This document shows positions 1 to 64,000 of a stretch of DNA of 64,000 nt, piece by piece. The stretch is from positions 62,001-126,000 of the forward strand of contig NC_019964.1 of the NCBI RefSeq assembly GCF_000328525.1. The letters run 5' to 3'. The position numbers and the translations under genes are program-made. The first letter of the stretch is position 1. The number at the start of each line of letters is the position of its first letter. This stretch comes from Halovivax ruber XH-70. Its GTDB lineage: Archaea; Halobacteriota; Halobacteria; Halobacteriales; Natrialbaceae. The notes under the pieces are model-generated. The model saw nothing but the letters and a program-made list of their open reading frames with translations, did not search any database and was not told the DNA's origin.

Positions 1-848
1 AGACCGACGTCGCGCTCGGACTGCTCTACGGGGCGTTCGCGTTCATGGTCACCGGCTTCGCGGGCTCGCTCGCCTACCGGACGATGGATCTGGACGAGGC
101 GAGCGACACGATCATCGACGGCTTCAACACCATGATGATCGCCGTCGCGATCATCGTCCTCGCGTGGGCCATCGGCCTGGCGGCAGAGGAGGTCGGCACC
201 GCCGAGTTCATCGTGGACGTGATGGTCGGCAGCGGTGTCCCCGGCAGCTTCCTCCCGCTGATCGTCTTCCTCGCGGCGATGTTCGTCGCCTTCACCACCG
301 GGACCTCCTGGGGCACCATGTCCATCCTGACCCCGCTCGCGATCCCGCTCGGCCTCGAACTCGTCGGCCCGTCGGTGCTCCCGGTCGTGATCGGGATGCT
401 GTTCGGCGGTGCCATCTGGGGCGACCACAGTTCGCCGATCAGCGACACCACGGTGATGTCGTCGATCTTCGCCGGCTCCGACCACATCGACCACGTCAAC
501 ACGCAGGTCCCGTTCGCGGCGACGGCTGCCGGCGCCACCGTGGTCGTCCTCGTGCTCTACGGCCTCGGACTGCGGAGCCCGCTCGTCGCGCTGCCGCTCG
601 CGTTCGCGCTGACGATCGTCGCGGTCCTCGTGCTCAACAAGCTCGACGCGCGGCGCAAGGGCCTCCCCGAGGTGATGCCGACGGCAGCGGCCATCGAGTC
701 GGGTGCGGCCGACGCGGACCCCCTCGAACGCGACGTCGCGGGGGCCGACGACGGGTACGACTACCTCTCGCCGATTCCCGTCATCGCGGTCACCATCACC
801 GCCGCGTACGTCACGCTGGTGTTCGCGTTCGCGACACTCGGCGGGTGA
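1..848 (+). CDS. nhaC: NhaC-family Na+/H+ antiporter, C-terminal part (cut by window start)
   Basis: The open frame is already running at base 3, so the gene begins before the window; about 281 codons are visible. It is a polytopic membrane protein with about seven hydrophobic helices. The segments TTGTSWGTMSILTPLAIPLG and GGAIWGDHSSPISDTT are the polar helix motifs expected of the NhaC family, which exchanges Na+ for H+ across the cytoplasmic membrane. The last ~70 residues hold an acidic cytoplasmic linker followed by one more hydrophobic helix. The family call is confident. The number of helices and the true start cannot be judged because the N-terminal half is missing. A kinase-gene remnant lies just downstream on the other strand. 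Confidence 0.88.
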   Translation, partial: TDVALGLLYGAFAFMVTGFAGSLAYRTMDLDEASDTIIDGFNTMMIAVAIIVLAWAIGLAAEEVGTAEFIVDVMVGSGVPGSFLPLIVFLAAMFVAFTTGTSWGTMSILTPLAIPLGLELVGPSVLPVVIGMLFGGAIWGDHSSPISDTTVMSSIFAGSDHIDHVNTQVPFAATAAGATVVVLVLYGLGLRSPLVALPLAFALTIVAVLVLNKLDARRKGLPEVMPTAAAIESGAADADPLERDVAGADDGYDYLSPIPVIAVTITAAYVTLVFAFATLGG

Positions 849-887
849 ACGCCCCGGCCGGGATCGCCGGTAGGGCCACTCCCGTTC

Positions 888-975
888 GACGTCGATCCCG
901 CGAAACGCGACCGTTGCCCCCTCTTCGCTCTCGGCGCCGCACGTGCCAGCCGTGGGCCGTGGCGACGCGCCGACC
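888..975 (-). pseudogene. Remnant of the C-terminus of a histidine-kinase-like gene (frameshifted)
   Basis: On the minus strand this short stretch encodes VATAHGWHV and then, in a shifted frame, GAESEEGATVAFRGIDVE. Read together they match the C-terminal end of the protein at 2955-4670 (VAATHGWHV then SESEEGAAVAFRGV). Aligning the DNA shows a two-base deletion between the halves. Nothing upstream on this strand can be joined to it as a kinase. I read it as a decayed copy of a kinase 3' end, left by duplication or recombination between kinase genes. The rest of 849-1193 shows no gene. Confidence 0.6.
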
Positions 976-1193
976 GGGAGCGAACACCTGTCCGGACGAC
1001 GATCGACCCTGTCCCAACGCGGAGCGCGCTACAGCCTCGAATTCGGGACGCGGGGGACTCCAGGCGTGGCGGACGCGACGATCCGGATCTCTGTCGACGA
1101 GGCTGCCCGTCTTGGCGCCCGATCAGCCCGGTTACGGCCAGTCGTTGCGTGAGAGAGGGCAATCGTTTTCGCGTCACCATGTGTACTCTTCTC

Positions 1194-2018
1194 ATGGGCG
1201 GGGATACCGCGAACCACTATCACGGCGATTCGCCGACCGGCGACGTCGCCTACCTGGTCCGTTCCGGCCACCGCGTTCCCGCGCTCGTCGCGATGACAGA
1301 GCGCCCGCGGAGCCGGTCGGAACTCTGCGAGCTGACGGGCGTGTCCGCCTCCACGATGCGGCGGACGATCGCCGCGTTCGAGGCCCGCAGCTGGGTCCAC
1401 AAGGAGGGCTACCAGTACGTTGCGACCCGGCCGGGGGAAGTGATCGCGGCCGAGATGGAGCGGCTGCTGGCCCGGGTCGAAACCGAGCGCTCGGTGCGCG
1501 CCGTCTGGGACTGGCTCCCCGCGGCGATCGGCGACCTCTCGATCGAGACCTGGGGCGAACTGACCGTCACTGCCGCCGAGCCCGACGCCCCGTACCGCCC
1601 GGTAAAGCGGTTCGAAACGCTCCTCGGGCGGACGAGCGCGGTCCGATTCCTGCGACCCGAGGTCGCCCTCATGGAGTTCTGTTTCGACCTGCTTGAGGAC
1701 TTGCTCGACGACGGCGTCGAGCTCACGCTGATCGACCGGCCGGCGTGTCACGCCTACTTCTTCTCGACGTACCCCGAACACGCCGCGGCGATGGTCCGGC
1801 GGGACAATTTCACGGTCCTCGCACACGACGACCTGCCGGCCTACGGCGTCGGGCTGCTCGACGACCGGGTGATCGTCAGCTGCTACGAGGCGGGCAGCGG
1901 GACGGTGCAGGCGCTGATCGACACCGACGACCCGGCGGTCCGCGAGTGGGCCCGGTCGACGGTCGAGCGATACGCGGCCGACGCCCGGGCCGTCGAACCC
2001 CCTCGGATCGCCGAGTAA
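1194..2018 (+). CDS. Winged-helix transcriptional regulator, FilR1-like (DUF1724 C-terminal domain)
   Basis: From the chosen ATG the protein is 274 residues. Residues ~20-75 form a winged helix (ALVAMTERPRSRSELCELTG, SASTMRRTIAAFEARSWV), the usual haloarchaeal DNA-binding head. The remaining ~190 residues match the effector-like domain seen in haloarchaeal regulators related to the methanogen regulator FilR1 (VALMEFCFDLLEDLLDDGVE, HAYFFSTYPEH, YGVGLLDDRV). It should be a cytoplasmic regulator; the target and ligand are unknown. In-frame starts also exist at 1149 (GTG) and 1179 (ATG); 1194 was preferred because the preceding residues do not look like this family. It is monocistronic, 200 bases before an OsmC gene that has its own ribosome-binding site. 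Confidence 0.78.
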   Translation: MGGDTANHYHGDSPTGDVAYLVRSGHRVPALVAMTERPRSRSELCELTGVSASTMRRTIAAFEARSWVHKEGYQYVATRPGEVIAAEMERLLARVETERSVRAVWDWLPAAIGDLSIETWGELTVTAAEPDAPYRPVKRFETLLGRTSAVRFLRPEVALMEFCFDLLEDLLDDGVELTLIDRPACHAYFFSTYPEHAAAMVRRDNFTVLAHDDLPAYGVGLLDDRVIVSCYEAGSGTVQALIDTDDPAVREWARSTVERYAADARAVEPPRIAE

Positions 2019-2218
2019 CCAGCTCGTCGACGACTGCCGGTAACTTCGCCAGTTGCGGACCACGTTCACGCCGAAGTGTGACACTCGGTCACGACCTGGC
2101 CAGGGAGCAGTGGGTGCCTCACGGCCGGGGTGTCCACGTCCGGCAGGCGCCGCCGGTTTGTCACGAGATGCCTTCTCGACTCTCGGGATCCTACGAAGGA
2201 CTGCCGGAGGCGACGACC

Positions 2219-2824
2219 ATGACTGACGACACACCCATTGCACACGGAATCGATCGCGAAACCCTCGAGGGGTTCGCCGAACACGCGGCCACAGATCCCG
2301 ACGCGGTCCAGCTCGGTCTCGGAGCGTCGGCGACCTACGAGGGGATGGCCGCCCACAGCCTGGCGAAGGTGGACAGCTACGAACTCGGCGGCGAGACGAT
2401 CGCCCGCGAGACGCGCGAGTACACCATCCCGTACGGAGCCTGGAAGGAGGTGCTGGACGCCGGCGGCTGGATTGGCGCGACGGATCGGATCGAGCCCGTC
2501 GAAGCCGCGCTGTCGGCGCTCGCCGCCTGTCTCAACGTCGGCATCTCGATCAACGCCGCCGCGAACGGCGTCGAGATCGACTCGCTGCGGACCCACGTTC
2601 GCACCGACTTCGACCCGGCGGTCCTCTTCAGCCTCGCGGACCTTCACGAGGCGGAGTCGGTCTACGAAAACCTGACCGCCGAGATCGAGATCGACGGCCC
2701 GGACGTCGACGCGGAGCAGGTCGACGAGTGGGCCCGACGCGCGCCCGTCTACACGCTCGTCTCGCTCGCTCAGGACGTCGAGATGGACATCACCACTCCC
2801 GCGAAGGTGGCGGGCGACGACTGA
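2219..2824 (+). CDS. OsmC family protein
   Basis: A 201-residue protein of the OsmC/Ohr fold, whose members reduce organic hydroperoxides with a pair of cysteines. The motif PVEAALSALAACLNVGISINAAANG contains the C-terminal catalytic cysteine in the buried helix (ALAACL). No second cysteine is seen at the usual earlier position, so the classical two-cysteine peroxidase cycle is doubtful; many OsmC-like proteins lack it. The ATG at 2219 is preferred over an upstream ATG at 2168 because GGAGG at 2206-2210 sits eight bases before it. It is probably cytoplasmic. No operon partner is visible. Confidence 0.85.
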   Translation: MTDDTPIAHGIDRETLEGFAEHAATDPDAVQLGLGASATYEGMAAHSLAKVDSYELGGETIARETREYTIPYGAWKEVLDAGGWIGATDRIEPVEAALSALAACLNVGISINAAANGVEIDSLRTHVRTDFDPAVLFSLADLHEAESVYENLTAEIEIDGPDVDAEQVDEWARRAPVYTLVSLAQDVEMDITTPAKVAGDD

Positions 2825-2954
2825 CCGGTACGCCGCGCTGCGCGACGCCCTCGACGCGGAGAAACTCGACCGTGCGGGCCGCGACGTCGCGGGCGTCGGC
2901 TCTCATTTCTACCTGGCGGTGCCTGAAAACCAGCCGAGGCCGTCCGCGACCCCT

Positions 2955-4670
2955 TCACACCACTTCCTCGATAACCACGCCGCGGAACGCGACTGCCGCC
3001 CCCTCCTCGCTCTCGGAGACGCCGACGTGCCAGCCGTGGGTCGCGGCGACGCGTTCGACGCGGTCACTGCGCATGTCGGCCGTGGCCGTCCCAACCCCGC
3101 CGTCACCTGCCGATCGGCCGGCGACGTAGAACCCGTCGTCGGTGGCGCCGACGGCGACGACCGGCGCCGCGCCCGTGTCCGCTCCGTCGGCGCCGTCGCC
3201 AGTGCTCGCCGCCCCGCTCGCGGTCGACAGCAGTTCCTCGACCATCGCCAGCAATCGGTCTCGCTGGCCCTCGAAGCGAGCGTTCGGGCCGAGATCGAGC
3301 GAGGCGTCGCCGGTGTCGGCGCCGCCCCAGGCCTCGCGCGCCAGGTCGTGGAGGTCGATCCTGTCTCGCTCGACGACGACGGCGTCGCGGCCCACGAGTC
3401 GGGTGAGGTGGGCGGTCGTCTCGGCGAGCGCGTCGTGGGCGTCGTCGATCTCGGCGAAGTGCTCTCGATCGCCCGTCTCCTCGGCGACCTCGAGGTAGCC
3501 GCGGGCGACGTTGAGCGGTTCCTGGAGGTCCGACTCGACCAGTTCGGCGATCGACTCCAGCCGCCGCGACCGGGCGGCCAGTTCCTCCTCGGCACGACGC
3601 CGCTCGGTGACGTCCCTGCAGGCGACGAGGCCGGTGTCGGCTCCCGGGCCCTCACCCGCAGTGGCCGGGGGGACGACCGTGACCGTAATCGCACGCACGC
3701 CGTCGGTCCCGTCGTATCGCCCGTCGAGCGTCGACTGGCCACCCTCGCCACCGGCGATGGCGTCCGCTGACGTCGTCCCGTCGCTCGCCTCGCCACCGCC
3801 TGCGGGGGCGACCGTCGGACCGGCGGCCGGTCGCTCTCCGGTGACCCAGTTTCGCTCGGCGTCCGCCGGATCGAGGGCGGCGCGGAAGCGCTCGTCGTCG
3901 ACCTCGACCCCCGCCGCGTCGACGACGTCGGGCACCGCTGCTCCCCGTGCGGTGTCGGGGTCGACGCCGAACGTGGCCGTGAAGGCGTCGTTGACGGTCC
4001 TGACGGTCGCCGTCCCCGCCGACTCGACGGTGTAGAGGCAGACGGGTTGGGGGACGATCGAAACGGCCCGCTCGAACCGGTCGCGTTCCTCACGAAGCTG
4101 GTCGCACTCGTCACCGAGCCAGTCGCGCTCCTCGCGAAGCCCATCGGCCACCCCCGCGAGGTGGCCGGCCGCGGTCTCGAATCGATCGCGCTCGGTCGCC
4201 AGTTCGGCCACCCGGCGCGTGAGCCGTTCGTACGCCGATCCGAGGTGGGCGGCGGCCCGCCGGTGGCGGTCGTCCTCGCCGACCGACACCCCCGTCTCGG
4301 TGCCGGGCGAACACAGCCACGCCACCTCGTCGGCGAGGTGTGCCACGGCGTCGGGGGTGTCACTGCGGACGTAGGCGTCGACGCCGTCGGTCGAGTGGGC
4401 CATCGCCGGGTCGAACGATCGCTCGCAAAAGAGGATCAGGGGCGTCCCCGCCGCGGCGTCGATCACGTCGAGGATGGCCGCGCCCTCGGCGGTCGTCGGC
4501 GTCTCGGCGAAGACGACGCAGTCGGTCATCTCGGCGGCGTATCCCACCTCCTCGACGGTCGTCGCCGGTTCGACGGCGAGGCCGTCCGCCACCGATTCCA
4601 GTGCGGACGCACCGCTCTCGGCGGCCTCGATCGTCGCGGCGACGTAGACCACTGTTCGGGTATCCGACAT
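2955..4670 (-). CDS. PAS-containing histidine-kinase-like protein lacking key catalytic residues
   Basis: A 571-residue soluble protein. Residues 1-125 look like a receiver-type domain (MTDCVVFAETPTTAEG, TPLILFCERSF, VDAYVRSDTPDAV), 140-200 are a coiled coil, and 203-365 a PAS-like sensor with a 70-residue low-complexity insert. The C-terminal region resembles a kinase core, but the phosphoacceptor motif reads ESDLQEPL (residues 379-386) where active kinases have SHDLRNPL, so the histidine is a serine. The N-box region (~476-488, AMVEELLSTASGA) has no asparagine and no G1 glycine motif follows. The C-terminal ATHGWHVGVSESEEG tail is the usual kinase ending. I infer a signalling protein that no longer phosphorylates itself. 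Compare the intact kinase at 43418. Confidence 0.75.
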   Translation of the reverse strand: MSDTRTVVYVAATIEAAESGASALESVADGLAVEPATTVEEVGYAAEMTDCVVFAETPTTAEGAAILDVIDAAAGTPLILFCERSFDPAMAHSTDGVDAYVRSDTPDAVAHLADEVAWLCSPGTETGVSVGEDDRHRRAAAHLGSAYERLTRRVAELATERDRFETAAGHLAGVADGLREERDWLGDECDQLREERDRFERAVSIVPQPVCLYTVESAGTATVRTVNDAFTATFGVDPDTARGAAVPDVVDAAGVEVDDERFRAALDPADAERNWVTGERPAAGPTVAPAGGGEASDGTTSADAIAGGEGGQSTLDGRYDGTDGVRAITVTVVPPATAGEGPGADTGLVACRDVTERRRAEEELAARSRRLESIAELVESDLQEPLNVARGYLEVAEETGDREHFAEIDDAHDALAETTAHLTRLVGRDAVVVERDRIDLHDLAREAWGGADTGDASLDLGPNARFEGQRDRLLAMVEELLSTASGAASTGDGADGADTGAAPVVAVGATDDGFYVAGRSAGDGGVGTATADMRSDRVERVAATHGWHVGVSESEEGAAVAFRGVVIEEVV

Positions 4671-4774
4671 CGGTTTCGGCCGTCTCGTCCGTACGCTATG
4701 CGTGGATGTCGTAATGTAAGTATTGTCTGTGTCAGTGGCTAATCAGTCAGACTCGTCCGCGGCGTGATGGCGCG

Positions 4775-5473
4775 CTACGCGCCGCGTCGACGGAGTGAGA
4801 CGGCGAACAGGGCCCCGACGGCGAGCGGGACGAGCCAGTAGAGCGCGAACGGTCGGTAGGCCGACAGCACTCGCGTCGGTGCCTGCAGCGCGAAGCGGGT
4901 CACGGCGCCGGCCGAACCAGCGACGACGATGCCGACGGCGAGGACGTGCTGGCGCGACGGCATCGACAGTGGCTCACCGGGTTGTGACCGGCGCGTTCTG
5001 ACGCCGGTGACGGCGAGGGCAGCGGCAGCGCCGGCCGCACCCGTCGTCAGCGACACGGCGAGGTCCAGGTCGAGGGTCCAGCGGAACGCGAAGAGCTCCC
5101 CGACGAGTTCGGGCGCGAGCGCGATGGCGAACGCCAGAATCGGCCCGCCGTTCCAGATCGCGTAGCCGATGGGGCCGAGCGTCGCGACGAAGAGCCCCAC
5201 CAGAATGAGGACCGTACTCAACGCGTCGAACGTCGGCGAGAGTGTCTGCAGCGTGCCGCCACGGAGCTCGCCTCGCGTGAGCGCGCTGAGTGCGTAGAGC
5301 CCCCACAGGGCGAGGAGGGTTCGCAGCGTGAGGGCGGTCCGGCGTTCCTCGAGGCCGAACAGTGATCGATCGAAGCCGAGTCGGGTCGACCCCGTTCGAC
5401 CGATCGCACTCGCGTCCGGCGTCGAGGGTTCCTCGGACGGCTCGCCCGCCGACCCCACCGACTCGTCGCTCAT
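4775..5473 (-). CDS. Haloarchaeal integral membrane protein of unknown function
   Basis: A 232-residue protein with a ~45-residue hydrophilic N-terminus rich in Ser, Glu and Pro, then about five or six hydrophobic helices and a short basic C-terminus (RRRGA). I do not recognise a named family. Its ATG overlaps the stop codon of the upstream gene (ATGA, four bases), so the two are almost certainly co-translated. A longer open frame extends upstream to 5935, but that part is a shadow of the neighbouring gene and its composition is not protein-like. Confidence 0.65.
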   Translation of the reverse strand: MSDESVGSAGEPSEEPSTPDASAIGRTGSTRLGFDRSLFGLEERRTALTLRTLLALWGLYALSALTRGELRGGTLQTLSPTFDALSTVLILVGLFVATLGPIGYAIWNGGPILAFAIALAPELVGELFAFRWTLDLDLAVSLTTGAAGAAAALAVTGVRTRRSQPGEPLSMPSRQHVLAVGIVVAGSAGAVTRFALQAPTRVLSAYRPFALYWLVPLAVGALFAVSLRRRGA

Positions 5474-6282
5474 GCCGACCGCTCCCGTGCCCCCTCGTGC
5501 AACCCCCGCCGATCGGGTGCGGGCGGCCGAACGAGCGATGCGCGCCCGTCGTGATCCACGGCGTCGCCGTTCGCGAGGTCGAGCGCACGGGGTGTGACGC
5601 GCCAGCCGGCCGCGTCGTAGATCGCTTCGATCGTCTCGCGAGCGCCGACGTAGGTGGTGATCCCGTGTGTGGGCCGGACGGGCGTGTCCTCGTGGGCCTG
5701 CATCGAGACGATGCCCTCGAACTCCCAGCACCGGACGTGCAGGCGGCCGTGCAGGCCGAGTGGGGATTCGGCCGCCGTCGCGTGCTGGTGGACGTACGCG
5801 TCCTGGGTCGGATCCCACGCGTACCGGGCGTACTCCTCGACGTGTCGCGTCCAGCCGGCCGCCTCGAGGACCGCCATCACGCTGTCGAGGCCGACTTCGG
5901 CGTCGGCGAGTGGGAAGACGACGTTGATGGGACACGTCGACGCGAAGCCGTCGTCCGTCGGCTCGTAGTGGTAGCGAGCGATCGGACTCGCCCCTTCGCT
6001 CTCGATGTGTGCGCCGTCGAACGCGCCCGCGTCGTCGGTCGCGGCGGCCACGGTCGACGGGCGCGTGGGTGGCGACGGGGCCAGCGCGAGTCCACCGACT
6101 GCGGCGAGACCGATGGCACCGAGATCCCGGAGGACCGTTCGGCGACGTCGGCTCGACTCCGCGTCGTGGTTAGTCCCCGGCCGGGGATCGGACTGGCCGC
6201 TGGCTCGGCCGTCGCCACCGGCCTCTCCTGCCCGATCTTCATGGATACTGTGGAATAATATATCTTCAGAGCTATTGGTCAT
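5470..6282 (-). CDS. Tat-exported protein of unknown function, possibly LssY C-terminal-like
   Basis: 270 residues. Residues ~43-75 form a Tat signal ([26 protein letters not shown]) without a lipobox cysteine. The N-terminal tail before the twin arginines is unusually long and acidic. The mature part contains [26 protein letters not shown] and [14 protein letters not shown], which resemble the C-terminal domain of LssY-type proteins; this is a weak visual match. It probably works outside the membrane. It forms a two-gene operon with the membrane protein at 4775. An AT-rich stretch just upstream of its start (6255-6270) may carry the promoter. Confidence 0.6.
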
Positions 6283-6385
6283 CTAATCTGTCCTTCTCTG
6301 TGAGTTGTATTGACAGTTTCGACCCGGCCGCAACTGGGCAGGGACGCACTCGCTCTGCGGCCCTCATCGATCACGTCGCCCACCA

Positions 6386-6420
6386 CCGAACACGCCGACC
6401 CCCCTCCGAACACGCCGACC
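6386..6420 (+). repeat. Short imperfect tandem repeat upstream of alaS
   Basis: The 15-mer CCGAACACGCCGACC occurs exactly twice (6386-6400 and 6406-6420), followed by a diverged third copy near 6443. The gap 6283-6539 between the divergent genes otherwise holds no gene. The repeat may be chance in a GC-rich leader or a small regulatory array. Confidence 0.5.
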
Positions 6421-6539
6421 TCTCCGGTCACGTCGACCGCCACCGAACGCGTCGTCCACCCCGATCACGCCGCGCGCCGTTCGCCCGCGCTGGGGCGGGT
6501 GCGGAACTGTTTTACCCGCTCCGGCGCGAAAACGCACCA

Positions 6540-9317
6540 ATGAGCGACCTCGAGGAGGAGTACCGTCTCGAGTACTTCAGGGAGGAGGGGTTCGAGCGTG
6601 TGGAGTGTGTCTCCTGTGGGAATCACTTCTGGACGCGTGATCCGGAGCGCGAGGTGTGTGGGGAGCCGCCGTGTGCGACGTACGACTTCATCGGCGATCC
6701 CGGCTTCGACGAGGAGTTCACCTTGGAGGAGATGCGAGAGGCCTTCCTCTCGTTCTTCGAAGACCACGACCACGAGCGCATCGAGCCGTACCCGGTCGCG
6801 GCGAACCGCTGGCGTGACGACGTCCTGCTCACCCAGGCGTCGATCTACGACTTCCAGCCGCTGGTCACGTCGGGCCAGACGCCGCCGCCGGCGAACCCGT
6901 TGACCATCTCGCAACCGTGTATCCGGATGCAGGACATCGATAACGTCGGCAAGACCGGCCGGCACACGATGGCCTTCGAGATGATGGCCCACCACGCGTT
7001 CAACGCCCGCGAGGATCTCGACGATCCCGGGCAGTACGCCTTCGAGGGCGAAGTCTACTGGAAGGACCGAACCGTCGAACTCTGCGACGAACTGCTCGAC
7101 GAACTCGGCGCGGACATCACCGAGGTCACCTACATCGAGGACCCGTGGGTCGGCGGCGGCAACGCCGGTCCCGCGATCGAGGTCATCTACAAGGGCCTCG
7201 AACTCGCGACGCTGGTCTTCATGTGTATGAAGCAGGATCCCGACGGCGAGTACGAACTCAAGGACGGGAACACCTACTCCTACATGGACACCTACGTCGT
7301 CGACACCGGCTACGGCCTCGAACGCTGGACCTGGATGAGCCAGGGCACGCCGACGGTCTACGAGGCCATCTACCCGGAGATGATCGCGTTCCTGAAGGAC
7401 AACGCCGGCCTCTCCTACACCGACGAGGAGTCCGATCTCGTCGGCCAGGCGGCCCGCCTCTCCGGAAATCTCGACATCGACGACGTCGACGACGTCGAGG
7501 CAGCCCGCGGCGACATCGCGGCGGAACTCGGCGTGGACGTCGCCGAACTGCGCGACCTCGTCGAGCCGCTAGAGCACATCTACGCCATCGCCGATCACTC
7601 ACGCACGCTCGCGTACATGCTCGGCGACGGCATCGTCCCCTCGAACGTCGCGACGGGCTATCTCGCGCGGATGGTCCTGCGCCGGATGAAACGCCTCTGT
7701 GACACCGTCGGCGTCGACGCCCCGCTCGACGAACTCGTCGACATGCAGGCCGAACGCCTGGGCTACGAGAACCGCGACACGATCCGCGACATCGTGCGGA
7801 CGGAAGTCGAGAAGTATCGCGAGACGTTAGAACGCGGGAGCCGCCGCGTCGAGGATCTGGCCGAGGAGTACGCCGAACGCGAGGAACCGATCCCGACGGA
7901 CGACCTCATCGAGCTCTACGACTCCCACGGCATCCAGCCGGACACGGTCGCCGAGATCGCCGACGACCACGGCGCCGACGTCGAGGTTCCGGACGACTTC
8001 TACGCGCTCGTCGCCTCGCGACACGACGAGGAAGTCGCCGCCACCGCCCAGAGCGGCGACGAGGATCGGTTTGCGGACCTCCCCGAGACGGAAAAACGCT
8101 ACTACGACGATCAGGAACGCACCCAGTTCGAGGCGGTCGTCCTCGACGTCTTCGAGCACGACGACGGCTACGACGTCGTCCTGGACGGGACGCACTTCTA
8201 CCCCGAGGGTGGTGGCCAGCCCGCCGATAGGGGGACACTCTCGACCGATGAAACCACCGTCGACGTCACGGACGTCCAGGAGGAAGGCGGCGTGATCCTC
8301 CACCGGACCGACGACGAACTCGGCAAGGGTGAGTTCGTCACGGGCCGGATCGACGCCGACCGGCGGCGACAGCTCATGGCCCACCACACGGCGACACACA
8401 TCGTCGGCCACGCGGCCCGCGAGGTGCTGGGCGAGCACATCCGCCAGGCCGGCGCCCAGAAGGGTGTCGACTCCTCCCGGCTCGACGTCCGCCACTACGA
8501 CCGGCTCTCCCGCGAGGAGGTCGAGGCGATCGAACGCGTCGCGAACGACCTCGTCACGGCGAACGTCCAGGTCTCCCAGGAGTGGCCCCACCGCAACGAG
8601 GCCGAGGCCGAGCACGGCTTCGACCTCTATCAGGGCGGCGTGCCACCGGGCGAGAACATCCGCCTGATCCACGTCGCCGAGGACGTCCAGGCCTGCGGCG
8701 GCACCCACGTCGCTCGCACGGGCGACATCGGCGCGATCAAGATTCGCTCGACCGAGCGCGTCCAGGACGGCGTCGAGCGCCTCGTCTTCGCGGCGGGCGA
8801 GGCCGCCATCCGGGCCACCCAGGAGACCGAGAACGCCCTCTACGAGGCCGCCGAGATCCTGGACGTCGATCCGCAGGACGTTCCCGAGACGGCCGAGCGC
8901 TTCTTCGAGGCCTGGAAGGACCGCGGCAAGCGCATCGACGAACTCGAAGAACAGTTAGCGACGGCCCGGGCCGGCAACACCGACGACGCCACGGAGGTCG
9001 ACGTCGGCGAGGCGACCGCGGTCGTCCAGCGCATCGACGCCGACGTCGACGAACTCCGCGCGACCGCGTCCGCGTTCGTCGAGGAGGGCCAGATCGCCGT
9101 CCTCGGTAGCGGCACGGACAGCGCCCAGTTCGTCGTCGCCGTTCCCGACGGCGTCGGCGTCAACGCCGGCGAGGTCGTCGGCGAACTCGCCGCACAGGTC
9201 GGCGGCGGTGGTGGCGGCCCCGCCGACTTCGCGCAGGGCGGCGGTCCCGACGTCGACGCGCTGGCGGACGCCCTCGAGGCCGCGCCGGAGATCCTCCGGC
9301 AGGTACGCAACGCCTGA
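6540..9317 (+). CDS. alaS: Alanyl-tRNA synthetase
   Basis: A 925-residue class II synthetase that charges tRNA-Ala. The N-terminus carries the archaeal zinc-binding-like segment [13 protein letters not shown], then the catalytic domain (motif 2 region [24 protein letters not shown]; motif 3 region [15 protein letters not shown]). The editing domain has [11 protein letters not shown] near residue 614 and [14 protein letters not shown] near 719, which supply the four zinc ligands for hydrolysing mischarged Ser/Gly-tRNA. The C-terminal ~100 residues are the glycine-rich C-Ala domain. Length fits archaeal AlaRS. The ATG at 6540 is chosen because the family N-terminus starts there; the frame is open further upstream but reads as low-complexity sequence. 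Confidence 0.98.
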
Positions 9318-9370
9318 ACACTGGCCTCGATCGGTCTGCCCGTCGCTCGCAGGAATTCTTCGACCGGTCC

Positions 9371-9574
9371 TCACGCCCGCGGATAGTCGTGGCCGAGCAC
9401 GAGCGCGACGACGTTGAGTGCGAGCAGGGCGACCAGGAGCCCGAAGCGCAGACCGGAGTCCACACCGGCCAGCAACAGCGGGAGGTAGACGATCGGTAAC
9501 AGCGTCCCGGCCCAGAAGGAGACGGCTGTTAGCGAGGGCGTGACGGCGAGTGCGGATTGACGATCGGTGCTCAT
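9371..9574 (-). CDS. Small two-helix membrane protein
   Basis: 67 residues with two hydrophobic helices (TAVSFWAGTLLPIVYLPLLL and FGLLVALLALNVVALVLG). No family recognised. Its ATG overlaps the stop of the upstream gene (9571-9771) as ATGA, so it is the second gene of a two-gene operon. Another ATG lies 32 codons upstream, but using it would overlap the partner extensively. Confidence 0.65.
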   Translation of the reverse strand: MSTDRQSALAVTPSLTAVSFWAGTLLPIVYLPLLLAGVDSGLRFGLLVALLALNVVALVLGHDYPRA

Positions 9575-9771
9575 CGCATCCGCTCTCTGTCGACGAATCC
9601 GTCGCCGGTAGCGCGGATCCAGACGGTGGATTCCGACGCTGAGGCGTCCGCTGGCGGGACGAACGCACACTCGTCGGGCCCGGTCGGCTGGTCGACGATC
9701 ACGTGCTCGAAGCAGTCGGTCGGTTCATCGGTGGCTACCGCCGGCCACTCGGTGTCGGGTGCGGTGCTCAT
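9571..9771 (-). CDS. Small haloarchaeal protein (DUF7511-like)
   Basis: 66 residues, acidic and soluble. The core CFEHVIVDQPTGPDECAFVP followed by ESTVWIRATG resembles a small haloarchaeal family that I recall as DUF7511; this is from memory and not checked. No function is known. It is the first gene of a pair with a two-helix membrane protein, overlapping by four bases. The start at 9771 (MSTAPD) is preferred over 9810 because the extra 13 residues lack acidic character. Confidence 0.6.
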   Translation of the reverse strand: MSTAPDTEWPAVATDEPTDCFEHVIVDQPTGPDECAFVPPADASASESTVWIRATGDGFVDRERMR

Positions 9772-9958
9772 GTGTGTTCGGGCCAGCCCTGCTACGCGTG
9801 AATCGGGCATTGTTATCGAAGGGCTACACGCGCGGGTGGAGTGAGTTGCCGGCGCCTACCGGCGAGAAGGCGGTGCGTACCGGGCGACGAGAGGGTTTTT
9901 CGGCCGACGGTGGCACCGTTCACGGCGCGTCGTCACCGCTTCTGCGTGTCCGAAGGCG

Positions 9959-11071
9959 TCAGGGGGAGACCGGCCGGGCGCCGAGTGTCAGGTCGACGGT
10001 CGTGCGCTCGCCGTCGCGGATGAGTTCGACCGCGACGGTCTGGCCGGGGCTCGTCTGGAGGGAGAGGACGCGCGAGAGGGCGTGGTTGTCCGGAACCGGT
10101 TCGCCGGCGAGGCCGACGACGACATCGCCGCCGACGGGGATAGGGACGCCGTCGCGGGCGACCTGTCCGTCGGCGCCCTGCAGGACCCCGTCGGCCGGCC
10201 CGTCGCGGGGCGTCTCGACGATCATGACGCCGGTGGCTTCTTCGAGGTCGTTGGCGGCCGCGACGGCGGGCGTCACCTCGCGTAGCCTGACGCCCATCCG
10301 CGGGTGCTCGTATCGGCCGGTCTCGATCAGGCTGGGGAGGACGCGAGTCGCCAGCGCGGCCGAGATGGCGAAGCCGACGCCCTCGACGATGCCGGCGTTG
10401 ATCATACCGACGACGCGACCGTCCATGTCGAGCAGCGGGCCGCCGCTGTTGCCCGGATTCACGCCCGCGTCGGTCTGGACGGCGTTCGGGATGTCGTAGT
10501 CGTTCGGGCCCGGGAGCGAGCGGTTCACACCGCTGACGATCCCGCGGCTCATCGTGCCTTCGAGACCGTACGGGTTGCCCACCGCGACGACCTCCTGGCC
10601 GACGGTCGGGAGGACGTCGGTGAACGAGAGCGAGGTGGCGGCCTCGGGCCGGTGGACGACGTCCAGGGCGGCCAGGTCGCTGTAGACGTCGGTGCCGACG
10701 ACCTCGGCTTCCGTCCAGTCGCCGTTCGTGTACTGCAACTGGATCGTGCTCGCTCCTTCGACGACGTGGTTGTTCGTCACGAGGTGGCCGTCGTAGACGA
10801 ACGCCGATCCCTGGCCGCCGATCTGTTCGCCGTTCTCGTCTTCGCCGCCGCTGACCGTCACCATCGCGACCGAGTCGATGACGTCCGCGTAGATCCCGGT
10901 GTAGACCGTTCCGTCGGCGCGCTCGTCGAAGTCGACGGCGCTGGGGAGCGAGGAGTCGCCCCGACCCGCCTGCGCGCGGGACCCGGGTTCTGCGCACCCG
11001 GCGATGGCGGCCAGTATCCCGCCGCCACCGGCCGCCAGAAACGCTCTGCGAGAGGGAGCCGGATCGTCCAT
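9959..11071 (-). CDS. HtrA/DegP-type serine protease, Tat lipoprotein
   Basis: 370 residues. The N-terminus SRRAFLAAGGGGILAAIAGC combines a Tat twin arginine with a lipobox cysteine at about residue 26, so it should be exported folded and lipid-anchored outside the membrane. The trypsin-like domain shows the triad: His in TNNHVVEG (~98), Asp in SDLAALDV (~128), Ser in GVNPGNSGGPLLD (~211). A C-terminal PDZ domain follows (MGVRLREVTPA to VDLTLGARP). One PDZ is normal for the haloarchaeal form. Expected role: extracytoplasmic protein quality control. It is divergent from pus10, with about 125 bases between. Confidence 0.93.
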   Translation of the reverse strand: MDDPAPSRRAFLAAGGGGILAAIAGCAEPGSRAQAGRGDSSLPSAVDFDERADGTVYTGIYADVIDSVAMVTVSGGEDENGEQIGGQGSAFVYDGHLVTNNHVVEGASTIQLQYTNGDWTEAEVVGTDVYSDLAALDVVHRPEAATSLSFTDVLPTVGQEVVAVGNPYGLEGTMSRGIVSGVNRSLPGPNDYDIPNAVQTDAGVNPGNSGGPLLDMDGRVVGMINAGIVEGVGFAISAALATRVLPSLIETGRYEHPRMGVRLREVTPAVAAANDLEEATGVMIVETPRDGPADGVLQGADGQVARDGVPIPVGGDVVVGLAGEPVPDNHALSRVLSLQTSPGQTVAVELIRDGERTTVDLTLGARPVSP

Positions 11072-11198
11072 ATGCCGGCCACGACCCGGACCACCTTCAA
11101 GTCCGTGATCCGGTACTTCGCGTGAGAGCCGAGGCAGGTGCGCGGTGCGAGCGCGCGAATGGAAAGCGTGTTAGGCCCGCCCGCCCCACCTAGGCCCA

Positions 11199-12680
11199 AT
11201 GACTCTCACGGATGCGGCGGCCGACCTGCTTGCAGGCGGCCCCGTCTGTGACGCCTGCCTCGGGCGGCCGTTCGCCGACCGAAGCTTCGGCCTGCGAAAC
11301 GACGAGCGCGGCCGGGCGCTACGGACCACGCTGGCCCTCGAGGCGGACGAGCCGTACGAGCCGGTCGACCCCGTCGAGTGCTGGGTCTGCGAGGGCTACT
11401 GCGGGACGTTCGATGCGCTCGCCGAGGCCGTCGTCGAGACCCTCGATGGCGTCGACTTCGCTACCTACCAGGTCGGGACGGTCGTCCCGCCGCTGGTCGA
11501 GGAGAACGACCGCCTGCTCCGCGAGGACGCCGGCATGGAACCTGACGCCGGCGAACCCCTCAAACGAGAGGTCAATCGCGAGGTCGGCCGCCGCGTCGGC
11601 GCGCGAACCGGCGCCGAGGTCGACTTCGACCGGCCGGACGTCCTCTGCATCGTCGACCTCTCGGCGTTCGGCCCGTACGCGATCCTCGAAGACGGCGAAG
11701 CCGTCACGGCCCACGCCGTCGACCGTCAGATCAACCCCGCGTTCGTCTACGGCCGCTACCGCAAGATCGAGCGCGACATTCCACAGACGGAGTGGCCCTG
11801 CCGGGAGTGTGGCGGCAGCGGCACCCAGCTCACCGACGACGGCGAGGAGCCCTGTGACTACTGCGGCGGCTCGGGCTACCTCTACGACACGAGTATCGAG
11901 GAGACGGTTCGCCCGCACGTCGTCGCGGCGATGGACGGCCGTGAGGGCACCTTCCACGGGGCAGGCCGGGAGGACGTCGACGCCCGGATGCTCGGCACCG
12001 GCCGCCCGTTCGTTCTCGAGGTCAAACACCCCCACCACCGGACGCCCGACGTCGAGGCGCTCGAAGCCGAGATCAACGAGGCCGCGGCGGGCGCCGTCGA
12101 AGTCGAGGGCCTCCGCCTCGCGACCCACGACATGGTCGAACGCGTCAAGGAACACGACGCCAGCAAGCGCTACCGCGCCGCCGTCCAGTTCGACGAGCCG
12201 GTGAGCGCGACTTCCCTCGACGAGGCGTTCGCCGAACTCGAGGGAACCACCGTCGAGCAGTACACGCCCCAGCGGGTCGACCACCGCCGGGCCGAGCTGA
12301 CCCGTGAGCGGACCGTCTACGCCATCGACGGCGAGCCGGGGATCACCGAGACGATGGCCGACAGCGTCGAGACGGAACTCCTGGAGCCAGAAGACGTGGA
12401 CACCACCGCCACCATCGAGGTCCACGGCGCCGGCGGTCTCTACATCAAGGAACTCATCAGCGGGGACGACGGCCGCACCGAGCCGAGCGTGGCTGGTCTG
12501 CTCGACACCGGCGCCGAGGTGGCAGCTCTCGACGTGCTCGCTGTCGAGGGCGAGGACGAACCGTTCGAACGCGCCGACTACTTCAAAGACGAGGCCGCCG
12601 ACGGCGGAGGCGAATCCGGTGACGCGGAGGAGACTGGCGACGGAGACGAATCCGGCGACGACACCGGTGATGGCGAGTGA
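11199..12680 (+). CDS. pus10: tRNA pseudouridine synthase Pus10
   Basis: 493 residues. Archaeal Pus10 makes pseudouridine 54 and 55 in the tRNA T-arm. The N-terminal THUMP-like part carries CDACLGRPF and CWVCEGYC, a probable zinc site. The catalytic domain has DVDARMLGTGRPFVLE with the active-site Asp near residue 260. Between ~200 and 230 there is a second cysteine-rich insert (PCRECGGSG and PCDYCGGSG), a DnaJ-like CxxCxGxG zinc finger. The last ~35 residues are Gly/Asp/Glu repeats, probably disordered. Start ATG follows the family. Its stop overlaps the GTG of the next small gene. Confidence 0.93.
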   Translation: MTLTDAAADLLAGGPVCDACLGRPFADRSFGLRNDERGRALRTTLALEADEPYEPVDPVECWVCEGYCGTFDALAEAVVETLDGVDFATYQVGTVVPPLVEENDRLLREDAGMEPDAGEPLKREVNREVGRRVGARTGAEVDFDRPDVLCIVDLSAFGPYAILEDGEAVTAHAVDRQINPAFVYGRYRKIERDIPQTEWPCRECGGSGTQLTDDGEEPCDYCGGSGYLYDTSIEETVRPHVVAAMDGREGTFHGAGREDVDARMLGTGRPFVLEVKHPHHRTPDVEALEAEINEAAAGAVEVEGLRLATHDMVERVKEHDASKRYRAAVQFDEPVSATSLDEAFAELEGTTVEQYTPQRVDHRRAELTRERTVYAIDGEPGITETMADSVETELLEPEDVDTTATIEVHGAGGLYIKELISGDDGRTEPSVAGLLDTGAEVAALDVLAVEGEDEPFERADYFKDEAADGGGESGDAEETGDGDESGDDTGDGE

Positions 12681-12838
12681 CCCCCTCCGACCGACAACTC
12701 CACGCCCTCTACCTCCTCGGCATCGCGCTCAACGCGATCGGACTGGCTTACGCCATCGATTCGGGCGAGTACCTCTTCGCTGGCACCTTCGTGCTGATCC
12801 TCGTGTACATCGTCTTCCGGTTCCGGCTGACGCGGTGA
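12677..12838 (+). CDS. Small two-helix membrane protein translationally coupled to pus10
   Basis: 53 residues starting at a GTG that overlaps the pus10 stop (GTGA). The sequence has two hydrophobic segments (LYLLGIALNAIGLAYAI and LFAGTFVLILVYIVFRF) and a basic C-terminus. GGTGATGG precedes the GTG and may act as a ribosome-binding site. No family recognised. Small membrane genes in this position downstream of pus10 are plausible in haloarchaea, but the function is unknown. Confidence 0.65.
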   Translation: MTPSDRQLHALYLLGIALNAIGLAYAIDSGEYLFAGTFVLILVYIVFRFRLTR

Positions 12839-12910
12839 CGTAGACTTGCTTACCGGGAGTTGACCTGGATAGTTCGGCTGTCGTTTCCAAAGCCGACCGA
12901 GGGTTTAACT

Positions 12911-12928
12911 GTGATACAGGCGTATCAC
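12911..12928 (+). promoter_or_regulatory. Palindromic operator candidate ahead of the toxin-antitoxin pair
   Basis: GTGATAC-AGGC-GTATCAC is a perfect 7-bp inverted repeat, ending five bases before the antitoxin ATG at 12934. A TATA-like TTTAAC lies at about 12904-12909. Ribbon-helix-helix antitoxins usually bind such palindromes to repress their own operon, so this is the likely operator. Binding itself is inferred. Confidence 0.6.
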
Positions 12929-12933
12929 AACAC

Positions 12934-13209
12934 ATGAGTACAGACACGAACGCTGGCGATGGCCGGATGGAGAAAATCAACGTCCGCGTCCCGGAATCGC
13001 TCTCCGCTCGAATCGACGAAGAGTGGGAACGTCGTGGCTATACGAGCAAGTCGGAGGCGATTCGTGACGCACTCCGGGACTGGGTAACGCCACCGCAGGA
13101 ACTCTCCGACGAGACACTCGATGCCCTCAGCGATAGCCGTCGGGAGGATCGTCAGGGTGAGACGGTCTCTGTAGACGAAGCACGCGAACGACTTGGACTG
13201 GATGACTGA
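12934..13209 (+). CDS. Ribbon-helix-helix antitoxin
   Basis: 91 residues. KINVRVPESLSARIDEEWERRGYTSKSEAIRDALRDWV is a classic ribbon-helix-helix DNA-binding fold (residues ~13-50), of the CopG/MetJ/ParD type. The C-terminal 35 residues are acidic and would wrap the toxin. The toxin gene starts inside its last codons (overlap of eight bases), which fits a type II module. It probably represses its own promoter through the palindrome at 12911. Confidence 0.85.
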   Translation: MSTDTNAGDGRMEKINVRVPESLSARIDEEWERRGYTSKSEAIRDALRDWVTPPQELSDETLDALSDSRREDRQGETVSVDEARERLGLDD

Positions 13210-13465
13210 CGTCGAGTACACCGAGACGGCCCTATCTCAGTTGGATGCTCTGGAACCCCAGGTAGCCGATCGCGTATTCAACAAGGTCGACGAAGCGACA
13301 GAGTGGACCGATCACCGGCTGGAACCGCTTGCCGGATATCCGTACTACAAACTTCGTATCGGGGACTACCGAGCTATCATCACCTGGGATCGGTCGGCGG
13401 ATCGACTGCTCGTTGAGGCCGTCGGCCACCGACGAAACGTGTACGATCGCCATCTTCCTCCGTAA
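13202..13465 (+). CDS. RelE/ParE-family toxin
   Basis: 87 residues with the RelE/ParE fold: VEYTETALSQLDALEPQVADRVFNKVDEA, LEPLAGYPYYKLRIGDYRAIITWD, VEAVGHRRNVYDR. The KLRIGDYRAI strand and the C-terminal GHRRNVY, with conserved basic and Tyr residues, are typical of mRNA-cleaving RelE toxins. Type II toxins of this kind cut mRNA on the ribosome; ParE relatives poison gyrase instead, and the sequence alone does not settle which. ATG 13202 is preferred over a TTG at 13193. Confidence 0.85.
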   Translation: MTDVEYTETALSQLDALEPQVADRVFNKVDEATEWTDHRLEPLAGYPYYKLRIGDYRAIITWDRSADRLLVEAVGHRRNVYDRHLPP

Positions 13466-13512
13466 CGACTTTCGTTCGTACGACTTGGTGACATTTGGGC
13501 GGGTGCCGAAAA

Positions 13513-13968
13513 CTATCCGTTTACAGCGTCGTATTGGCGGTACAGTGTGACCGCCTCGAACGCCCGCCGCCCGAGAACCAGTAGTGCGAGCGGGATTCCG
13601 GCCGAGAGAGTGAGCAAGCCGCCGAAGAAGACGCAGCCGCCGATATCGGCGTACAACGCGTGGAGGCTCACGACCGACAGAAAGAGTGTCACTGCAGCGA
13701 GGAGCCCGATCCCCGCCGTCCAGAGGGCGTGAACACTCTTGATGGCGGTGATACCGCCCGAAACGATCGAAGCGCTCGTCCGGATCGCGCTGACGAGCAC
13801 GACGATGGCCAGCGCGCCGGGCACCAGCAGTTCCGGATTGGCAGGAAAACCGGCCACCTCCGGCCACGACGGGTACTCGACCGGGACTCCCGTACTCATC
13901 ACCCAGACGACGAGGAGCACGCCGACAGCGAGGGCGGTCTCGACCGTTCGGACAACCCCGCCCTTCAT
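13513..13968 (-). CDS. Integral membrane protein of unknown function
   Basis: 151 residues from the ATG at 13968 with four hydrophobic helices, among them VETALAVGVLLVVWVMSTGV, LLVPGALAIVVLVSAI and AGIGLLAAVTLFLSVVSL. No conserved motif or family recognised. It lies alone, convergent with the toxin gene and divergent from the RNase HII gene. A start 21 codons further upstream is possible, but those residues are hydrophilic and unlike a membrane-protein N-terminus. Confidence 0.6.
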   Translation of the reverse strand: MKGGVVRTVETALAVGVLLVVWVMSTGVPVEYPSWPEVAGFPANPELLVPGALAIVVLVSAIRTSASIVSGGITAIKSVHALWTAGIGLLAAVTLFLSVVSLHALYADIGGCVFFGGLLTLSAGIPLALLVLGRRAFEAVTLYRQYDAVNG

Positions 13969-14054
13969 TTTATTCGACCTGTCGTTCAGCGTACTGGTCA
14001 ATAAGCGTTCGGTCGGGCCGGTCGGAGTCACAACGATTTTGCGCCCCTCCGACG

Positions 14055-14765
14055 ATGACCCACCAGATGGTCTTCGGCGTCGACGAGGCGGGGAAGGGGC
14101 CGGCTATCGGGCCGATGATCGCCGTGGCCGTCCGGGTGGCCGACCGCAGCCACCTCCCCGACGGGATGGCCGACTCGAAGGACCTCGCCCCGGACCGGCG
14201 CGAGGACTTGGCGGCGCGACTCCGGGCGGCCGACGACGTCGCCGTCGGCGTCTGTGCGATCACGTCGGACCGGATCGACGACCCGGAGACGGACATGAAC
14301 GGACTCGCCGTCGCCGCCCACGCGGGAGCGATCGAGGCGGCGCTGGCCGACGCGGGCCTGGATGGCGCGGGAACCGACGACGATCCTCCCGCGGGCATCT
14401 GTGACGCCTGCGACACGGATGCGGACCGCTTCGCCCGGCGGGTGACCGACGCCTGTTCGCCCCCGATCGACGTCGCGGCCAAACACGGCGCCGACGCCGA
14501 CGACCCGCTCGTCGGCGCGGCGAGCATCGTCGCGAAGGTCGAACGGGACGCCCGGATGGCCGACATCGCCGCCACCTACGCCGACGCCGGCTACGGGGAT
14601 CCGGGTAGCGGCTACCCGAGTGATCCGAAGACACGGGCGTTCCTCGAAGCCCACGTGGACGAGACGGGCCGGCTCCCCGACTGTGCCCGCCGGTCGTGGG
14701 CGACCTGCCGTGACGTGCTCGCCGACGCCCAGCAGTCGGGCCTCGCCGACTTCGCTGGCGAGTGA
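14055..14765 (+). CDS. rnhB: Ribonuclease HII
   Basis: 236 residues. RNase HII cuts RNA in RNA-DNA hybrids and starts removal of single ribonucleotides from DNA. The active-site motif is FGVDEAGKGPAIGPM (first Asp and Glu), followed by MADSKDLAPDRRE and the late acidic motif near GAASIVAKVERDARM. GYPSDPKTRAFL is the conserved substrate-contact segment. Residues ~95-135 contain an acidic Ala/Asp/Gly insertion with two cysteines that is longer than in non-halophilic homologs. A second ATG four codons downstream is an equally good start. Confidence 0.93.
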   Translation: MTHQMVFGVDEAGKGPAIGPMIAVAVRVADRSHLPDGMADSKDLAPDRREDLAARLRAADDVAVGVCAITSDRIDDPETDMNGLAVAAHAGAIEAALADAGLDGAGTDDDPPAGICDACDTDADRFARRVTDACSPPIDVAAKHGADADDPLVGAASIVAKVERDARMADIAATYADAGYGDPGSGYPSDPKTRAFLEAHVDETGRLPDCARRSWATCRDVLADAQQSGLADFAGE

Positions 14766-14818
14766 TGCCAGCAGGGAGACGGGGAGGGTTTTTCTCAGTT
14801 CCGTCCGCAGGCACCCGT

Positions 14819-15061
14819 ATGCAACACACGGCGGAGGAGTACGGCGACTACTGGGAGGGCGCCGTCCGGATCGCGATCGGTGTGCTACTCGCGTGGATCG
14901 GTCGGACGGCCGGTGCGCCGTTTCTCGCGCTGGACGGCCTCGGCCCGACGGCGGTCGGCTTCGTGGTTTTCGCCGGCACCGCGCTGGTGGGAACGTACGT
15001 CGCCGTCCTCGGACTCGCCCGGGTGATCAGAACGGCCGTCGCTGCGGAACGTCGGCGCTGA
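14819..15061 (+). CDS. Small two-helix membrane protein
   Basis: 80 residues: an acidic N-terminus (MQHTAEEYGDYWEGAV), then two hydrophobic helices (IAIGVLLAWIGRT and VGFVVFAGTALVGTYVAVLGLA) and a basic C-terminus. No family recognised. It starts 53 bases after rnhB, probably under its own control, since TTTTTCT at 14789-14795 could end the rnhB transcript. Confidence 0.6.
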   Translation: MQHTAEEYGDYWEGAVRIAIGVLLAWIGRTAGAPFLALDGLGPTAVGFVVFAGTALVGTYVAVLGLARVIRTAVAAERRR

Positions 15062-15193
15062 TCCGCCCCATCGGCGCGAGGCGGCTTCTCGTTCTCACTT
15101 ATTTCCGTTCGCTGGGCCCGCTGGCCGCGATCCTGTCGCCCTCGGCCGTGTCACTTCGTCACGTTTTACCCATTGCGATTCGAAACTGCTTCC

Positions 15194-16987
15194 ATGAGTG
15201 ACGTTCCCTCACGTGAAGAGGTGCCGGCCGAACACACCTGGGATCTCTCCCGCATCTTCGACTCGCCCGACGACTGGCGCGACGCCTACGACGACGTCGC
15301 CGACCGCCTCGACGAACTGACCGCCTACGAGGGCGAGACGGCGACCGATGCCGCGACCCTTCTCGAGACGCTCGAGACCCGAGATGACCTCATGCGCGAG
15401 GTCGAGCGCGTCGCGACCTACGCGCAGATGCGCCGCGACGAGGACACGAGCGACCAGGAACGACAGGCGATGGCCGCGCGGGCCGAGTCGCTCGTCGCCG
15501 ACGCCCAGTCGGCCGCCTCGTTCGTCGAACCGGAGGTACAGGAACTCACGACCGACGAGTTCGAATCCTACGTCGACGAGGAACCCGACCTGGAGCGATA
15601 TCGGCAGTACGTCGACGACGTCCTCCGGATGAAGCCTCACACGCGGTCGCCGGAGGTCGAAGAACTACTCGCCGACTTTGGCGAGGTCACCGGGACCGCG
15701 GGCAACGTCTACTCGATGCTCGCGAACGCGGACATGACGTTCCCCACGGTCGAAGACCCGGACGGCGAGGACGTCGAGATCACGCAGAGCAACTTCGTCA
15801 ACCTGCTCAAACGCCCCGACCGCGACTTCCGCGAACGCGTCTACGAGGCGTACTTCGAGGAGTGGGGCGACGTACGAAACACCGTCTCGACGGCCTACGC
15901 CAAGAGCGTCACCGCCGACGTCCGGATGGCCGAAGCCCGCAACTACGAGACGGCCCGCGAGGCCTCGCTCGACGACGCCAACGTCCCCGTCGAGGTCTAC
16001 GATACGCTCGTCGACACCGTCAACGACAATCTCGACGCGCTGCACCGCCACGCCGAACTGAAACAGGCGGCACTCGACGTCGACGAGCTCCGCCCGTGGG
16101 ACCTCTACATGCCGCTCACCGGCGGTGAAGGTCCGGAGATTCCCTACGACGAGGCCTGCGAGCACGTGATCGAGGCCGTCGCGCCGCTCGGCGAGGACTA
16201 CCAGGCCCGACTCGCCGAGGGCCTCGAGTCGCGCTGGGTCGACGTCTACGAGAACGAGGGTAAACGCGCCGGCGCCTACTCCGGCGGCACGTACGACACC
16301 GAACCGTTCGTCCTGATGAACTACCAGGACGACGTCGCCTCGATGTACACGCTGGCGCACGAACTCGGCCACTCGCTGCACTCCGACAACACGCGGACGA
16401 ACCAGCCGTACGTCTATTCGAACTACGAACTCTTCGTCGCCGAGGTCGCGAGCACGGTCAACGAGGCGCTCCTGACCGAGCACCTCCTGGAGACCGTCGA
16501 GGACCCCGAGTTCCGCGTTCACATCCTGAACGAGTTCTTAGAGCGTGTGCGCTCGACGCTCTTCCGCCAGACGCTGTTCGCCGAGTTCGAACACCGCGCC
16601 CACGAACTCGAGGAGGCCGGCGAACCGCTGACCGCCGACCGCTTCGACGAACTCTTCGGCGACCTCAAGGCCCGCTACTACGAGCCGGCCGTCCTCGACG
16701 ACCACATCGCCCGCGAGTGGATGCGCATCCCGCACTTCTACCGCGCGTTCTACGTCTACCAGTACTCGACCGGCATCTCCGCCGCACTCGCGCTCGTCGA
16801 CGACATCGTCGCGGACGGCGACGAGGCGGCCGCCGACTATCTCGAATTCCTCCGCCTCGGCTCCCGGGAGTACCCGCTCGACCTGCTCGAGATCGCCGGC
16901 GTCGACATGCGCTCGCCCGAACCCGTCGAACGGGCGATCGACCGCTACGCCGACCGGCTCGACGAACTGGCCGACATCGTCGACTGA
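15194..16987 (+). CDS. pepF: Oligoendopeptidase F (M3 family)
   Basis: 597 residues. PepF is a cytoplasmic zinc metallopeptidase that degrades short peptides. The catalytic site is LAHELGHSLHS (HExxH, near residue 390), with the third zinc ligand in the following VAEVASTVNEALL segment. The N-terminal WDLSRIFDSPDDWRDAY and the C-terminal HFYRAFYVYQYSTGISAALAL are hallmarks of the family, and the length is normal. The start ATG at 15194 (MSDVPSREE) is chosen over an in-frame ATG-like start at 15173. A CT microsatellite begins a few bases after the stop. Confidence 0.95.
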   Translation: MSDVPSREEVPAEHTWDLSRIFDSPDDWRDAYDDVADRLDELTAYEGETATDAATLLETLETRDDLMREVERVATYAQMRRDEDTSDQERQAMAARAESLVADAQSAASFVEPEVQELTTDEFESYVDEEPDLERYRQYVDDVLRMKPHTRSPEVEELLADFGEVTGTAGNVYSMLANADMTFPTVEDPDGEDVEITQSNFVNLLKRPDRDFRERVYEAYFEEWGDVRNTVSTAYAKSVTADVRMAEARNYETAREASLDDANVPVEVYDTLVDTVNDNLDALHRHAELKQAALDVDELRPWDLYMPLTGGEGPEIPYDEACEHVIEAVAPLGEDYQARLAEGLESRWVDVYENEGKRAGAYSGGTYDTEPFVLMNYQDDVASMYTLAHELGHSLHSDNTRTNQPYVYSNYELFVAEVASTVNEALLTEHLLETVEDPEFRVHILNEFLERVRSTLFRQTLFAEFEHRAHELEEAGEPLTADRFDELFGDLKARYYEPAVLDDHIAREWMRIPHFYRAFYVYQYSTGISAALALVDDIVADGDEAAADYLEFLRLGSREYPLDLLEIAGVDMRSPEPVERAIDRYADRLDELADIVD

Positions 16988-17002
16988 CCGGCCAGCCGTT
17001 CT

Positions 17003-17092
17003 CTCACTCTCTCTCTCTCTCACTCTCTCTCACTCTCTCTCTCTCACTCTCTCACTCTCTCACTCTCTCTCTCTCACTCTCTCACTCTCTCG
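17003..17092 (+). repeat. CT-rich microsatellite between pepF and pan
   Basis: About 90 bases of alternating CTCTCTCT runs broken by CACT units (an irregular CTCTCACT pattern) begin 16 bases after the pepF stop. On the plus strand this is a pure pyrimidine run except for the A of each unit. Such tracts are rare in compact archaeal genomes and likely vary in length. It ends about 130 bases before the PAN start, so it lies in the pepF 3' region rather than the core promoter. Confidence 0.9.
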
Positions 17093-17184
17093 CACCCGAA
17101 CCCTCTCTCGCTAGCACTCACGGCCTCGTTGTCTCCTCGTCGTTCACAGCCATCACGATGCAGCCGTACCCGCGACCCAAAGGC

Positions 17185-17193
17185 ACATTTACA
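17185..17193 (+). promoter_or_regulatory. TATA box of the PAN gene
   Basis: ACATTTACA sits 28-36 bases before the PAN ATG, the position expected of a TATA box for a leaderless or very short-leader haloarchaeal transcript. Confidence 0.5.
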
Positions 17194-17220
17194 TCCGCCG
17201 ATTATCCCTCGCTCATCAGA

Positions 17221-18450
<1,230 letters not shown>

Positions 18451-18484
18451 CAACGACCTTTTGCGCTGCAAACTTTTGCGCTGC

Positions 18485-18677
18485 GTGCGGTCGCGTAGCG
18501 ACCGCACTCGGCAAAACTTTGATGAAAAGCACTCCTCCTTTCCCGCCAGCCGCGCTACGCGCGGCTTCTGGGTCAGTCGTCGGCCCGCTCACTTCGGCTA
18601 CGCCTCGTTCGCGGTGAGTGCACTAGTGTATACCAGCCCTTCCCCGTTGGCAGGCGGTTCTGCCCGAACCGCCTGCC
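18485..18677 (+). repeat. Structured repeat element, copy A, downstream of pan
   Basis: Three hairpins separated by sequence boxes shared with copy B (20072-20305). Hairpin 1: 10-bp stem 18485-18494 with 18498-18507. Box 1 at 18509-18541 contains GATGAAAAGCACTCCTCC. Hairpin 2: 18548-18554 with 18560-18566. Box 2 contains CAGTCGTCGGCCCGCTC (18573-18589). Box 3 at about 18619-18646 contains CTAGTGTA and TTCCCCG. Hairpin 3: perfect 12-bp stem 18649-18660 with 18666-18677. Hairpins 1 and 3 differ in sequence from copy B but keep pairing, which argues for selected RNA or DNA structure. It lies about 35 bases after the pan stop, on the same strand. Confidence 0.8.
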
Positions 18678-18803
18678 AGGCCGCAAAATTGGTTCGGTTG
18701 AGTACCTGCAGTCTCCTATTTGGCAAGCGACTGGTTTCCTGGATCGGGCCTCAGCACCCAATCTGCCAGAATCGTTTTAGTACCCGGGTCTGTGGTCGGC
18801 GGT

Positions 18804-19010
18804 ATGAGAGAAGTGTTAGCGGGTTTCGACAGCCGGCGTGGCCTCGTCGGGTTCGTAGTCGTGGTGAGTCTCGTCGCGGGGTTCATGGTCGTCTCGAACG
18901 AGGTACAGGCCGGCGATCGGGAGGCGTTGTTGTACTTTCTGCTGTTCGTGATCGTCCTCGTCGCCGTCGTGCTCGGGGGTGCCTACGCCTGGCGCTTCAT
19001 CGAGGAGTAG
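18804..19010 (+). CDS. Small two-helix membrane protein
   Basis: 68 residues with two hydrophobic helices (LVGFVVVVSLVAGFMVVSNEV and LYFLLFVIVLVAVVLGGAYAW) and an acidic C-terminus (RFIEE). No family recognised. It sits alone between the structured repeat and convergent minus-strand genes. The ATG at 18804 is preferred; the open frame extends upstream to 18720, but that part is not protein-like. Confidence 0.6.
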   Translation: MREVLAGFDSRRGLVGFVVVVSLVAGFMVVSNEVQAGDREALLYFLLFVIVLVAVVLGGAYAWRFIEE

Positions 19011-19040
19011 GGGAGACGAGAAATTACGGCGGCGAACGCG

Positions 19041-19439
19041 TTAGCGGGCGGTCGGCGTGAACTCGGTGCCCATGGCCTGTTTGACCTGCAGGGCGGCGCT
19101 CGCGGCGAGGCCGCGGGCGACCTCGGCGCACTCGTCGTCGTCGATGACGGTGTCGGCGTCCTCGACGAGCGAGACGTCCGGGGCGAAGCCCGCGCTGACC
19201 GGGTGACCGATCGGGGGCTGGACGGCGACGGTGAGCTGCGGGCCGCCGATCCCCTGCGTGATGTCGCTATCGACGACGAACTCGTCGGGGAGAAGATCCC
19301 GGGTCTGGGCGGCGACGCGGGAGACGTCCCGACGGAGCGCGCGCCGCTGGATCGGCGTCACCTCGTCGAGATCGTCCGCCGAACGGTGCCCCGCCTGTGT
19401 GGTTCCCGGGCGGCCGGCATACGGTGTATTGGCGTTCAT
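19041..19439 (-). CDS. Small conserved haloarchaeal protein (DUF5811-like)
   Basis: 132 residues, soluble and acidic. It begins MNANTPYAGRPGTTQAGH and contains PIQRRALRRDVSRVAAQTRDLLPDEFVV and a C-terminal EVARGLAASAALQVKQAM. This pattern matches a haloarchaea-specific family that I recall as DUF5811; not checked. No function is known. It ends near 19041, convergent with a small membrane gene, and lies 74 bases downstream of the arginine decarboxylase gene on the same strand, so the two may be co-transcribed. Confidence 0.75.
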   Translation of the reverse strand: MNANTPYAGRPGTTQAGHRSADDLDEVTPIQRRALRRDVSRVAAQTRDLLPDEFVVDSDITQGIGGPQLTVAVQPPIGHPVSAGFAPDVSLVEDADTVIDDDECAEVARGLAASAALQVKQAMGTEFTPTAR

Positions 19440-19513
19440 GAGAAGTCGGTACCGACTCAACGAGTCGGCTGGCCAAAAGCGTTTGGCTCCCTCCACTTCC
19501 GAGCGACGCCCAC

Positions 19514-19993
19514 CTACACGATCGGTTCGCTCTCGCCGTAGGCGGCCACGACGACCGCCGCCGCGTACGCACCCGAGTCGGCGCGAGCCTGCTCGACGTG
19601 AACACTCGCCTCCCCGAGGTCCCACTCTCTGAGGTCGGCACCGGCGTCGATTCCCTCGCGAACGCGACGCTCGACATCGTCGGGGTCCGCTTCGCCCGCT
19701 GCCTCGTAGAACAATCCCGGCCCCTCGTCGATCGACTCGACCCAGCCGAGGCCGGCGCTCACGCTCGTCGGCCCCGCCGCACGCGCCCGCCCCTCGACGA
19801 CCGTCAGGCGCTCGCCCGCCGGTCCGAGGTCGGGCGCCGTCCCGACCGCCTCGACGGGCACGCCAGCCGGAATTACCGAGGAAACGGCCACGAGATTGTA
19901 GTTCTCGATACCCGCATCCGCGAGCGCCCCGTCGTAGGCCGCCATCTCCGTCGGCCCCGTCGACGACCCCCAGACGACCCGAATCGTACTCAT
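19514..19993 (-). CDS. pdaD: Pyruvoyl-dependent arginine decarboxylase
   Basis: 159 residues. The enzyme turns arginine into agmatine, the precursor of polyamines and, in archaea, of agmatidine in the tRNA-Ile2 anticodon. The proenzyme cuts itself at the serine pair in NLVAVSSVIPAG (Ser38-Ser39), leaving a pyruvoyl group on the larger chain. The N-terminal RVVWGSSTGPTEMAAYDGAL and the substrate-loop residues later in the chain fit the family, and the length is normal. The ATG at 19993 (MSTIRVV) is the family start; an upstream ATG at 20038 adds unlikely residues. Confidence 0.92.
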   Translation of the reverse strand: MSTIRVVWGSSTGPTEMAAYDGALADAGIENYNLVAVSSVIPAGVPVEAVGTAPDLGPAGERLTVVEGRARAAGPTSVSAGLGWVESIDEGPGLFYEAAGEADPDDVERRVREGIDAGADLREWDLGEASVHVEQARADSGAYAAAVVVAAYGESEPIV

Positions 19994-20071
19994 TATCCAC
20001 GCTCGGGCCCCGACGGCGTAAGGCGTTGCGATCCGCAATCTACCAGACCGATTGCGGTGCGGCGGCCGCGA

Positions 20072-20305
20072 GCGTGCCCACCGGGCACGCGAGCACGGGG
20101 AAAGGCTGGGTTACACTAGCACGAGAACCGTGAGCGGTGCGCGGTTCGGAGGCCGAAGGCCGAGAACCGCGAATGGCGAACGGCGTAGCCGTGAGCCGAG
20201 CGAGCGGGCCGACGACTGATGTGAAAGCCGCGCTACGCGCGGCTGTAACGGAAGGAGGAGTGCTTTTCATCGAAGTTTTTCCGAGGGCGCGGTGGAGCCG
20301 CGCCC
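20072..20305 (-). repeat. Structured repeat element, copy B, downstream of infB
   Basis: Inverted relative to copy A. Read from the infB stop on the minus strand it has the same order: hairpin 1 (8-bp stem, 20285-20292 with 20298-20305), box 1 with GATGAAAAGCACTCCTCC (20250-20283), hairpin 2 (20226-20244, same sequence as copy A), box 2 with CAGTCGTCGGCCCGCTC (20182-20218), then box 3 with CTAGTGTAACCCAGCC and TTCCCCG (20095-20122), and hairpin 3 (perfect 8-bp stem, 20072-20079 with 20083-20090). An extra hairpin (20140-20147 with 20164-20171) lies between boxes 2 and 3. It begins about 20 bases after the infB stop. Confidence 0.8.
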
Positions 20306-20324
20306 GCAGAGAAAAAGTTCGGTT

Positions 20325-22130
20325 CTATTTACCCCAGAACGGGTCCCGTTTCCGGTGGCGATCGAGGTACATGTTGAGGGCTTCGCGTTCGTCGCCGGGG
20401 ATCTCCTCGGCGAGTTCCTGTTCTAAGATCTTGGCGTGTTTTTCGGGGAGTTCGATCCAGAGTTCTTCGTCTTCGTGGATCTGGCGGCCGACGGTGGGGC
20501 CGTCGATGGCGACGGAGACGCGATTGCCGGCGCGGGCCTCGTCGACGTCCTCGCCCTGTTCCTGAATGCCTTTGACCACGCCGACGCGTTCGGTCTGGTT
20601 GCCGTCGAAGCGGACGACGCGTTCGTTGTTCTGGAGGGTGCCGGCGTTCACTTCGACGCCGACGACGGCCGGGTCGTTCTGGCGGAAGACGTGGTCGGGG
20701 AGGATCCGGAAGCGGGCGGGGCGGGTGATGTTCTCGAGGACGGTGTCTTGCTGGGCGCGTTCGAGTTCTTCGACAAAATCCTCGTAGCCCTCGACGAGCT
20801 GGTAGATGACGTCGTCGGTGAAGAGGCGCACATCGTCGATCTCGGCGCGCTCTGCGGCGTCGTCTAACACGTCGACGTTGAATCCGAGGATGACCTGCTG
20901 TTTGGTGTCCTCGGCGGTGGAGGCGACGGAGATGTCGCGGGGGGCGACGTCGCCGACCTCGGCGCGGACGATGGGGATCTCGGCCTCGCCACAGGCGTCG
21001 GCCATGGCTTCCAGACTGCCGAGGGTGTCGGCCTTGACGACGACGCCCTGTTCTTCGGTTTCGACGGCGATCTCGGCGAGCTCGGCCTCGACCTCCTCGA
21101 TCACGTCGTCTATGTCGCGGTCACGGACGACGCGGACGGGAGCGCCGGCCATGGCGTCGGCGAGGTCGGGGGCGGCCACCTTGATCCCGGCGGCGGCGTC
21201 GACCTGTTCGACGCGCTCGAAGCGACTCTCCGTCCGGATCTCGGCCAGCGGTCGAGGTTGGAGGAGGGCGCGAACGTCGGTGACGATGGGTTCGGTCGTG
21301 CCGCCGACGACGATCGTGTCGTCGGTGCGGATGGTCCCGTCGTAGAGGACGATGTCGACCGTCGCGCCGAAGCCCTTCTCGTCTTTGACTTCGAGGACGG
21401 TGCCGACGCCGGGGCCGGCGACGTCGATCTCCATCTCCTCGCGCATGTAGCGCTGGGAGAGGCCCATCATCACGGTCAGGAGGTCGGGGACGCCCTCGCC
21501 GGTCATCGCGGAGACGGGGACGACGCCGATGTTGCGCTGGAAGTGCTGGACGCGCCAGTAGAGATCGGCGGAGAAGCCCTCGTCGGAGAGTTCGCCGATG
21601 ATCTCGTAGAGGCGTTCGTCCAGATCGCCGCGGACGCGGTCGGACTGTTTGTCGTAGGTCGGTTTGATCGGGGCGTCGTCGGTCGGGTTCCAGCCGGGGA
21701 CGGTGTCGATCTTGTTCGCGGCGACGATGAACGGCGTCTGGGAGCGCTGGAGGATGTCGAGTGCCTCGATCGTCTGGGGCTGGAAGCCGTCGTTGACGTC
21801 GACGACGAGGATCGCGATGTCGGCGAGGTTGCCCCCGCGCGAGCGGAGCGTGGTGAACGAGTGGTGGCCGGGCGTGTCGATGAAGAGGAGGCCGGGGAGG
21901 TCGAAGTCGTCCGGATCGACGAGGTCGCCCGCGATGGCGGAGATGACGTCTAGCGGGACGGCCGTCGCCCCGATGTGCTGGGTGATGGCGCCCGCCTCCC
22001 CCTCGATGACGGCCGAGCCACGGATCTGATCGAGCAGGCTCGTCTTGCCGTGATCGACGTGGCCGAGCACGGCGACGATCGGTGTCCGGAGCGAGGCGTT
22101 TTCGGGGGAATCAGTGTCTGAATCCGACAT
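20325..22130 (-). CDS. infB: Translation initiation factor aIF5B (IF2)
   Basis: 601 residues. The GTPase helps subunit joining and initiator tRNA placement. The G motifs are clear: G1 GHVDHGKT near residue 25, G2 ATAVP region, G3 DTPGHHSF, G4 NKID, G5 SAMTGEG. Domain II follows, then domain III (VVKADTLGSLEAM) and domain IV, ending in the archaeal/eukaryotic-type C-terminal helix (EEIPGDEREALNMYLDRHRKRDPFWGK). No intein is present, although this gene carries one in some archaea. ATG 22130 (MSDSDTDSPE) fits the acidic haloarchaeal N-terminus. It is divergent from the PRC-barrel gene. Confidence 0.96.
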   Translation of the reverse strand: MSDSDTDSPENASLRTPIVAVLGHVDHGKTSLLDQIRGSAVIEGEAGAITQHIGATAVPLDVISAIAGDLVDPDDFDLPGLLFIDTPGHHSFTTLRSRGGNLADIAILVVDVNDGFQPQTIEALDILQRSQTPFIVAANKIDTVPGWNPTDDAPIKPTYDKQSDRVRGDLDERLYEIIGELSDEGFSADLYWRVQHFQRNIGVVPVSAMTGEGVPDLLTVMMGLSQRYMREEMEIDVAGPGVGTVLEVKDEKGFGATVDIVLYDGTIRTDDTIVVGGTTEPIVTDVRALLQPRPLAEIRTESRFERVEQVDAAAGIKVAAPDLADAMAGAPVRVVRDRDIDDVIEEVEAELAEIAVETEEQGVVVKADTLGSLEAMADACGEAEIPIVRAEVGDVAPRDISVASTAEDTKQQVILGFNVDVLDDAAERAEIDDVRLFTDDVIYQLVEGYEDFVEELERAQQDTVLENITRPARFRILPDHVFRQNDPAVVGVEVNAGTLQNNERVVRFDGNQTERVGVVKGIQEQGEDVDEARAGNRVSVAIDGPTVGRQIHEDEELWIELPEKHAKILEQELAEEIPGDEREALNMYLDRHRKRDPFWGK

Positions 22131-22292
22131 GCAAACCACCAGAGAAGGCTCTTGGTCGAGAGTCCCCGGGCCGACAGTTAAACCCATCGTCACGGATCGT
22201 GGGCCGATTCGGCTGGAGCGGGGTGCGAGGCGTCAGACGCCCGTCTTCCACGAACCCGAATGTTAATAGCCGACCGGCGTGACGTTGTCGGC

Positions 22293-22538
22293 ATGAGCGA
22301 CATACTCGCCGAAAACCTGTCGGGCAAGTCCGTCATGGGGGCGGACGGGACCGAGCTCGGACTCCTCTACAACATCACGATGGACCTCTCCTCGGGCCAG
22401 CTACACGATCTGGTCGTCGAACCCGACGAGGAACTGCCGGGTCGCGCCGTCGACTTCGATCGCAACGACGCCGGTCGCTTCCAGATACCCGTCTCCCGGG
22501 TAAAGGCCGTCAAAGACTACATCGTCGTCGAACGCTAA
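22293..22538 (+). CDS. PRC-barrel domain protein
   Basis: 81 residues forming a single PRC-barrel (LSGKSVMGADGTELGLLYNI, LHDLVVEPDEELPG, FQIPVSRVKAVKDYIVV). PRC-barrels occur in RimM and in photosynthetic reaction centre H subunits; the stand-alone archaeal form is thought to work in RNA or ribosome metabolism, which is inference. It lies 21 bases upstream of nob1 on the same strand, so the pair is probably an operon linked to ribosome maturation, back to back with infB. Confidence 0.88.
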   Translation: MSDILAENLSGKSVMGADGTELGLLYNITMDLSSGQLHDLVVEPDEELPGRAVDFDRNDAGRFQIPVSRVKAVKDYIVVER

Positions 22539-22559
22539 TTCTTCGTTACTCGATCTCGC

Positions 22560-23018
22560 ATGTACGTTCTCGACTCGTCGGCGTTTATCCACGACTTCCA
22601 CACCACCGAACAGACCGCGACGATTCCGCTCGTCCGCGAAGAACTCGAAGACGAGAGTGCCTATCGCTACGATGCGATGGAGGGCTCGGGGATGCACATA
22701 CACATTCCCGACGAGGACACGATCGAGAAGGTCCGTCGGGCGGCCCGCGAGTCCGGCGATCTCGACGTCCTCTCCGACACGGACGTTCGACTCGTCGCCG
22801 CGACGTTCGAACTCGACGGCACCCTGGTCACCGACGACTACGCGATGCAAAACGTCGCCGAGAAGCTCTCGGTCGCCGTCGAGTTCATCGCCCGCGAGGG
22901 GATCGACGAACAGCGCGACTGGCGCTTCCAGTGTCGCGGCTGCGGGCGCGAGTTCGACGAGAAGAAAGAGCGCTGTCCGATCTGCGGCAGCGAACTGACC
23001 CGGAAGAATCCGACCTGA
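22560..23018 (+). CDS. nob1: rRNA endonuclease Nob1
   Basis: 152 residues. Nob1 cuts the 3' end of pre-16S rRNA. The PIN nuclease domain has YVLDSSAFI (first catalytic Asp), later acidic residues in VLSDTDVRLVAA and TLVTDDYAMQNVA. A C-terminal zinc ribbon (CRGCGREF and CPICGSEL) spans residues ~122-146. Size and domain order match archaeal Nob1. It follows the PRC-barrel gene by 21 bases. The 174 bases after it (to 23192) hold no gene that I can see. Confidence 0.93.
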   Translation: MYVLDSSAFIHDFHTTEQTATIPLVREELEDESAYRYDAMEGSGMHIHIPDEDTIEKVRRAARESGDLDVLSDTDVRLVAATFELDGTLVTDDYAMQNVAEKLSVAVEFIAREGIDEQRDWRFQCRGCGREFDEKKERCPICGSELTRKNPT

Positions 23019-23192
23019 GCGCTACACTGGGCGCCCACGTCGGTTTCGGCGGGCGGTGGGTATGGTTTCACCGGGGGTTGGTGAGCGAGCTATCCTGACA
23101 GACTCACGTGTGGCCCTCGCCTTCTCCTCCTGTGAGTGCCACTGGTGGTCTCTTACGCGTTCATCGTTCGGATCCCCGGCAACAGTGTCGGT

Positions 23193-24503
23193 CTACCCGA
23201 CGAGCTCTAAGTACTGGGTGTAGAAGACGAACGCGTTGTAGAGGCCGTGGACGAGCGCCGGGACGAGCAGGTTGTTCGTCCGGGCGTAGACGATACCGAG
23301 GGCGAGCGAGAGGGCGAAGACGATGCCCAGACTCACGAGGAGGCCGCCGACGGAGCCGCCTGAGTACGCGATCAGGTGTGCGCTGGCGAAGGCAACGCTG
23401 GCGACGACGATCGCGCCGGGTTTCGAGAAGTACTCGTACAGCCCCTTCTGGATCACGTTCCGGTAGAGCAGTTCCTCGAACGGGCCGATGACGAGGATCG
23501 AGGCGACGGCCAGGACGAGCAGGAGTTCGGGGGTGCCCTGGGCCCGGTCGAAGCTGCTGTGGTCGGTGCTCTCGACTCCGGTCGAGCCGAGGAGGAGTCC
23601 GATCACGATCGCGATTCCGGCGAGGGCGGCGATGCCGCCGAGGACGTACCCGAGATCTCGCAGCCGGGGGATACGTAGATCGAGGTACGATCGACCGCGG
23701 CCGGTCCAGGTGAGGTAGGCGCCAGCGACGGAGGCTGTCCCCAGGACGGTCGCGACCTGCGTGAGTACCGACTGCGTGGTCGTCGGGAGTTCGGTCGTCG
23801 CCTCGCCGGTGAGCAGTGGAACGGCGAGCCCGCCGATGAGCGTGACCCAGGCCAGAATCGTCGCGTAGCCGAACGCCCCGAGCAGGCTGTAACCGATCGT
23901 CGCACGGAGCCGGCGGGCGAGTTGTTCGGTCGAGAGGTCGGCGTAGATGGCCGTCCCCGCGGCGACGGTGAGGATCGATCCGACGAACGCGACGAGCAAG
24001 GAGGGCGCGTCGGCGATCGGCGGCACCCCGAAGTCGGTCGTATAGCCGTTGGTGAGTCCGTAGACCGCGCCGAGTGCGCCCCCGGCGCTCGTCAGTGATA
24101 CGAGCGGGCCCGCGATCGTGCGCGAAAGGATCCCGTGGCGAACGGCAAAGACGGCGGCGAGCGAGAGAAGTCCGAGTCCGACGATGGCGAGCGAAACGGC
24201 GTCGACGCCAGCCGTCCGGAGCGGCCGGGCGGCGCCCAGGACCGCGAGCGTCGCGGTGAAGAGGCCGGCGACGATCGACAGGTCCGCGACGGTGTCCGGA
24301 AACGGGTTCGTCGAATCGGCACTGGTGTCCGACGAGCCCGTCGTGGTGTCGCCGTTCGACCGACCGTCGCCGTTCGTCACGGGCGCGGCAGATCGACCGC
24401 CGTTCGCTGCCGTATCGGCCGATCGATCGCCGCTCGCATCCGCGTCACCTGCGCCGTCCGGGCGCTCCGCGGTGTCGTCGGCCGGATCAGACCCGCCGGT
24501 CAT
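23193..24503 (-). CDS. CPBP-family intramembrane metalloprotease
   Basis: 436 residues. The first ~90 are a low-complexity Gly/Asp/Ser/Asn linker. The rest has about ten hydrophobic helices. The CPBP (Rce1-like) motifs are in order: EELLYRNVIQ (EExxxR), FASAHLIAY (FxxxH) and HGLYNAFVF (HxxxN), which together form the membrane-embedded active site. Family members cleave prenylated proteins or act in bacteriocin maturation and immunity; the substrate here is unknown. The gene is 16 kb from the halocin-like gene, so no link is implied. It is monocistronic. Confidence 0.9.
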   Translation of the reverse strand: MTGGSDPADDTAERPDGAGDADASGDRSADTAANGGRSAAPVTNGDGRSNGDTTTGSSDTSADSTNPFPDTVADLSIVAGLFTATLAVLGAARPLRTAGVDAVSLAIVGLGLLSLAAVFAVRHGILSRTIAGPLVSLTSAGGALGAVYGLTNGYTTDFGVPPIADAPSLLVAFVGSILTVAAGTAIYADLSTEQLARRLRATIGYSLLGAFGYATILAWVTLIGGLAVPLLTGEATTELPTTTQSVLTQVATVLGTASVAGAYLTWTGRGRSYLDLRIPRLRDLGYVLGGIAALAGIAIVIGLLLGSTGVESTDHSSFDRAQGTPELLLVLAVASILVIGPFEELLYRNVIQKGLYEYFSKPGAIVVASVAFASAHLIAYSGGSVGGLLVSLGIVFALSLALGIVYARTNNLLVPALVHGLYNAFVFYTQYLELVG

Positions 24504-24607
24504 GCGCGGTGGTTGGGCGACGACGCTAATGGGCCTGTGGATTTGGGTCGGGTGGCTCGTGTCGACGCCACCTCGTACTCACTGGGTGCGAGCGGACCTG
24601 GCCGCGA

Positions 24608-25918
24608 TCACCGCTCGACGCGTAGTGCGGTCTTTGCTTCGACGGCCCGCGCCTCCTCGAAGTCGCCACCACCGAGGAGGCCACGGGTGGCCTTCTTGGC
24701 CCACTCGACGGCGGGCTGCTCGAAGGTGTTCACGCCGGCGAGTTCGCCCGCCATCACGCATGCGGCCTCCAGCCCGTAGAGGAGGCCGCCGAGTTCGAAG
24801 GCGTCGACGCGTTCGAGCTCGATGCGGACCGTCGGGCGACCGGCTGCGGCGAGACTGGCCTCCGTGGCGCGGAACTCGGCGTCGAGCAGTTCCTCGAGCG
24901 AGCCGCCGCCGAGGTAGGCCAGATCGTCGACGTCGGTCGGTGGAATCGGCTGTGCTGGCCGTTCCCGGGGCGTGACGAACGTGACCTGCGTGTTTCGCGG
25001 GCCAGCCCGGTAGAGCTGCAGTTGGGAGTGCTGGTCGGTGGCGCCGAGTGCGCGGACGGGCGTCTGGCCCAGTCCATCCTTGCCGAGGCTCTCGGCCCAG
25101 AGCTGGGCGAACCACTCGGCCGTCGTCTCGAGGGACTCGGCGTAGGGCATGAACGCGTTGACCTGTGCCCCGCGAGCAGCGAGGGCGTGGCAGGTCGCGC
25201 CGTAGGCGTAGGCGGGACACTCGTAGAGCGACCCGGTGAGCGTCTCGGCTTCGGCGGCGGCGCCGTTGAGCAGTGATTCGAGGTCGAGTCCACCCGCCGC
25301 AGCGGCGACGAGCCCGACCGCCGAGAGCGCGGAGTACCGGCCGGGGACGCCGTCGGGTACGTCGAGCGCGGGCAGGTCGTGCGTCTCCGCGAGGTCGCGA
25401 AGCGGGCCCGCTTCGCCCGTCGTCACGATCGTCCGCTCGGTCCAGTCGACACCCGCCGACTCGAAGGCCTCGCGGACGACGAGGAAGTTCGCCAGGGTCT
25501 CGGCGGTCGTGCCGGACCGCGAGACGACGTTGATCGCGGTTCGATCCAGCGCGAGCGCGTCGAGGCTGTCGCGCACCCACTCGGGGTCGACGTTGTCGAG
25601 GAAGACCGTCTCGACGTCGGCGTCGAGCGCATCGACGATCGTCGCCGCGCCGAGCGCACTCCCGCCGATGCCGATCGTCACGAGCGCGTCGATCTCGCCG
25701 CCGTCGGGGCCGGCGATCGGCTCGACGGCCGCTCGAATCTCGTCCGGGTCGGTCCGTTCCGGCAGGTTCAGCGCGGCGTACCCGTGTTCGCCCTCGGCCC
25801 GTCCGGCTGCGATACGTTCGTGTGCGGTGGCCACCCGCTCGTCGAGTCGGTCGAGCGACGCCCGGGAGATACCCGGGGACGCGACCGACGCGAGCGCGTT
25901 GCCGATGTCGACGTCCAT
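24608..25918 (-). CDS. pgi: Glucose-6-phosphate isomerase
   Basis: 436 residues. It interconverts glucose-6-phosphate and fructose-6-phosphate in the cytoplasm. The sugar-phosphate binding (SIS) folds are clear: VTIGIGGSALGAATI, then VVSRSGTTAETLANFLVVRE. Catalytic-region residues lie in GATDQHSQLQLYRAGP and in the C-terminal GVNTFEQPAVEWAKKATRGLL. Length matches the shorter archaeal/bacterial PGI form. The ATG at 25918 begins MDVDIGNALAS; an ATG 15 codons upstream is possible but less likely. It is divergent from the gene at 26130, with 211 non-coding bases between. Confidence 0.94.
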   Translation of the reverse strand: MDVDIGNALASVASPGISRASLDRLDERVATAHERIAAGRAEGEHGYAALNLPERTDPDEIRAAVEPIAGPDGGEIDALVTIGIGGSALGAATIVDALDADVETVFLDNVDPEWVRDSLDALALDRTAINVVSRSGTTAETLANFLVVREAFESAGVDWTERTIVTTGEAGPLRDLAETHDLPALDVPDGVPGRYSALSAVGLVAAAAGGLDLESLLNGAAAEAETLTGSLYECPAYAYGATCHALAARGAQVNAFMPYAESLETTAEWFAQLWAESLGKDGLGQTPVRALGATDQHSQLQLYRAGPRNTQVTFVTPRERPAQPIPPTDVDDLAYLGGGSLEELLDAEFRATEASLAAAGRPTVRIELERVDAFELGGLLYGLEAACVMAGELAGVNTFEQPAVEWAKKATRGLLGGGDFEEARAVEAKTALRVER

Positions 25919-26129
25919 GCTCGCATTCCCGAGAGCAGCCGTCAAAGGCGTTCTCATCGGCACCGAGAGGCTCGTGCATGGGCGTCCTCATGGCGGACGT
26001 GGGTGGAACGGGACCGATGGCGGCCGTCCACCACCGGCGGATTCGTCCCTCACCGGGGCTGGCGTCTACCGGACAAGATAGCGCTCGTCGAGCGAAACCC
26101 CGAAACCGTTCCCGCTCCTCTGAACGGGT

Positions 26130-26645
26130 ATGACAGACGACAGTACCGGTGTGGGCTCCGACGTGGCCGTCGAGAACGCTGTAACGGGCACGTTCGTCGT
26201 CACGCACGCGGACGAGAACAGCGCCGTCCTCCGTGACGTCGAGACGGCGCAGGTGCACACGCTCACCGCGAATCCGGATTTCGACGAACACGACGTGATC
26301 GAGGCGACCGTCGCACCGGAACCCCCGATGGGTGTCGCCTGGGAGGTGGCCGACCTCGTCGACCACTGGACCGTCGACGTGATCGACAGCGACCTCTCGC
26401 CGACCACGCACGAACGCGATCTCGCCGACGACCTGGCCGTCGGTGACCTGGAGACTGTCGAACGCGCCGGTACGGGCGAGATCCACGTTTTGTCCGTGCC
26501 GCCGGGCGAGGTCGAAGCGGCTGCCGCCGACGTCGTCGACGACGTCGAAACCGTCGCCAGAGCGGCTCGGCTCGACGCCGTGCGAGTCGAGGTCCGACGT
26601 GACGGGTCCGAGGGCGTACTCAGCGTTCGCTACTTGCCGGATTGA
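26130..26645 (+). CDS. Conserved haloarchaeal protein (DUF5812-like)
   Basis: 171 residues, acidic and soluble. The first ~85 residues look like a small beta domain (GTFVVTHADENSAVLRDVETAQVHTL, DVIEATVAPEPPMGVAWEV), and the rest like an alpha/beta domain (GEIHVLSVPPGEVEAAAADV, RLDAVRVEVRRD). This matches a haloarchaea-only family that I recall as DUF5812; not checked. No catalytic motif is visible. It is convergent with the gene at 26685. Confidence 0.72.
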   Translation: MTDDSTGVGSDVAVENAVTGTFVVTHADENSAVLRDVETAQVHTLTANPDFDEHDVIEATVAPEPPMGVAWEVADLVDHWTVDVIDSDLSPTTHERDLADDLAVGDLETVERAGTGEIHVLSVPPGEVEAAAADVVDDVETVARAARLDAVRVEVRRDGSEGVLSVRYLPD

Positions 26646-26684
26646 TCGTCATGTGAACCTGTGCGGGCTGGGTGGCGGTCGCCG

Positions 26685-27074
26685 TCAGTTCGACTCGTCG
26701 GTCGCCGTCCCGGAGTGGGTAGGACCGCCGGCGCTCTGGACCGCCCAGCTTCCCTGCAGGTCGCAGGCCTCGCGGACCGTGTACTCGATCTCGCTGTTCT
26801 CGTCGATCAGCGCTCCCCCGTCGACACGCTCGACCTGGAGGGGGACGTCCAGACTGTTGCCACAGCAGCCGACGCCGACGAACTCTTCCCAGGCGTCGCC
26901 CTCGCGGGCCTCGTCGTGTACCTTTCGGAGGTAGGCACGGAACGAGGGCTTCTCGACCTGAAACCGGCCCCACGAGGAGAGGTCGGCGGGGTAGGAGACG
27001 ACGACGCGCTCGGCCCGCTCGGGGTCGCTGTCGACTGCATCGACCGCCGGTGTCTGTGTGGACTGGTTGGCCAT
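26685..27074 (-). CDS. Conserved haloarchaeal protein of unknown function
   Basis: 129 residues, soluble. The core is RVVVSYPADLSSWGRFQVEKPSFRAYLRKV, then WEEFVGVGCCGNSLDVPLQVERV and EYTVREACDLQGSW. Cysteines in GVGCCGNS and EACDLQG may form a metal or disulfide site. I recognise the layout as a small haloarchaeal family but cannot name it with certainty. ATG 27074 (MANQSTQ) was chosen; the open frame extends upstream but reads as non-protein. It is divergent from secF, which starts 165 bases away. Confidence 0.65.
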   Translation of the reverse strand: MANQSTQTPAVDAVDSDPERAERVVVSYPADLSSWGRFQVEKPSFRAYLRKVHDEAREGDAWEEFVGVGCCGNSLDVPLQVERVDGGALIDENSEIEYTVREACDLQGSWAVQSAGGPTHSGTATDESN

Positions 27075-27238
27075 ACCGGTAGTGATGCACTCTACGCACA
27101 AAACCGTCTCGCCACCCCCGTGTCCGCTCTCGTCGGTCACCATCGGCAACGAGCCCGCCCGATCGTGAGGGGGTGAACCCGCGCCCTGGGTCCGATTGAG
27201 AAGGTTTACGTGGCGGCCATTGGTAGCCGGGAACATCT

Positions 27239-28156
27239 ATGGCCTCACTAGAGGTACCCGAGCTGGCGTACGAGGAGTACACGAATCGCCAGCTCGCTGC
27301 CGTCCCGCTCGCGATTCTCGCCGTCGCAGTGGCCGTGCTGGGGATCACGTTCGCGTTGACCGGCGCGCCACTCGGCCTCGGCATCGAGTTCACGGGTGGT
27401 GCGGAGTTGACGATCGCGACCACGGCCGATCAGGACGAGGTCGCCGCGGCGTTCGAGCAGGAACCGACGTCGATCCAGCCGGTCGAAGGTAGCGATCAGT
27501 ACATCGTCCAGTTCGCCGCCAGCGACCTCGAAGGGTTCGACGAAGACGGACAGGCGATACTCCAGGATCTGGTCGATCAGGCCGACGAGAATCTGGCCCC
27601 ATCAGCGGGGGCAGACGGCTCGTCGCCAGTCGTCGGTGAGTCGCTGACGTCGGCGTCGTTCGGCCAGCAGATCCAGTTCACCGCACTGATCGGGCTGGTC
27701 GTCGCGTTCATCGGAATGAGCGCTATCACGTTCGGGCTGTTCCGGACGTTCGTTCCGTCGGTCGCCGTCTCCCTCTCGGCCTTCTCAGATCTCATCATCC
27801 CGCTCGCGTTCATGAGTCTCTTCGACATCCAGCTCACCCTCGGAACCGTCGCCGCGCTCCTGATGCTCATCGGTTACTCGGTCGACTCGGACATCCTGCT
27901 CAACAACCACGTCCTGCGCCGGAGTGGCTCGTTCTACGAGAGCGTCCACCGCTCGATGCGGACGGGGATCACGATGACGGTGACCTCGACGGTCGCGATG
28001 CTCGTCATGGCAGCTGTCTCGTGGTTCTTCGGGATCGGTTTGCTTCGCGACATCGGTCTGATCCTCGCCGTCGGTCTCATCGCGGACCTGATGAACACCT
28101 ATCTGATGAACGTGAGCCTGCTTCGCTGGTACAAGTTCGAGGGGGTGAGCCGATGA
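27239..28156 (+). CDS. secF: Protein-export membrane protein SecF
   Basis: 305 residues. SecF pairs with SecD to assist Sec-dependent export, using the ion gradient. One N-terminal helix is followed by a periplasmic-side domain that starts with LGIEFTGGAELTI, then five helices. The conserved SDLIIPLAF and the GYSVDSDILLNNHVLR motif of helix 4/5 are present. As in other archaea secF precedes secD, the reverse of the bacterial order. The secD ATG overlaps its stop (ATGA). Confidence 0.95.
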   Translation: MASLEVPELAYEEYTNRQLAAVPLAILAVAVAVLGITFALTGAPLGLGIEFTGGAELTIATTADQDEVAAAFEQEPTSIQPVEGSDQYIVQFAASDLEGFDEDGQAILQDLVDQADENLAPSAGADGSSPVVGESLTSASFGQQIQFTALIGLVVAFIGMSAITFGLFRTFVPSVAVSLSAFSDLIIPLAFMSLFDIQLTLGTVAALLMLIGYSVDSDILLNNHVLRRSGSFYESVHRSMRTGITMTVTSTVAMLVMAAVSWFFGIGLLRDIGLILAVGLIADLMNTYLMNVSLLRWYKFEGVSR

Positions 28157-29832
28157 GCGCCCGCGAGACGTTCTCGAAGTGGTGGCGGATCGCCGTCCTC
28201 GTGTTGCTGGTAAGCGTCGCCCTGTACGCGCTGTTCATCCCCGGCGGAATGTTCGGCTCGGCCGACGATGGACCCGTCGGCGACGCGAACGAGACCGAAA
28301 CCGACGACTCGCTGCACAACCTCGTTTTCGGCCTCGATCTCGATGGTGGGGCCCGCATCAGCGCGCCGGCGACTGGGATGACCGTCGACGACGTCACGCT
28401 GGACCACGGCGGGACACCCGAACAGGCCCAGCAGGCGGGTAGCGACCTGGAAAGCACCCTCAGGGAGTCGTTCCAGTCGGAGTACGACGACTTCCAGGCT
28501 GCCGACGTCACGGTCCGGTACCACCAGGGCGACGACAGCTACACCGTCGAAGTGTTCAACGACAACGTCTCGGCGGCCGCGTTCGCCGAGACCCTCTCGG
28601 CGGAGGGCCACGATGTCTCCGAGAGCGACGTCGAGAACCGCGTGACCGAGGAGACGCGATCGTCGATGGTCTCCGTCATCACGAGCAAACTCAACCAGGC
28701 CGGCCTCTCCGGTGGACAAGCCTACACCACGGAGACGCTCGGCGGCGAGCACTACATCGTCGCGGAGGCGCCGGGCTATACGGCCGAGGAACTCCGGGCA
28801 CTGCTCGAACAGCGCGGCTCCATCGAAGTCCGGGCGTACGTTCCCGACGGGAACGGGAGTCAAGAAAACATCACGCTGCTCCAGCAGGAAGACTTCGACA
28901 ACATCGAGCCAGCTGAGTACGACAACGAACGGAATCAACACCAGGTCGGTGTGACGCTGCACGACGGCCCTGCGGCCGAGTTCGAGTCGCAGATGAACGA
29001 TATCGGCTTCACCACGGAGGGTGTCGAACAGTGTTCGATTCGACAAAATGCTGACGGGAACTACGACTTCTCCGACAGCGGTGACCAGTGGTGTCTCTTG
29101 ACCATGTCCGACGGCGAGGTCGTCAGTGCCCTGGGGCTGGACAGGGGGCTCGCGACAAGCATGCAGTCCGGAGAGTGGAAAAACAACCCGCGGTACAACA
29201 TGGTAACCGGGAGCGGCGAGGGGAACGAGGAGGCTGCCCAGCACGCGCGCGAAATCTCGATGAACCTTCAGGCCGGTGCGCTGGACGCTCCGCTCGACTT
29301 CGGGAACGCGCAGGTGATGTCCGTGCAGTCGTCACTCGGTGACCAGTACAAGACCGATTCGGTACTGATCGGCCTCGTCGCGGTGTTCGCCGTCAGCGGG
29401 ATGGTCTACGTCCGCTATCGCGACCCGCGCGTCGCGCTGCCGATGATCCTGACGGCGCTGTCGGAGGTCGTTATCCTGCTCGGCGTGGCCGCCGCGGCGG
29501 AGATGGCGATCACGCTCGCACACGTCGCCGGGTTCATCGCGGTCGTCGGGACGGGGGTGGACGACCTCGTCATCATCGCCGACGAGGTGATGGACGAGGG
29601 TGCGGTCAGCCAGGCCCGGATCTTCGACAACCGCTTCCGCAAGGCGTTCTGGACGATCGGTGCCGCGGCGGCGACGACGATCATCGCCATGAGCCCGCTG
29701 GCCGTTTCGAGCAGCCTCGGTGACCTCCAGGGCTTCGCCATCATCACCATCCTCGGCGTCCTCATCGGCGTCTTCGTCACCCGGCCGGCCTACGGCTCGA
29801 TCCTCCGGAAACTGTTGACGAGCGAGGAGTAA
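28153..29832 (+). CDS. secD: Protein-export membrane protein SecD
   Basis: 559 residues. One N-terminal helix (VLVLLVSVALYALFIPGGMF), then LVFGLDLDGGARIS, the signature of the first periplasmic domain, a long P1 domain, and five C-terminal helices (IGLVAVFAVSGMVYVRYRDP onwards). The helix-4 motif GFIAVVGTGVDDLVIIADEV carries the Asp pair used for proton relay. The start at 28153 overlaps the secF stop by four bases and is preceded by GGGGGTGA, a good ribosome-binding site. Confidence 0.95.
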   Translation: MSARETFSKWWRIAVLVLLVSVALYALFIPGGMFGSADDGPVGDANETETDDSLHNLVFGLDLDGGARISAPATGMTVDDVTLDHGGTPEQAQQAGSDLESTLRESFQSEYDDFQAADVTVRYHQGDDSYTVEVFNDNVSAAAFAETLSAEGHDVSESDVENRVTEETRSSMVSVITSKLNQAGLSGGQAYTTETLGGEHYIVAEAPGYTAEELRALLEQRGSIEVRAYVPDGNGSQENITLLQQEDFDNIEPAEYDNERNQHQVGVTLHDGPAAEFESQMNDIGFTTEGVEQCSIRQNADGNYDFSDSGDQWCLLTMSDGEVVSALGLDRGLATSMQSGEWKNNPRYNMVTGSGEGNEEAAQHAREISMNLQAGALDAPLDFGNAQVMSVQSSLGDQYKTDSVLIGLVAVFAVSGMVYVRYRDPRVALPMILTALSEVVILLGVAAAAEMAITLAHVAGFIAVVGTGVDDLVIIADEVMDEGAVSQARIFDNRFRKAFWTIGAAAATTIIAMSPLAVSSSLGDLQGFAIITILGVLIGVFVTRPAYGSILRKLLTSEE

Positions 29833-30041
29833 CGGACCGCTCTCTCGTTCGACCCGTCGCTCACGCAGTTTTCTAGCCGCGTTCACCTGAACCCGGAGTT
29901 CTCGGTGTGCCGTTCGAGTGAGTCTGCCAGATGATGCTGACAGCCGCTGGTGCCCGGTCATCGACCGATAGCGAGCATCAGGGATGCCCATTCATGTGGA
30001 TGTGGGCACATTTTCACACCAAGGGGTTCAATTTCGACGTA

Positions 30042-30206
30042 ATGACCGATGACGAACTCAGGCCGGCCGACCGCGATCCACACACGGGAATCGATCTCCC
30101 GATTCCGGAGGGAAACGCTCGCCGGTGGGCCGTCTTCGCGCTCCTCGCAGTCATCGCGTTCGGGACACTCGTATGGCTGCTCGACCTGTTCCTCACGCTC
30201 CTGTAG
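30042..30206 (+). CDS. Small single-helix membrane protein
   Basis: 54 residues: an acidic N-terminal half (MTDDELRPADRDPHTGIDLP) and one C-terminal hydrophobic helix (WAVFALLAVIAFGTLVWLLDLFLTLL). No family recognised. It is convergent with truA. The 209 bases upstream (29833-30041) hold no other gene; an in-frame ATG at 29931 exists but the added sequence is not acidic. Confidence 0.55.
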   Translation: MTDDELRPADRDPHTGIDLPIPEGNARRWAVFALLAVIAFGTLVWLLDLFLTLL

Positions 30207-30241
30207 CCGAATCGGCTGCCGTAGCGGCTCGATGCCGCTGA

Positions 30242-31144
30242 TCACCGAACCCCGTCTCGAAGCTGTCCGGCGACCCGGCTACCGACCTCACGGTCGATCC
30301 GGCGTTGCTCGAACACGTGTTGGGCGCTCGCCGCCGCCTCTTCATCGGCGGCGAACTCGATGTTGGGGTAGGTCACGTCCGTGAGGACGAGCGGTTCCGG
30401 CGGCGCGGGCGGAATACCCTCGTGACCCGGGAGTGACTCGGAGGTCAGGACGCGATCGATCTTCTCGAGCGGGGCCTCGCTCGTCCCCACCCGGTGGAGG
30501 AGGGTAACGAGCCGGCGGACGAGCTGGCGTGCGAAGCCGCCCGCCTGGACGGTCACGGTGAGAACGTCCCCGTCCCGATCGGCCGCGAGCGAGAGCGTCC
30601 GCTCGGTTCCCTCGTCGTCCGGCGTGAGGTTGTGATAGTCGTTGGTGCCGGCGAGGGCGTCGAGCGCCTCGTGGAACCGGGCGTCGTCGACGCGACGTTC
30701 GTGGGTGGTAGCAAGTTTTCCCCGGTTCCGATCGTTCCCGCTCTCGGCTGGTGCGTACAGGTGGTACGTGTAGGTCCGCGCCGTCGCGTCGTGGGTCGCG
30801 TGGAACGAGTCGGGCACGTCGGCGCTGGCCCAGGCCCGGATCTCAGCGGGGAGTTCAGCGTTGAGCGCTCGCGGGGTGAGCCACTCGGGCGCGTCGAACG
30901 CGACGGTCTGGACGAGCGCGGAGACGCTGGCGTCGGTGCGCCCTGCGGCGGCATAGCCCTGCGGGCGGTCCGGGACGGGTCCGGCAGACTGACTGTCGCT
31001 GGCCGAGGTCGACGCCGCCGCAGGGCGGTACGCGTCGAGCGCCCGGAGCGCGTCGAAGAGGGCGTCCTCGACGGTCGCGACGTTGGGCTGGCGCTGGAAG
31101 CCGAAGTAGTCGCGACCGTCGTAGGCGAGCCGGTAGGCGCGCAT
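30242..31144 (-). CDS. truA: tRNA pseudouridine synthase TruA
   Basis: 300 residues. TruA makes pseudouridine at positions 38-40 in the anticodon arm. The catalytic Asp lies in AAAGRTDASVSALVQTVAF (~83). Other family segments are YRLAYDGRDYFGFQRQPN at the N-terminus, ARTYTYHLY, YHNLTPDDEGTERT and GGFARQLVRRLVTLL. Residues ~45-65 are a Ser/Ala insert common in haloarchaea. The ATG at 31144 is the family start. Confidence 0.94.
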   Translation of the reverse strand: MRAYRLAYDGRDYFGFQRQPNVATVEDALFDALRALDAYRPAAASTSASDSQSAGPVPDRPQGYAAAGRTDASVSALVQTVAFDAPEWLTPRALNAELPAEIRAWASADVPDSFHATHDATARTYTYHLYAPAESGNDRNRGKLATTHERRVDDARFHEALDALAGTNDYHNLTPDDEGTERTLSLAADRDGDVLTVTVQAGGFARQLVRRLVTLLHRVGTSEAPLEKIDRVLTSESLPGHEGIPPAPPEPLVLTDVTYPNIEFAADEEAAASAQHVFEQRRIDREVGSRVAGQLRDGVR

Positions 31145-31267
31145 CGTGGCCGAATTGCGCCGCGATCGGGTTAGCTCCGTCGGGACCGATGTCGGGTGCT
31201 GGCGCGACTGACCCCCTGCGTACGCCGGGGCGGTGACCTTCCCCGCCTCTGGCGCAGATAGGGTACC

Positions 31268-32788
31268 ATGACGACGCACGGCGATTCGGCGGACGACGAA
31301 GAGCGCCATGGCAATGGGCGGTCCGACCTGCAGGAAACGGACAGACCGAACGTCTGTCTGGTCGTTCTCGACACCGCGCGGGCGAGCGACGTCGACGCGG
31401 CGACGATGCCGACGCTCACCCAACTCGGCGACGAGGGGACCCGATTCGAACGCGCGTTCTCGACGGCCCCGTGGACGGTCCCGTCGCACGCCTCGCTCTT
31501 TACGGGGACGTACACGAGCGAGCACGGGACCCACGGCGGCCACCAGGTGCTCGACGATCGGTTGCGGACGCTCCCGGAGGCGTTCGCGGCTGCGGGCTAC
31601 GAGACGGTCGGCGTCTCGAACAACACCTGGATCACCGCCGAGTTCGGCTTCGATCGCGGGTTCGACGACCTCCGACGGGGATGGCAGTATCGCCAGTCCG
31701 ACACCGACATGGGAACCGTCGTTCGCGGCGAGTGCCTCTCCGAGAAGCTCCGGGCCGCCCGCGAGCGCCTCTTCGAGGGCAATCCGCTGGTGAATCTGGC
31801 GAACGTCGTCTACAGTGAGTTCCTCCAGCCGGCGGGCGACGACGGCGCCGCCCGGAGCGTCGACTGGATCGACTCGTGGTTGCGTCGGCGCTCGACCGAC
31901 GAGCCGTTCTTCTGCTTCTGTAATCTCATCGAACCCCACGTCGTCTACGATCCACCCCAGTCCTCCGCCGAGGCGTTTCTCCCGTCGGGCGTCTCACACG
32001 AGGATGCTCGTGCAATTCGGCAGGACCCCCGTGCATTCGACTGTGGGGAGTACAGTCTCGACGAGGAGGACTTCGCGGCCCTCCGCGGACTGTATCGCGG
32101 CTCGCTCGCGTACGCCGACGCCCAGCTGGCCCGGCTGCGCGAGTCGCTCGAAGCGGCTGGCGCGTTGGAGAACACGATCGTCGTGGTCTGTGGCGACCAC
32201 GGGGAACACGTCGGCGAACGCGGCTTCTTCGGCCACCAGTACAACCTCTACGACACCCTCTTGCACGTCCCGCTGGTGGTCCACGGCGGCCCGTTCACTG
32301 ATGGGACATCCCGTCGTGACCTCGTCCAGCTGCTGGACCTCCCTGAAACGCTGCTCGACGTGACGGGCGTGTCGGACCCGGCACTTCGGGCACAGGGCGC
32401 CGGCCGATCACTCCATCCCGGTGCCGACGAATCCCCGAGAGACGCCGTCTTCGCCGAGTACGTCGCACCGCAGCCGTCGATCGAGCGCCTCGAAGCTCGC
32501 TTCGGCGAGGTACCCGACCGCGTCCGCGCGTTCGACCGTCGCCTCCGGGCGATCCGGACGACCGAATACAAGTACGTCGAGGGCTCGGACGGCTTTCGTC
32601 GCCTTCACTATCTCCCGACCGACCCCGACGAACGCCGCGATATCGCCGCCGAGAACCCGTCGGTGGTGGCCGACCTCTCGGCCAGGCTGGACGCGCAGCT
32701 TGCAAGCGTCGACCACACGCCGCAGACGGAACCCGTCGCGATGAGTGACGGGACGAAGCAGCGCCTGGCCGATCTGGGCTATCGCTAG
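31268..32788 (+). CDS. Sulfatase-like hydrolase (alkaline phosphatase superfamily), Thr at the nucleophile position
   Basis: 506 residues without a signal peptide, so probably cytoplasmic. Metal-site motifs are NVCLVVLDTARASD (first Asp) and VVCGDHGEHVGERGFFGHQ (Asp-His pair), and the central GYETVGVSNNTWIT is typical. The nucleophile motif reads APWTVPSHASLFTG, aligning Thr with the Cys or Ser that becomes formylglycine in true sulfatases (C/S-x-P-x-R), and His replaces the Arg. It probably hydrolyses a phosphate, phosphonate or sulfate ester directly through Thr. The substrate is unknown. It has no operon partner and is divergent from truA. Confidence 0.85.
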   Translation: MTTHGDSADDEERHGNGRSDLQETDRPNVCLVVLDTARASDVDAATMPTLTQLGDEGTRFERAFSTAPWTVPSHASLFTGTYTSEHGTHGGHQVLDDRLRTLPEAFAAAGYETVGVSNNTWITAEFGFDRGFDDLRRGWQYRQSDTDMGTVVRGECLSEKLRAARERLFEGNPLVNLANVVYSEFLQPAGDDGAARSVDWIDSWLRRRSTDEPFFCFCNLIEPHVVYDPPQSSAEAFLPSGVSHEDARAIRQDPRAFDCGEYSLDEEDFAALRGLYRGSLAYADAQLARLRESLEAAGALENTIVVVCGDHGEHVGERGFFGHQYNLYDTLLHVPLVVHGGPFTDGTSRRDLVQLLDLPETLLDVTGVSDPALRAQGAGRSLHPGADESPRDAVFAEYVAPQPSIERLEARFGEVPDRVRAFDRRLRAIRTTEYKYVEGSDGFRRLHYLPTDPDERRDIAAENPSVVADLSARLDAQLASVDHTPQTEPVAMSDGTKQRLADLGYR

Positions 32789-32838
32789 CCGCGTCGCTAT
32801 CCGACCTGGCGCGACGGAGAATGGGATCGCGATGCGAC

Positions 32839-33165
32839 TTACTGTGCCACGTTGTAGTCGACGTGAACGGTGGGTGTACTCTCCGATTCCGGTGCGGGGA
32901 CGCCGTTCCAGTCGACGAGGTTGACGGTGGCCAACTCGCCGGAGAAGCGAAGACGGGTGATGCCGACTTCGAGCGTTCCCTCGGCGGCTGATCCGGAGAC
33001 GATCGTCCCGTCGGCGACGGGGTCGTCGGAGGCGGCCTCGATCTCGCCGTCGACGGTGACCTCGAACGACGAGGGGACGCCGCGACCGACGATCGTCACG
33101 AGATTTGGAAGCGGTTCGTCTGTGGTCGACTGCGTACCGGTCCGTACCGGCGTGTCGCGTGCCAT
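32839..33165 (-). CDS. Small haloarchaeal beta-rich protein of unknown function
   Basis: 108 residues, soluble, with a repeated beta-strand pattern (VTIVGRGVPSSFEVTVDGEI, TIVSGSAAEGTLEVGITRLRFSGEL, PTVHVDY). The C-terminal VPAPESESTPTVHVDYN resembles a family common in haloarchaea, but I cannot name it. No signal peptide, no catalytic motif. It is convergent with the sulfatase-like gene. Confidence 0.65.
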   Translation of the reverse strand: MARDTPVRTGTQSTTDEPLPNLVTIVGRGVPSSFEVTVDGEIEAASDDPVADGTIVSGSAAEGTLEVGITRLRFSGELATVNLVDWNGVPAPESESTPTVHVDYNVAQ

Positions 33166-33630
33166 ATCGGGAAACGCCGGGGCCCCACCATAAGTCTTCT
33201 AGTCGAAGGCCACAAACGTTCACGAAAGTAGGGAAGATATGGATTTTATTGGTATTGTTCTGTGACTGTCTTCGAGTTTATACAGTAATTTGGGGTTACG
33301 GTCGACCAGGTCGTCTCAGGTACCGCTGCTGGAGCGTCTGCGAGTCGAAACCGTCGGCCCCGTCGCCAGTGTTCACTCGATGTGACGGAGGGGCCAGCTG
33401 ACCCATCGCCCACCGCTGGTCCGCTCGGTGGCCAGGCGGGAACCGTGTCGACGCCTGTGTCTCCGGCGACGAGGACAGCGAGCGTCGAACGTGCCGCGGC
33501 TGGTTACTGTCGGATATGTGGCCCGTCACGCTCCTGTATCGTCCCCGCTACTCCGCTGGTATGGGTGGCCTAGGAATCGTACGGCGGGAGTAACAACGGT
33601 CTGTCGGATGGAGTGTCTCTTCGGTTGTCG
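33166..33630. other. Intergenic region without a gene
   Basis: The first 130 bases are AT-rich and include TTTTATTGG and TTTATACAG, likely promoter or terminator sequence. The rest is GC-rich, with short open frames on both strands that have no protein-like composition. No repeat or RNA gene was recognised. Confidence 0.5.
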
Positions 33631-33906
33631 ATGCACGAACTCACCGGGTTTCAACGCGACCTGCTGTACGTAATCGCCGCGGCCGACCAGCCGTCCGGCC
33701 AGGACGTCAAATCAGAGATCGAGGGCTACTACAGCGCCGACATCAATCACGGTCGGCTCTATCCGAACCTCGATACCCTCGTCAATCGGGGACTGGTCGA
33801 AAAAGGCCAGCTCGACCGGCGGACGAACTACTACGACATCACGGGAGAAGGCGAGCAACTGATTCGGGAACGACGCGAGTGGGAATCACAGTACGTCGAT
33901 ACGTGA
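33631..33906 (+). CDS. PadR-family winged-helix regulator
   Basis: 91 residues comprising a single winged helix: TGFQRDLLYVIAAADQPSGQDVKSEIEGYY, then INHGRLYPNLDTLVNRGLVEKGQLDRRTNYYDIT, which is the PadR signature. The usual C-terminal dimerisation helix is short, as in many haloarchaeal members. Expected role: DNA-binding repressor with an unknown ligand. It stands alone; the gap to hyuB (289 bases) holds no gene. Confidence 0.88.
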   Translation: MHELTGFQRDLLYVIAAADQPSGQDVKSEIEGYYSADINHGRLYPNLDTLVNRGLVEKGQLDRRTNYYDITGEGEQLIRERREWESQYVDT

Positions 33907-34195
33907 TCGGTCACGATCGCGTGCTGGCCACCCCTCCTCGTCACCCACGACGTCCCTGACAGCGCCGCGGCGGGCCGGCCCCCGTTCCGTCGCGAGCGGC
34001 GCCGACGGTCGGTTGTGCGGCGCGAGGCCTCGACAGCCTCGCGACCGGCCGGTCGGCACTGTCGGCATCGACAGCAAGGTGTCCCCGTTCGGCCAGCGTC
34101 GCGGCCCCGTCGGCGCCGCCCTGGCCACCTCTCCTGGTGCAGCATCGGTCGCAGGTCGATGATCCGACACACTCGGTCCCTTCGTGACGATGCGC

Positions 34196-36145
34196 TCATC
34201 GCGACCGCGCCGACTCGTCGTCATCGGCAGTCGCGTCTAAATCGGCCCCGGCGCGTTCGACGAGATCAGCGCCATATGCTTGCCGGGCGTCCTCGACCGA
34301 GAGCAGCCCATCGGCGAGATCGCGTCGGAGCGCAGCCGGGTCGCGGTCGGCTGGGTCGCCGTACCCGCCGCCACCCGGCGTCCGGATGCTGACGACGTCG
34401 CCGGCGTCGAGGCGTCGCGTGCACTTCGCCGGGAGCGCCTCGGCGTGTTCGTCGGGCTCGTCGACGTCGTCCGCGTCGCCCTGACGGGCCGCGGCGCTGT
34501 ACAGTACGTCCTCACCAGGAGCACCGTTTTCGCCGCCCGCGACGCCGTAGGGGGCGTGCGTTCGGCGGTCGGCGAGCAGACTGAACGCCGCCCCGGTCGA
34601 CCCTGTGGCCCGGACGCGGATGTCTCGCCGAAGGCCGAGGCCGCCACGGAACTCGCCTGCACCGCCGGTATCGGGCCGGTAGGCGTAGCGCTCGACGGAG
34701 AGCGGGTAGGCCGTTTCCAGCACCTCCGCCGGCGTGTTCATCGTGTTCGACATGTGGACGTGGACGCCATCCATCCCGTCGCCGTTCGCGTGCGCGCCGA
34801 AACCGCCTCCGCCGGTCTCGTAGAAGGCGTAGGGGTCGTCTGTCCGCGGGTCGACGCCGCCGAACGTGACGTTGTTCATCGTCCCCTGGCCCGCCGCGAG
34901 CGCGCGTTCCGGCGCGATTTCGGCGAGGGCGCCCAGGACGACGTCGGTCACGCGCTGGGAGGTCTCCAGGTTGCCACCGACGACCGCGGCCGGCGGTTCG
35001 GCGTCGACGACGGAACCCTCGGGCGTCTCGATGTCGATCGGCCGGTACGCGCCCGCGTTCGCGGGAATCTCGGGATCGGTCACGCAGCGCACCGCGTAGT
35101 ACGTCGCCGACGCCGTGACCGCGAAGACGGCGTTGATCGGTCCCGCGGTCTGGGCGTCCGTCCCGTCGAAGTCGACGGTGAGCGCGTCGCCGTCGATCGT
35201 CACGGTCGCCTCGATCCGGACGTCCTCGCTGGCGCGACCGTCGTCGTCCAGCACGTCGGCGTAGCCGTAGGTGCCGTCGGGCAGGTCAGCGATGGCCGCG
35301 CGCATCCGTTTTTCGGCGTAGTCCTGGACGGCATCGACGGCGGTTCGCAGGGTGTCGATGCCGTGGTCGGCCGCGAGCTCTAACAGTCGCGTCCGGCCGG
35401 TCTCGTTGGCCGCGTGCTGGGCGCGCAGGTCGCCCCGGCGCTCGTCTGGCGTGCGCACGTTCGCGAGGAGCAGGTCCACGACGTCGTCGACGACGTCGCC
35501 GCCGTCGTAGAGCTTCACCGGCGGGATCCGCAGCCCTTCCTGGTAGATCTCCGTCGAGTCGGCCGCGACGCTGCCCGCCCGCGAGCCGCCGATGTCGGCG
35601 TGGTGGGCGCGGTTGGCCGCGAAGCCAAGGAGTTCCAGGTCGTCCGTGACGGGTTCGCCGCCAGCACTTTCTCCGGCCGAATCGGCCGCGACCGCGCCGC
35701 CTGTCCCCCCGTCGTCGACGAAGATCGGCGTCACGAGCGTGAGGTCGGGCAGGTGGGCGCCGCCGCGGAACGGGTCGTTGAGGACGACAGCGTCGCCCGG
35801 AGAGAGCGTTTCCGGCGGGAACCGCTCCAGCGCGGCCGCGACGGAGAAGGGCATCGCGCCGAGGTGGACGGGCATCGTCTCGGCCTGACTCAGCATTTCG
35901 CCGTCGGCGTCGAACAGCGCGCACGAGCAGTCCTTGCGTTCCGTGATGTTCGGCGAGTAGCCCGTCCGGACCAGGTTCGCGTTCATCTCCTCGGCCACGG
36001 CCGCGAACGCGTTGCGAAGGACTTCTAGCGTGATCGGGTCGATGTCGTCGCTATCTGGGGCGCCATCCCGTTCGTCGTCACCGTCGTTCCCTTCGCCGTC
36101 GGTGGCCGCGCCACCGGCCACCCTCGGATCGGGTTCGTCGCTCAC
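34196..36145 (-). CDS. hyuB: Hydantoinase B / oxoprolinase subunit
   Basis: 649 residues. With HyuA it forms an ATP-dependent enzyme that opens hydantoin or 5-oxoproline rings. The family core starts at DPITLEVLRNAFAAVAEEMNANLVRTGYSPNI, preceded by a 35-residue acidic leader. Further segments are LNDPFRGGAHLPDLTLV, NRAHHADIGG, FDGTDAQTAGPINAVFAV and GGGGYGDPADRDP at the C-terminus. The GTG start at 36145 overlaps the hyuA stop by four bases, with GGAGGTGG just ahead as a ribosome-binding site, so it is translationally coupled. The exact substrate (N-methylhydantoin, oxoproline or another) cannot be read from sequence. Confidence 0.92.
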   Translation of the reverse strand: MSDEPDPRVAGGAATDGEGNDGDDERDGAPDSDDIDPITLEVLRNAFAAVAEEMNANLVRTGYSPNITERKDCSCALFDADGEMLSQAETMPVHLGAMPFSVAAALERFPPETLSPGDAVVLNDPFRGGAHLPDLTLVTPIFVDDGGTGGAVAADSAGESAGGEPVTDDLELLGFAANRAHHADIGGSRAGSVAADSTEIYQEGLRIPPVKLYDGGDVVDDVVDLLLANVRTPDERRGDLRAQHAANETGRTRLLELAADHGIDTLRTAVDAVQDYAEKRMRAAIADLPDGTYGYADVLDDDGRASEDVRIEATVTIDGDALTVDFDGTDAQTAGPINAVFAVTASATYYAVRCVTDPEIPANAGAYRPIDIETPEGSVVDAEPPAAVVGGNLETSQRVTDVVLGALAEIAPERALAAGQGTMNNVTFGGVDPRTDDPYAFYETGGGGFGAHANGDGMDGVHVHMSNTMNTPAEVLETAYPLSVERYAYRPDTGGAGEFRGGLGLRRDIRVRATGSTGAAFSLLADRRTHAPYGVAGGENGAPGEDVLYSAAARQGDADDVDEPDEHAEALPAKCTRRLDAGDVVSIRTPGGGGYGDPADRDPAALRRDLADGLLSVEDARQAYGADLVERAGADLDATADDDESARSR

Positions 36146-38283
36146 GTTGCCACCTCCATGACGATCGTCCCGTACTCGTCGACGGTCGCGCGCCAACCGG
36201 GGCGGACGACCACCGTGCTCTCCGGTCCTTCGACGATGGCGGGGCCGGTGACGTCGCTTCCCACGCTGAGCGCGGGGCGGTCGTACACCGGTGTCTCGCG
36301 GTTCGTTCCGTCGAAGACGACCGATCGCGTCCCGCGGATCGCCTCGTCCGCGTCCGCACCGGTTCCCTCGGCCGCCGAGAGCGTCGGCGGTTCGACGACG
36401 GCCCGGACGCGCGCCCGGACGGTGACCAGTTCGACGGGTTCGTCGGGCGAGGCGTGGCCGTAGCGTCGCTCGTGGGCCGCGTGGAACGCCTCGACGGCGT
36501 CGGTGAGCGTCTCGTCCGTGACCGGCCCCTCGGGCAGGTCGACCGCGAGATCGAACGACTGGCCGGCGTAGCGCAGGTCGACCGATCGCTCGACGAGGAC
36601 CGTGTCGGTTGTAGTGCCCAGCTGCGCTCGTCCCTCGTCTTCGAAGCCGGCGAGAGCGGTTTCGATCGCGCCCGGGTCGACGGCCGCGAGCGGGCGAACC
36701 ATCGACGCGCTTCGCTCGACGAGCCGATCACTGACCAGCAACCCGAGCGCCGAGAGCACGCCCGCCGTCCGGGGGACGAGTACTCGCGGGATGGACAGGG
36801 ACTCGGCGAGCGCCGCCGCGTGGGCCGGTCCCGCCCCACCGTAGGCGACCAGCCCGAAGTCGCGCGGATCGTGGCCCGCTTCGACGCTGACGACCCTGAG
36901 CGCTCGCTCCATGCTCGCGTTCGCGACGTCGAGGATGCCCTCGGCGGCCTCGGCGACCGAGAGGCCGAGCGGCTCGGCGACGTGTTCGGCCACCGCGTCT
37001 TCGACGGCGTCGCGGTCGATGCCGCCTCGCTCGCCGTCACCGCCACTCGCTTCGGCGCCGTTCGCACTCTCGGACGGGCCGCCTGCCTCGTCCAGGAAGC
37101 GCGAGGGATCGAGCCGACCGCACAGGACCTGCGCGTCGGTCACCGTCGGCTGCGTGCCGCCGCGGCCGTAGCAGACCGGGCCCGGTTTCGCACCGGCCGA
37201 TCGGGGGCCGACGCGGAGGGCACCGCCGTCGTCGACCCACGCGATCGAGCCGCCGCCCGCGCCGATGGTGTGGACGTCGATCGACGGCACGGCGACTGGA
37301 TACTCGCCGATCTCGAGGCCGGTCGTGACCGTCGGGTCGCCGTCTCTGACCAGCGAGACGTCGCAGGAGGTGCCGCCCATGTCCATCGTGATGACGTCGC
37401 CCTCGCCGCGGAGCCCGGCGACGTGGGCCGCCCCGCGGACACCCGCTGCGGGCCCGGAGAGCAGGGTGTTGACCGGCCGCGTCCGGGCGCGATCGGCGCC
37501 GATCGTCCCGCCGTTCGACTGCATGATGCGGAGGGCGGGCTCGATCCCGCGATCGGCGACGGCCTCCTCCAACCGCCCGACGTAGGCGTCCATGACGGGC
37601 TTGAGCGCCGCGTTCAGCGCCGTCACCAGCGTCCGCTCGTACTCTCTGATCTCGGGGCGGACGTCGCTCGACAGCGAGAGGGAGACCGGCGAATCGCCGC
37701 TCTCGTCGACGGTATCGCCGTCACCGCCGAGCTCGTCTTCGAGAATCTCCGCGACGCGGCGCTCGTGGGCGTCGTTCTCGAACGCAAAGAGCAGCGAGAC
37801 GGCGATGCTCTCGATTTCCGCGGGGAGCTCGTCGGCGACCGCGCGGACGGACGCCTCGTCGAGCGCCGTCCGCACCTCGCCACGCTCGTCGAGGCGCTCG
37901 GTCACCTCGAATCGGCGGCGTCGGGGGACGACCGGCTCCGGTTTCGACACGGTGTAGTCGTAGATGTCGGGGCGGTCCTGTCGCCCGATCGCCAACGCGT
38001 CGCGAAAGCCCTCGGTCGTCACGAGCGCCACGTCGGCCCAGTCGCGTTCGAGGACGGCGTTCGTCGCCACGGTCGTCCCGTGGGCCAGATCGGCGACGTC
38101 GGCGACGGCGTAGCCGGCGGCGTCGCGGCTGAGTTCGAGGCCGTCGACGACGCCCTCGTCCGGCGAAGCTGGCGTCGACGGCGTCTTCGTGACGGTGAGT
38201 TCGCCGTCGCGAACCGCCACGACGTCGGTGAACGTCCCGCCGACGTCGACGCCGATTCGGACGCCGGGCGATGACTCTGTCAT
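36142..38283 (-). CDS. hyuA: Hydantoinase A / oxoprolinase subunit
   Basis: 713 residues. The N-terminus VRIGVDVGGTFTDVVAVRDG is the ATP-binding phosphate loop of the acetate kinase/HSP70-like fold, and LAHGTTVATNAVLERDWADVALVTTEGFRD is the hydantoinase A signature. The middle part includes QSNGGTIGADRARTRPVNTLLSGPAAGV and TMDMGGTSCDVSLV. It forms a complex with HyuB, the next gene. Cytoplasmic. Start ATG 38283 is the family start; an ATG nine codons upstream is less likely. A sulfatase gene lies upstream on the same strand, 104 bases away; co-transcription is possible. Confidence 0.93.
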   Translation of the reverse strand: MTESSPGVRIGVDVGGTFTDVVAVRDGELTVTKTPSTPASPDEGVVDGLELSRDAAGYAVADVADLAHGTTVATNAVLERDWADVALVTTEGFRDALAIGRQDRPDIYDYTVSKPEPVVPRRRRFEVTERLDERGEVRTALDEASVRAVADELPAEIESIAVSLLFAFENDAHERRVAEILEDELGGDGDTVDESGDSPVSLSLSSDVRPEIREYERTLVTALNAALKPVMDAYVGRLEEAVADRGIEPALRIMQSNGGTIGADRARTRPVNTLLSGPAAGVRGAAHVAGLRGEGDVITMDMGGTSCDVSLVRDGDPTVTTGLEIGEYPVAVPSIDVHTIGAGGGSIAWVDDGGALRVGPRSAGAKPGPVCYGRGGTQPTVTDAQVLCGRLDPSRFLDEAGGPSESANGAEASGGDGERGGIDRDAVEDAVAEHVAEPLGLSVAEAAEGILDVANASMERALRVVSVEAGHDPRDFGLVAYGGAGPAHAAALAESLSIPRVLVPRTAGVLSALGLLVSDRLVERSASMVRPLAAVDPGAIETALAGFEDEGRAQLGTTTDTVLVERSVDLRYAGQSFDLAVDLPEGPVTDETLTDAVEAFHAAHERRYGHASPDEPVELVTVRARVRAVVEPPTLSAAEGTGADADEAIRGTRSVVFDGTNRETPVYDRPALSVGSDVTGPAIVEGPESTVVVRPGWRATVDEYGTIVMEVAT

Positions 38284-38387
38284 AGCACTCGCTTGCAGCG
38301 ACCGGGTCATAATGGTTGGCGAGGGGTGCTGAGGGGGCGGCTGTGCGAGTCACTCCGAGAACGCGGCTGGGCCGATGTCTCGAACCG

Positions 38388-39821
38388 CTACGAGAACGTC
38401 TTCGGCACCCACTTGCGGTACGGGTCGTCGGTCGCGTCCATCCAGGCGACGAGCCGGTCGGCCAGTTCGCCGCGGACGTCGGCGTAGTCCGGGTGATCGA
38501 TCAGGTTCTGGAGCTGGGCCGGGTCGGCCTCGCGGTCGTAGAGTTCGTTCACGTCGGGGCCGTTGTAGACGAACGTGTACCGCTCCGTGCGGACCAGTCG
38601 CTGGGTGTAGAGGCCGAACTCCTCGCCGGAGTACTGGCCGAAGGTGGAGTCGGGCCAGGCGTGCGGTCGCCGGCCGGAGAGTAGCGGGACGAGACTTCGG
38701 GCGTGGAACGATTCGGGGACAGGGACGTCGGCGAGTTCGCAGAACGTCGCCGCGAGGTCGTGTACGTGGACGGGGGCCTCGCAGGTCGTCCCCGGCTCGA
38801 TCTCGCCGGGCCAGCGCACCTGCAGCGGGATCCGGTAGGTGTCGTCGTACATCAGCGGGCCCTTGTTGAACTGGCGGTGCCCGCCGACGAAGTCGCCGTG
38901 ATCTGCCGCGTGGACGACGACGGTGTCGTCGGCGAGTCCGTGATCGTCGAGTGCGTCTATGACGCGACCGAACTCGTCGTCGATGAGCGAGACGAACCCC
39001 CAGTACTTTGCAAGCACCTCGCGCCAGGTCTCCCGGTCGAAGTCCGCGACGCCGCGGTAGCCGAGGAACTGCTCGTGTGCGCGGGGTTTCCCGTCGAACG
39101 TCTCGGCGTAACTCGCCGGCAGGGAGACGTCGGCGGGGTCGTACATCGAGGCGTAGGGCTCCGGGATCACGTACGGGTGGTGCGGGCCGTAGAAATCCGC
39201 CCGGTGGAAGAACGGCCGGCCGGCGTCGGAATGAGCGCCGATCGCCTCGATCGTTCGGTCGGCGAGAAAGTGTGCTCGCGTCGCCTCGACGGGGACCGGT
39301 GTCGTCGCCGCGACGAGCGTGCCGTCCTCGCCGGCGGTGTAGATCGCGTCCGAGAACTCGATCTCACCCAACGGGAGGCCGCGTTCCTCGCGGTAGCGTG
39401 CGAAGGCGTCGTCCAGCGCGTCGTCGTGGTGGTCGTCACTCCCGCCGCGGTAGGCGAAGCCGAATTTCTCGGGCGTCGCCTCGTGCCCGACGTGCCACTT
39501 CCCGGTGTAGGTGAGGGCGTATCCCGCCTCCGCGAGTTGCTGGGAGAAGGTCGGGATCTCGGGATCCAGATTCGACCGGATCGCGTCGCCCTCGTGGTGG
39601 TTGTTCAGCATCCCGTGGCCGTGGGGAAACTGGCCGGTGAGCAGCGAGGCCCGTGCACTCGTACAGATGCTCGTCGGTGTCGTCGCGTTCGTAAAGCGCA
39701 TTCCCGCCGCGGCGAGGCGGTCCATCGCGGGCGTCTCGACGGGCGGTCCCTCGGGCGCGGAGACGTCGTAGCGCTCCTGGTCGGTGAGCGCGAGCAGGAT
39801 GTTCGGCGGCGCGTCGGCCAT
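38388..39821 (-). CDS. Sulfatase with a Cys-type formylglycine motif
   Basis: 477 residues, no signal peptide. NILLALTDQERYD and VVHAADHGDFVGGH supply metal ligands, and YTGKWHVGHE is the conserved Lys/His segment. The nucleophile motif is SICTSARASLLTG, with Cys in the position that becomes formylglycine (C-x-S/P-x-R), so it should be a true arylsulfatase-type enzyme if a maturase exists elsewhere in the genome; none is seen in this window. It lies upstream of hyuA on the same strand. The substrate is unknown. Confidence 0.9.
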   Translation of the reverse strand: MADAPPNILLALTDQERYDVSAPEGPPVETPAMDRLAAAGMRFTNATTPTSICTSARASLLTGQFPHGHGMLNNHHEGDAIRSNLDPEIPTFSQQLAEAGYALTYTGKWHVGHEATPEKFGFAYRGGSDDHHDDALDDAFARYREERGLPLGEIEFSDAIYTAGEDGTLVAATTPVPVEATRAHFLADRTIEAIGAHSDAGRPFFHRADFYGPHHPYVIPEPYASMYDPADVSLPASYAETFDGKPRAHEQFLGYRGVADFDRETWREVLAKYWGFVSLIDDEFGRVIDALDDHGLADDTVVVHAADHGDFVGGHRQFNKGPLMYDDTYRIPLQVRWPGEIEPGTTCEAPVHVHDLAATFCELADVPVPESFHARSLVPLLSGRRPHAWPDSTFGQYSGEEFGLYTQRLVRTERYTFVYNGPDVNELYDREADPAQLQNLIDHPDYADVRGELADRLVAWMDATDDPYRKWVPKTFS

Positions 39822-40029
39822 CAGGCGGCGTACACCGACGGCGGTGATAATGGTGGGGTGCGAGCGAACTGCGGGCCGTCGCGATCGAACCGTTCGAATC
39901 TGGCAGCCTCGATCGACGTCCACTGCGGGCGGAAGGATTAGGATGGCTCGGTCAGATTGCTCGGCTAAAATGCCTGTCCCAGTACACCCCTCGACTGACC
40001 GCCTTCGGATCGCTATGGGGTGGTAAGCC

Positions 40030-40218
40030 GTGACTACTGCCTACTGTGCCGTCTGTGACTGGTCCCGTGAGACGGGATCGGAGACGACTCGATCCGACCT
40101 GAACCGTGCGATGATCGACCACCACGTCGAGACGGGTCACACGCCGATCGAGACGGACGAAGTGATATTGGACGAAAACCAAATCGGTGACGGCGGCATC
40201 GATGTTGCAGGCCAGTGA
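40030..40218 (+). CDS. Small C2H2-like zinc-finger protein
   Basis: 62 residues starting at GTG. CAVCDWS near the N-terminus and DHHVETGH about 23 residues later give a possible Cys2-His2 zinc site, a layout seen in many small haloarchaeal proteins. The C-terminal 25 residues are acidic. Function unknown. The base composition is still like the chromosome; the AT-rich island begins directly after its stop. Confidence 0.6.
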   Translation: MTTAYCAVCDWSRETGSETTRSDLNRAMIDHHVETGHTPIETDEVILDENQIGDGGIDVAGQ

Positions 40219-40452
40219 ATTGCTGTTTTATCTGAACGCTACAAAAACAAGAATCGGTGGAGTGATTTTTGCTTACCTGGGTTGGTGAAACGCACCACGT
40301 GCCCCATCATTCTTGCAATATCAAAATCCAATGAATATGCTTCCTTCAAATGGGAATGGTAAATTCTGATCTTGGATTGAGGTTGGATAATATCGAAAAA
40401 CCACCCATACATTCCTCCACCCAAATTATATAATTTCTAACCAAATCAAAAA

Positions 40453-40459
40453 TATTATA
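40453..40459 (+). promoter_or_regulatory. TATA box of the halocin-like gene
   Basis: TATTATA lies 25-31 bases before the ATG at 40484, the usual distance for a leaderless haloarchaeal transcript. Confidence 0.6.
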
Positions 40460-40483
40460 CACTGTCAAAATCCAATCTGTATT

Positions 40484-41494
40484 ATGGCGGATGAATACAA
40501 AGGTCGCAGTGAGATGAACAGAAGGGATATGTTAAAGAAAGGGGCTGCCGGTGCTGGTGCTTTCGGATTCGCACCAACATCTATTACTTGGGAATCTGCC
40601 GATAGTGACGAATTTGAGCGTTTGCGGGCGGCACCTGAAGTTCAATCGATCCTTTCCGAATTAAAACTTGATTCACTGCCAGAAAAAGCCGAAAAGACCG
40701 AACTAAAGGTCACTGAATCAACTACATATTCTGCAACGAGAATTGAAATTGACTTTGGAACGTTGTATTTTGGTGACTTTGGCGGCGAAACAAGTGCCGG
40801 ATTTGAGTTTTCTGGATCTAACTATAGAAATATTAGATCAGAAAAATACAGGAAAATCCCCTCCTCTGTAGATGCGTGGCTTATCGGCCTAGATAACGAC
40901 ACTATCTTCATACGAACGGCTACGGATGAGGAAAAATCGCCCATATTGTCACAGATTCCTGTGAATGAATCCGACGATACTTCAGTATATACGGGGTCAA
41001 ATATAAGCGGGTTTCGAGTCGATGTCGTCCAGCGTCCGCCAGAACTAAATGAGGGCCTTCGAACCAATAAATCCCAGATAGGCTTGGAGGCCATTCAGGA
41101 TACTGAGCTCAAAACATATCATGTGAACGCTGGCGTTTCGAATTGTAGTACTGAATCAGTACCCGTATCTTCGCTTCATATCTCAGCGGATGATGTCTCA
41201 GTTGAGCGTATCACTACACAAGGAATTGTTGACGATGTCACAGACTTGTTTGGTGATTTAGGTGCAGTAGCGGGTGATTGTGGTAACCCAATTATTGGTT
41301 GTATCTCCGCAATCGGTGTGAGTATATTTGGCTGTGGAAGATGTGTTCCAGTCTGTGCATCCAGTCCTACAGGTGTTGGTGCTGTTCTCTGTATCGGCTG
41401 CGTGTACCTGTTTTGCGATTGGCTACTTTCTGGAATCGCCTGTGTTGGGCCTGGTGGAGCTATGGATTGTCTCGAAACGCACGGCTATGTCTAA
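40484..41494 (+). CDS. Halocin C8-like precursor protein with Tat signal
   Basis: 336 residues. Residues 11-35 form a Tat signal (NRRDMLKKGAAGAGAFGFAP). The middle ~220 residues are soluble and beta-rich (SALTEL-like start LRAAPEVQSILSELKLD; IEIDFGTLYFGDFGG), the place of the HalI immunity domain in the halocin C8 precursor. The last ~80 residues are Gly-rich and hydrophobic and hold ten cysteines, from GDCGNPIIGC to AMDCLETHGYV. Halocin C8 also has ten cysteines in its 76-residue mature peptide. By analogy the protein is exported folded through Tat and cut to release the peptide. The family match is from memory and motif layout. The codon use is AT-rich and foreign. A two-helix membrane protein gene follows three bases later. 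Confidence 0.72.
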   Translation: MADEYKGRSEMNRRDMLKKGAAGAGAFGFAPTSITWESADSDEFERLRAAPEVQSILSELKLDSLPEKAEKTELKVTESTTYSATRIEIDFGTLYFGDFGGETSAGFEFSGSNYRNIRSEKYRKIPSSVDAWLIGLDNDTIFIRTATDEEKSPILSQIPVNESDDTSVYTGSNISGFRVDVVQRPPELNEGLRTNKSQIGLEAIQDTELKTYHVNAGVSNCSTESVPVSSLHISADDVSVERITTQGIVDDVTDLFGDLGAVAGDCGNPIIGCISAIGVSIFGCGRCVPVCASSPTGVGAVLCIGCVYLFCDWLLSGIACVGPGGAMDCLETHGYV

Positions 41495-41497
41495 TCC

Positions 41498-41707
41498 ATG
41501 CCCCAAATTGCTGGTCTAACTCCGCGCCGACTTATGCTACTCTTCGTTGTCTCTGGTATTGCAGCGGTGAGCCAAACAGCATTACTCATTCAGGGAGAAG
41601 GTGGATTCAATTCGGTAATACTTCTCATCGCATTTATCCTTATCGCGCTCGCTTGTTTCTGGCCGTTGTGGAAACATCTGCGCCACCAAACTGACGGCCG
41701 CACGTGA
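41498..41707 (+). CDS. Two-helix membrane protein next to the halocin-like gene
   Basis: 69 residues with two hydrophobic helices (LMLLFVVSGIAAVSQTALLI and VILLIAFILIALACFWPLW) and a basic C-terminus. The start lies three bases after the stop of the halocin-like gene, so the two form one transcript. Small membrane proteins next to halocin or bacteriocin genes often give immunity or help export. In the described halocin C8 locus a membrane protein gene also follows the precursor. The role here is inferred from position only; the sequence matches no family I know. Confidence 0.65.
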   Translation: MPQIAGLTPRRLMLLFVVSGIAAVSQTALLIQGEGGFNSVILLIAFILIALACFWPLWKHLRHQTDGRT

Positions 41708-41738
41708 GCCTTCTATCTCCTATTGGTATGAACCATCT

Positions 41739-41757
41739 CCGAACGCCTTCCGTTCGG
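41739..41757. terminator. Inverted repeat between the halocin pair and hisS
   Basis: CCGAACG-CCTTC-CGTTCGG forms a 7-bp stem in the short gap between the convergent gene at 41498 and hisS. It could affect 3' ends of either transcript. There is no T-run, so its role as a terminator is uncertain. Confidence 0.35.
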
Positions 41758-41762
41758 CAGCC

Positions 41763-43085
41763 TCACTCGAAGTCGTCGATGCTCGGCCGCTCGCGCTCGC
41801 CGGGGAAGTCGTCGACGGGCGCGGTGACCTGGTCGCCGCTACCCATATCCTTGATCGTCACCTCGTCGTTTGCGAGGTCCTGTTCGCCGACGATGACGAC
41901 CGTCTCGGCGTTGATCGAGTCCGCGTAGTTCATCTGGGCGCCAAAGGACCGCCCGGCGACGTCGCTCTCGACGACGTGGCCGGCTGCCCGCAGCTCGCGG
42001 GTGATCCGGGAAGCCGTGGGGCGGGTGTCGCCGACCTGCAGGACGTAGTATTCGGTCGCGAGTTCTTCGTCGGGCCAGACGCCCGCGCGCTGACAGAGCA
42101 ACGAGAGCGTGGCGTAGCCGGGCGCGACGCCGACCGCGGGCGTTGGTTGGCCGCCGTAGGACTCGATCAGGTCGTCGTAACGGCCGCCGCCGAAGATGGA
42201 ACGGGAGACCTCGCCGGTCGAGTCGAAGCACTCGAAGACGACGCCGGTGTAGTAGTCGAGGCCGCGGGCTGTGTCCAGCGAGACGGTACAGTACTCGCGA
42301 GCGCCGAAGTCCTCCGCCGCGGCGAGGACGTTCTGAAGGTTCGAGACGGCCTCGGTCACCCGCTCTGCGTCGGTGTGGGCGAGGACGGCGTCGAGGTCGT
42401 TTCGTTCGATCAGCGAAGCGAACTCCTCGGCCTGGTCGCCCGTGAGACCGGCGTTTTCCAGCAGCCTCAGGTACTCGGCACGGTCGACCTTCTCGGACTT
42501 GTCGACCGCGCGGATGCCGGCCTCGACGTCGATGTCGTCGGCTGCGTCCCCTGCCGTTTCTGCGGCGTACTCTTCGAAGAGCCCGCCGAGGATGTCGCGG
42601 TGAGAGATCCGGAAGTCGAAGTGTTCGCCGGTGAGGCCGAGACTCGTAAGCGCGTCGGCCGCCCAGGCGAGGATCTCGGCGTCGGCTTCCGGTTCGCTGG
42701 AGCCGAAGATGTCGACGTTCGTCTGGTAGAACTCGCGCTGGCGGCCCTGCTGGACCTGCTCGTAGCGCCAGAAGGGCCGCGTCGAGAACCACTTGATCGG
42801 CTTCGAGAGCGCCTGCTGTTTCGCGACGACGAGCCGGGCGACGGTCGGCGTGAGCTCCGGCACCATCGTGACGTGCCGGCCGCCCTGATCCTCGAAGGCG
42901 TACAGCTCCTCGACGATGTCGTCACCGCTCTTGTCCGTCCAGATTTCGGCGCGTTCGAGTGCCGGCGTCCCGATCTCGCGGAAGCCGTAGCGCCGGGCGG
43001 TGCCTTCGAGTGTGTCGATCGTCTCCCGACGGGCGCCCATCTCCTCCGGATAGAAATCGCGGAAGCCCTTGATGCGGTCGTACAT
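41763..43085 (-). CDS. hisS: Histidyl-tRNA synthetase
   Basis: 440 residues, class II. MYDRIKGFRDFYPEEMGARRETI is the family N-terminus. Motif 2 is RPFWRYEQVQQGRQREFYQTNVDIFG; the histidine-binding segment ARGLDYYTGVVFE and motif 3 GGGRYDDLIESYGG follow. An anticodon-binding domain spans residues ~335-425, and the tail is acidic. Cytoplasmic, charges tRNA-His. ATG 43085 is the family start; the open frame extends upstream but the residues are not conserved in type. Confidence 0.96.
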   Translation of the reverse strand: MYDRIKGFRDFYPEEMGARRETIDTLEGTARRYGFREIGTPALERAEIWTDKSGDDIVEELYAFEDQGGRHVTMVPELTPTVARLVVAKQQALSKPIKWFSTRPFWRYEQVQQGRQREFYQTNVDIFGSSEPEADAEILAWAADALTSLGLTGEHFDFRISHRDILGGLFEEYAAETAGDAADDIDVEAGIRAVDKSEKVDRAEYLRLLENAGLTGDQAEEFASLIERNDLDAVLAHTDAERVTEAVSNLQNVLAAAEDFGAREYCTVSLDTARGLDYYTGVVFECFDSTGEVSRSIFGGGRYDDLIESYGGQPTPAVGVAPGYATLSLLCQRAGVWPDEELATEYYVLQVGDTRPTASRITRELRAAGHVVESDVAGRSFGAQMNYADSINAETVVIVGEQDLANDEVTIKDMGSGDQVTAPVDDFPGERERPSIDDFE

Positions 43086-43417
43086 AGCGGCCCGTTCGCG
43101 CGGGGCGTACTTTGATGTGTCCACTCGGATCCGGCCTCGGTTGCCCGTCGAACGATGGTCGAGCACCCGCGGCAACGGCTGCGAACCGTCCGGCGAGGCA
43201 GTGGGCGTTCGATCAGCGAGACAATAGCCGTGGACTGACGGGCGACAGGCGAGACACTGAGGCGTGACTCGCCCAGCCGAACAACCGGTTCGAATCACCA
43301 CTCCTCATTTTCCCGCGACGGGGCCGCTAATTCCAGTCACTCGGCACGATTGGTTCGAACGGTCGGGGCGTGAGCACAGCCCGGAGATTCATTTAGTCCC
43401 GGTTCGAGACACAGTTT
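43086..43417. other. Intergenic region between divergent hisS and sensor kinase genes
   Basis: No gene seen. A TATA-like ATTTAG at 43391-43396 lies about 25 bases before the kinase GTG. The sequence GGTTCGAATC near 43283 looks like a tRNA T-loop, but no tRNA can be folded around it. Confidence 0.5.
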
Positions 43418-44452
43418 GTGAACGCGGCGGTCGACGAAGACGACTGGGTCGCAGCCGTCGCCGAGCGATTGCCCTTCTCGCCGCTGTCGGCACTCGGGCT
43501 CTTTCTCGCGATGATTATCTCCGTTCGGACGGTCGTCGAGCAGACCACGTCGCAGGCCATCCTCGAGAGTGTCGGCCCGCTGGTAGCCGCGACGGCGGTC
43601 GTGGTCGCCGATCGCTATCTGGTCAGTCGGGACGTCGCTCCCAGAGACCGATTGACCGTCTTCGCCTGGGGACTCAGCGGCTTTCTCGCGGCGGCGCTCG
43701 TGACCGCCCTGCACCTGCTGGTACTGAGTATGGAGGGTGTCGGGCCGCGAAACCCGCTGTATCTGACGCTGCTTTCGGGGACCATCGGCGTCGCCGCGGG
43801 GAGCGTCGCCGGCTGGTACGAGATCCGCCAGCGTGCCGCGGTCCGCGAGGCCCGCCGCCAGCGCGAACGCCTAGACCAGTTCGCTTCCGTCGTCAGTCAC
43901 GACCTCCGGAACCCGCTCTCGGTCGCCGACGGACGCCTGCAGGAGGCGTTCCGGACTGGCGACGCCGAACATCTCCACGTCGTCGACGAGTGTCTCGACC
44001 GGATGGACGAACTCATCGACGACAGCCTCTCGGTCGCCCGCAGTGGCTCCGAGGTGATCGACCCCGAACCCGTCCCGCTGGTCGACCTCGCCGCCTCCGC
44101 CTGGGATGCCGTCGATACCGGCGACGCCACGCTCGAACTCGAGGGCGATCGGACGCTCCGCGTCGAGGAATCGCGCGCCCAGAGTCTCTTCGAGAACTGC
44201 TTTCGCAACGCCGTCGAGCACGGCGAGGCCGACACCGTCCGCGTCGGCCCGCTTCGAACCGGCTTCTACGTCGAAGACGACGGCACGGGTATTCCCGAGG
44301 ACGTGCGCGACTCGCTCTTTCAGCAGGGCGTCTCGTCGAGCCAGGACGGTTCGGGGCTCGGGCTCGCCATCGTTCAGGCCGTCGCCGAAGCCCACGGCTG
44401 GGAGCCGACGGTGACCGAGAGCGACGAGGGCGGCGCCCGGTTCGAGTTCTGA
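43418..44452 (+). CDS. Membrane sensor histidine kinase
   Basis: 344 residues starting at GTG. The N-terminus has four hydrophobic helices (SALGLFLAMIISVRTV; LVAATAVVVADRYLV; FLAAALVTALHLLVLSM; TLLSGTIGVAAGSVAGW), then a coiled linker, the phosphoacceptor VVSHDLRNPLSVADGRL (His ~161), N-box LFENCFRNAVEHG, G1 VEDDGTGIPED and G2 GSGLGLAIV. All catalytic motifs are present, so it should be active. There is no receiver domain and no adjacent response regulator gene, as is common for haloarchaeal kinases. A TATA-like box at 43391 supports the GTG start. Confidence 0.9.
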   Translation: MNAAVDEDDWVAAVAERLPFSPLSALGLFLAMIISVRTVVEQTTSQAILESVGPLVAATAVVVADRYLVSRDVAPRDRLTVFAWGLSGFLAAALVTALHLLVLSMEGVGPRNPLYLTLLSGTIGVAAGSVAGWYEIRQRAAVREARRQRERLDQFASVVSHDLRNPLSVADGRLQEAFRTGDAEHLHVVDECLDRMDELIDDSLSVARSGSEVIDPEPVPLVDLAASAWDAVDTGDATLELEGDRTLRVEESRAQSLFENCFRNAVEHGEADTVRVGPLRTGFYVEDDGTGIPEDVRDSLFQQGVSSSQDGSGLGLAIVQAVAEAHGWEPTVTESDEGGARFEF

Positions 44453-44560
44453 GAAACTCGTTCGACGTTCGCTTTATCCTCGAAAACAGTAGGAGGGGTG
44501 CGGGGGGATAGACTGTCCCCGTGCAACTTTGTCGGTCGGCGCTGGTCGACGCGCCGCCGG

Positions 44561-44764
44561 TTAGTCGTCGAGCTCGGCGTACTGCCGCACCAGTCCGCAC
44601 TCGGGGCAGCAAAACGACTCGAGCGGTTCGTAATCCCCGAGGCCGAGACGTTGGAGAATTCCGCCGTCGCGCTCCGTTTTGACGTAGAGGGTCCCTGCTC
44701 CGTCCGTCGTGACGGTCGTCGGTTCCATTTCGACGGCACACGCTGGACACCGAGGATCGGTCAT
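44561..44764 (-). CDS. Small zinc-ribbon protein
   Basis: 67 residues with two Cys pairs: PRCPACAVEM at the N-terminus and SFCCPECGLVRQYAEL near the C-terminus, giving a likely zinc ribbon. The middle (TTDGAGTLYVKTERDGGILQRLG) is a small beta segment. This layout is common in haloarchaeal small proteins. Function unknown; it could bind nucleic acid or protein. No operon partner. Confidence 0.7.
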   Translation of the reverse strand: MTDPRCPACAVEMEPTTVTTDGAGTLYVKTERDGGILQRLGLGDYEPLESFCCPECGLVRQYAELDD

Positions 44765-44870
44765 GGGTGTCCGTTGTGTGCTGAACTATTTACACTTCTG
44801 CCTCGGCTGTACCCGTCCTTCTCGATACGCTTCGAATGGGTGTGATGCCCCGACGAGAGGCGAAGGGTCC

Positions 44871-45464
44871 CTACCGCCGCCCGGTTACGTGCGTCTGGTC
44901 GTGATCCGGGAAGCACTCGGCGACGGCCTCCTGGCCGCTCTCCTCGGCGATCACGGCCCGCAGTTCGGCCTCGTAGTCCGCGCGTGGGATCTCCTCGCTC
45001 GGGCCGACGGTGACGTCGAGTGTCGAGTCGACGAGGCGGTCGACCGCGCCGCGGCCGAAGCCCGACAGCGGGGCGACGTAGTCGACGTCGTGGCGATCTT
45101 CGAGGCTCTGTGCCTGGGCGCGCGAGACCGTCGGGACGCGGTCGTCGCGTCGGGTGCCGTCGGCGATGGCGTCGAAGTCGTCGGCGGCTGCCAGCGCCTC
45201 CAGCGCTTCCTGGTGGACGTGCTGGATGCCGTTTCGGGGGAAGCCGTCCTCGCGGATGCGTTCGGCGGCGTCGTGAGCCACCGCGTCGTCGAGTTCGATC
45301 CGGCGGAACGGCAGGTCGAGTTCGGTGGCGGCGCGTTCGGCGTGTTGCCAGTCGTCGGTGATGCCGAAGTGTGCGGTCGCCAGGGTGACGTCGTAGAAGT
45401 TTTCGAGGAGCAACGCCGCGAGCGTCGAGTCCTTGCCGCCGCTGTACAACAGTCCCAGTTGCAT
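44871..45464 (-). CDS. PP-loop ATP pyrophosphatase family protein
   Basis: 197 residues. LGLLYSGGKDSTLAALLLENFYDV is the PP-loop that binds ATP in tRNA-thiolation, asparagine-synthetase and related N-type pyrophosphatases. The later segments FDAIADGTRRDDRVPTVSRAQAQSLEDR and YVAPLSGFGRGAVDRLVD fit the adenylation fold. The archaeal family is uncharacterised (I recall it as DUF7411; not checked). The likely reaction is adenylation of a substrate, possibly RNA; this is inference. Its ATG overlaps the stop of the PDCD5 gene by one base (TAATG), so it is in an operon with PDCD5 and probably rps19e. Confidence 0.8.
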   Translation of the reverse strand: MQLGLLYSGGKDSTLAALLLENFYDVTLATAHFGITDDWQHAERAATELDLPFRRIELDDAVAHDAAERIREDGFPRNGIQHVHQEALEALAAADDFDAIADGTRRDDRVPTVSRAQAQSLEDRHDVDYVAPLSGFGRGAVDRLVDSTLDVTVGPSEEIPRADYEAELRAVIAEESGQEAVAECFPDHDQTHVTGRR

Positions 45465-45811
45465 TAGCGTCGGCGGATGTCGAAGCTCTTTTTCTCGGGC
45501 TTCAGTTCGGTCAGCAGTTGTTTCATCTTCTCGTCGTCGATCTTGCCCTGGATGCGCCCGCTCCGGGCCAGCGCCACGACCTGGCGTTCGACCTGTTCGC
45601 CGAACTGCTCTTTGCTCATCTTGACCGTGTTCAGACGCTTTCTGGCGTCGTCGGTCAGGTGCTGACGCAGGACGGCCTTCTTCTGGGCCTCGGCCTGTTG
45701 CTGGGCGGCCTGCTGGGCCTCGGCGTTGCCACCCTGTGAATCGGCCCGCTCTTTCAACTCCTCCATGCGCTCGCGCCGTAGTTCGTCGATCTCGTCGTCC
45801 GCGTTGCTCAT
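45464..45811 (-). CDS. PDCD5-family DNA-binding protein
   Basis: 115 residues. The N-terminus [19 protein letters not shown] is helical and charged, followed by a Gln/Ala linker and the compact three-helix core ([46 protein letters not shown]). This is the archaeal homolog of human PDCD5, usually annotated as a DNA-binding protein; its cell role is not settled. It sits between rps19e and the PP-loop gene, an order often seen in haloarchaea. Confidence 0.93.
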
Positions 45812-45911
45812 ACGTGTGCGGTTGGGTCGCGGCGGGGAAAATGATTACGGAGCCTGTTCGAAACCCGTCGCGTTGCGGCGATCGAACCGCTGGGGTGACT
45901 CGAACGAAAAC

Positions 45912-46367
45912 TTACGCGTAGCGCTCGAGTTCCGGTCGATCGAGGTCCGAGAGGACGTTGCCGGCAGTCTCGTCGAGGAGGCTGCGGCCCTCGGCGGTGA
46001 TGCGGCGTCCCTCGCCCTCGGCGGTCTCGACGTAGCCGGCGTCCTCTAGCTGCTGGAGGATCGTCCGGATGAGGTTCTTCGAGCCGTCGGCGCGCTTGTC
46101 GGGTGCGACGCGGTAGCGGGTCGAGCCGCGCTTGGAGCCGCCGTAGGCCGTCGAGAGACGCTCGACACCGACGGGGCCGGTGTCGGCGACCTTGCGCAGG
46201 AGGCTGGCCGCGCGGGTGGCCCAGAAGTCTTCCTGTTCCGGGGGGAGTTCGTTACTGACACCGCTCTTGGCGAACGGTGCCCAGTCGGGTTCGTCCAGTT
46301 CGTCGTCGAGGTCCGCGGCGACCGCCTCGATGAGGGCGTCCGCCGGGACGTCGTACATCGTAGCCAT
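45912..46367 (-). CDS. rps19e: 30S ribosomal protein S19e
   Basis: 151 residues, a small-subunit protein shared by archaea and eukaryotes. TMYDVPADALIEAVAADLDDE at the start, DFWATRAASLLRKVADTGPVGVERLSTAYGG in the core, and the SKNLIRTILQQLEDAGYVE winged-helix segment are typical. ATG 46367 is the family start; an upstream start at 46403 is unlikely. It is followed after 100 bases by the PDCD5 gene and divergent from thiL. Confidence 0.95.
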   Translation of the reverse strand: MATMYDVPADALIEAVAADLDDELDEPDWAPFAKSGVSNELPPEQEDFWATRAASLLRKVADTGPVGVERLSTAYGGSKRGSTRYRVAPDKRADGSKNLIRTILQQLEDAGYVETAEGEGRRITAEGRSLLDETAGNVLSDLDRPELERYA

Positions 46368-46469
46368 TGCAGGAGCGTATCCCTCGGCGCCATTTAAGGC
46401 CATCGTATCGGCCTGGGCCGCCCGGTCGTGGTCGGGGCGCTTTTCTCACGGGCCGTCCAAGCCGCCCGT

Positions 46470-47384
46470 ATGGACGAGCGCGCGGCACTCACCCTTCTGG
46501 GGGACGAACTCGCCCACGCGGGCGACGACGCGGCCGTCGTCGACGGCCAGGTGCTGACGACGGACATGCTCCACGAGACGACGGACTTCCCCGAGGGGAC
46601 GACCCGGTACACCGCCGGGTGGCGGGCGGTCGGCGCCTCGCTGTCCGACGTGGCCGCGATGGGTGCCGAGGCGACGGCCGCCGTCGCCGTCTACGCCGCG
46701 CCCACGTTCGACGACGAAGCCCTCCTCGCGTTCGTCGATGGCGCCCAGGACGTCTGTGAGCGTGTCGGTGCACGGTACGTCGGCGGCGACCTCGACCACC
46801 ACGCGGAGTTCACGGTCGCCACGACCGCCCTCGGTCGCGTCCCGGAAACGGATGGCGCAGCCGAGAGGCAGACTGCTCCCCCCGTTCGTCGCAGCGGTGC
46901 CCGTCCCGGCGATGTCGTCTGTGTCACCGGCACGCTCGGTCGGAGCGCCGCCGCCCTCGAACTGTTCGACCGGGGCGCGATCGAGCGGGCGAACGACCTG
47001 TTCCGCTTCGTCCCCCGGATCGACGCCGGCGTGGCGCTTGCCCCGCACGCGAGCGCGATGATGGATTCGAGCGACGGCCTGGCGCGATCGCTCCACCAGC
47101 TCGCCGACGCCTCGGACTGCGGGTTCGCCATCGAGTCCGCCACTGTGCCGGTCGACGACGCCGTGTCGGCCGCCTACGCGGACGAATCGGACGCTGCAAT
47201 TCTCGAGACGGCCCTCACGTTCGGTGAGGACTTCGAACTCGTCTTCACCGTCGCTCCGGACGCGCTCGAATCGGTGCGAGCGGCGGTCCCCGTCGACGTG
47301 ACGGTACTCGGCGAGGTCGTCGAGTCCGGCGTGACGATCGACGGCCAGGCCCTTCCCGACGCCGGGTACGATCACGGGGCGTGA
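46470..47384 (+). CDS. thiL: Thiamine-monophosphate kinase
   Basis: 304 residues. ThiL phosphorylates thiamine monophosphate to the active cofactor thiamine diphosphate. GDDAAVVDGQVLTTDMLHETTDFP is the N-terminal Mg-ATP motif, GWRAVGASLSDVAAMGAEATAAV the adjacent helix, then GDLDHHAEFTVATTALG. The C-terminal half has VCVTGTLGRSAAALEL, MMDSSDGLARSLHQL and FGEDFELVFTV. Length is normal. The insertion at ~128-147 (DGAAERQTAPPVRRSG) is a low-complexity loop. It is monocistronic. Confidence 0.93.
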   Translation: MDERAALTLLGDELAHAGDDAAVVDGQVLTTDMLHETTDFPEGTTRYTAGWRAVGASLSDVAAMGAEATAAVAVYAAPTFDDEALLAFVDGAQDVCERVGARYVGGDLDHHAEFTVATTALGRVPETDGAAERQTAPPVRRSGARPGDVVCVTGTLGRSAAALELFDRGAIERANDLFRFVPRIDAGVALAPHASAMMDSSDGLARSLHQLADASDCGFAIESATVPVDDAVSAAYADESDAAILETALTFGEDFELVFTVAPDALESVRAAVPVDVTVLGEVVESGVTIDGQALPDAGYDHGA

Positions 47385-47416
47385 TCGCATTTCGCCGAAT
47401 CACAACCGACGCCGAG

Positions 47417-48535
47417 CTACCCGACGATCTCGATCGGTACGGGCGTGAAACACAGCGCACCCAGCCCGAAGGTGAGCGCACCCAGCACTCGTCGACGTGA
47501 GTCGAGGCGTTCCTCCACGAACGGTTTCGCGGGACCGGCGATCGCGAGTAGCGTCGTCAGGACAGCCCAGAGGATCCAGACGGAGGCCGCCTGCCCGGTG
47601 TGATCGGTGAGGAAGTAGAGGTAGCCGGCGAGTCCGAGCAAGGCTGCGGGGACGAGCGCGCCGACGGTCTCCTGATCGGGGCCGATCATCGCCCGGAGGA
47701 TGTGCCCGCCGTCCAACTGGCCGACGGGGATGAGATTGAGGAGCGTGACGAACATCCCGACCCAGCCGCCGATGACGACCGGGTTCACCATCGTCGTCGG
47801 ATCGCCCCGGTACAGCGGCTGGCCGAAGAGCGCGGCGAGCCCCTCTAGCAGGAGCGGGAAGCCCAGATGCAACTGGACGGCGTCGGGGCTCTGGACCACC
47901 GCCGCGGGCGCGTGGATCGGCTCCATGTGCAGTCCGACGGTCGTCACGCCGATCGTGGCGACGAGTCCGGCGAGTGGGCCCGCGACGCCGATGTCGAACA
48001 GCGCTTTCCGGCTCGGCATCCGGCCGTTCATCTTGATCACGGCGCCCAGCGTCCCGATCAGCGTTGGAATCGGGATGAAGTACGGGAGCGAGGCCTGGAC
48101 GCGGTGGTAGCGACTCGCGACGTAGTGGCCCATCTCGTGGACGCCGAGGACGAACAGGATCGCCGCGGAGAACGGCCACGCCTGGAGGAGCGCCGCGGGC
48201 TCGGCGAACGGGTCGATGTGGTACCAGAACGTCCCGGCGAACAGCGTCGAGAGCACTGTCGCGACGAACAGGCCGATGTGTTTCCACGGAATCCCGTCGA
48301 CGCCGAGCGACTGGGGTTCGGCGACGAGCGCGGTGCGCCCGCGGGCGCCGCGCAGTTCGAGCTCGTACCCGGCGTCGTGGAAGGTCGGCCACAGCTCTTG
48401 CGTCACGGCGGCGGGCGAGACGCGCGGCTGGCCGACGTAGACCAGTTTATCGGCTGACCGGTGGATTTCGGTCACGGCGAACACCGACTCGATCGCTTCG
48501 AGCGGCGGTCCGTCGGTCGGCGACTCGGCTGCCAT
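47417..48535 (-). CDS. M50 (site-2) family intramembrane metalloprotease
   Basis: 372 residues. A ~85-residue N-terminal soluble domain precedes about eight hydrophobic helices. The zinc site is VLGVHEMGHYVASRYH (HExxH), with the partner Asp in LLNLIPVGQLDGGHILRAM (the NPDG-type motif, here ending LDGGH). Further family segments are FIPIPTLIGTLGAVIKM and FDIGVAGPLAGLV. Such proteases cut transmembrane regulators or signal peptides; the substrate is unknown. ATG 48535 is preferred over a GTG three codons upstream. It is convergent with thiL. Confidence 0.9.
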   Translation of the reverse strand: MAAESPTDGPPLEAIESVFAVTEIHRSADKLVYVGQPRVSPAAVTQELWPTFHDAGYELELRGARGRTALVAEPQSLGVDGIPWKHIGLFVATVLSTLFAGTFWYHIDPFAEPAALLQAWPFSAAILFVLGVHEMGHYVASRYHRVQASLPYFIPIPTLIGTLGAVIKMNGRMPSRKALFDIGVAGPLAGLVATIGVTTVGLHMEPIHAPAAVVQSPDAVQLHLGFPLLLEGLAALFGQPLYRGDPTTMVNPVVIGGWVGMFVTLLNLIPVGQLDGGHILRAMIGPDQETVGALVPAALLGLAGYLYFLTDHTGQAASVWILWAVLTTLLAIAGPAKPFVEERLDSRRRVLGALTFGLGALCFTPVPIEIVG

Positions 48536-48742
48536 CGGCGGCACTTGGTCGTCCGTCCGGATAAATCGCCTGTTGGCTCGCAGTTACCGATCGCCGGCGC
48601 TCACCCTCGCCGATCGTTGCTCGCCGCGGCCGGTAGGGGTGCGTCTCTCGGTGTGAGTGAAAAACGGGGTGAGAATGCAGGGTGTTGCGGGGACCCGGGT
48701 TGGCGTCGTCTGCCGACGCACCCGAGGGAGGTTTCGATCCGA

Positions 48743-48982
48743 TCAGGCGGCTTCGACGCGCCACGTGGTCGCGCTCGTGTAGGACCACTTCTCGACTTCG
48801 AGGTCGTCCGCGGAGTCCGCGAGAGAGACCATGAGCGCGCCGATCTCTTTCGGGGAGAGCCCGACGTCGTCGGCGATGAACTTCCCTTTGAAGTACATCT
48901 CGCCATCTTCCGCTCGTTCGCGCAGGTACTGCTTCAGGCGGCGACGCTTGGTGTCGGTGGAGGGTGATGCAGTCGTGCTCAT
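48743..48982 (-). CDS. Small winged-helix-like haloarchaeal protein (DUF7123-like)
   Basis: 79 residues. KRRRLKQYLRERAEDGEMYFKGKFIADDVGLSPKEIGALMVSLADSADDLEVEKWSYTSATTWRVEAA looks like a compact winged helix with a C-terminal hairpin. The pattern matches a small haloarchaeal family that I recall as DUF7123; not checked. It may bind DNA. ATG 48988 is an alternative start two codons upstream. An inverted repeat (TTCGTTCA at 49045 and TGAACGAA at 49069) lies about 65 bases upstream. Confidence 0.7.
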   Translation of the reverse strand: MSTTASPSTDTKRRRLKQYLRERAEDGEMYFKGKFIADDVGLSPKEIGALMVSLADSADDLEVEKWSYTSATTWRVEAA

Positions 48983-49481
48983 CGTCATCTGACCCAACCG
49001 GCCGGGACCTGTTATAAAGGATGGTTACTTTGGCACGTTTCGTGTTCGTTCACGATACTGGCTGGTAATGAACGAATAGCTGGCGTTTCACCGACTTTTC
49101 ACGAGTGCCTCAGAAACGCTTAGACGTTTTAGAACCGCTTCTTATCTTTTATCCGCCTGCGCCATTTCGGCCGGTAGTGTAGATAGATAGTAGTCAAATA
49201 AACTGGGGTTTTCTCGATACCTGAATACTTTCGGGCCGTTCGCGGCTGTGCTCTGGTGCCCGTTGAACGAACGGAATCTCAGGGCGAAACCGGCTGGCGA
49301 ACACGTATTACTGCTGGTTTGGCCGGTCGCTGGGCCCGTAGTAGTGCTCACGGGTGTGCCAATTGATGACAACGGTAAGAATGGAGATCGGAGAAGCGTA
49401 TGGCAGCTGACGGCGCTCGATCTCGGTAGTCGGCGGGTGCGCAGCAGGTCGCGGGGAAACCGGCGATTCGGGGGCTATCGC
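48983..49481. other. Intergenic region without a gene
   Basis: About 500 bases that are more AT-rich than the surroundings. It contains the inverted repeat TTCGTTCA (49045-49052) and TGAACGAA (49069-49076) and T-rich tracts near 49095-49155 that could end transcripts. The short open frames on either strand have no recognisable protein features. Confidence 0.5.
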
Positions 49482-51317
49482 CTATGAGTAGGTTTGCCCG
49501 TTAACCTCGATCTCGTTCCCGCTGCCGCCGAAGATAGCAACTGGGGCAGTGCCGTTGCCATCGGCGCTGTTGCCGGTTCCCTGCGTGTCGGTGGAACTGT
49601 CCAACTGATATCCGTGATTTCCGTTGTCGTTGGCGGTGTTCTTCGAGAGGACGTTCCCTTCGGAACTAAGGATGTTGATGCCGTCGTCGTCGTTGTCGTT
49701 GGCAGTGTTGCCCTTCACAGTGTTCCCGTCCGACTCCTGGAGGTTGATACCGTCCCGGTCGTTGTCGTTGGCCGTGTTGTTCTTGATCTTGTTCTTGTGG
49801 GAGTTGTCGAGGGTGATGCCGTCACTGTCGTCGCCATTGTCGTCGTCTCCGTTGTCGTTCGCGACGTTCCCCACGATCGTGTTCTTGTTGGAATCGTTGA
49901 GGTCGATGCCGTCGTCGTCGTTCTCGCTAGCCTCGGATTTCTTGACAGTGTTCTTGTACGAGTAGTCGAGGTCGATCCCGTCCGCGCCGTTGCCGGTCGC
50001 CTCGACCTTCGCGATCATATTCTTCTTCGAGGCGTCGAGGTCGACTCCATCGTCGCCGTTGTCGTTCGCGCGGATCTTCTTGAGAGCGTTTCCGCGGGAC
50101 AACGTGAGCTGGACGCCATCGTCGTCGTTCTCCGTGGCGAGTACGTACGAGAGCGTGTTTTTCTTCGAGCCGAGCAGGTGGACACCGTCCCACCCGTTCA
50201 TCCGGGCCTCGAGGCGCGAGATCTCGTTGCCCTTCGACAGAACGAGGGCCAACCCGATGTAGTCGTTGTCGTTCATCTCGTTCTTCTTGATGGTGTTCTC
50301 GTCGGACTTCCAGAGGAGGGTACCGATGGCGTTTCGCCAGGACCGGTTCTTGACGAGCGCGTTTCCATCCGCCTTCACGAACAGGAACCCGATGCCGTAA
50401 TTGTCGGCCGGGTTGTTCCACTTGAGCGTGTTCCGGCTCGATTTGTGGAGGACGAAGCCGAGCCAGTTGTAACACGCGACGTTCGATTTCAGGTTACTCT
50501 TGTCGGACCGGTAGAGGTAGTACCCGGCGATCGCGTCGTCGACCCGGTTGTCGTAGATCGTCCCGCCTTTCGTGTGCATGAAGGCGATCCCGACGGTGCA
50601 TCCCTCCACGTTGAGGTTCTTGACCGTCACGTTGGAGAGACGGTCCTTGGACTTGCCCTTCTTGCCGTCTTTCTTGCTATCGTCTTTCCCGTCCTTCTTG
50701 CCGTCTTTGTGGTGCTTTCCGTGGTGGTGTGGTCGAGCGAGGACGCCGATTCGACCCCACCTCCCTGGGCGCGGTCGCTCGCCGTTCACGCCGAGTGTGC
50801 CGTCAGTGAACGACTCGAGGTCGACCGCGTCCTCGAGTGAGCCATCGTCGAGCGACTCCAGATCGAACGAATCGTCGTCGAACGCGTCGACGTCGATCGA
50901 GGACGGGCCCATAGGCCCGTTCACACCTTCGTCGCAGTATATCGTGTGGCCCTGGCCGTCGAGTGTGACGTCACTCGCACGGATCTCGATGCAGGCGTGC
51001 GTGTGGTCGTGATGACCGCCGTGGTGACCGTGGTGACCACCGCAGCCGCAGTTGCCGTTGTTGTTATCGTCGTTATCGTTATTGCCGTTGTCGTCGTCCC
51101 AATCCAGATCGTCTTTCAGGACGTAGTGACCGGGCTCGTCGATGACGTAGCCGCAGTGGTCGATCACCGTGACGCCCTTCTTTTTCTTGTGCTCTTTCTC
51201 CTCGTCTTCGCCTGCGCTCACGGCGCCGGTGCCGAGCGCGGCGGCGCCAGTCGCAGCGGCGCTCCGAAGGTACCATCGTCGGCCAATTCGCGAATCGCCG
51301 GTGTCATCGTCTGACAT
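49482..51317 (-). CDS. Tat-exported parallel beta-helix (NosD-like) protein with metal-binding-like inserts
   Basis: 611 residues. The N-terminus GRRWYLRSAAATGAAALGTG is a Tat signal. Residues ~72-108 are an Asp/Asn run followed by NCGCGGHHGHHGGHHDHTHAC, a dense His/Cys/Gly patch. A Lys/Asp/His tract follows at ~200-225 (HHHGKHHKDGKKDGKDDSKK). From ~230 to the end there are about 15 parallel beta-helix repeats of roughly 23 residues, such as KNTVKKSEASENDDDGIDL. NosD-like beta-helices are found in copper-handling and surface proteins. The function is unknown; metal or cell-surface polysaccharide binding is inferred. A clear TATA box precedes the ATG. Confidence 0.82.
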   Translation of the reverse strand: MSDDDTGDSRIGRRWYLRSAAATGAAALGTGAVSAGEDEEKEHKKKKGVTVIDHCGYVIDEPGHYVLKDDLDWDDDNGNNDNDDNNNGNCGCGGHHGHHGGHHDHTHACIEIRASDVTLDGQGHTIYCDEGVNGPMGPSSIDVDAFDDDSFDLESLDDGSLEDAVDLESFTDGTLGVNGERPRPGRWGRIGVLARPHHHGKHHKDGKKDGKDDSKKDGKKGKSKDRLSNVTVKNLNVEGCTVGIAFMHTKGGTIYDNRVDDAIAGYYLYRSDKSNLKSNVACYNWLGFVLHKSSRNTLKWNNPADNYGIGFLFVKADGNALVKNRSWRNAIGTLLWKSDENTIKKNEMNDNDYIGLALVLSKGNEISRLEARMNGWDGVHLLGSKKNTLSYVLATENDDDGVQLTLSRGNALKKIRANDNGDDGVDLDASKKNMIAKVEATGNGADGIDLDYSYKNTVKKSEASENDDDGIDLNDSNKNTIVGNVANDNGDDDNGDDSDGITLDNSHKNKIKNNTANDNDRDGINLQESDGNTVKGNTANDNDDDGINILSSEGNVLSKNTANDNGNHGYQLDSSTDTQGTGNSADGNGTAPVAIFGGSGNEIEVNGQTYS

Positions 51318-51686
51318 GACGATTGAGGCAACCGTAACTGACTATATAGCTACGCAGTAGGTATAACAGAGCCGACTATTCGACGAACCGGTAAATACGC
51401 GAGTGACGGAGCGTACCGGATTCATTATCGTCAGCAACGTTGAAACGTGTATCTCGTACGTACGGCGGGCAGAATGGGCGGCTTACGGCCGATATCGGGG
51501 TGAATGGCCCGCCTACGACCCTCGTCGGTGTGGCCATTCGGCCGTATCCGGGGTGTACCGGCCGTTTGGGCGCCATTACCGGGGAAAATTAGCGACGATT
51601 CGGTCGATTCGTCCGGGAGATCGAGACCCGGCTGGATCCGGCTCGCTGACCACTCGCGTGCGAGACGCAGTCCCTTTCTGGTGTCC
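51318..51686. other. Intergenic region between two minus-strand genes
   Basis: No gene seen. The first 40 bases hold the promoter of the beta-helix gene. The rest (51400-51680) has short open frames without protein character and a cluster of related GGCCG/GGCCGT segments, probably chance. Confidence 0.5.
51342..51349 (-). promoter_or_regulatory. TATA box of the beta-helix protein gene
   Basis: CTATATAG lies 25-32 bases upstream of the minus-strand ATG at 51317, as expected for a leaderless haloarchaeal transcript. It is one of the clearest TATA boxes in the window. Confidence 0.65.
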
Positions 51687-52508
51687 TCAGGGTCGTTCGT
51701 GCGCCCAGTACTCGTCGTCGACGGTAACTTCTTTCTTGAACAGCGCGACCTCGTCTTTGAGCCGGTCGATGCCGTCCTCGACGGTGCGAAACGCCGCTTG
51801 CCGATGGCCGGCGAGGACGACGACGAACACGATGTCTTCGCCCGCCGGGACGACGCCCGTTCGGTGGTGGCATTCGACCGCGAACACGCCGTCGCGCTCG
51901 GCGAGGTCGGTTTCGATCGCCGCCAGTTGCTCGTCGGCGAGTCCGTCGTACTTCTCGAACGCTAGGTACTCCGTTCGAACGTCGTCGGGATCGTCCTTCG
52001 CCCGCACGCGCCCGGTAAAGGTCGCAATCGCCCCTGCTCGATCGGCCTCGGGGGCGTCCGTGACCGTCTCGACGAGCGAAGCGAGCGTCTCGTACGGTTC
52101 ACACTCGTGGAGTGCGTCGACGGTGGCCTCGATGTCGAGGTCACGTGGGTGCTCGACGATGGCGAGCGGATCGTCCACGGCCTCGGCCGGGCCGCCGATC
52201 ACGACCTGTGGCTGGGTGAGTCGGTCGACGCCATCGACGATCGCGTAGTCGCAGTCGTTCGCGAGCCCGTCGAGTGCATCTCGAACGGACAGGCCAGTCC
52301 CCGTCGCCGCCCAGTCGCCGTCGGCCCCGAGCTCGTACGTGACGTCGCCGCCCTGGCGCTCCGGCCGGCTCGCTGCGCCGTCCGCGATCGTCGCGTCGTA
52401 CCGGACGACACCGACCCGACCCGCCTGGCCGAGTCGATCGGCGACGCGATCGACCGCCTGGCTGCGGACGGCCGTCGGCGCGTCGCCGGTGATGCCGAGT
52501 ACGTACAT
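51687..52508 (-). CDS. moaE: MobB-like / MoaE fusion, molybdopterin synthase catalytic subunit
   Basis: 273 residues. Residues ~125-273 are MoaE, which with MoaD puts sulfur into molybdopterin: GAIATFTGRVRAKD, CHHRTGVVPAGEDIVFVVVLAGHRQAAFRTVEDGIDRLKDEVALFKKEV, ending DDEYWAHERP with the catalytic lysines. The N-terminal ~120 residues resemble the MobB nucleotide-binding fold, but the loop GITGDAPTAVRSQ lacks the GKT of a P-loop, so nucleotide binding is doubtful. MobB-MoaE fusions are common in haloarchaea. The fusion may only hold the synthase together or recruit a partner. No other molybdenum cofactor genes are nearby. Confidence 0.9.
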   Translation of the reverse strand: MYVLGITGDAPTAVRSQAVDRVADRLGQAGRVGVVRYDATIADGAASRPERQGGDVTYELGADGDWAATGTGLSVRDALDGLANDCDYAIVDGVDRLTQPQVVIGGPAEAVDDPLAIVEHPRDLDIEATVDALHECEPYETLASLVETVTDAPEADRAGAIATFTGRVRAKDDPDDVRTEYLAFEKYDGLADEQLAAIETDLAERDGVFAVECHHRTGVVPAGEDIVFVVVLAGHRQAAFRTVEDGIDRLKDEVALFKKEVTVDDEYWAHERP

Positions 52509-52600
52509 AGGTCTGTGGAGGCCGTCTCACTGTTTGTACCTGTCGTTGCCTGTGGTATCCGTCCACGTCGCTTTCGAAGGTGCCGTGGCAGTGGCTCACT

Positions 52601-52609
52601 GGGAAAAAC
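52601..52609 (-). terminator. T-run after the RNase P RNA
   Basis: On the minus strand the RNase P RNA is followed at once by CAGTTTTTCCC (T run at 52604-52608), which fits the U-rich termination signals of archaeal RNA polymerase. Confidence 0.5.
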
Positions 52610-52611
52610 TG

Positions 52612-53066
52612 GGTGAGAGGAGTAAGCCCCCTTCTGTTCGGCCCGGCATTTGGCTAAGCGTCCACACCGCCCGCGGCGATGCCGCGGCGTGCCGAACTAC
52701 CAGCGGCGTGGACTTGCACCGGTGAGGATTCGCCGTTCCATCGATCCTCGGCCATCGGAAGCGCGGTTCTCGTGTCTGCGACACTCCGAACCGCGCCGTT
52801 CGGCGGCTCGTGCCGCCTCACATTCCGGCGATTCTCGGCTGATTGCCGAGAATCGCCCTCCCTCGGCGGGTCAACTCCCCTTCCTTTCGGTCGGGTTCGC
52901 TCGCCTCATCGGTCCGGCCGAGACGTGTCGTTTCTGTTCCAGAGCCGGCGGTCTCCCGCCCCGGACTTGCGTCCGGTCACCCGTTCGGCAGGTGGGGGGA
53001 CTTTCCTCGCAGGCGTGGCCCGTCCCGGCGGGATGGACCACGTTGGCTGTGTAGCTCATCTCGGAG
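52612..53066 (-). ncRNA. rnpB: RNase P RNA
   Basis: The minus strand carries the conserved RNase P regions in order: GCGAGGAAAGTCC (5' strand of P4, 53010-52998), GGAACAGAAACGACACG (~52940-52920), GGTGCAAGTCCACGCC (~52720-52705) and ACAGAAGGGGGCTTACTCC (3' strand of P4, 52637-52619). Many strong hairpins lie between, for example GATTCTCGG with CCGAGAATC. A P1 helix can be drawn between GAGATGAG (53062-53055) and CTCCTCTC (52622-52615), giving about 455 nt, the size of archaeal type A RNAs. The RNA catalyses removal of tRNA 5' leaders. The 5' end is less certain than the 3' end, which a T-run follows. No protein gene overlaps it. Confidence 0.9.
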
Positions 53067-53388
53067 AGATGGGCCCGCTACTGACGCGCCAGGCCTCGCG
53101 GCGTGGTGCGACCGACGCGACGATCGTCGCGCTGTTGGCGTGACCGACGCTGGCTAACCAGGGCGTGGTCACGGTGCAGGGATGAGTCGTGGCTTCTGGG
53201 CGACCCACCCCCGTTCTCCGGGCATCCGGAGTCGTCGAGCGCCCTGTTGCCGGGGCACTCGTCGCGGCAGCCGGGCTCTCTCACCCGTTTCACGGTAGGA
53301 ATCGCCCACATTTATGTCTCGCGGTCGTCACAGTCACGGGGCGTTCGAATGGAAGCGCTTTTGGGTGGTAATCCCCATGTACTCTTGT
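53067..53388. other. Region upstream of RNase P RNA and AMMECR1
   Basis: No protein gene. A TATA-like CATAAATGTG reads on the minus strand at about 53306-53315, roughly 240 bases before the proposed RNase P RNA 5' end; on the plus strand the same site reads CACATTTATG, 73 bases before AMMECR1. Strong short hairpins (for example GCGACGATCGTCGC near 53120) suggest that part of this stretch is transcribed as a leader or separate RNA. Confidence 0.4.
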
Positions 53389-53991
53389 ATGTCCCAGGGA
53401 CAGGGTGTCGAACTCTCCTACGAGGACGGTGCTCGCGCGGTCGAACTCGCGCGCGAAGCCGTCGAGGCGTTCGTCCGACACGGGCAACGAGAACATCCGG
53501 GTAGCATGCGCGAGGCGTTCTACGAGCGAACGGGCGCGTTCGTCCGCCTCGAGTCGACCCGGGGCCGCGGTAGCCTCCGTGGCTGTGCCGGTGGCTACCG
53601 AACCGACGACCAGCTCGGCCACGTCATCGTCGATTCGGCGATCGGGGCCGCGAGCGAGAACTCCTGTGGCTCGGAGGTCACACCGACCGAACTCGACAAT
53701 CTCACGGTCTCGGTCTGTGTGGTTCGGAACGTGATCCTGACCGACGACCCGCTGGCCGACATAGACCTCGGGGCCCACGGTGTCGCGATCGAGGGGCGCG
53801 GCCAGTCCGGCTGGCTCTACCCGACCGTCCCCGTCGAGAACGACTGGAGCGACCGCGAGTATCTGGACCGCACCTGCCGCAAGGCCGGCCTCCCGCCGAC
53901 CGCCTGGCAGGACGACGACGTCGCCGTCACACTCTTCGAGGGACACGTCTTCCGCGAGCGCGCATCCGACGGCACGATCGAAGAACTGTAG
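53389..53991 (+). CDS. AMMECR1 domain protein
   Basis: 200 residues. The family signature LRGCAGGY is present (RGSLRGCAGGYRTDD), with TPTELDNLTVSVCVV and the LDRTCRKAGLPPTAWQDDDVAVTLFEGHVFRE C-terminal segment. AMMECR1 proteins occur across archaea and eukaryotes, often near radical-SAM or extradiol dioxygenase-like genes, and may act in RNA or amino-acid modification; the reaction is unknown. ATG 53389 (MSQGQGVELSYEDGARAV) is the best start; 53377 and 53314 are also in frame. It stands alone here. Confidence 0.9.
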   Translation: MSQGQGVELSYEDGARAVELAREAVEAFVRHGQREHPGSMREAFYERTGAFVRLESTRGRGSLRGCAGGYRTDDQLGHVIVDSAIGAASENSCGSEVTPTELDNLTVSVCVVRNVILTDDPLADIDLGAHGVAIEGRGQSGWLYPTVPVENDWSDREYLDRTCRKAGLPPTAWQDDDVAVTLFEGHVFRERASDGTIEEL

Positions 53992-54092
53992 TTCGACCCG
54001 AATACGCCGCTGTTTCTGGCTGCACCGCTGGTACCTACTTGATCCGAACTACGGGGAGTGCCAACGACCCCTCCGAGTGCGAGTGTTGCGTT

Positions 54093-55253
54093 CTATGCGT
54101 CCCCATCGCCGAACTTGACAGCCTCGGCGTCGGTCAGACACCGATCGGTGGCCTCGTCCAGCGTTGCCTCCCGCACGACCTCGCCGTCGCGGACGAGCGG
54201 TTCGAGGAGTGACTCGCCCTCGTCCGGCCCGTCGCCATCGGCGAGTGCGACGTGATGGCCGCCATCCGGCGTCCGGTAGACCTCCTTCACGCCGGAGAGC
54301 TTCCCGCGCTTGGAGACGGGTTCGCCGTCGATTGCAACGATGTCGAGGCTGAAGTCGAGCGGATCGGCGTTCGTGATCGCGCTCCCGACGCCGAAGCCGT
54401 CGGCGACGTCGCGCAGTTCGCGGAGCTGGGTGGGGCCGAGGCCGCCCGAGAGGAAGAGGTCGACGTCCTCGCGGCCGCGGGCGTCGAGTTCCCAGCGGAC
54501 CTCGCGGACGATGTGGCGGAAGTCGCCGCGCCGGGAGCCGGTCGTGTCGAGGCGGACGCCGTCCAGGTCCTCGCCGAGTGTCTCGGCTGCGAGCAGCGTC
54601 TCCGCGACCTCGTCCCAGAAGGTGTCCGTCAGGGCGATTCGCGGGACGCGTTCGGGGACGGCCTCGTCGAACGCCCGCCAGGCGTCGGCCTGGTTCCCTT
54701 CGCCGAAGCAGAACATGAGCGCGTGGGGCATCGTCCCGCTCGCTTCGCGGTCGAGCAGGTCGCCCGCAGCGACGTGCGAGAAGCCGTCGAGGCCGGCCAC
54801 GAGGGCGGCGCGTTCGACGACCGACGCCAGCGCGGGGTGGACGTGGCGGGCGCCGAACGAGAGGACGGTCGACTCCGGGGCGGCTCGTCGACACTCCAGG
54901 GCGGCCGTCGCGAACGCACTCGGCTGGGAGAGCAAGCCCAGCAGCGACGTCTCCAGTTCGGCGAACGCGCGGTAGTCACCCTCGATCCGCATGACTGGTC
55001 CACCGTCGAAGAGCTGGCCGTCGGCCAGCGCGTCGACGTCGACCGCGCGCTCCTCGAAGAGCCGCGCGACCTCGGCGACGCCGGTGAACACCTCGAACGA
55101 GCCCGTCGGGAACTGGTCGGCCGTTACCTCCGCGACGACGTGGGGGTTCTTCCCCGCGTGCGCGAGCGCCTCGTCCATCCGGCGGAAGTACGCGTCCGTG
55201 GCACGCCCATCCGCGATCGCGTCGGCTGGAATCGTGCCGAACGGTGTCGTCAT
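54093..55253 (-). CDS. pncB: Nicotinate phosphoribosyltransferase
   Basis: 386 residues. It turns nicotinate and PRPP into nicotinate mononucleotide in NAD salvage. ATDAYFRRMDEAL at the N-terminus, VMRIEGDYRAFAELETSLLGLLSQPSAFAT, VLSFGARHVHP with the active-site His, and RLDTTGSRRGDFRHIVREVRWEL are family segments. DVDLFLSGGLGPTQLREL and the GVGSAITNADPLDFSLDIV phosphate-binding loop follow. The size fits the archaeal QPRTase-like form. A nicotinamidase gene lies 2 kb downstream on the other strand, so both steps of NAD salvage are encoded near each other. Confidence 0.92.
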   Translation of the reverse strand: MTTPFGTIPADAIADGRATDAYFRRMDEALAHAGKNPHVVAEVTADQFPTGSFEVFTGVAEVARLFEERAVDVDALADGQLFDGGPVMRIEGDYRAFAELETSLLGLLSQPSAFATAALECRRAAPESTVLSFGARHVHPALASVVERAALVAGLDGFSHVAAGDLLDREASGTMPHALMFCFGEGNQADAWRAFDEAVPERVPRIALTDTFWDEVAETLLAAETLGEDLDGVRLDTTGSRRGDFRHIVREVRWELDARGREDVDLFLSGGLGPTQLRELRDVADGFGVGSAITNADPLDFSLDIVAIDGEPVSKRGKLSGVKEVYRTPDGGHHVALADGDGPDEGESLLEPLVRDGEVVREATLDEATDRCLTDAEAVKFGDGDA

Positions 55254-55318
55254 AGCGGACCGTTCTCGCGCGGGCAATAAAGCGTATTCGTCCGCCGCTG
55301 GCGCCGTTCGTCCGTGAG

Positions 55319-57016
55319 CTACCGTCGGTGGCGGACTGCGACGGCGAGGAGCGTTCCGATCACGGCAGCCAGGACGCCGAACCCGGGAATCGGATCGCCC
55401 CCGGCGTCACCCCCGCCCGCTGCGCTGTCGTCACCCGATTCGCTTTCGCCGTCACTGGATTCGGACCCCTCGCCACCGAAGATGTTGTGGTCGATCGTGT
55501 GCGAGCCGTCGGGTGCCGTCCCCTCGCGGATCTCCGAGAGCTCCGCGGTCGAGGGGGCGCGGACGATCGTCACGGTGGAGCCGTCCTGCTCGATGGCGTA
55601 GGAGCCGGGATATGCTTCCTCGATCCGGAGCGTGTTCTGGACCCCGTCGACGGGTTCGGCGTCGTGAAGCGAGAGCAGATCGAGGTAGCCGTCACGGAAC
55701 TCGCTGGCGTCGTCCGCGTCCGTCCACTCGGTTTGCCAGACGAAGCCGCTCTCCTCGACGGTCTCGGCGTCGGTCGTGTAGACGACCAGCTCCCCGCCAG
55801 CCCAGCCGTCCGAGATCGGCTGGTCGTACTGGATGTCACCGCTATACGTGAGGAATTCGTTCGAGGAGAGCACCGACGGTTCGCCGGTGACCGTCCCGTC
55901 GGCGAACATCGAGACGATCGTCCCTTCGCCCATCGTCAGGCGGGAGACCGTGTCGTTGATCGCGAGTGGTGACCACTTCTCGGTCGACCGATCCTCGATA
56001 TCGAAGTCGATCGGTTCGCGGTCGGTGCCCGGGTGGATGATCTCCGAGGCGCTCGCCGGGATATCGTCCTCGTATCGTGCATCGACGGCCGCCCAGCCGC
56101 CCTCGTCGTAGACGTGCTCGACGAAGTCGGGCCCCTCGTCGTAGGGCATGAACATGGAGAAATACTGCCCCCAGGAGATCCCATCCTGATCCGGCTGGTC
56201 CGTCTCCGGCACGAGGCAGGTCCACTCGGCCTGACAGCGTTCCGCGTACTGTTGATCGACGAAGGAGGCATCGCCTTCGACCAGGCCGTTGACGGCTGCG
56301 TCTTTGTTCGTCGTCGACCGGTCGAAGTCTTCGAGGCCGAAGAGCTGGTCCTGCAGCGCGTGGACGAGCTCGTGTGCGAGCGTGTTTTCGTTCACTTCGA
56401 CCGACTCGAGATCGTTCGAAACGAGGACGATCTGGTCGGTGCTCGGCTCGTAGTAGCCCGCGACGGAGCCCCCGTAGAGCTCCTTGTAGGCTTCGACGGC
56501 GTCGCGCTCTCGATCGACCATGAAGAGCGCCTCGTAGCGGACGTTCTCGAGCAGTTCGTCGCGTTCGGTGATGTTCCCGAAGAGGGCGCCGGTGTCGTTC
56601 TGGAACTCCTCGCGGGTGATGACGTCGACGTCGGGTGTCGTCTCGAACGTCCGCTCGCGAATCGTCTCGACGCGCGCCATCGATCGGTAGACGACCGCCT
56701 GGAGTTCGTCCTCGGGAACGTGGGCGCCGTCGCGGTCGTCGACGGGGAGGGAGTCGTCGTACCAGTAGCCGTCGACGTAGCCGATCGTCTCACTCGTCGT
56801 AGGATTTTCCGGTCGGTCGTCGGTCTGTGCGGCGATCGGTGGTGTCGCCGGCGCGGCCGTCTCGCTGGCGGCGGGCTGGAGCCCGTCAGGACTGGTGGCC
56901 GGCGACTCGTCGGTCACCGCCGTGGCCCCGGCCCCGGCGGCCGGCCCCACTGCAAGCGGGACGACCAGCATGACGGCGAGAAGCACGACGAAAACACGAG
57001 TGCGTGTCGGGAACAT
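55319..57016 (-). CDS. Hvo_1808-type surface protein with HExxH motif and PGF-CTERM anchor
   Basis: 565 residues. A Sec-type signal (RVFVVLLAVMLVVPLAVGPAAGAGA) is followed by a linker. The zinc-metalloprotease-like motif VNENTLAHELVHALQDQLFGLEDF lies near residue 220, with further acidic residues after it (NGLVEGDASFVDQQYAE). The C-terminus is a disordered Ser/Asp/Gly stretch, then PIPGFGVLAAVIGTLLAVAVRHRR, a PGF-CTERM sorting signal: archaeosortase A cleaves it and attaches the protein to archaeal lipid. It should be a cell-surface protein, possibly an active protease. I recognise it as the haloarchaeal Hvo_1808 family. Monocistronic. Confidence 0.88.
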   Translation of the reverse strand: MFPTRTRVFVVLLAVMLVVPLAVGPAAGAGATAVTDESPATSPDGLQPAASETAAPATPPIAAQTDDRPENPTTSETIGYVDGYWYDDSLPVDDRDGAHVPEDELQAVVYRSMARVETIRERTFETTPDVDVITREEFQNDTGALFGNITERDELLENVRYEALFMVDRERDAVEAYKELYGGSVAGYYEPSTDQIVLVSNDLESVEVNENTLAHELVHALQDQLFGLEDFDRSTTNKDAAVNGLVEGDASFVDQQYAERCQAEWTCLVPETDQPDQDGISWGQYFSMFMPYDEGPDFVEHVYDEGGWAAVDARYEDDIPASASEIIHPGTDREPIDFDIEDRSTEKWSPLAINDTVSRLTMGEGTIVSMFADGTVTGEPSVLSSNEFLTYSGDIQYDQPISDGWAGGELVVYTTDAETVEESGFVWQTEWTDADDASEFRDGYLDLLSLHDAEPVDGVQNTLRIEEAYPGSYAIEQDGSTVTIVRAPSTAELSEIREGTAPDGSHTIDHNIFGGEGSESSDGESESGDDSAAGGGDAGGDPIPGFGVLAAVIGTLLAVAVRHRR

Positions 57017-57181
57017 CGGTATCGATACACACGGTTCTGTCGGCGTCGGCTTAAGAATCTCGGTCGATCGACAGATCGCTAGACGACCGGCCAGCCGAGC
57101 AGGGAGTGCCAGACCGTTTAGATGGCGGCGAGGGAATGCGTAGACGTAACAGTCATTGAGTGGACACGCCTACACGCGCGT

Positions 57182-57754
57182 ATGGAACTCGAACCGGACG
57201 AGACGGCGGTGATCGTCGTCGACATGCAGAACGACTTCGCCCACCCCGACGGCGCACTCTACGCGCCGGGCAGCGCCGACGTGATCGAACCGATCGCCTC
57301 GCTCGTCGAGCGAGCGGCGGACGCAGGCGCGTCGGTCGTCTTCACCCGGGACCTCCACCCGCCCGAACAGTTCGACGATGCGCACTACTACGACGAGTTC
57401 GATCAGTGGGGCGAGCACGTCGTCGAAGGCTCCTGGGGTGCCGAGTTCGTCGACGACCTCCCGACCGATCGGGTGGATCACGTCGTCGAGAAGCACACCT
57501 ACGACGCCTTCCAGCGGACCGAACTCGAGAGCTGGCTCGCGGCTCGCGGCATCCGTGACCTGCTCTTCTGTGGCACGCTCGCGAACGTCTGCGTGCTCCA
57601 CACGGCGGGGAGCGCCGGCCTGCGAGACTTCCGACCGATCCTCCTCGCGGACTGCATCGGCGCGATCGAGGACGAACACCACGAGTACGCCCTCGAGCAC
57701 GCCGAGTGGCTCTTCGGGGAGGTCCACGGGAGCGACGAGTTCTCGTTCGCCTGA
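57182..57754 (+). CDS. pncA: Nicotinamidase / isochorismatase-family hydrolase
   Basis: 190 residues. The catalytic triad is visible: Asp in AVIVVDMQNDFAHPDGALY (~13), Lys in HVVEKHTYDAFQRTELE (~104) and Cys in LLFCGTLANVCVLHTAGS (~137). It turns nicotinamide into nicotinate, the substrate of the phosphoribosyltransferase encoded 2 kb away. The family includes other amide hydrolases, but this context favours nicotinamidase. ATG 57182 is preferred over the ATG at 57122, which adds non-conserved residues. Confidence 0.88.
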   Translation: MELEPDETAVIVVDMQNDFAHPDGALYAPGSADVIEPIASLVERAADAGASVVFTRDLHPPEQFDDAHYYDEFDQWGEHVVEGSWGAEFVDDLPTDRVDHVVEKHTYDAFQRTELESWLAARGIRDLLFCGTLANVCVLHTAGSAGLRDFRPILLADCIGAIEDEHHEYALEHAEWLFGEVHGSDEFSFA

Positions 57755-57818
57755 GGTCGCGGCTTCGATACTGGGCTGAACCGGAACCGTTATTCTCGGC
57801 TCTGGAGAGTCTCGAACA

Positions 57819-58772
57819 ATGACCGGAGCCACGGATCGCGTCGTCGACGAGGGTGAATCACTGCCGTTCACGGTCTCGGACTGCGCCGATCGGCCCGGGT
57901 ACGATCGGATCCTCCTCGTCCGGCCGACGCACTTCGACGTCACGTACGAAATCAACCCGTACATGGGCGGCGACGTGGATCGAGAGCGAGCGATGGCGCA
58001 GTGGCGGGCGCTCCGGGACGCCTACGACCGCTACGCCGATGTCGCGGTCCTCGATCCCGACGACAGCTGGCGGCGCCTCGACGCCAGCGGCGGGGAGACG
58101 GCCGCGACGGCGGAACCCGCCCGGCCGACTGCCCACCCTGATCTCGTCTTCGCCGCGAATCTCGGCGTTCCGACCGCCGACGGTGATGGGTTCGTCCTCG
58201 CGTCGATGGCGACAGACGAGCGCCAGGGCGAACCCGCGTACCTCGAAACCTGGGCCACGGACGCGGGCTACGAGGTCTTCGACGCACCCGCCGACACGTT
58301 CGAGGGGACCGGTGACGCGCTCTGGCACCCCGGAGCCCGCCTCCTCTGGGGCGGCTACGGCGTTCGAACCGACCGGGCGGTCTACGACGAACTGGCCGCC
58401 CGACTCGATACGCCCGTTCTCGCGCTGGAACTCACCGACGACCGCTACTATCACCTGGACGTCTGCCTGACGCCGCTCGACGCCGCGACCGCGTTGATCC
58501 AGCCAGAAGCGTTCACGGCAGACGGTCTGGCGCGGCTCGACGAGGTGTTCGAGACGCTCCTCGAAATCCCCGTCGCGGAGTCCCACGAAGGGATGGCGGG
58601 CAACGCCCACTGCGTCGACGGCAAACACGTCCTCCTCCCGGCCGACAATCCGGAGACGGCGTCGATTCTGGCCGACGCGGGGTACGAACCCGTCCCGATC
58701 GAGACGGGCGAGTTCGAGAAGGCCGGCGGCTCCGTGTTCTGTCTCTCGCTCGAAGCCGGCACGCCGCGGTGA
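57819..58772 (+). CDS. Dimethylarginine dimethylaminohydrolase / amidinotransferase-family protein
   Basis: 317 residues, the guanidine-modifying (pentein) fold. ILLVRPTHFDVTYEINPYMGG at the N-terminus, YYHLDVCLTPLDAATALIQ with the catalytic His, and a C-terminal KAGGSVFCLSLEAG with the nucleophilic Cys are the key sites. HPDLVFAANLGVPTADG and HEGMAGNAHCVDGKHVLLP are typical of the DDAH/arginine deiminase branch. Haloarchaeal members are annotated as DDAH or as amidinotransferases; the substrate, perhaps a guanidino compound, is not known here. It lies 64 bases after pncA on the same strand. Confidence 0.85.
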   Translation: MTGATDRVVDEGESLPFTVSDCADRPGYDRILLVRPTHFDVTYEINPYMGGDVDRERAMAQWRALRDAYDRYADVAVLDPDDSWRRLDASGGETAATAEPARPTAHPDLVFAANLGVPTADGDGFVLASMATDERQGEPAYLETWATDAGYEVFDAPADTFEGTGDALWHPGARLLWGGYGVRTDRAVYDELAARLDTPVLALELTDDRYYHLDVCLTPLDAATALIQPEAFTADGLARLDEVFETLLEIPVAESHEGMAGNAHCVDGKHVLLPADNPETASILADAGYEPVPIETGEFEKAGGSVFCLSLEAGTPR

Positions 58773-58824
58773 AGAACTGACGAACTCGATCGTCGCCTAA
58801 TTGATCGTCGTTCGAACCGCCGTC

Positions 58825-59289
58825 TCACTCCCTGAAAATCCGGTAGGAGCCCTGCCCGGTCGCGACCTCGTGGGTCTCGCCGTCCGGCGTCGTGCTTTCG
58901 ACGGTGATCTCGCTGACGCCGACCGTCGAACCGACGCGAATCACGTCGGCCGTGGCCGACAGGTCGCCCGTCGCGGGTCGCAGGTAGTTCACGTTCAGGT
59001 TGATCGTCGCCACACCGGTCTGGACGGGTCGGTCGAACCGCGTCCGCAGGACGAGCCCGCCCACGGTGTCGACCATCGTGGCCGCGACGCCTCCGTGGAT
59101 GTCCGCTCGCCGTTCGGCCTGTCCCCCGTTCGGGCGACTGTTCGTCAACTTCTCGTCGTAGGGGACCCGGAGCGTCATCTGCCCGTCTTCGACGTGTTCG
59201 ACGGTCATGCCAAGCCAGGAGAGAAACTCGTGCTGCTCGTCGATGTGGGCCTGCAACGTCTCCCGCATCGCGTCGTACTCGTCGCTCAT
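58825..59289 (-). CDS. Hotdog-fold thioesterase, PaaI type
   Basis: 154 residues. The hotdog fold shows EFLSWLGMTVEHVEDGQMTLRVPYDEKLTN, the helix ADIHGGVAATMVDTVGGLVLRT with the HGG-type active site, and VNYLRPATGDLSATADVIRVG. PaaI-type enzymes hydrolyse aryl- or acyl-CoA thioesters; the substrate is unknown. Two starts are possible: ATG 59289 (MSDEYDAMRE), preferred for its acidic N-terminus, and GTG 59385, which overlaps the stop of the upstream gene (GTGA) and would add 32 residues. Both starts fit co-transcription with the gene at 59382. Confidence 0.85.
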   Translation of the reverse strand: MSDEYDAMRETLQAHIDEQHEFLSWLGMTVEHVEDGQMTLRVPYDEKLTNSRPNGGQAERRADIHGGVAATMVDTVGGLVLRTRFDRPVQTGVATINLNVNYLRPATGDLSATADVIRVGSTVGVSEITVESTTPDGETHEVATGQGSYRIFRE

Positions 59290-59381
59290 ACTCTCCTGTC
59301 CGTCGGGCGCACTCTTGGATTCTGCGTTTGTCCGATTCGACACGTTGAACGGCGTTTCATTGCCACACCGGCGCCACTCCG

Positions 59382-60377
59382 TCACTGGTGTGCGATCGAG
59401 ACGCGGACTCGATCGCCGATCGCGAACGCCCGATCCGGACAGATCAGCTTCGCCCCGAATCCGTCGTCACGAGCGCAGGAAAGTGAGAGGCCGGTCACCG
59501 GCTCCCCGTCGACGAGCACCGTGGCATCACCCCAGTGGATCGTCCGCCCGTCGGCCCGGCCGATTGCGTCTCCGTTCAGTCGGACCGACTGCGCCGACCA
59601 CTCGCCCTCCGGAGCGGGCTCGGCCCCTTGAGGGGACTCGTTCGTCGGTCGGCTTTCGTCGGTCCCGTGGAGGACGCCGCCCGTCTCGTAGTGTGGCAGG
59701 CCGCCGTCTAGTACGCCACCGTCGTCGGCCGCGATTCCGACCCACTCGTCGCCGGGAGACGGGTGGCCGGGCGCGTCGAGGATCGCGCAGGTCTCGCCGG
59801 TGGCGACGACGGTCCCCGTCCCGTCCCAGGCGAGCGGCCGGACGGCGACGCCGAGGTCGATCGGGAGCGAGCCCGATGCGCGGTGGAGGTTCTGTTTCGC
59901 CGTCCGGAATCCCACGTGAAGGTGGGTGCCGACCCAGGGGGCGAAGAAGCCGGCGCGGACGAGCGTGCCGAGGTCGTCGCCGATCGCGACCCGGTCGCCA
60001 GCTTCGACCGCCGGAGCGACGTGGAGGATTCGGGCGACGAGCCCGCGGAGGGGCGCCGGTGTCTCGACGTCCACGAGAAGTAGGTGGTCGTGGTCGGGTG
60101 CGTAGGGTTTTGGTGGGGCGCGAACCGTCCGCGTCTCGCGGACAGTCCCGCCGACGGGCGACGGCGCGGCGGTCGCGAGCCCGGCGTCGGGGTCGCTGTC
60201 GCCGGGGTAGAGGTCGATCGCGCAGCCCGCATCGTGGGCCGGATAGGGCGAGTTGTAGAGGGAGAACCGGCGGTACTGGTCGAGTACGTCGTCGCCGAGG
60301 GTGACACGATGCGTTCCGTCACCTGCTCCGGCTCCCGCTGGACCCCACTGGTGCTCACTGCCACCACCGTCGGTCAT
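59382..60377 (-). CDS. M23-like (lysostaphin-type) protein of unknown function
   Basis: 331 residues, no signal peptide. Residues ~43-160 resemble a divergent M23 metallopeptidase fold: YPAHDAGCAIDLYPG (His and Asp ligands), SPVGGTVRE and the HxH of WVGTHLHVGFRTAK. Archaea have no murein, so a biotin/lipoyl-like or glucoprotein role is more likely than wall cutting. The C-terminal third is a separate beta domain (GDAIGRADGRTIHWGDATVLVDGEPV). The function is unknown. It is probably in an operon with the thioesterase gene. Confidence 0.6.
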   Translation of the reverse strand: MTDGGGSEHQWGPAGAGAGDGTHRVTLGDDVLDQYRRFSLYNSPYPAHDAGCAIDLYPGDSDPDAGLATAAPSPVGGTVRETRTVRAPPKPYAPDHDHLLLVDVETPAPLRGLVARILHVAPAVEAGDRVAIGDDLGTLVRAGFFAPWVGTHLHVGFRTAKQNLHRASGSLPIDLGVAVRPLAWDGTGTVVATGETCAILDAPGHPSPGDEWVGIAADDGGVLDGGLPHYETGGVLHGTDESRPTNESPQGAEPAPEGEWSAQSVRLNGDAIGRADGRTIHWGDATVLVDGEPVTGLSLSCARDDGFGAKLICPDRAFAIGDRVRVSIAHQ

Positions 60378-60432
60378 CGGCCGGACCTGCGAGTCGCGTA
60401 GGTTTACCTCGTTCGGGTTCGAACCGTCGACT

Positions 60433-61152
60433 GTGACGGTCTACGTCTATCGCGGGCGCGGCGAGACCATCGCCGCCGATCGCGAGGCGAGTCGGCGACT
60501 ACTCGACCACGCGGCCGACGGTGATCGGGCGGTTCGCGTCTGGACGCCGCACCGACAGGTCGCGTTCGGGCGGCGAGACGCCAATCGGGACGGGTTCGAA
60601 CGGGCCCGGCGCCTCGCCGCGGAACGGGGGTTCCAGCCGGTCGAGCGACGCGTCGGTGGCCGGGCGGTCGCCTACGACGGCGAGACGGCACTGGCGTTCG
60701 CTCGCGCCGAACCCGTCACCGACATCCGGTCCGGCATTCAGGACCGCTACGCGTCACTGACCGGGACTATCGTCGACGGCCTCGACGCGGCGGGCGTCAC
60801 CGTCGTCGAGGGAGAACCGCCGAACTCGTTCTGTCCCGGGACGCACTCACTTCGGCTCCCCGACGGCGGGAAAGTCGTCGGCCTCGCCCAGCGCGTCACC
60901 GCTGACGGGGCGCTCGGGGCCGGGATCTGCCTCGTCGACAACGCCGGCCCCATCGCCGACGTGTTGCAGGCTGTCTACGAGGCACTCGACGTCCCGTTCG
61001 ATCGGCACACGGTCGGGTGCGCTGGCGCGGCCGTGGTCGGTGGCGATGCGCACGCGACCGTCCGCACAGCGCTCGAAGAGGCCTTGTCCGCCCCCAGTGG
61101 CGCCGAACAGGGCGACCGAGATGGGCCCGACGTACGGGTTCGAACCGTTTAG
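60433..61152 (+). CDS. Lipoate-protein ligase A / biotin ligase family protein
   Basis: 239 residues starting at GTG. The BPL/LplA fold shows VRVWTPHRQVAFGRRD, VERRVGGRAVAYDGETALAFARA (the adenylate-binding loop) and GGKVVGLAQRVTADGALGAGICLVD with the conserved lysine (KxxGxAQ). Family members attach lipoate, octanoate or biotin to carrier proteins. SFCPGTHSLRLP is unlike the usual RNDI segment, so the substrate could differ. No carrier protein gene is near. The GTG at 60433 begins the fold directly. Confidence 0.78.
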   Translation: MTVYVYRGRGETIAADREASRRLLDHAADGDRAVRVWTPHRQVAFGRRDANRDGFERARRLAAERGFQPVERRVGGRAVAYDGETALAFARAEPVTDIRSGIQDRYASLTGTIVDGLDAAGVTVVEGEPPNSFCPGTHSLRLPDGGKVVGLAQRVTADGALGAGICLVDNAGPIADVLQAVYEALDVPFDRHTVGCAGAAVVGGDAHATVRTALEEALSAPSGAEQGDRDGPDVRVRTV

Positions 61153-61365
61153 TCAGCACCGAGACTGGCTGTCCGTTACTATCTGGTTGGACTGTCAGGC
61201 CCACCCGCCTGTTACCTTCTTTCGCCGCTGTCTGGCACTCTCCATTATGGTTTGCCCACCGGATGTTACTGACTCCTGTCCGTCATCGAACTCCTATCTG
61301 GCTCTGATTTATTAAATCAATGTCTTTATATTTCGCCAGTGGTTTTTGGACACTATCTGGATCGC

Positions 61366-61449
61366 ATGAACACGAGTGAGGCTCCCGGGTGGATTCGTGG
61401 TCGTCGACGGACTGCCGGACGGCCCGCCGGTCGCGGGGTGGTCCGATGA
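61366..61449 (+). CDS. 27-residue reading frame coupled to the next gene
   Basis: MNTSEAPGWIRGRRRTAGRP and so on, 27 residues, very basic. The stop overlaps the ATG of the following membrane protein gene (ATGA). A TTTATAT box lies 36-42 bases upstream at about 61325. It could be a leader peptide that couples translation, or a chance frame in the leader. The preceding gap (61153-61365) holds no other gene. Confidence 0.3.
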   Translation: MNTSEAPGWIRGRRRTAGRPAGRGVVR

Positions 61450-62570
61450 ACGCACTTCTCGGCCCGGTAAAGAAGGTCCTCGGCCGCGTCGTGTCACAGT
61501 GGCTCGCCCCGGTCTTTCCCGTCCTCGTCGTGGCCGTGTTCGCGGGGCTTCTCGCAGCGCTGCTCGCCGAACCGACGGGCCTCGTCGAGTACGTCCCGTC
61601 AGTTTCGCCCCCGCTCGTCGGATGGTACCTGAAGCCGACCACCGTCGTGTTCATCGTGGTGGCACTGCTCGGGCTGCTCGTCGGCGGGAGTGTCCTGCTC
61701 GTCCGTCGCCACCGTGCGGAGATCGCGACCTACTGGAACACTTACTCGGCGTGGGCACAGGCGGTGATCGTGGGCTGTCTCGTCGCGACGCTTCTCGCCG
61801 GCGCGCTACTCGTCGCGACCCACTTCGATCGCGTCCCGGCCTACACCGTCGTGCTCGGCTTTCTCGTCACCTGGCCGCTCTCCGCCGGACTCGTGTTGTT
61901 GTTCGATCGGCGGAGCAACGGCGACCAGTCTTCTGCCCTCTCGTCGGTAAAGACCGGCTACGTCCACACCCGCGGACTGGAGAGTCGGACGCTGTCGCTG
62001 ATCGTCGGCTTCCTCGGTGCGATGGTCGGCGGTCTCTCGCTGTGGGCCGTCTGGACGTGGTACGCCGGGACAGCGTCCGTCACGATCACGGCGGTGCTCA
62101 CTGCCTTCCTCGGAATCGCAATCACGCTCGCCGTCTACAACCGCTACGAGACGACGACCGTCGAGCGAACGGACATCACTATCGTCGCCGTTCGAACGCC
62201 CGACGGTCGACCCATACGCGAACTGACCATCAAGAACGAGTCGAGTACGTCGGTGGACCTCGCCCAGTCGCGGATCCGGGATACCTCCTTCGAACTCTAC
62301 CGACTCGGTGTGGCGGTCACCCTTCGCCCCGGTGCGGTCTGTACGTTCGAGATCCCCGATTCATTCACGCTCGAACCCAACGACGAATCGATCGACCTGC
62401 CGCTCGGTTACAGCCTCAAACGAGGTGGTGAGACGCCGACGTTGTTCACCAAATCGGGCGACATTTTCGCGCTCGAACTGGCCGACGACGCCGTCGATGG
62501 GTCGCTCTCGAAGCCGGAGGCCACTTCGGCAACGAATCCGTCCGAAACGGAACTGGTTCCCCAGGAGTAA
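61446..62570 (+). CDS. Haloarchaeal membrane protein with a cytosolic or surface C-terminal domain
   Basis: 374 residues with six hydrophobic helices in the first ~240 (LAPVFPVLVVAVFAGLLAALL; TTVVFIVVALLGLLVGGSVLLV; AVIVGCLVATLLAGALLVAT; YTVVLGFLVTWPLSAGLVLLF; LSLIVGFLGAMVGGLSLWAVW; VTITAVLTAFLGIAITLAVY), then a soluble beta-rich domain of ~135 residues (TDITIVAVRTPDGRPIRELTIKNESS). No family recognised. The partial gene downstream is on the same strand, 138 bases away, with an AT-rich promoter-like gap. Confidence 0.7.
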   Translation: MNALLGPVKKVLGRVVSQWLAPVFPVLVVAVFAGLLAALLAEPTGLVEYVPSVSPPLVGWYLKPTTVVFIVVALLGLLVGGSVLLVRRHRAEIATYWNTYSAWAQAVIVGCLVATLLAGALLVATHFDRVPAYTVVLGFLVTWPLSAGLVLLFDRRSNGDQSSALSSVKTGYVHTRGLESRTLSLIVGFLGAMVGGLSLWAVWTWYAGTASVTITAVLTAFLGIAITLAVYNRYETTTVERTDITIVAVRTPDGRPIRELTIKNESSTSVDLAQSRIRDTSFELYRLGVAVTLRPGAVCTFEIPDSFTLEPNDESIDLPLGYSLKRGGETPTLFTKSGDIFALELADDAVDGSLSKPEATSATNPSETELVPQE

Positions 62571-62708
62571 CGCCGCTCACTCACGGTCGACATTCCGGTC
62601 TACATTTAGACGGATATCGTGGATATCACATAAACGACTCTGTGGGAAAATACTAACTTACCTCACGAGTAATAGGAAGGTACGCGCGAAGCCGGATCTC
62701 GCCCACCA

Positions 62709-64000
62709 ATGACCTATCAGGACGACCGTATCACGGCCAGTCTGCCCCTGCGCGACGTCAGGTGCACCGTCACGAGCGACGGCTGTTCCATCTCGCGGTT
62801 CGATCGCGACGGTGGCGAGGCGTCCGACGCGGGGTCGCCGACGCCACCGATCGGCACAGCGGTGACGAGCGGACTGGGCTCTGTCGCCAGACGCCAGCGC
62901 TCGATCCAGACGACGGATCCGGATCGGCTCGCTGGCCGGTTCGTTCGGCGGATCGTTCGCCGCTGGTCGACGCTCGCACTCACCGTTCGCCGGCGGCGAG
63001 TCGACGGCCGAACGTCCGATGGCGACGTGGCTGCGTTCGACGGCAGCAACCCGAGTGGTGATCCACCGACGACTGTCGACGACGGACTGACGTGGCTGGA
63101 TCCGTCCGGACCGACAGTCGAACGCCCGTCGACGGGTGGCTGGATCGACGGGACGACTCCCGATGCCGGCGGATCGACAGACGCAGCTCGGATTCGATCG
63201 TCTGTGCCAGCCCGTCGTGACCGAACAGCCGTCGCCGCTACGGACAGCGAAGAGCCGGTGGCCGATACCACAGAGTGGCCAGTCAGGACCCTATCCAGCG
63301 AACGCAGCACGTCGATCGCCGCTATCGATCCATCGGGCGAGTTCGAGACGACGTCCGCAACCGACTCACCGAGCACGACATCCCCATCGGCGAGACGGAC
63401 GTTCGTTCGACGGGAGGGGCACACAGGAGTCGATACCGACGACGCAGCGTGGGTTCAGGAGCGGCCCGAGTCCGGTGTCCCGTCCACTGGCCGCCCCCGC
63501 GATGACGAACGCCGAGAACTGCAGTCGGACATCGCCGAGAGAACGGCCGCAGGGCCACGAATGTACACTCCCGAACCGGCGACTCGTCCGGCACGATCGG
63601 CTTCCGTCCCGACGGCGGAGCGACCTGGAGAACCGATGGGGCCGACGACGGGTCGTCACGGGGCCGACGGGTCGGCACCGGCTGCCGGGACGAGTGCTCG
63701 ACGTGAATCACGCGTCGGTGCACAACCGATGGACGGCGAGCCAGTTCGCCCCGAATCGATCGCTGGAGCACAGCCCTCCCCCGACAGTGCAGTCGAGCCG
63801 TCGACGACTCGCTCCAGTGGCACTCGACAACCTGTCGACCGGTCTCTCGGCGACACTCACCCGCCGTCCGTTCCCACCGGGACGGTGGCTTCGACCGGCA
63901 CGGAGCCACCCCTCCCGCTTTCGACGGCCGAATCCGATTCGACGGCTGGCGTGACTCGACTCGTTCAGGCCACGGCCGGCCGGGCCGACTGGCGCCCCGC
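62709..64000 (+). CDS. Long Ser/Thr/Pro/Arg-rich protein, N-terminal part (cut by window end)
   Basis: An open frame from ATG 62709 runs without a stop for 430 codons to the window end. The N-terminus (MTYQDDRITASLPLRDVRC, then TSDGCSISRFDRDG) looks like a short folded segment. Residues ~55-430 are disordered, rich in Ser, Thr, Pro, Arg, Asp and Gly, with scattered Trp and almost no hydrophobic core. Such regions occur in scaffold, secreted and structural proteins. No domain can be named without the missing C-terminal part. The AT-rich gap before it (62575-62700) includes a GATATCGTGGATATC direct repeat. Confidence 0.7.
   Translation, partial: MTYQDDRITASLPLRDVRCTVTSDGCSISRFDRDGGEASDAGSPTPPIGTAVTSGLGSVARRQRSIQTTDPDRLAGRFVRRIVRRWSTLALTVRRRRVDGRTSDGDVAAFDGSNPSGDPPTTVDDGLTWLDPSGPTVERPSTGGWIDGTTPDAGGSTDAARIRSSVPARRDRTAVAATDSEEPVADTTEWPVRTLSSERSTSIAAIDPSGEFETTSATDSPSTTSPSARRTFVRREGHTGVDTDDAAWVQERPESGVPSTGRPRDDERRELQSDIAERTAAGPRMYTPEPATRPARSASVPTAERPGEPMGPTTGRHGADGSAPAAGTSARRESRVGAQPMDGEPVRPESIAGAQPSPDSAVEPSTTRSSGTRQPVDRSLGDTHPPSVPTGTVASTGTEPPLPLSTAESDSTAGVTRLVQATAGRADWRP

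Follow-up and report, generated by a model that had tools for sequence, protein, structure and literature searches.

The open reading frame (ORF) at 40484-41494 of the window, the 64,000-nucleotide stretch of Halovivax ruber XH-70 DNA analysed here, very probably codes for a microhalocin precursor that is secreted and belongs to the halocin S8 family, judging from its sequence relationships. Its signal suggests that the precursor would be exported in folded form by the Tat system. The C-terminal ~72 residues would form a hydrophobic helical hairpin with a nested ladder of five disulfides, to which the paired loss of cysteines among relatives points. Release of the peptide would come about by extracellular proteolysis in a variable linker near residue 264, to go by the start of the halocin S8 peptide and the subtilases encoded in the genome; nine Peptidase_S8 matches were found there, and some of these proteins could mature the peptide. 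From the family relation, the released peptide would probably attack the membranes of competing haloarchaea, with self-protection conferred by a 69-aa protein with two transmembrane (TM) segments, by the N-terminal domain still bound to the peptide, or by both. Counted against this reading are the identity of only 24% to the nearest characterised relative, the marginal Tat scores, the tension between the 3.6-kDa product of halocin S8 and the ladder, and the absence of the 69-aa ORF from most relatives.

Gene and precursor layout

The 336-aa ORF is intact and open throughout, and the reverse strand opposite it holds many stops. Its product begins with MADEYKGRSEMNRRDMLKK and runs from an RR signal through a weak hydrophobic stretch and a soluble middle of ~230 residues to a Gly-rich, hydrophobic C-terminus with a cluster of ten cysteines (residues 266, 273, 284, 287, 291, 303, 306, 311, 320 and 329); one extra cysteine, at about residue 221, lies outside this cluster. 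The ORF and the residue count thus agree with a sequence-only reading of the stretch, which had described a Tat-type signal, a soluble middle and a C-terminus with ten cysteines, here placed in the last ~72 residues. The features of the locus are as follows.

40030..40218, + strand: 62-aa small ORF, its C-terminus replaced by the insertion (homology to congeners stops at 40160)
40161..41762, no strand: acquired AT-rich islet of ~1.6 kb, without counterpart in four congeneric genomes (G029, G030, G031, G032)
40453..40459, + strand: TATA-like element ~25-31 nt 5' of the ATG (by sequence reading)
40484..41494, + strand: 336-aa predicted precursor of an S8-family microhalocin (ORF, conservation, homology to the S8 precursor)
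40484..40582, + strand: twin-arginine signal, residues 1-33, with NRRDMLKK at 12-19 (TIGR01409 score, RR conservation)
40592..41041, + strand: N-terminal domain, residues 37-186, with an RxATxxE motif at 144-150 (common to the halocin S8 precursor; profile, AlphaFold)
41042..41272, + strand: variable Ser/Asp-rich linker, residues 187-263 (length varies in the alignment; partly low pLDDT)
41273..41491, + strand: predicted effector peptide, residues ~264/265-336, ~7.4 kDa, with putative helical hairpins (paired gain and loss of cysteines)
41498..41707, + strand: two-TM membrane protein of 69 aa and candidate immunity factor, 3 nt past the stop codon of the precursor (same islet, homolog in genome G120, neighbour enrichment)

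For the start of the predicted effector, S231 in the precursor of halocin S8 served as the model, and the linker before the effector is presumed to be protease-accessible. The TATA-like element is compatible with a leaderless transcript.

The Tat model TIGR01409 scores 16.3 bits on the precursor, just under its curated cut-off of 16.7, and PF10518 scores 14.2 bits against a cut-off of 22.7. The RR pair is kept in at least 90% of 25 relatives, and 9-11 of the 25 match Tat models. Searches of Pfam, NCBIfam, PADLOC and PDB sequences with the precursor returned no domain beyond Tat, and among the curated families searched no non-halocin family matched the C-terminus. The sequence-only reading had also proposed structure prediction for the middle and C-terminal parts, and this succeeded for the former only: AlphaFold models of four sequences gave a usable N-domain of two helices and a beta sheet, with pLDDT ~70-85 over most of residues 41-180, whereas the C-terminal peptide was of low confidence, the low-confidence models being all-helical there. 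Foldseek with the predicted models gave nothing at E<=0.001, and thus we make no claim about the fold.

A recently acquired islet

The region of ~40000-41750 has a GC content of 41-50%, with flanks of 66-73%. Genome G029 is collinear with the window (93-95% DNA identity) as far as 40160, then resumes at 41763, with 96 bp between these points; G030 gives the same islet boundaries as G029, and the insert is likewise missing from G031 and G032. The islet contains only the precursor and the 69-aa two-TM ORF. It is flanked by an arylsulfatase-like gene (38388-39923, - strand) and hisS (41763-43301, - strand); in the other four examined genomes of the genus, these two genes are direct neighbours with no insert. 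Inspection of the islet ends revealed no clear direct or target-site repeats. The most likely interpretation is a recently acquired two-gene cassette, peptide maker plus possible protector, whose genes entered together as a small mobile islet; its product is most likely a small antimicrobial peptide with five predicted disulfides. Two overlapping long ORFs near the islet (34196-38310, - strand) have the look of HyuA/HyuB-type hydantoinase/oxoprolinase genes and are unrelated to the precursor.

Family and distribution

By single-sequence search, 23 of the 391 class genomes contain homologs of the precursor; within the family, 15 of 125 genomes do. Profiles of the N-domain (A5) and the C-domain matched in 43 and 26 of the 391 class genomes, respectively. 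Because homologs occur in 23/391 and 43/391 genomes and the ten cysteines are conserved among homologs at 25-35% identity, the ORF is not a product of chance. The distribution is patchy, with several copies in a genome, and includes plasmid-borne relatives and a PHROG member. Scanning genome contigs with five sequences gave as named carriers Natrarchaeobius chitinivorans and Natronolimnohabitans sp. A-GB9; further carriers are a plasmid of Haloferax larsenii NCIM 5678 and, by coordinate match, a plasmid of Natrarchaeobaculum sulfurireducens. The genome of H. ruber XH-70 itself (G000) holds three precursors: the one in the window, a ten-Cys relative with 34% identity to it (G000:C1:2518953-2519966), and an S8-like relative with eight cysteines in the pattern CDQDD...C..C...C....C (G000:C1:938006-938968, - strand; locus L143:2006-2968). 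Relatives examined, including the S8 precursor of Halobacterium sp. GN101, are annotated as hypothetical or lack a curated family match.

Every N-domain in an intact frame precedes a hydrophobic segment rich in cysteines, whose number varies, and this holds even for an 822-aa fusion; N-domains without such a segment are confined to broken frames. No intact homolog was therefore found that keeps the rest of the protein without the cysteines. A 184-aa homolog without cysteines at L014 was considered as a free immunity protein and rejected, given that an in-frame stop parts its N-domain from its own Cys domain. This locus (L014:1405-2280, genome G054) has the stop before an intact ten-Cys domain, followed by a gene for a 4-TM partner protein, and represents a gene that has either decayed or been split. 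In Natronolimnohabitans sp. A-GB9 (L068:4949-6885), two different precursors lie head-to-head, ~75 bp apart.

The phage records and IMG/VR, as searched, held no relative of the precursor. A distant relative, L033, matches phrog_23815 (function not known) over its full length (1.6e-227), and some family members may thus ride on proviruses. Two copies are present at L033 (G367:C1), ~27.8 kb apart.

Relationship to the halocin S8 precursor

Halocin S8 is a real but little-studied archaeal antibiotic, purified as an antimicrobial. An eight-Cys subgroup of the window precursor's family resembles it. The 36-aa sequence that we take to be the S8 peptide was used as a query and has an exact match (100% identity) in four plasmid records of Halobacterium. 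One of these is the GN101 megaplasmid, where the precursor (WP_176705250.1, Halobacterium sp. GN101) is annotated only as 'hypothetical protein'. The S8 precursor is 311 aa long, with the peptide at residues 231-266 followed by a 45-aa tail. On the N-domain profile, which was built from proteins of the window precursor's type (P0001) only, it scores 51.8 bits, compared with a maximum of 8.5 bits for shuffles (2000 submitted). Its best BLAST match within the family has an E of 1.4e-25, and BLASTP against the window precursor alone gives 5e-4. Profile-profile alignment with hhalign reached 99.6% (E 1.7e-23); its 255 columns take in the signal and the N-domain and extend to the Cys peptide. Within it, the RR at residues 13-14 of the window precursor aligns with NRRNVLRK of S8. 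The S8 C-terminus scores 29.8 bits on a profile of eight-Cys relatives and its cysteine register aligns with that of the window precursor, the C1-C4 and C7-C10 framework being common to both.

From the profile score, BLASTP and the profile-profile alignment, the window precursor is therefore filed with halocin S8. By sequence comparison, S8 and not C8 is its closest characterised relative. The central proposal of the sequence-only reading, namely that the C-terminus is a distinct ten-cysteine peptide of a Tat-type microhalocin precursor, is supported.

Nested pairing of the cysteines

The presence of cysteines was compared across 54 C-termini, after removal of three rows that were frameshifted or ambiguously aligned. 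Counted as both, neither or a single member present, the pairs gave 48/6/0 for C3-C8, 49/5/0 for C4-C7, 45/9/0 for C5-C6, 28/25/1 for an optional extra pair and 51/2/1 for C1-C10, with C2-C9 being invariant and hence assigned by elimination. Phi was 1.0 for three of the pairs (C3-C8, C4-C7, C5-C6), and the optional pair and C1-C10 gave 0.96 and 0.81, respectively, while the next-best pair, a non-nested one from outside this set, reached 0.34. Parsimony on a FastTree tree built without the last 60 residues required joint changes numbering 3 for C3-C8, 2 for C4-C7, 4 for C5-C6, 5 for the optional pair and 2 for C1-C10. With 2-5 joint changes per pair on the tree, the pattern does not reflect one inherited event. 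Perfect nesting of this kind is what one would expect of a helical hairpin with rungs, and the ladder predicted from the sequences is fully nested: C266-C329, C273-C320, C284-C311, C287-C306 and C291-C303.

This pattern also bears on whether the product might instead be a Cys-rich secreted protein with a signalling, metal-binding or structural role, and not an antimicrobial. Cys-rich domains can bind metal, and CxxC motifs occur at 284-287 and 303-306. However, the cysteines are lost in nested pairs, as expected of disulfides, rather than in sets of four; the domain is hydrophobic, halocin S8, its homolog, was purified as an antimicrobial, and no significant match to a metal-protein family or PDB sequence was obtained. 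We consider such a role highly improbable, and retain the microhalocin precursor as the preferred reading.

Candidate immunity genes

The 69-aa protein has one clear homolog, in genome G120 (34% identity, E 1.5e-6). At that locus (L175:1501-2114) the homolog stands without a precursor upstream and is followed by a second similar two-TM ORF, so that the locus looks like an orphan immunity array. Among 59 family genes, 26 have a small TM ORF, defined as 50-230 aa with at least two TM segments, next to their 3' end, as do 10 of 90 control genes. The Fisher p of 9e-6 is indicative, as the relatives are not fully independent and the count includes L154, where a broken frame makes the Cys domain of the gene itself look like a separate ORF. 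Sixteen of the 26, L154 among them, are co-directional and 10 convergent; upstream, small TM ORFs occur in 3/59. On the strength of this enrichment (26/59 vs 10/90), small TM genes are regarded as immunity candidates. By these criteria 33 of the 59 loci have no small TM neighbour, and most relatives have no conserved counterpart of the 69-aa ORF. One family of 4-TM partner proteins is encoded beside several distinct loci, L014, L036, L068, L089 and L094, with phmmer E values as low as 1.3e-11. In Halobacterium salinarum KBTZ03, a 247-aa protein with hydrophobic, TM-like segments is encoded ~400 nt after the S8 precursor.

By analogy with HalI of halocin C8, the N-domain is also a candidate immunity factor; the 69-aa protein is at least as good a one, and on the neighbour and homolog data the leading one. 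A narrower variant takes the two genes as a toxin/immunity pair: immunity would then come from the 69-aa protein alone, with the N-domain acting only as an export chaperone or inhibitory pro-domain. Such a pair would suit the location of both ORFs in one islet, 3 nt apart, the enrichment of small TM neighbours at the 3' ends of family genes, and the homolog in G120 that stands without a precursor, as do orphan immunity genes. On the other hand, most relatives have no obvious partner, the control set was a heuristic gene list, and for halocin C8 one gene directs production and immunity, according to the title of Sun et al. (2005) as cited in PMC12893001. We rate this variant a little below an even chance, and prefer the broader reading in which the 69-aa protein, the N-domain or both could protect the producer. 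A 4-TM family of ~120-132 aa is also encoded directly 3' of C8-type precursors (L038, L039, L044, L045, L055, L056), a recurrence that contrasts with the single-gene description of C8.

Novelty and use

The sequence variant of the window precursor was in none of the libraries searched. No paper joining it to S8 was found in the literature covered; Makarova et al. (2019; mBio e00715-19), which to judge from its title may list relatives, fell outside that scope. Antimicrobial precursors of this general kind are already known, and within the same literature the sequence variant is new. Placement with S8 provides a searchable profile, with matches in 43/391 class genomes, a cysteine pairing predicted without a structure, and named immunity candidates. 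To our knowledge, few halocins have a known gene. The family supplies gene candidates for two that are without an assigned gene in the literature covered, R1 of GN101 and HA3 of Haloferax larsenii.

Comparison with known systems

Halocin S8, described by Price and Shand (2000; cited in PMC11509114), has a precursor with the same RR signal, homologous N-domain, linker and Cys-rich hydrophobic C-terminus, and its peptide starts two residues before the first cysteine. The two share ~24% identity where aligned. S8 has eight cysteines, without the C5-C6 rung, and a short inter-helix loop, whereas the window precursor has ten cysteines and a TGVGA loop. The reported mature product of S8 is also only 36 aa, at 3.6 kDa (PMC8699383, PMC11509114), with a computed mass of 3581 Da for the 36-mer. 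This 36-mer holds only C1-C4, with the predicted ladder partners in the 45-aa tail; either the ladder was cut, in the loop, and measured in reduced form, or S8 pairs differently. Halobacterium sp. GN101 is listed as the producer of halocin R1 (PMC11509114). The exact S8 peptide is encoded in this strain at L190:2311-3246 (NZ_EU080936.1), and R1 has a mass of 3.8 kDa; halocins R1 and S8 may be one molecule.

Haloferax larsenii NCIM 5678 is a listed producer of halocin HA3, with a reported mass of 13 kDa (PMC11509114). Its plasmid encodes a full-length relative with ten cysteines (WP_258303480.1; L003:7983-8864, NZ_CP078064.1; 25% identity over 99% of the query). This is a possible HA3 gene, although 13 kDa is unlike a peptide of 6-7 kDa. 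HapP (HFX_0892) of Haloferax mediterranei is likened to the window precursor by description, being secreted as a precursor that a serine protease outside the cell activates (PMC12893001). Its active part, however, is the N-terminus, with alpha-helical motifs, and its synergistic antagonism was for this reason set aside as a model.

Halocin C8 shares with the window precursor a Tat signal, a single precursor for export and peptide, ten cysteines and a similar predicted peptide mass (7.4 kDa). The sequence-only reading had accordingly proposed a specific relationship, which was not borne out. TIGR04449 (halocin_C8_dom) gave no hit to the precursor at E<=1, nor any in the whole genome; as a positive control, the sequence that we take to be the C8 peptide, which is encoded identically at L040, scored 61.5 bits. 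Profile-profile comparison with 28 C8-type precursors reached 7% for the C-domain, 0.8% for the N-domain and 45% for the whole. No homology was detectable between the middle part and HalI, or in the 76-aa peptide, and the cysteine spacing differs. Among the proteins examined, none joins a P0001 N-domain to a C8-type C-terminus.

It is thus unlikely that the window precursor is of the C8 type, with a HalI-like immunity part and a C8-like peptide, despite the common layout of Tat signal, ~200-residue middle and ten-Cys C-terminus of ~7.4 kDa, the 45% for full-length profiles, and a similar pattern of cysteine loss. In 25 non-redundant C8-type peptides the variable cysteines fall in nested pairs (both/neither/single, C4-C7 20/5/0 and C1-C10 24/1/0); these two pairs are co-lost in both sets, and the other C8 pairs vary too little. 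With the precursor placed in the S8 family, all that is left of the likeness to C8 is a common architecture and the nested cysteine pairs found in both; these pairs suggest a common topology, but not necessarily common descent. Tentatively, and with more doubt than confidence, S8-type and C8-type halocins could be regarded as two branches of one haloarchaeal class of bacteriocins with nested disulfide ladders, carried on small mobile cassettes and often accompanied by a dedicated small membrane immunity protein, in which case the purified 36-residue halocin S8 would be no more than the first half of the ladder molecule made in nature.
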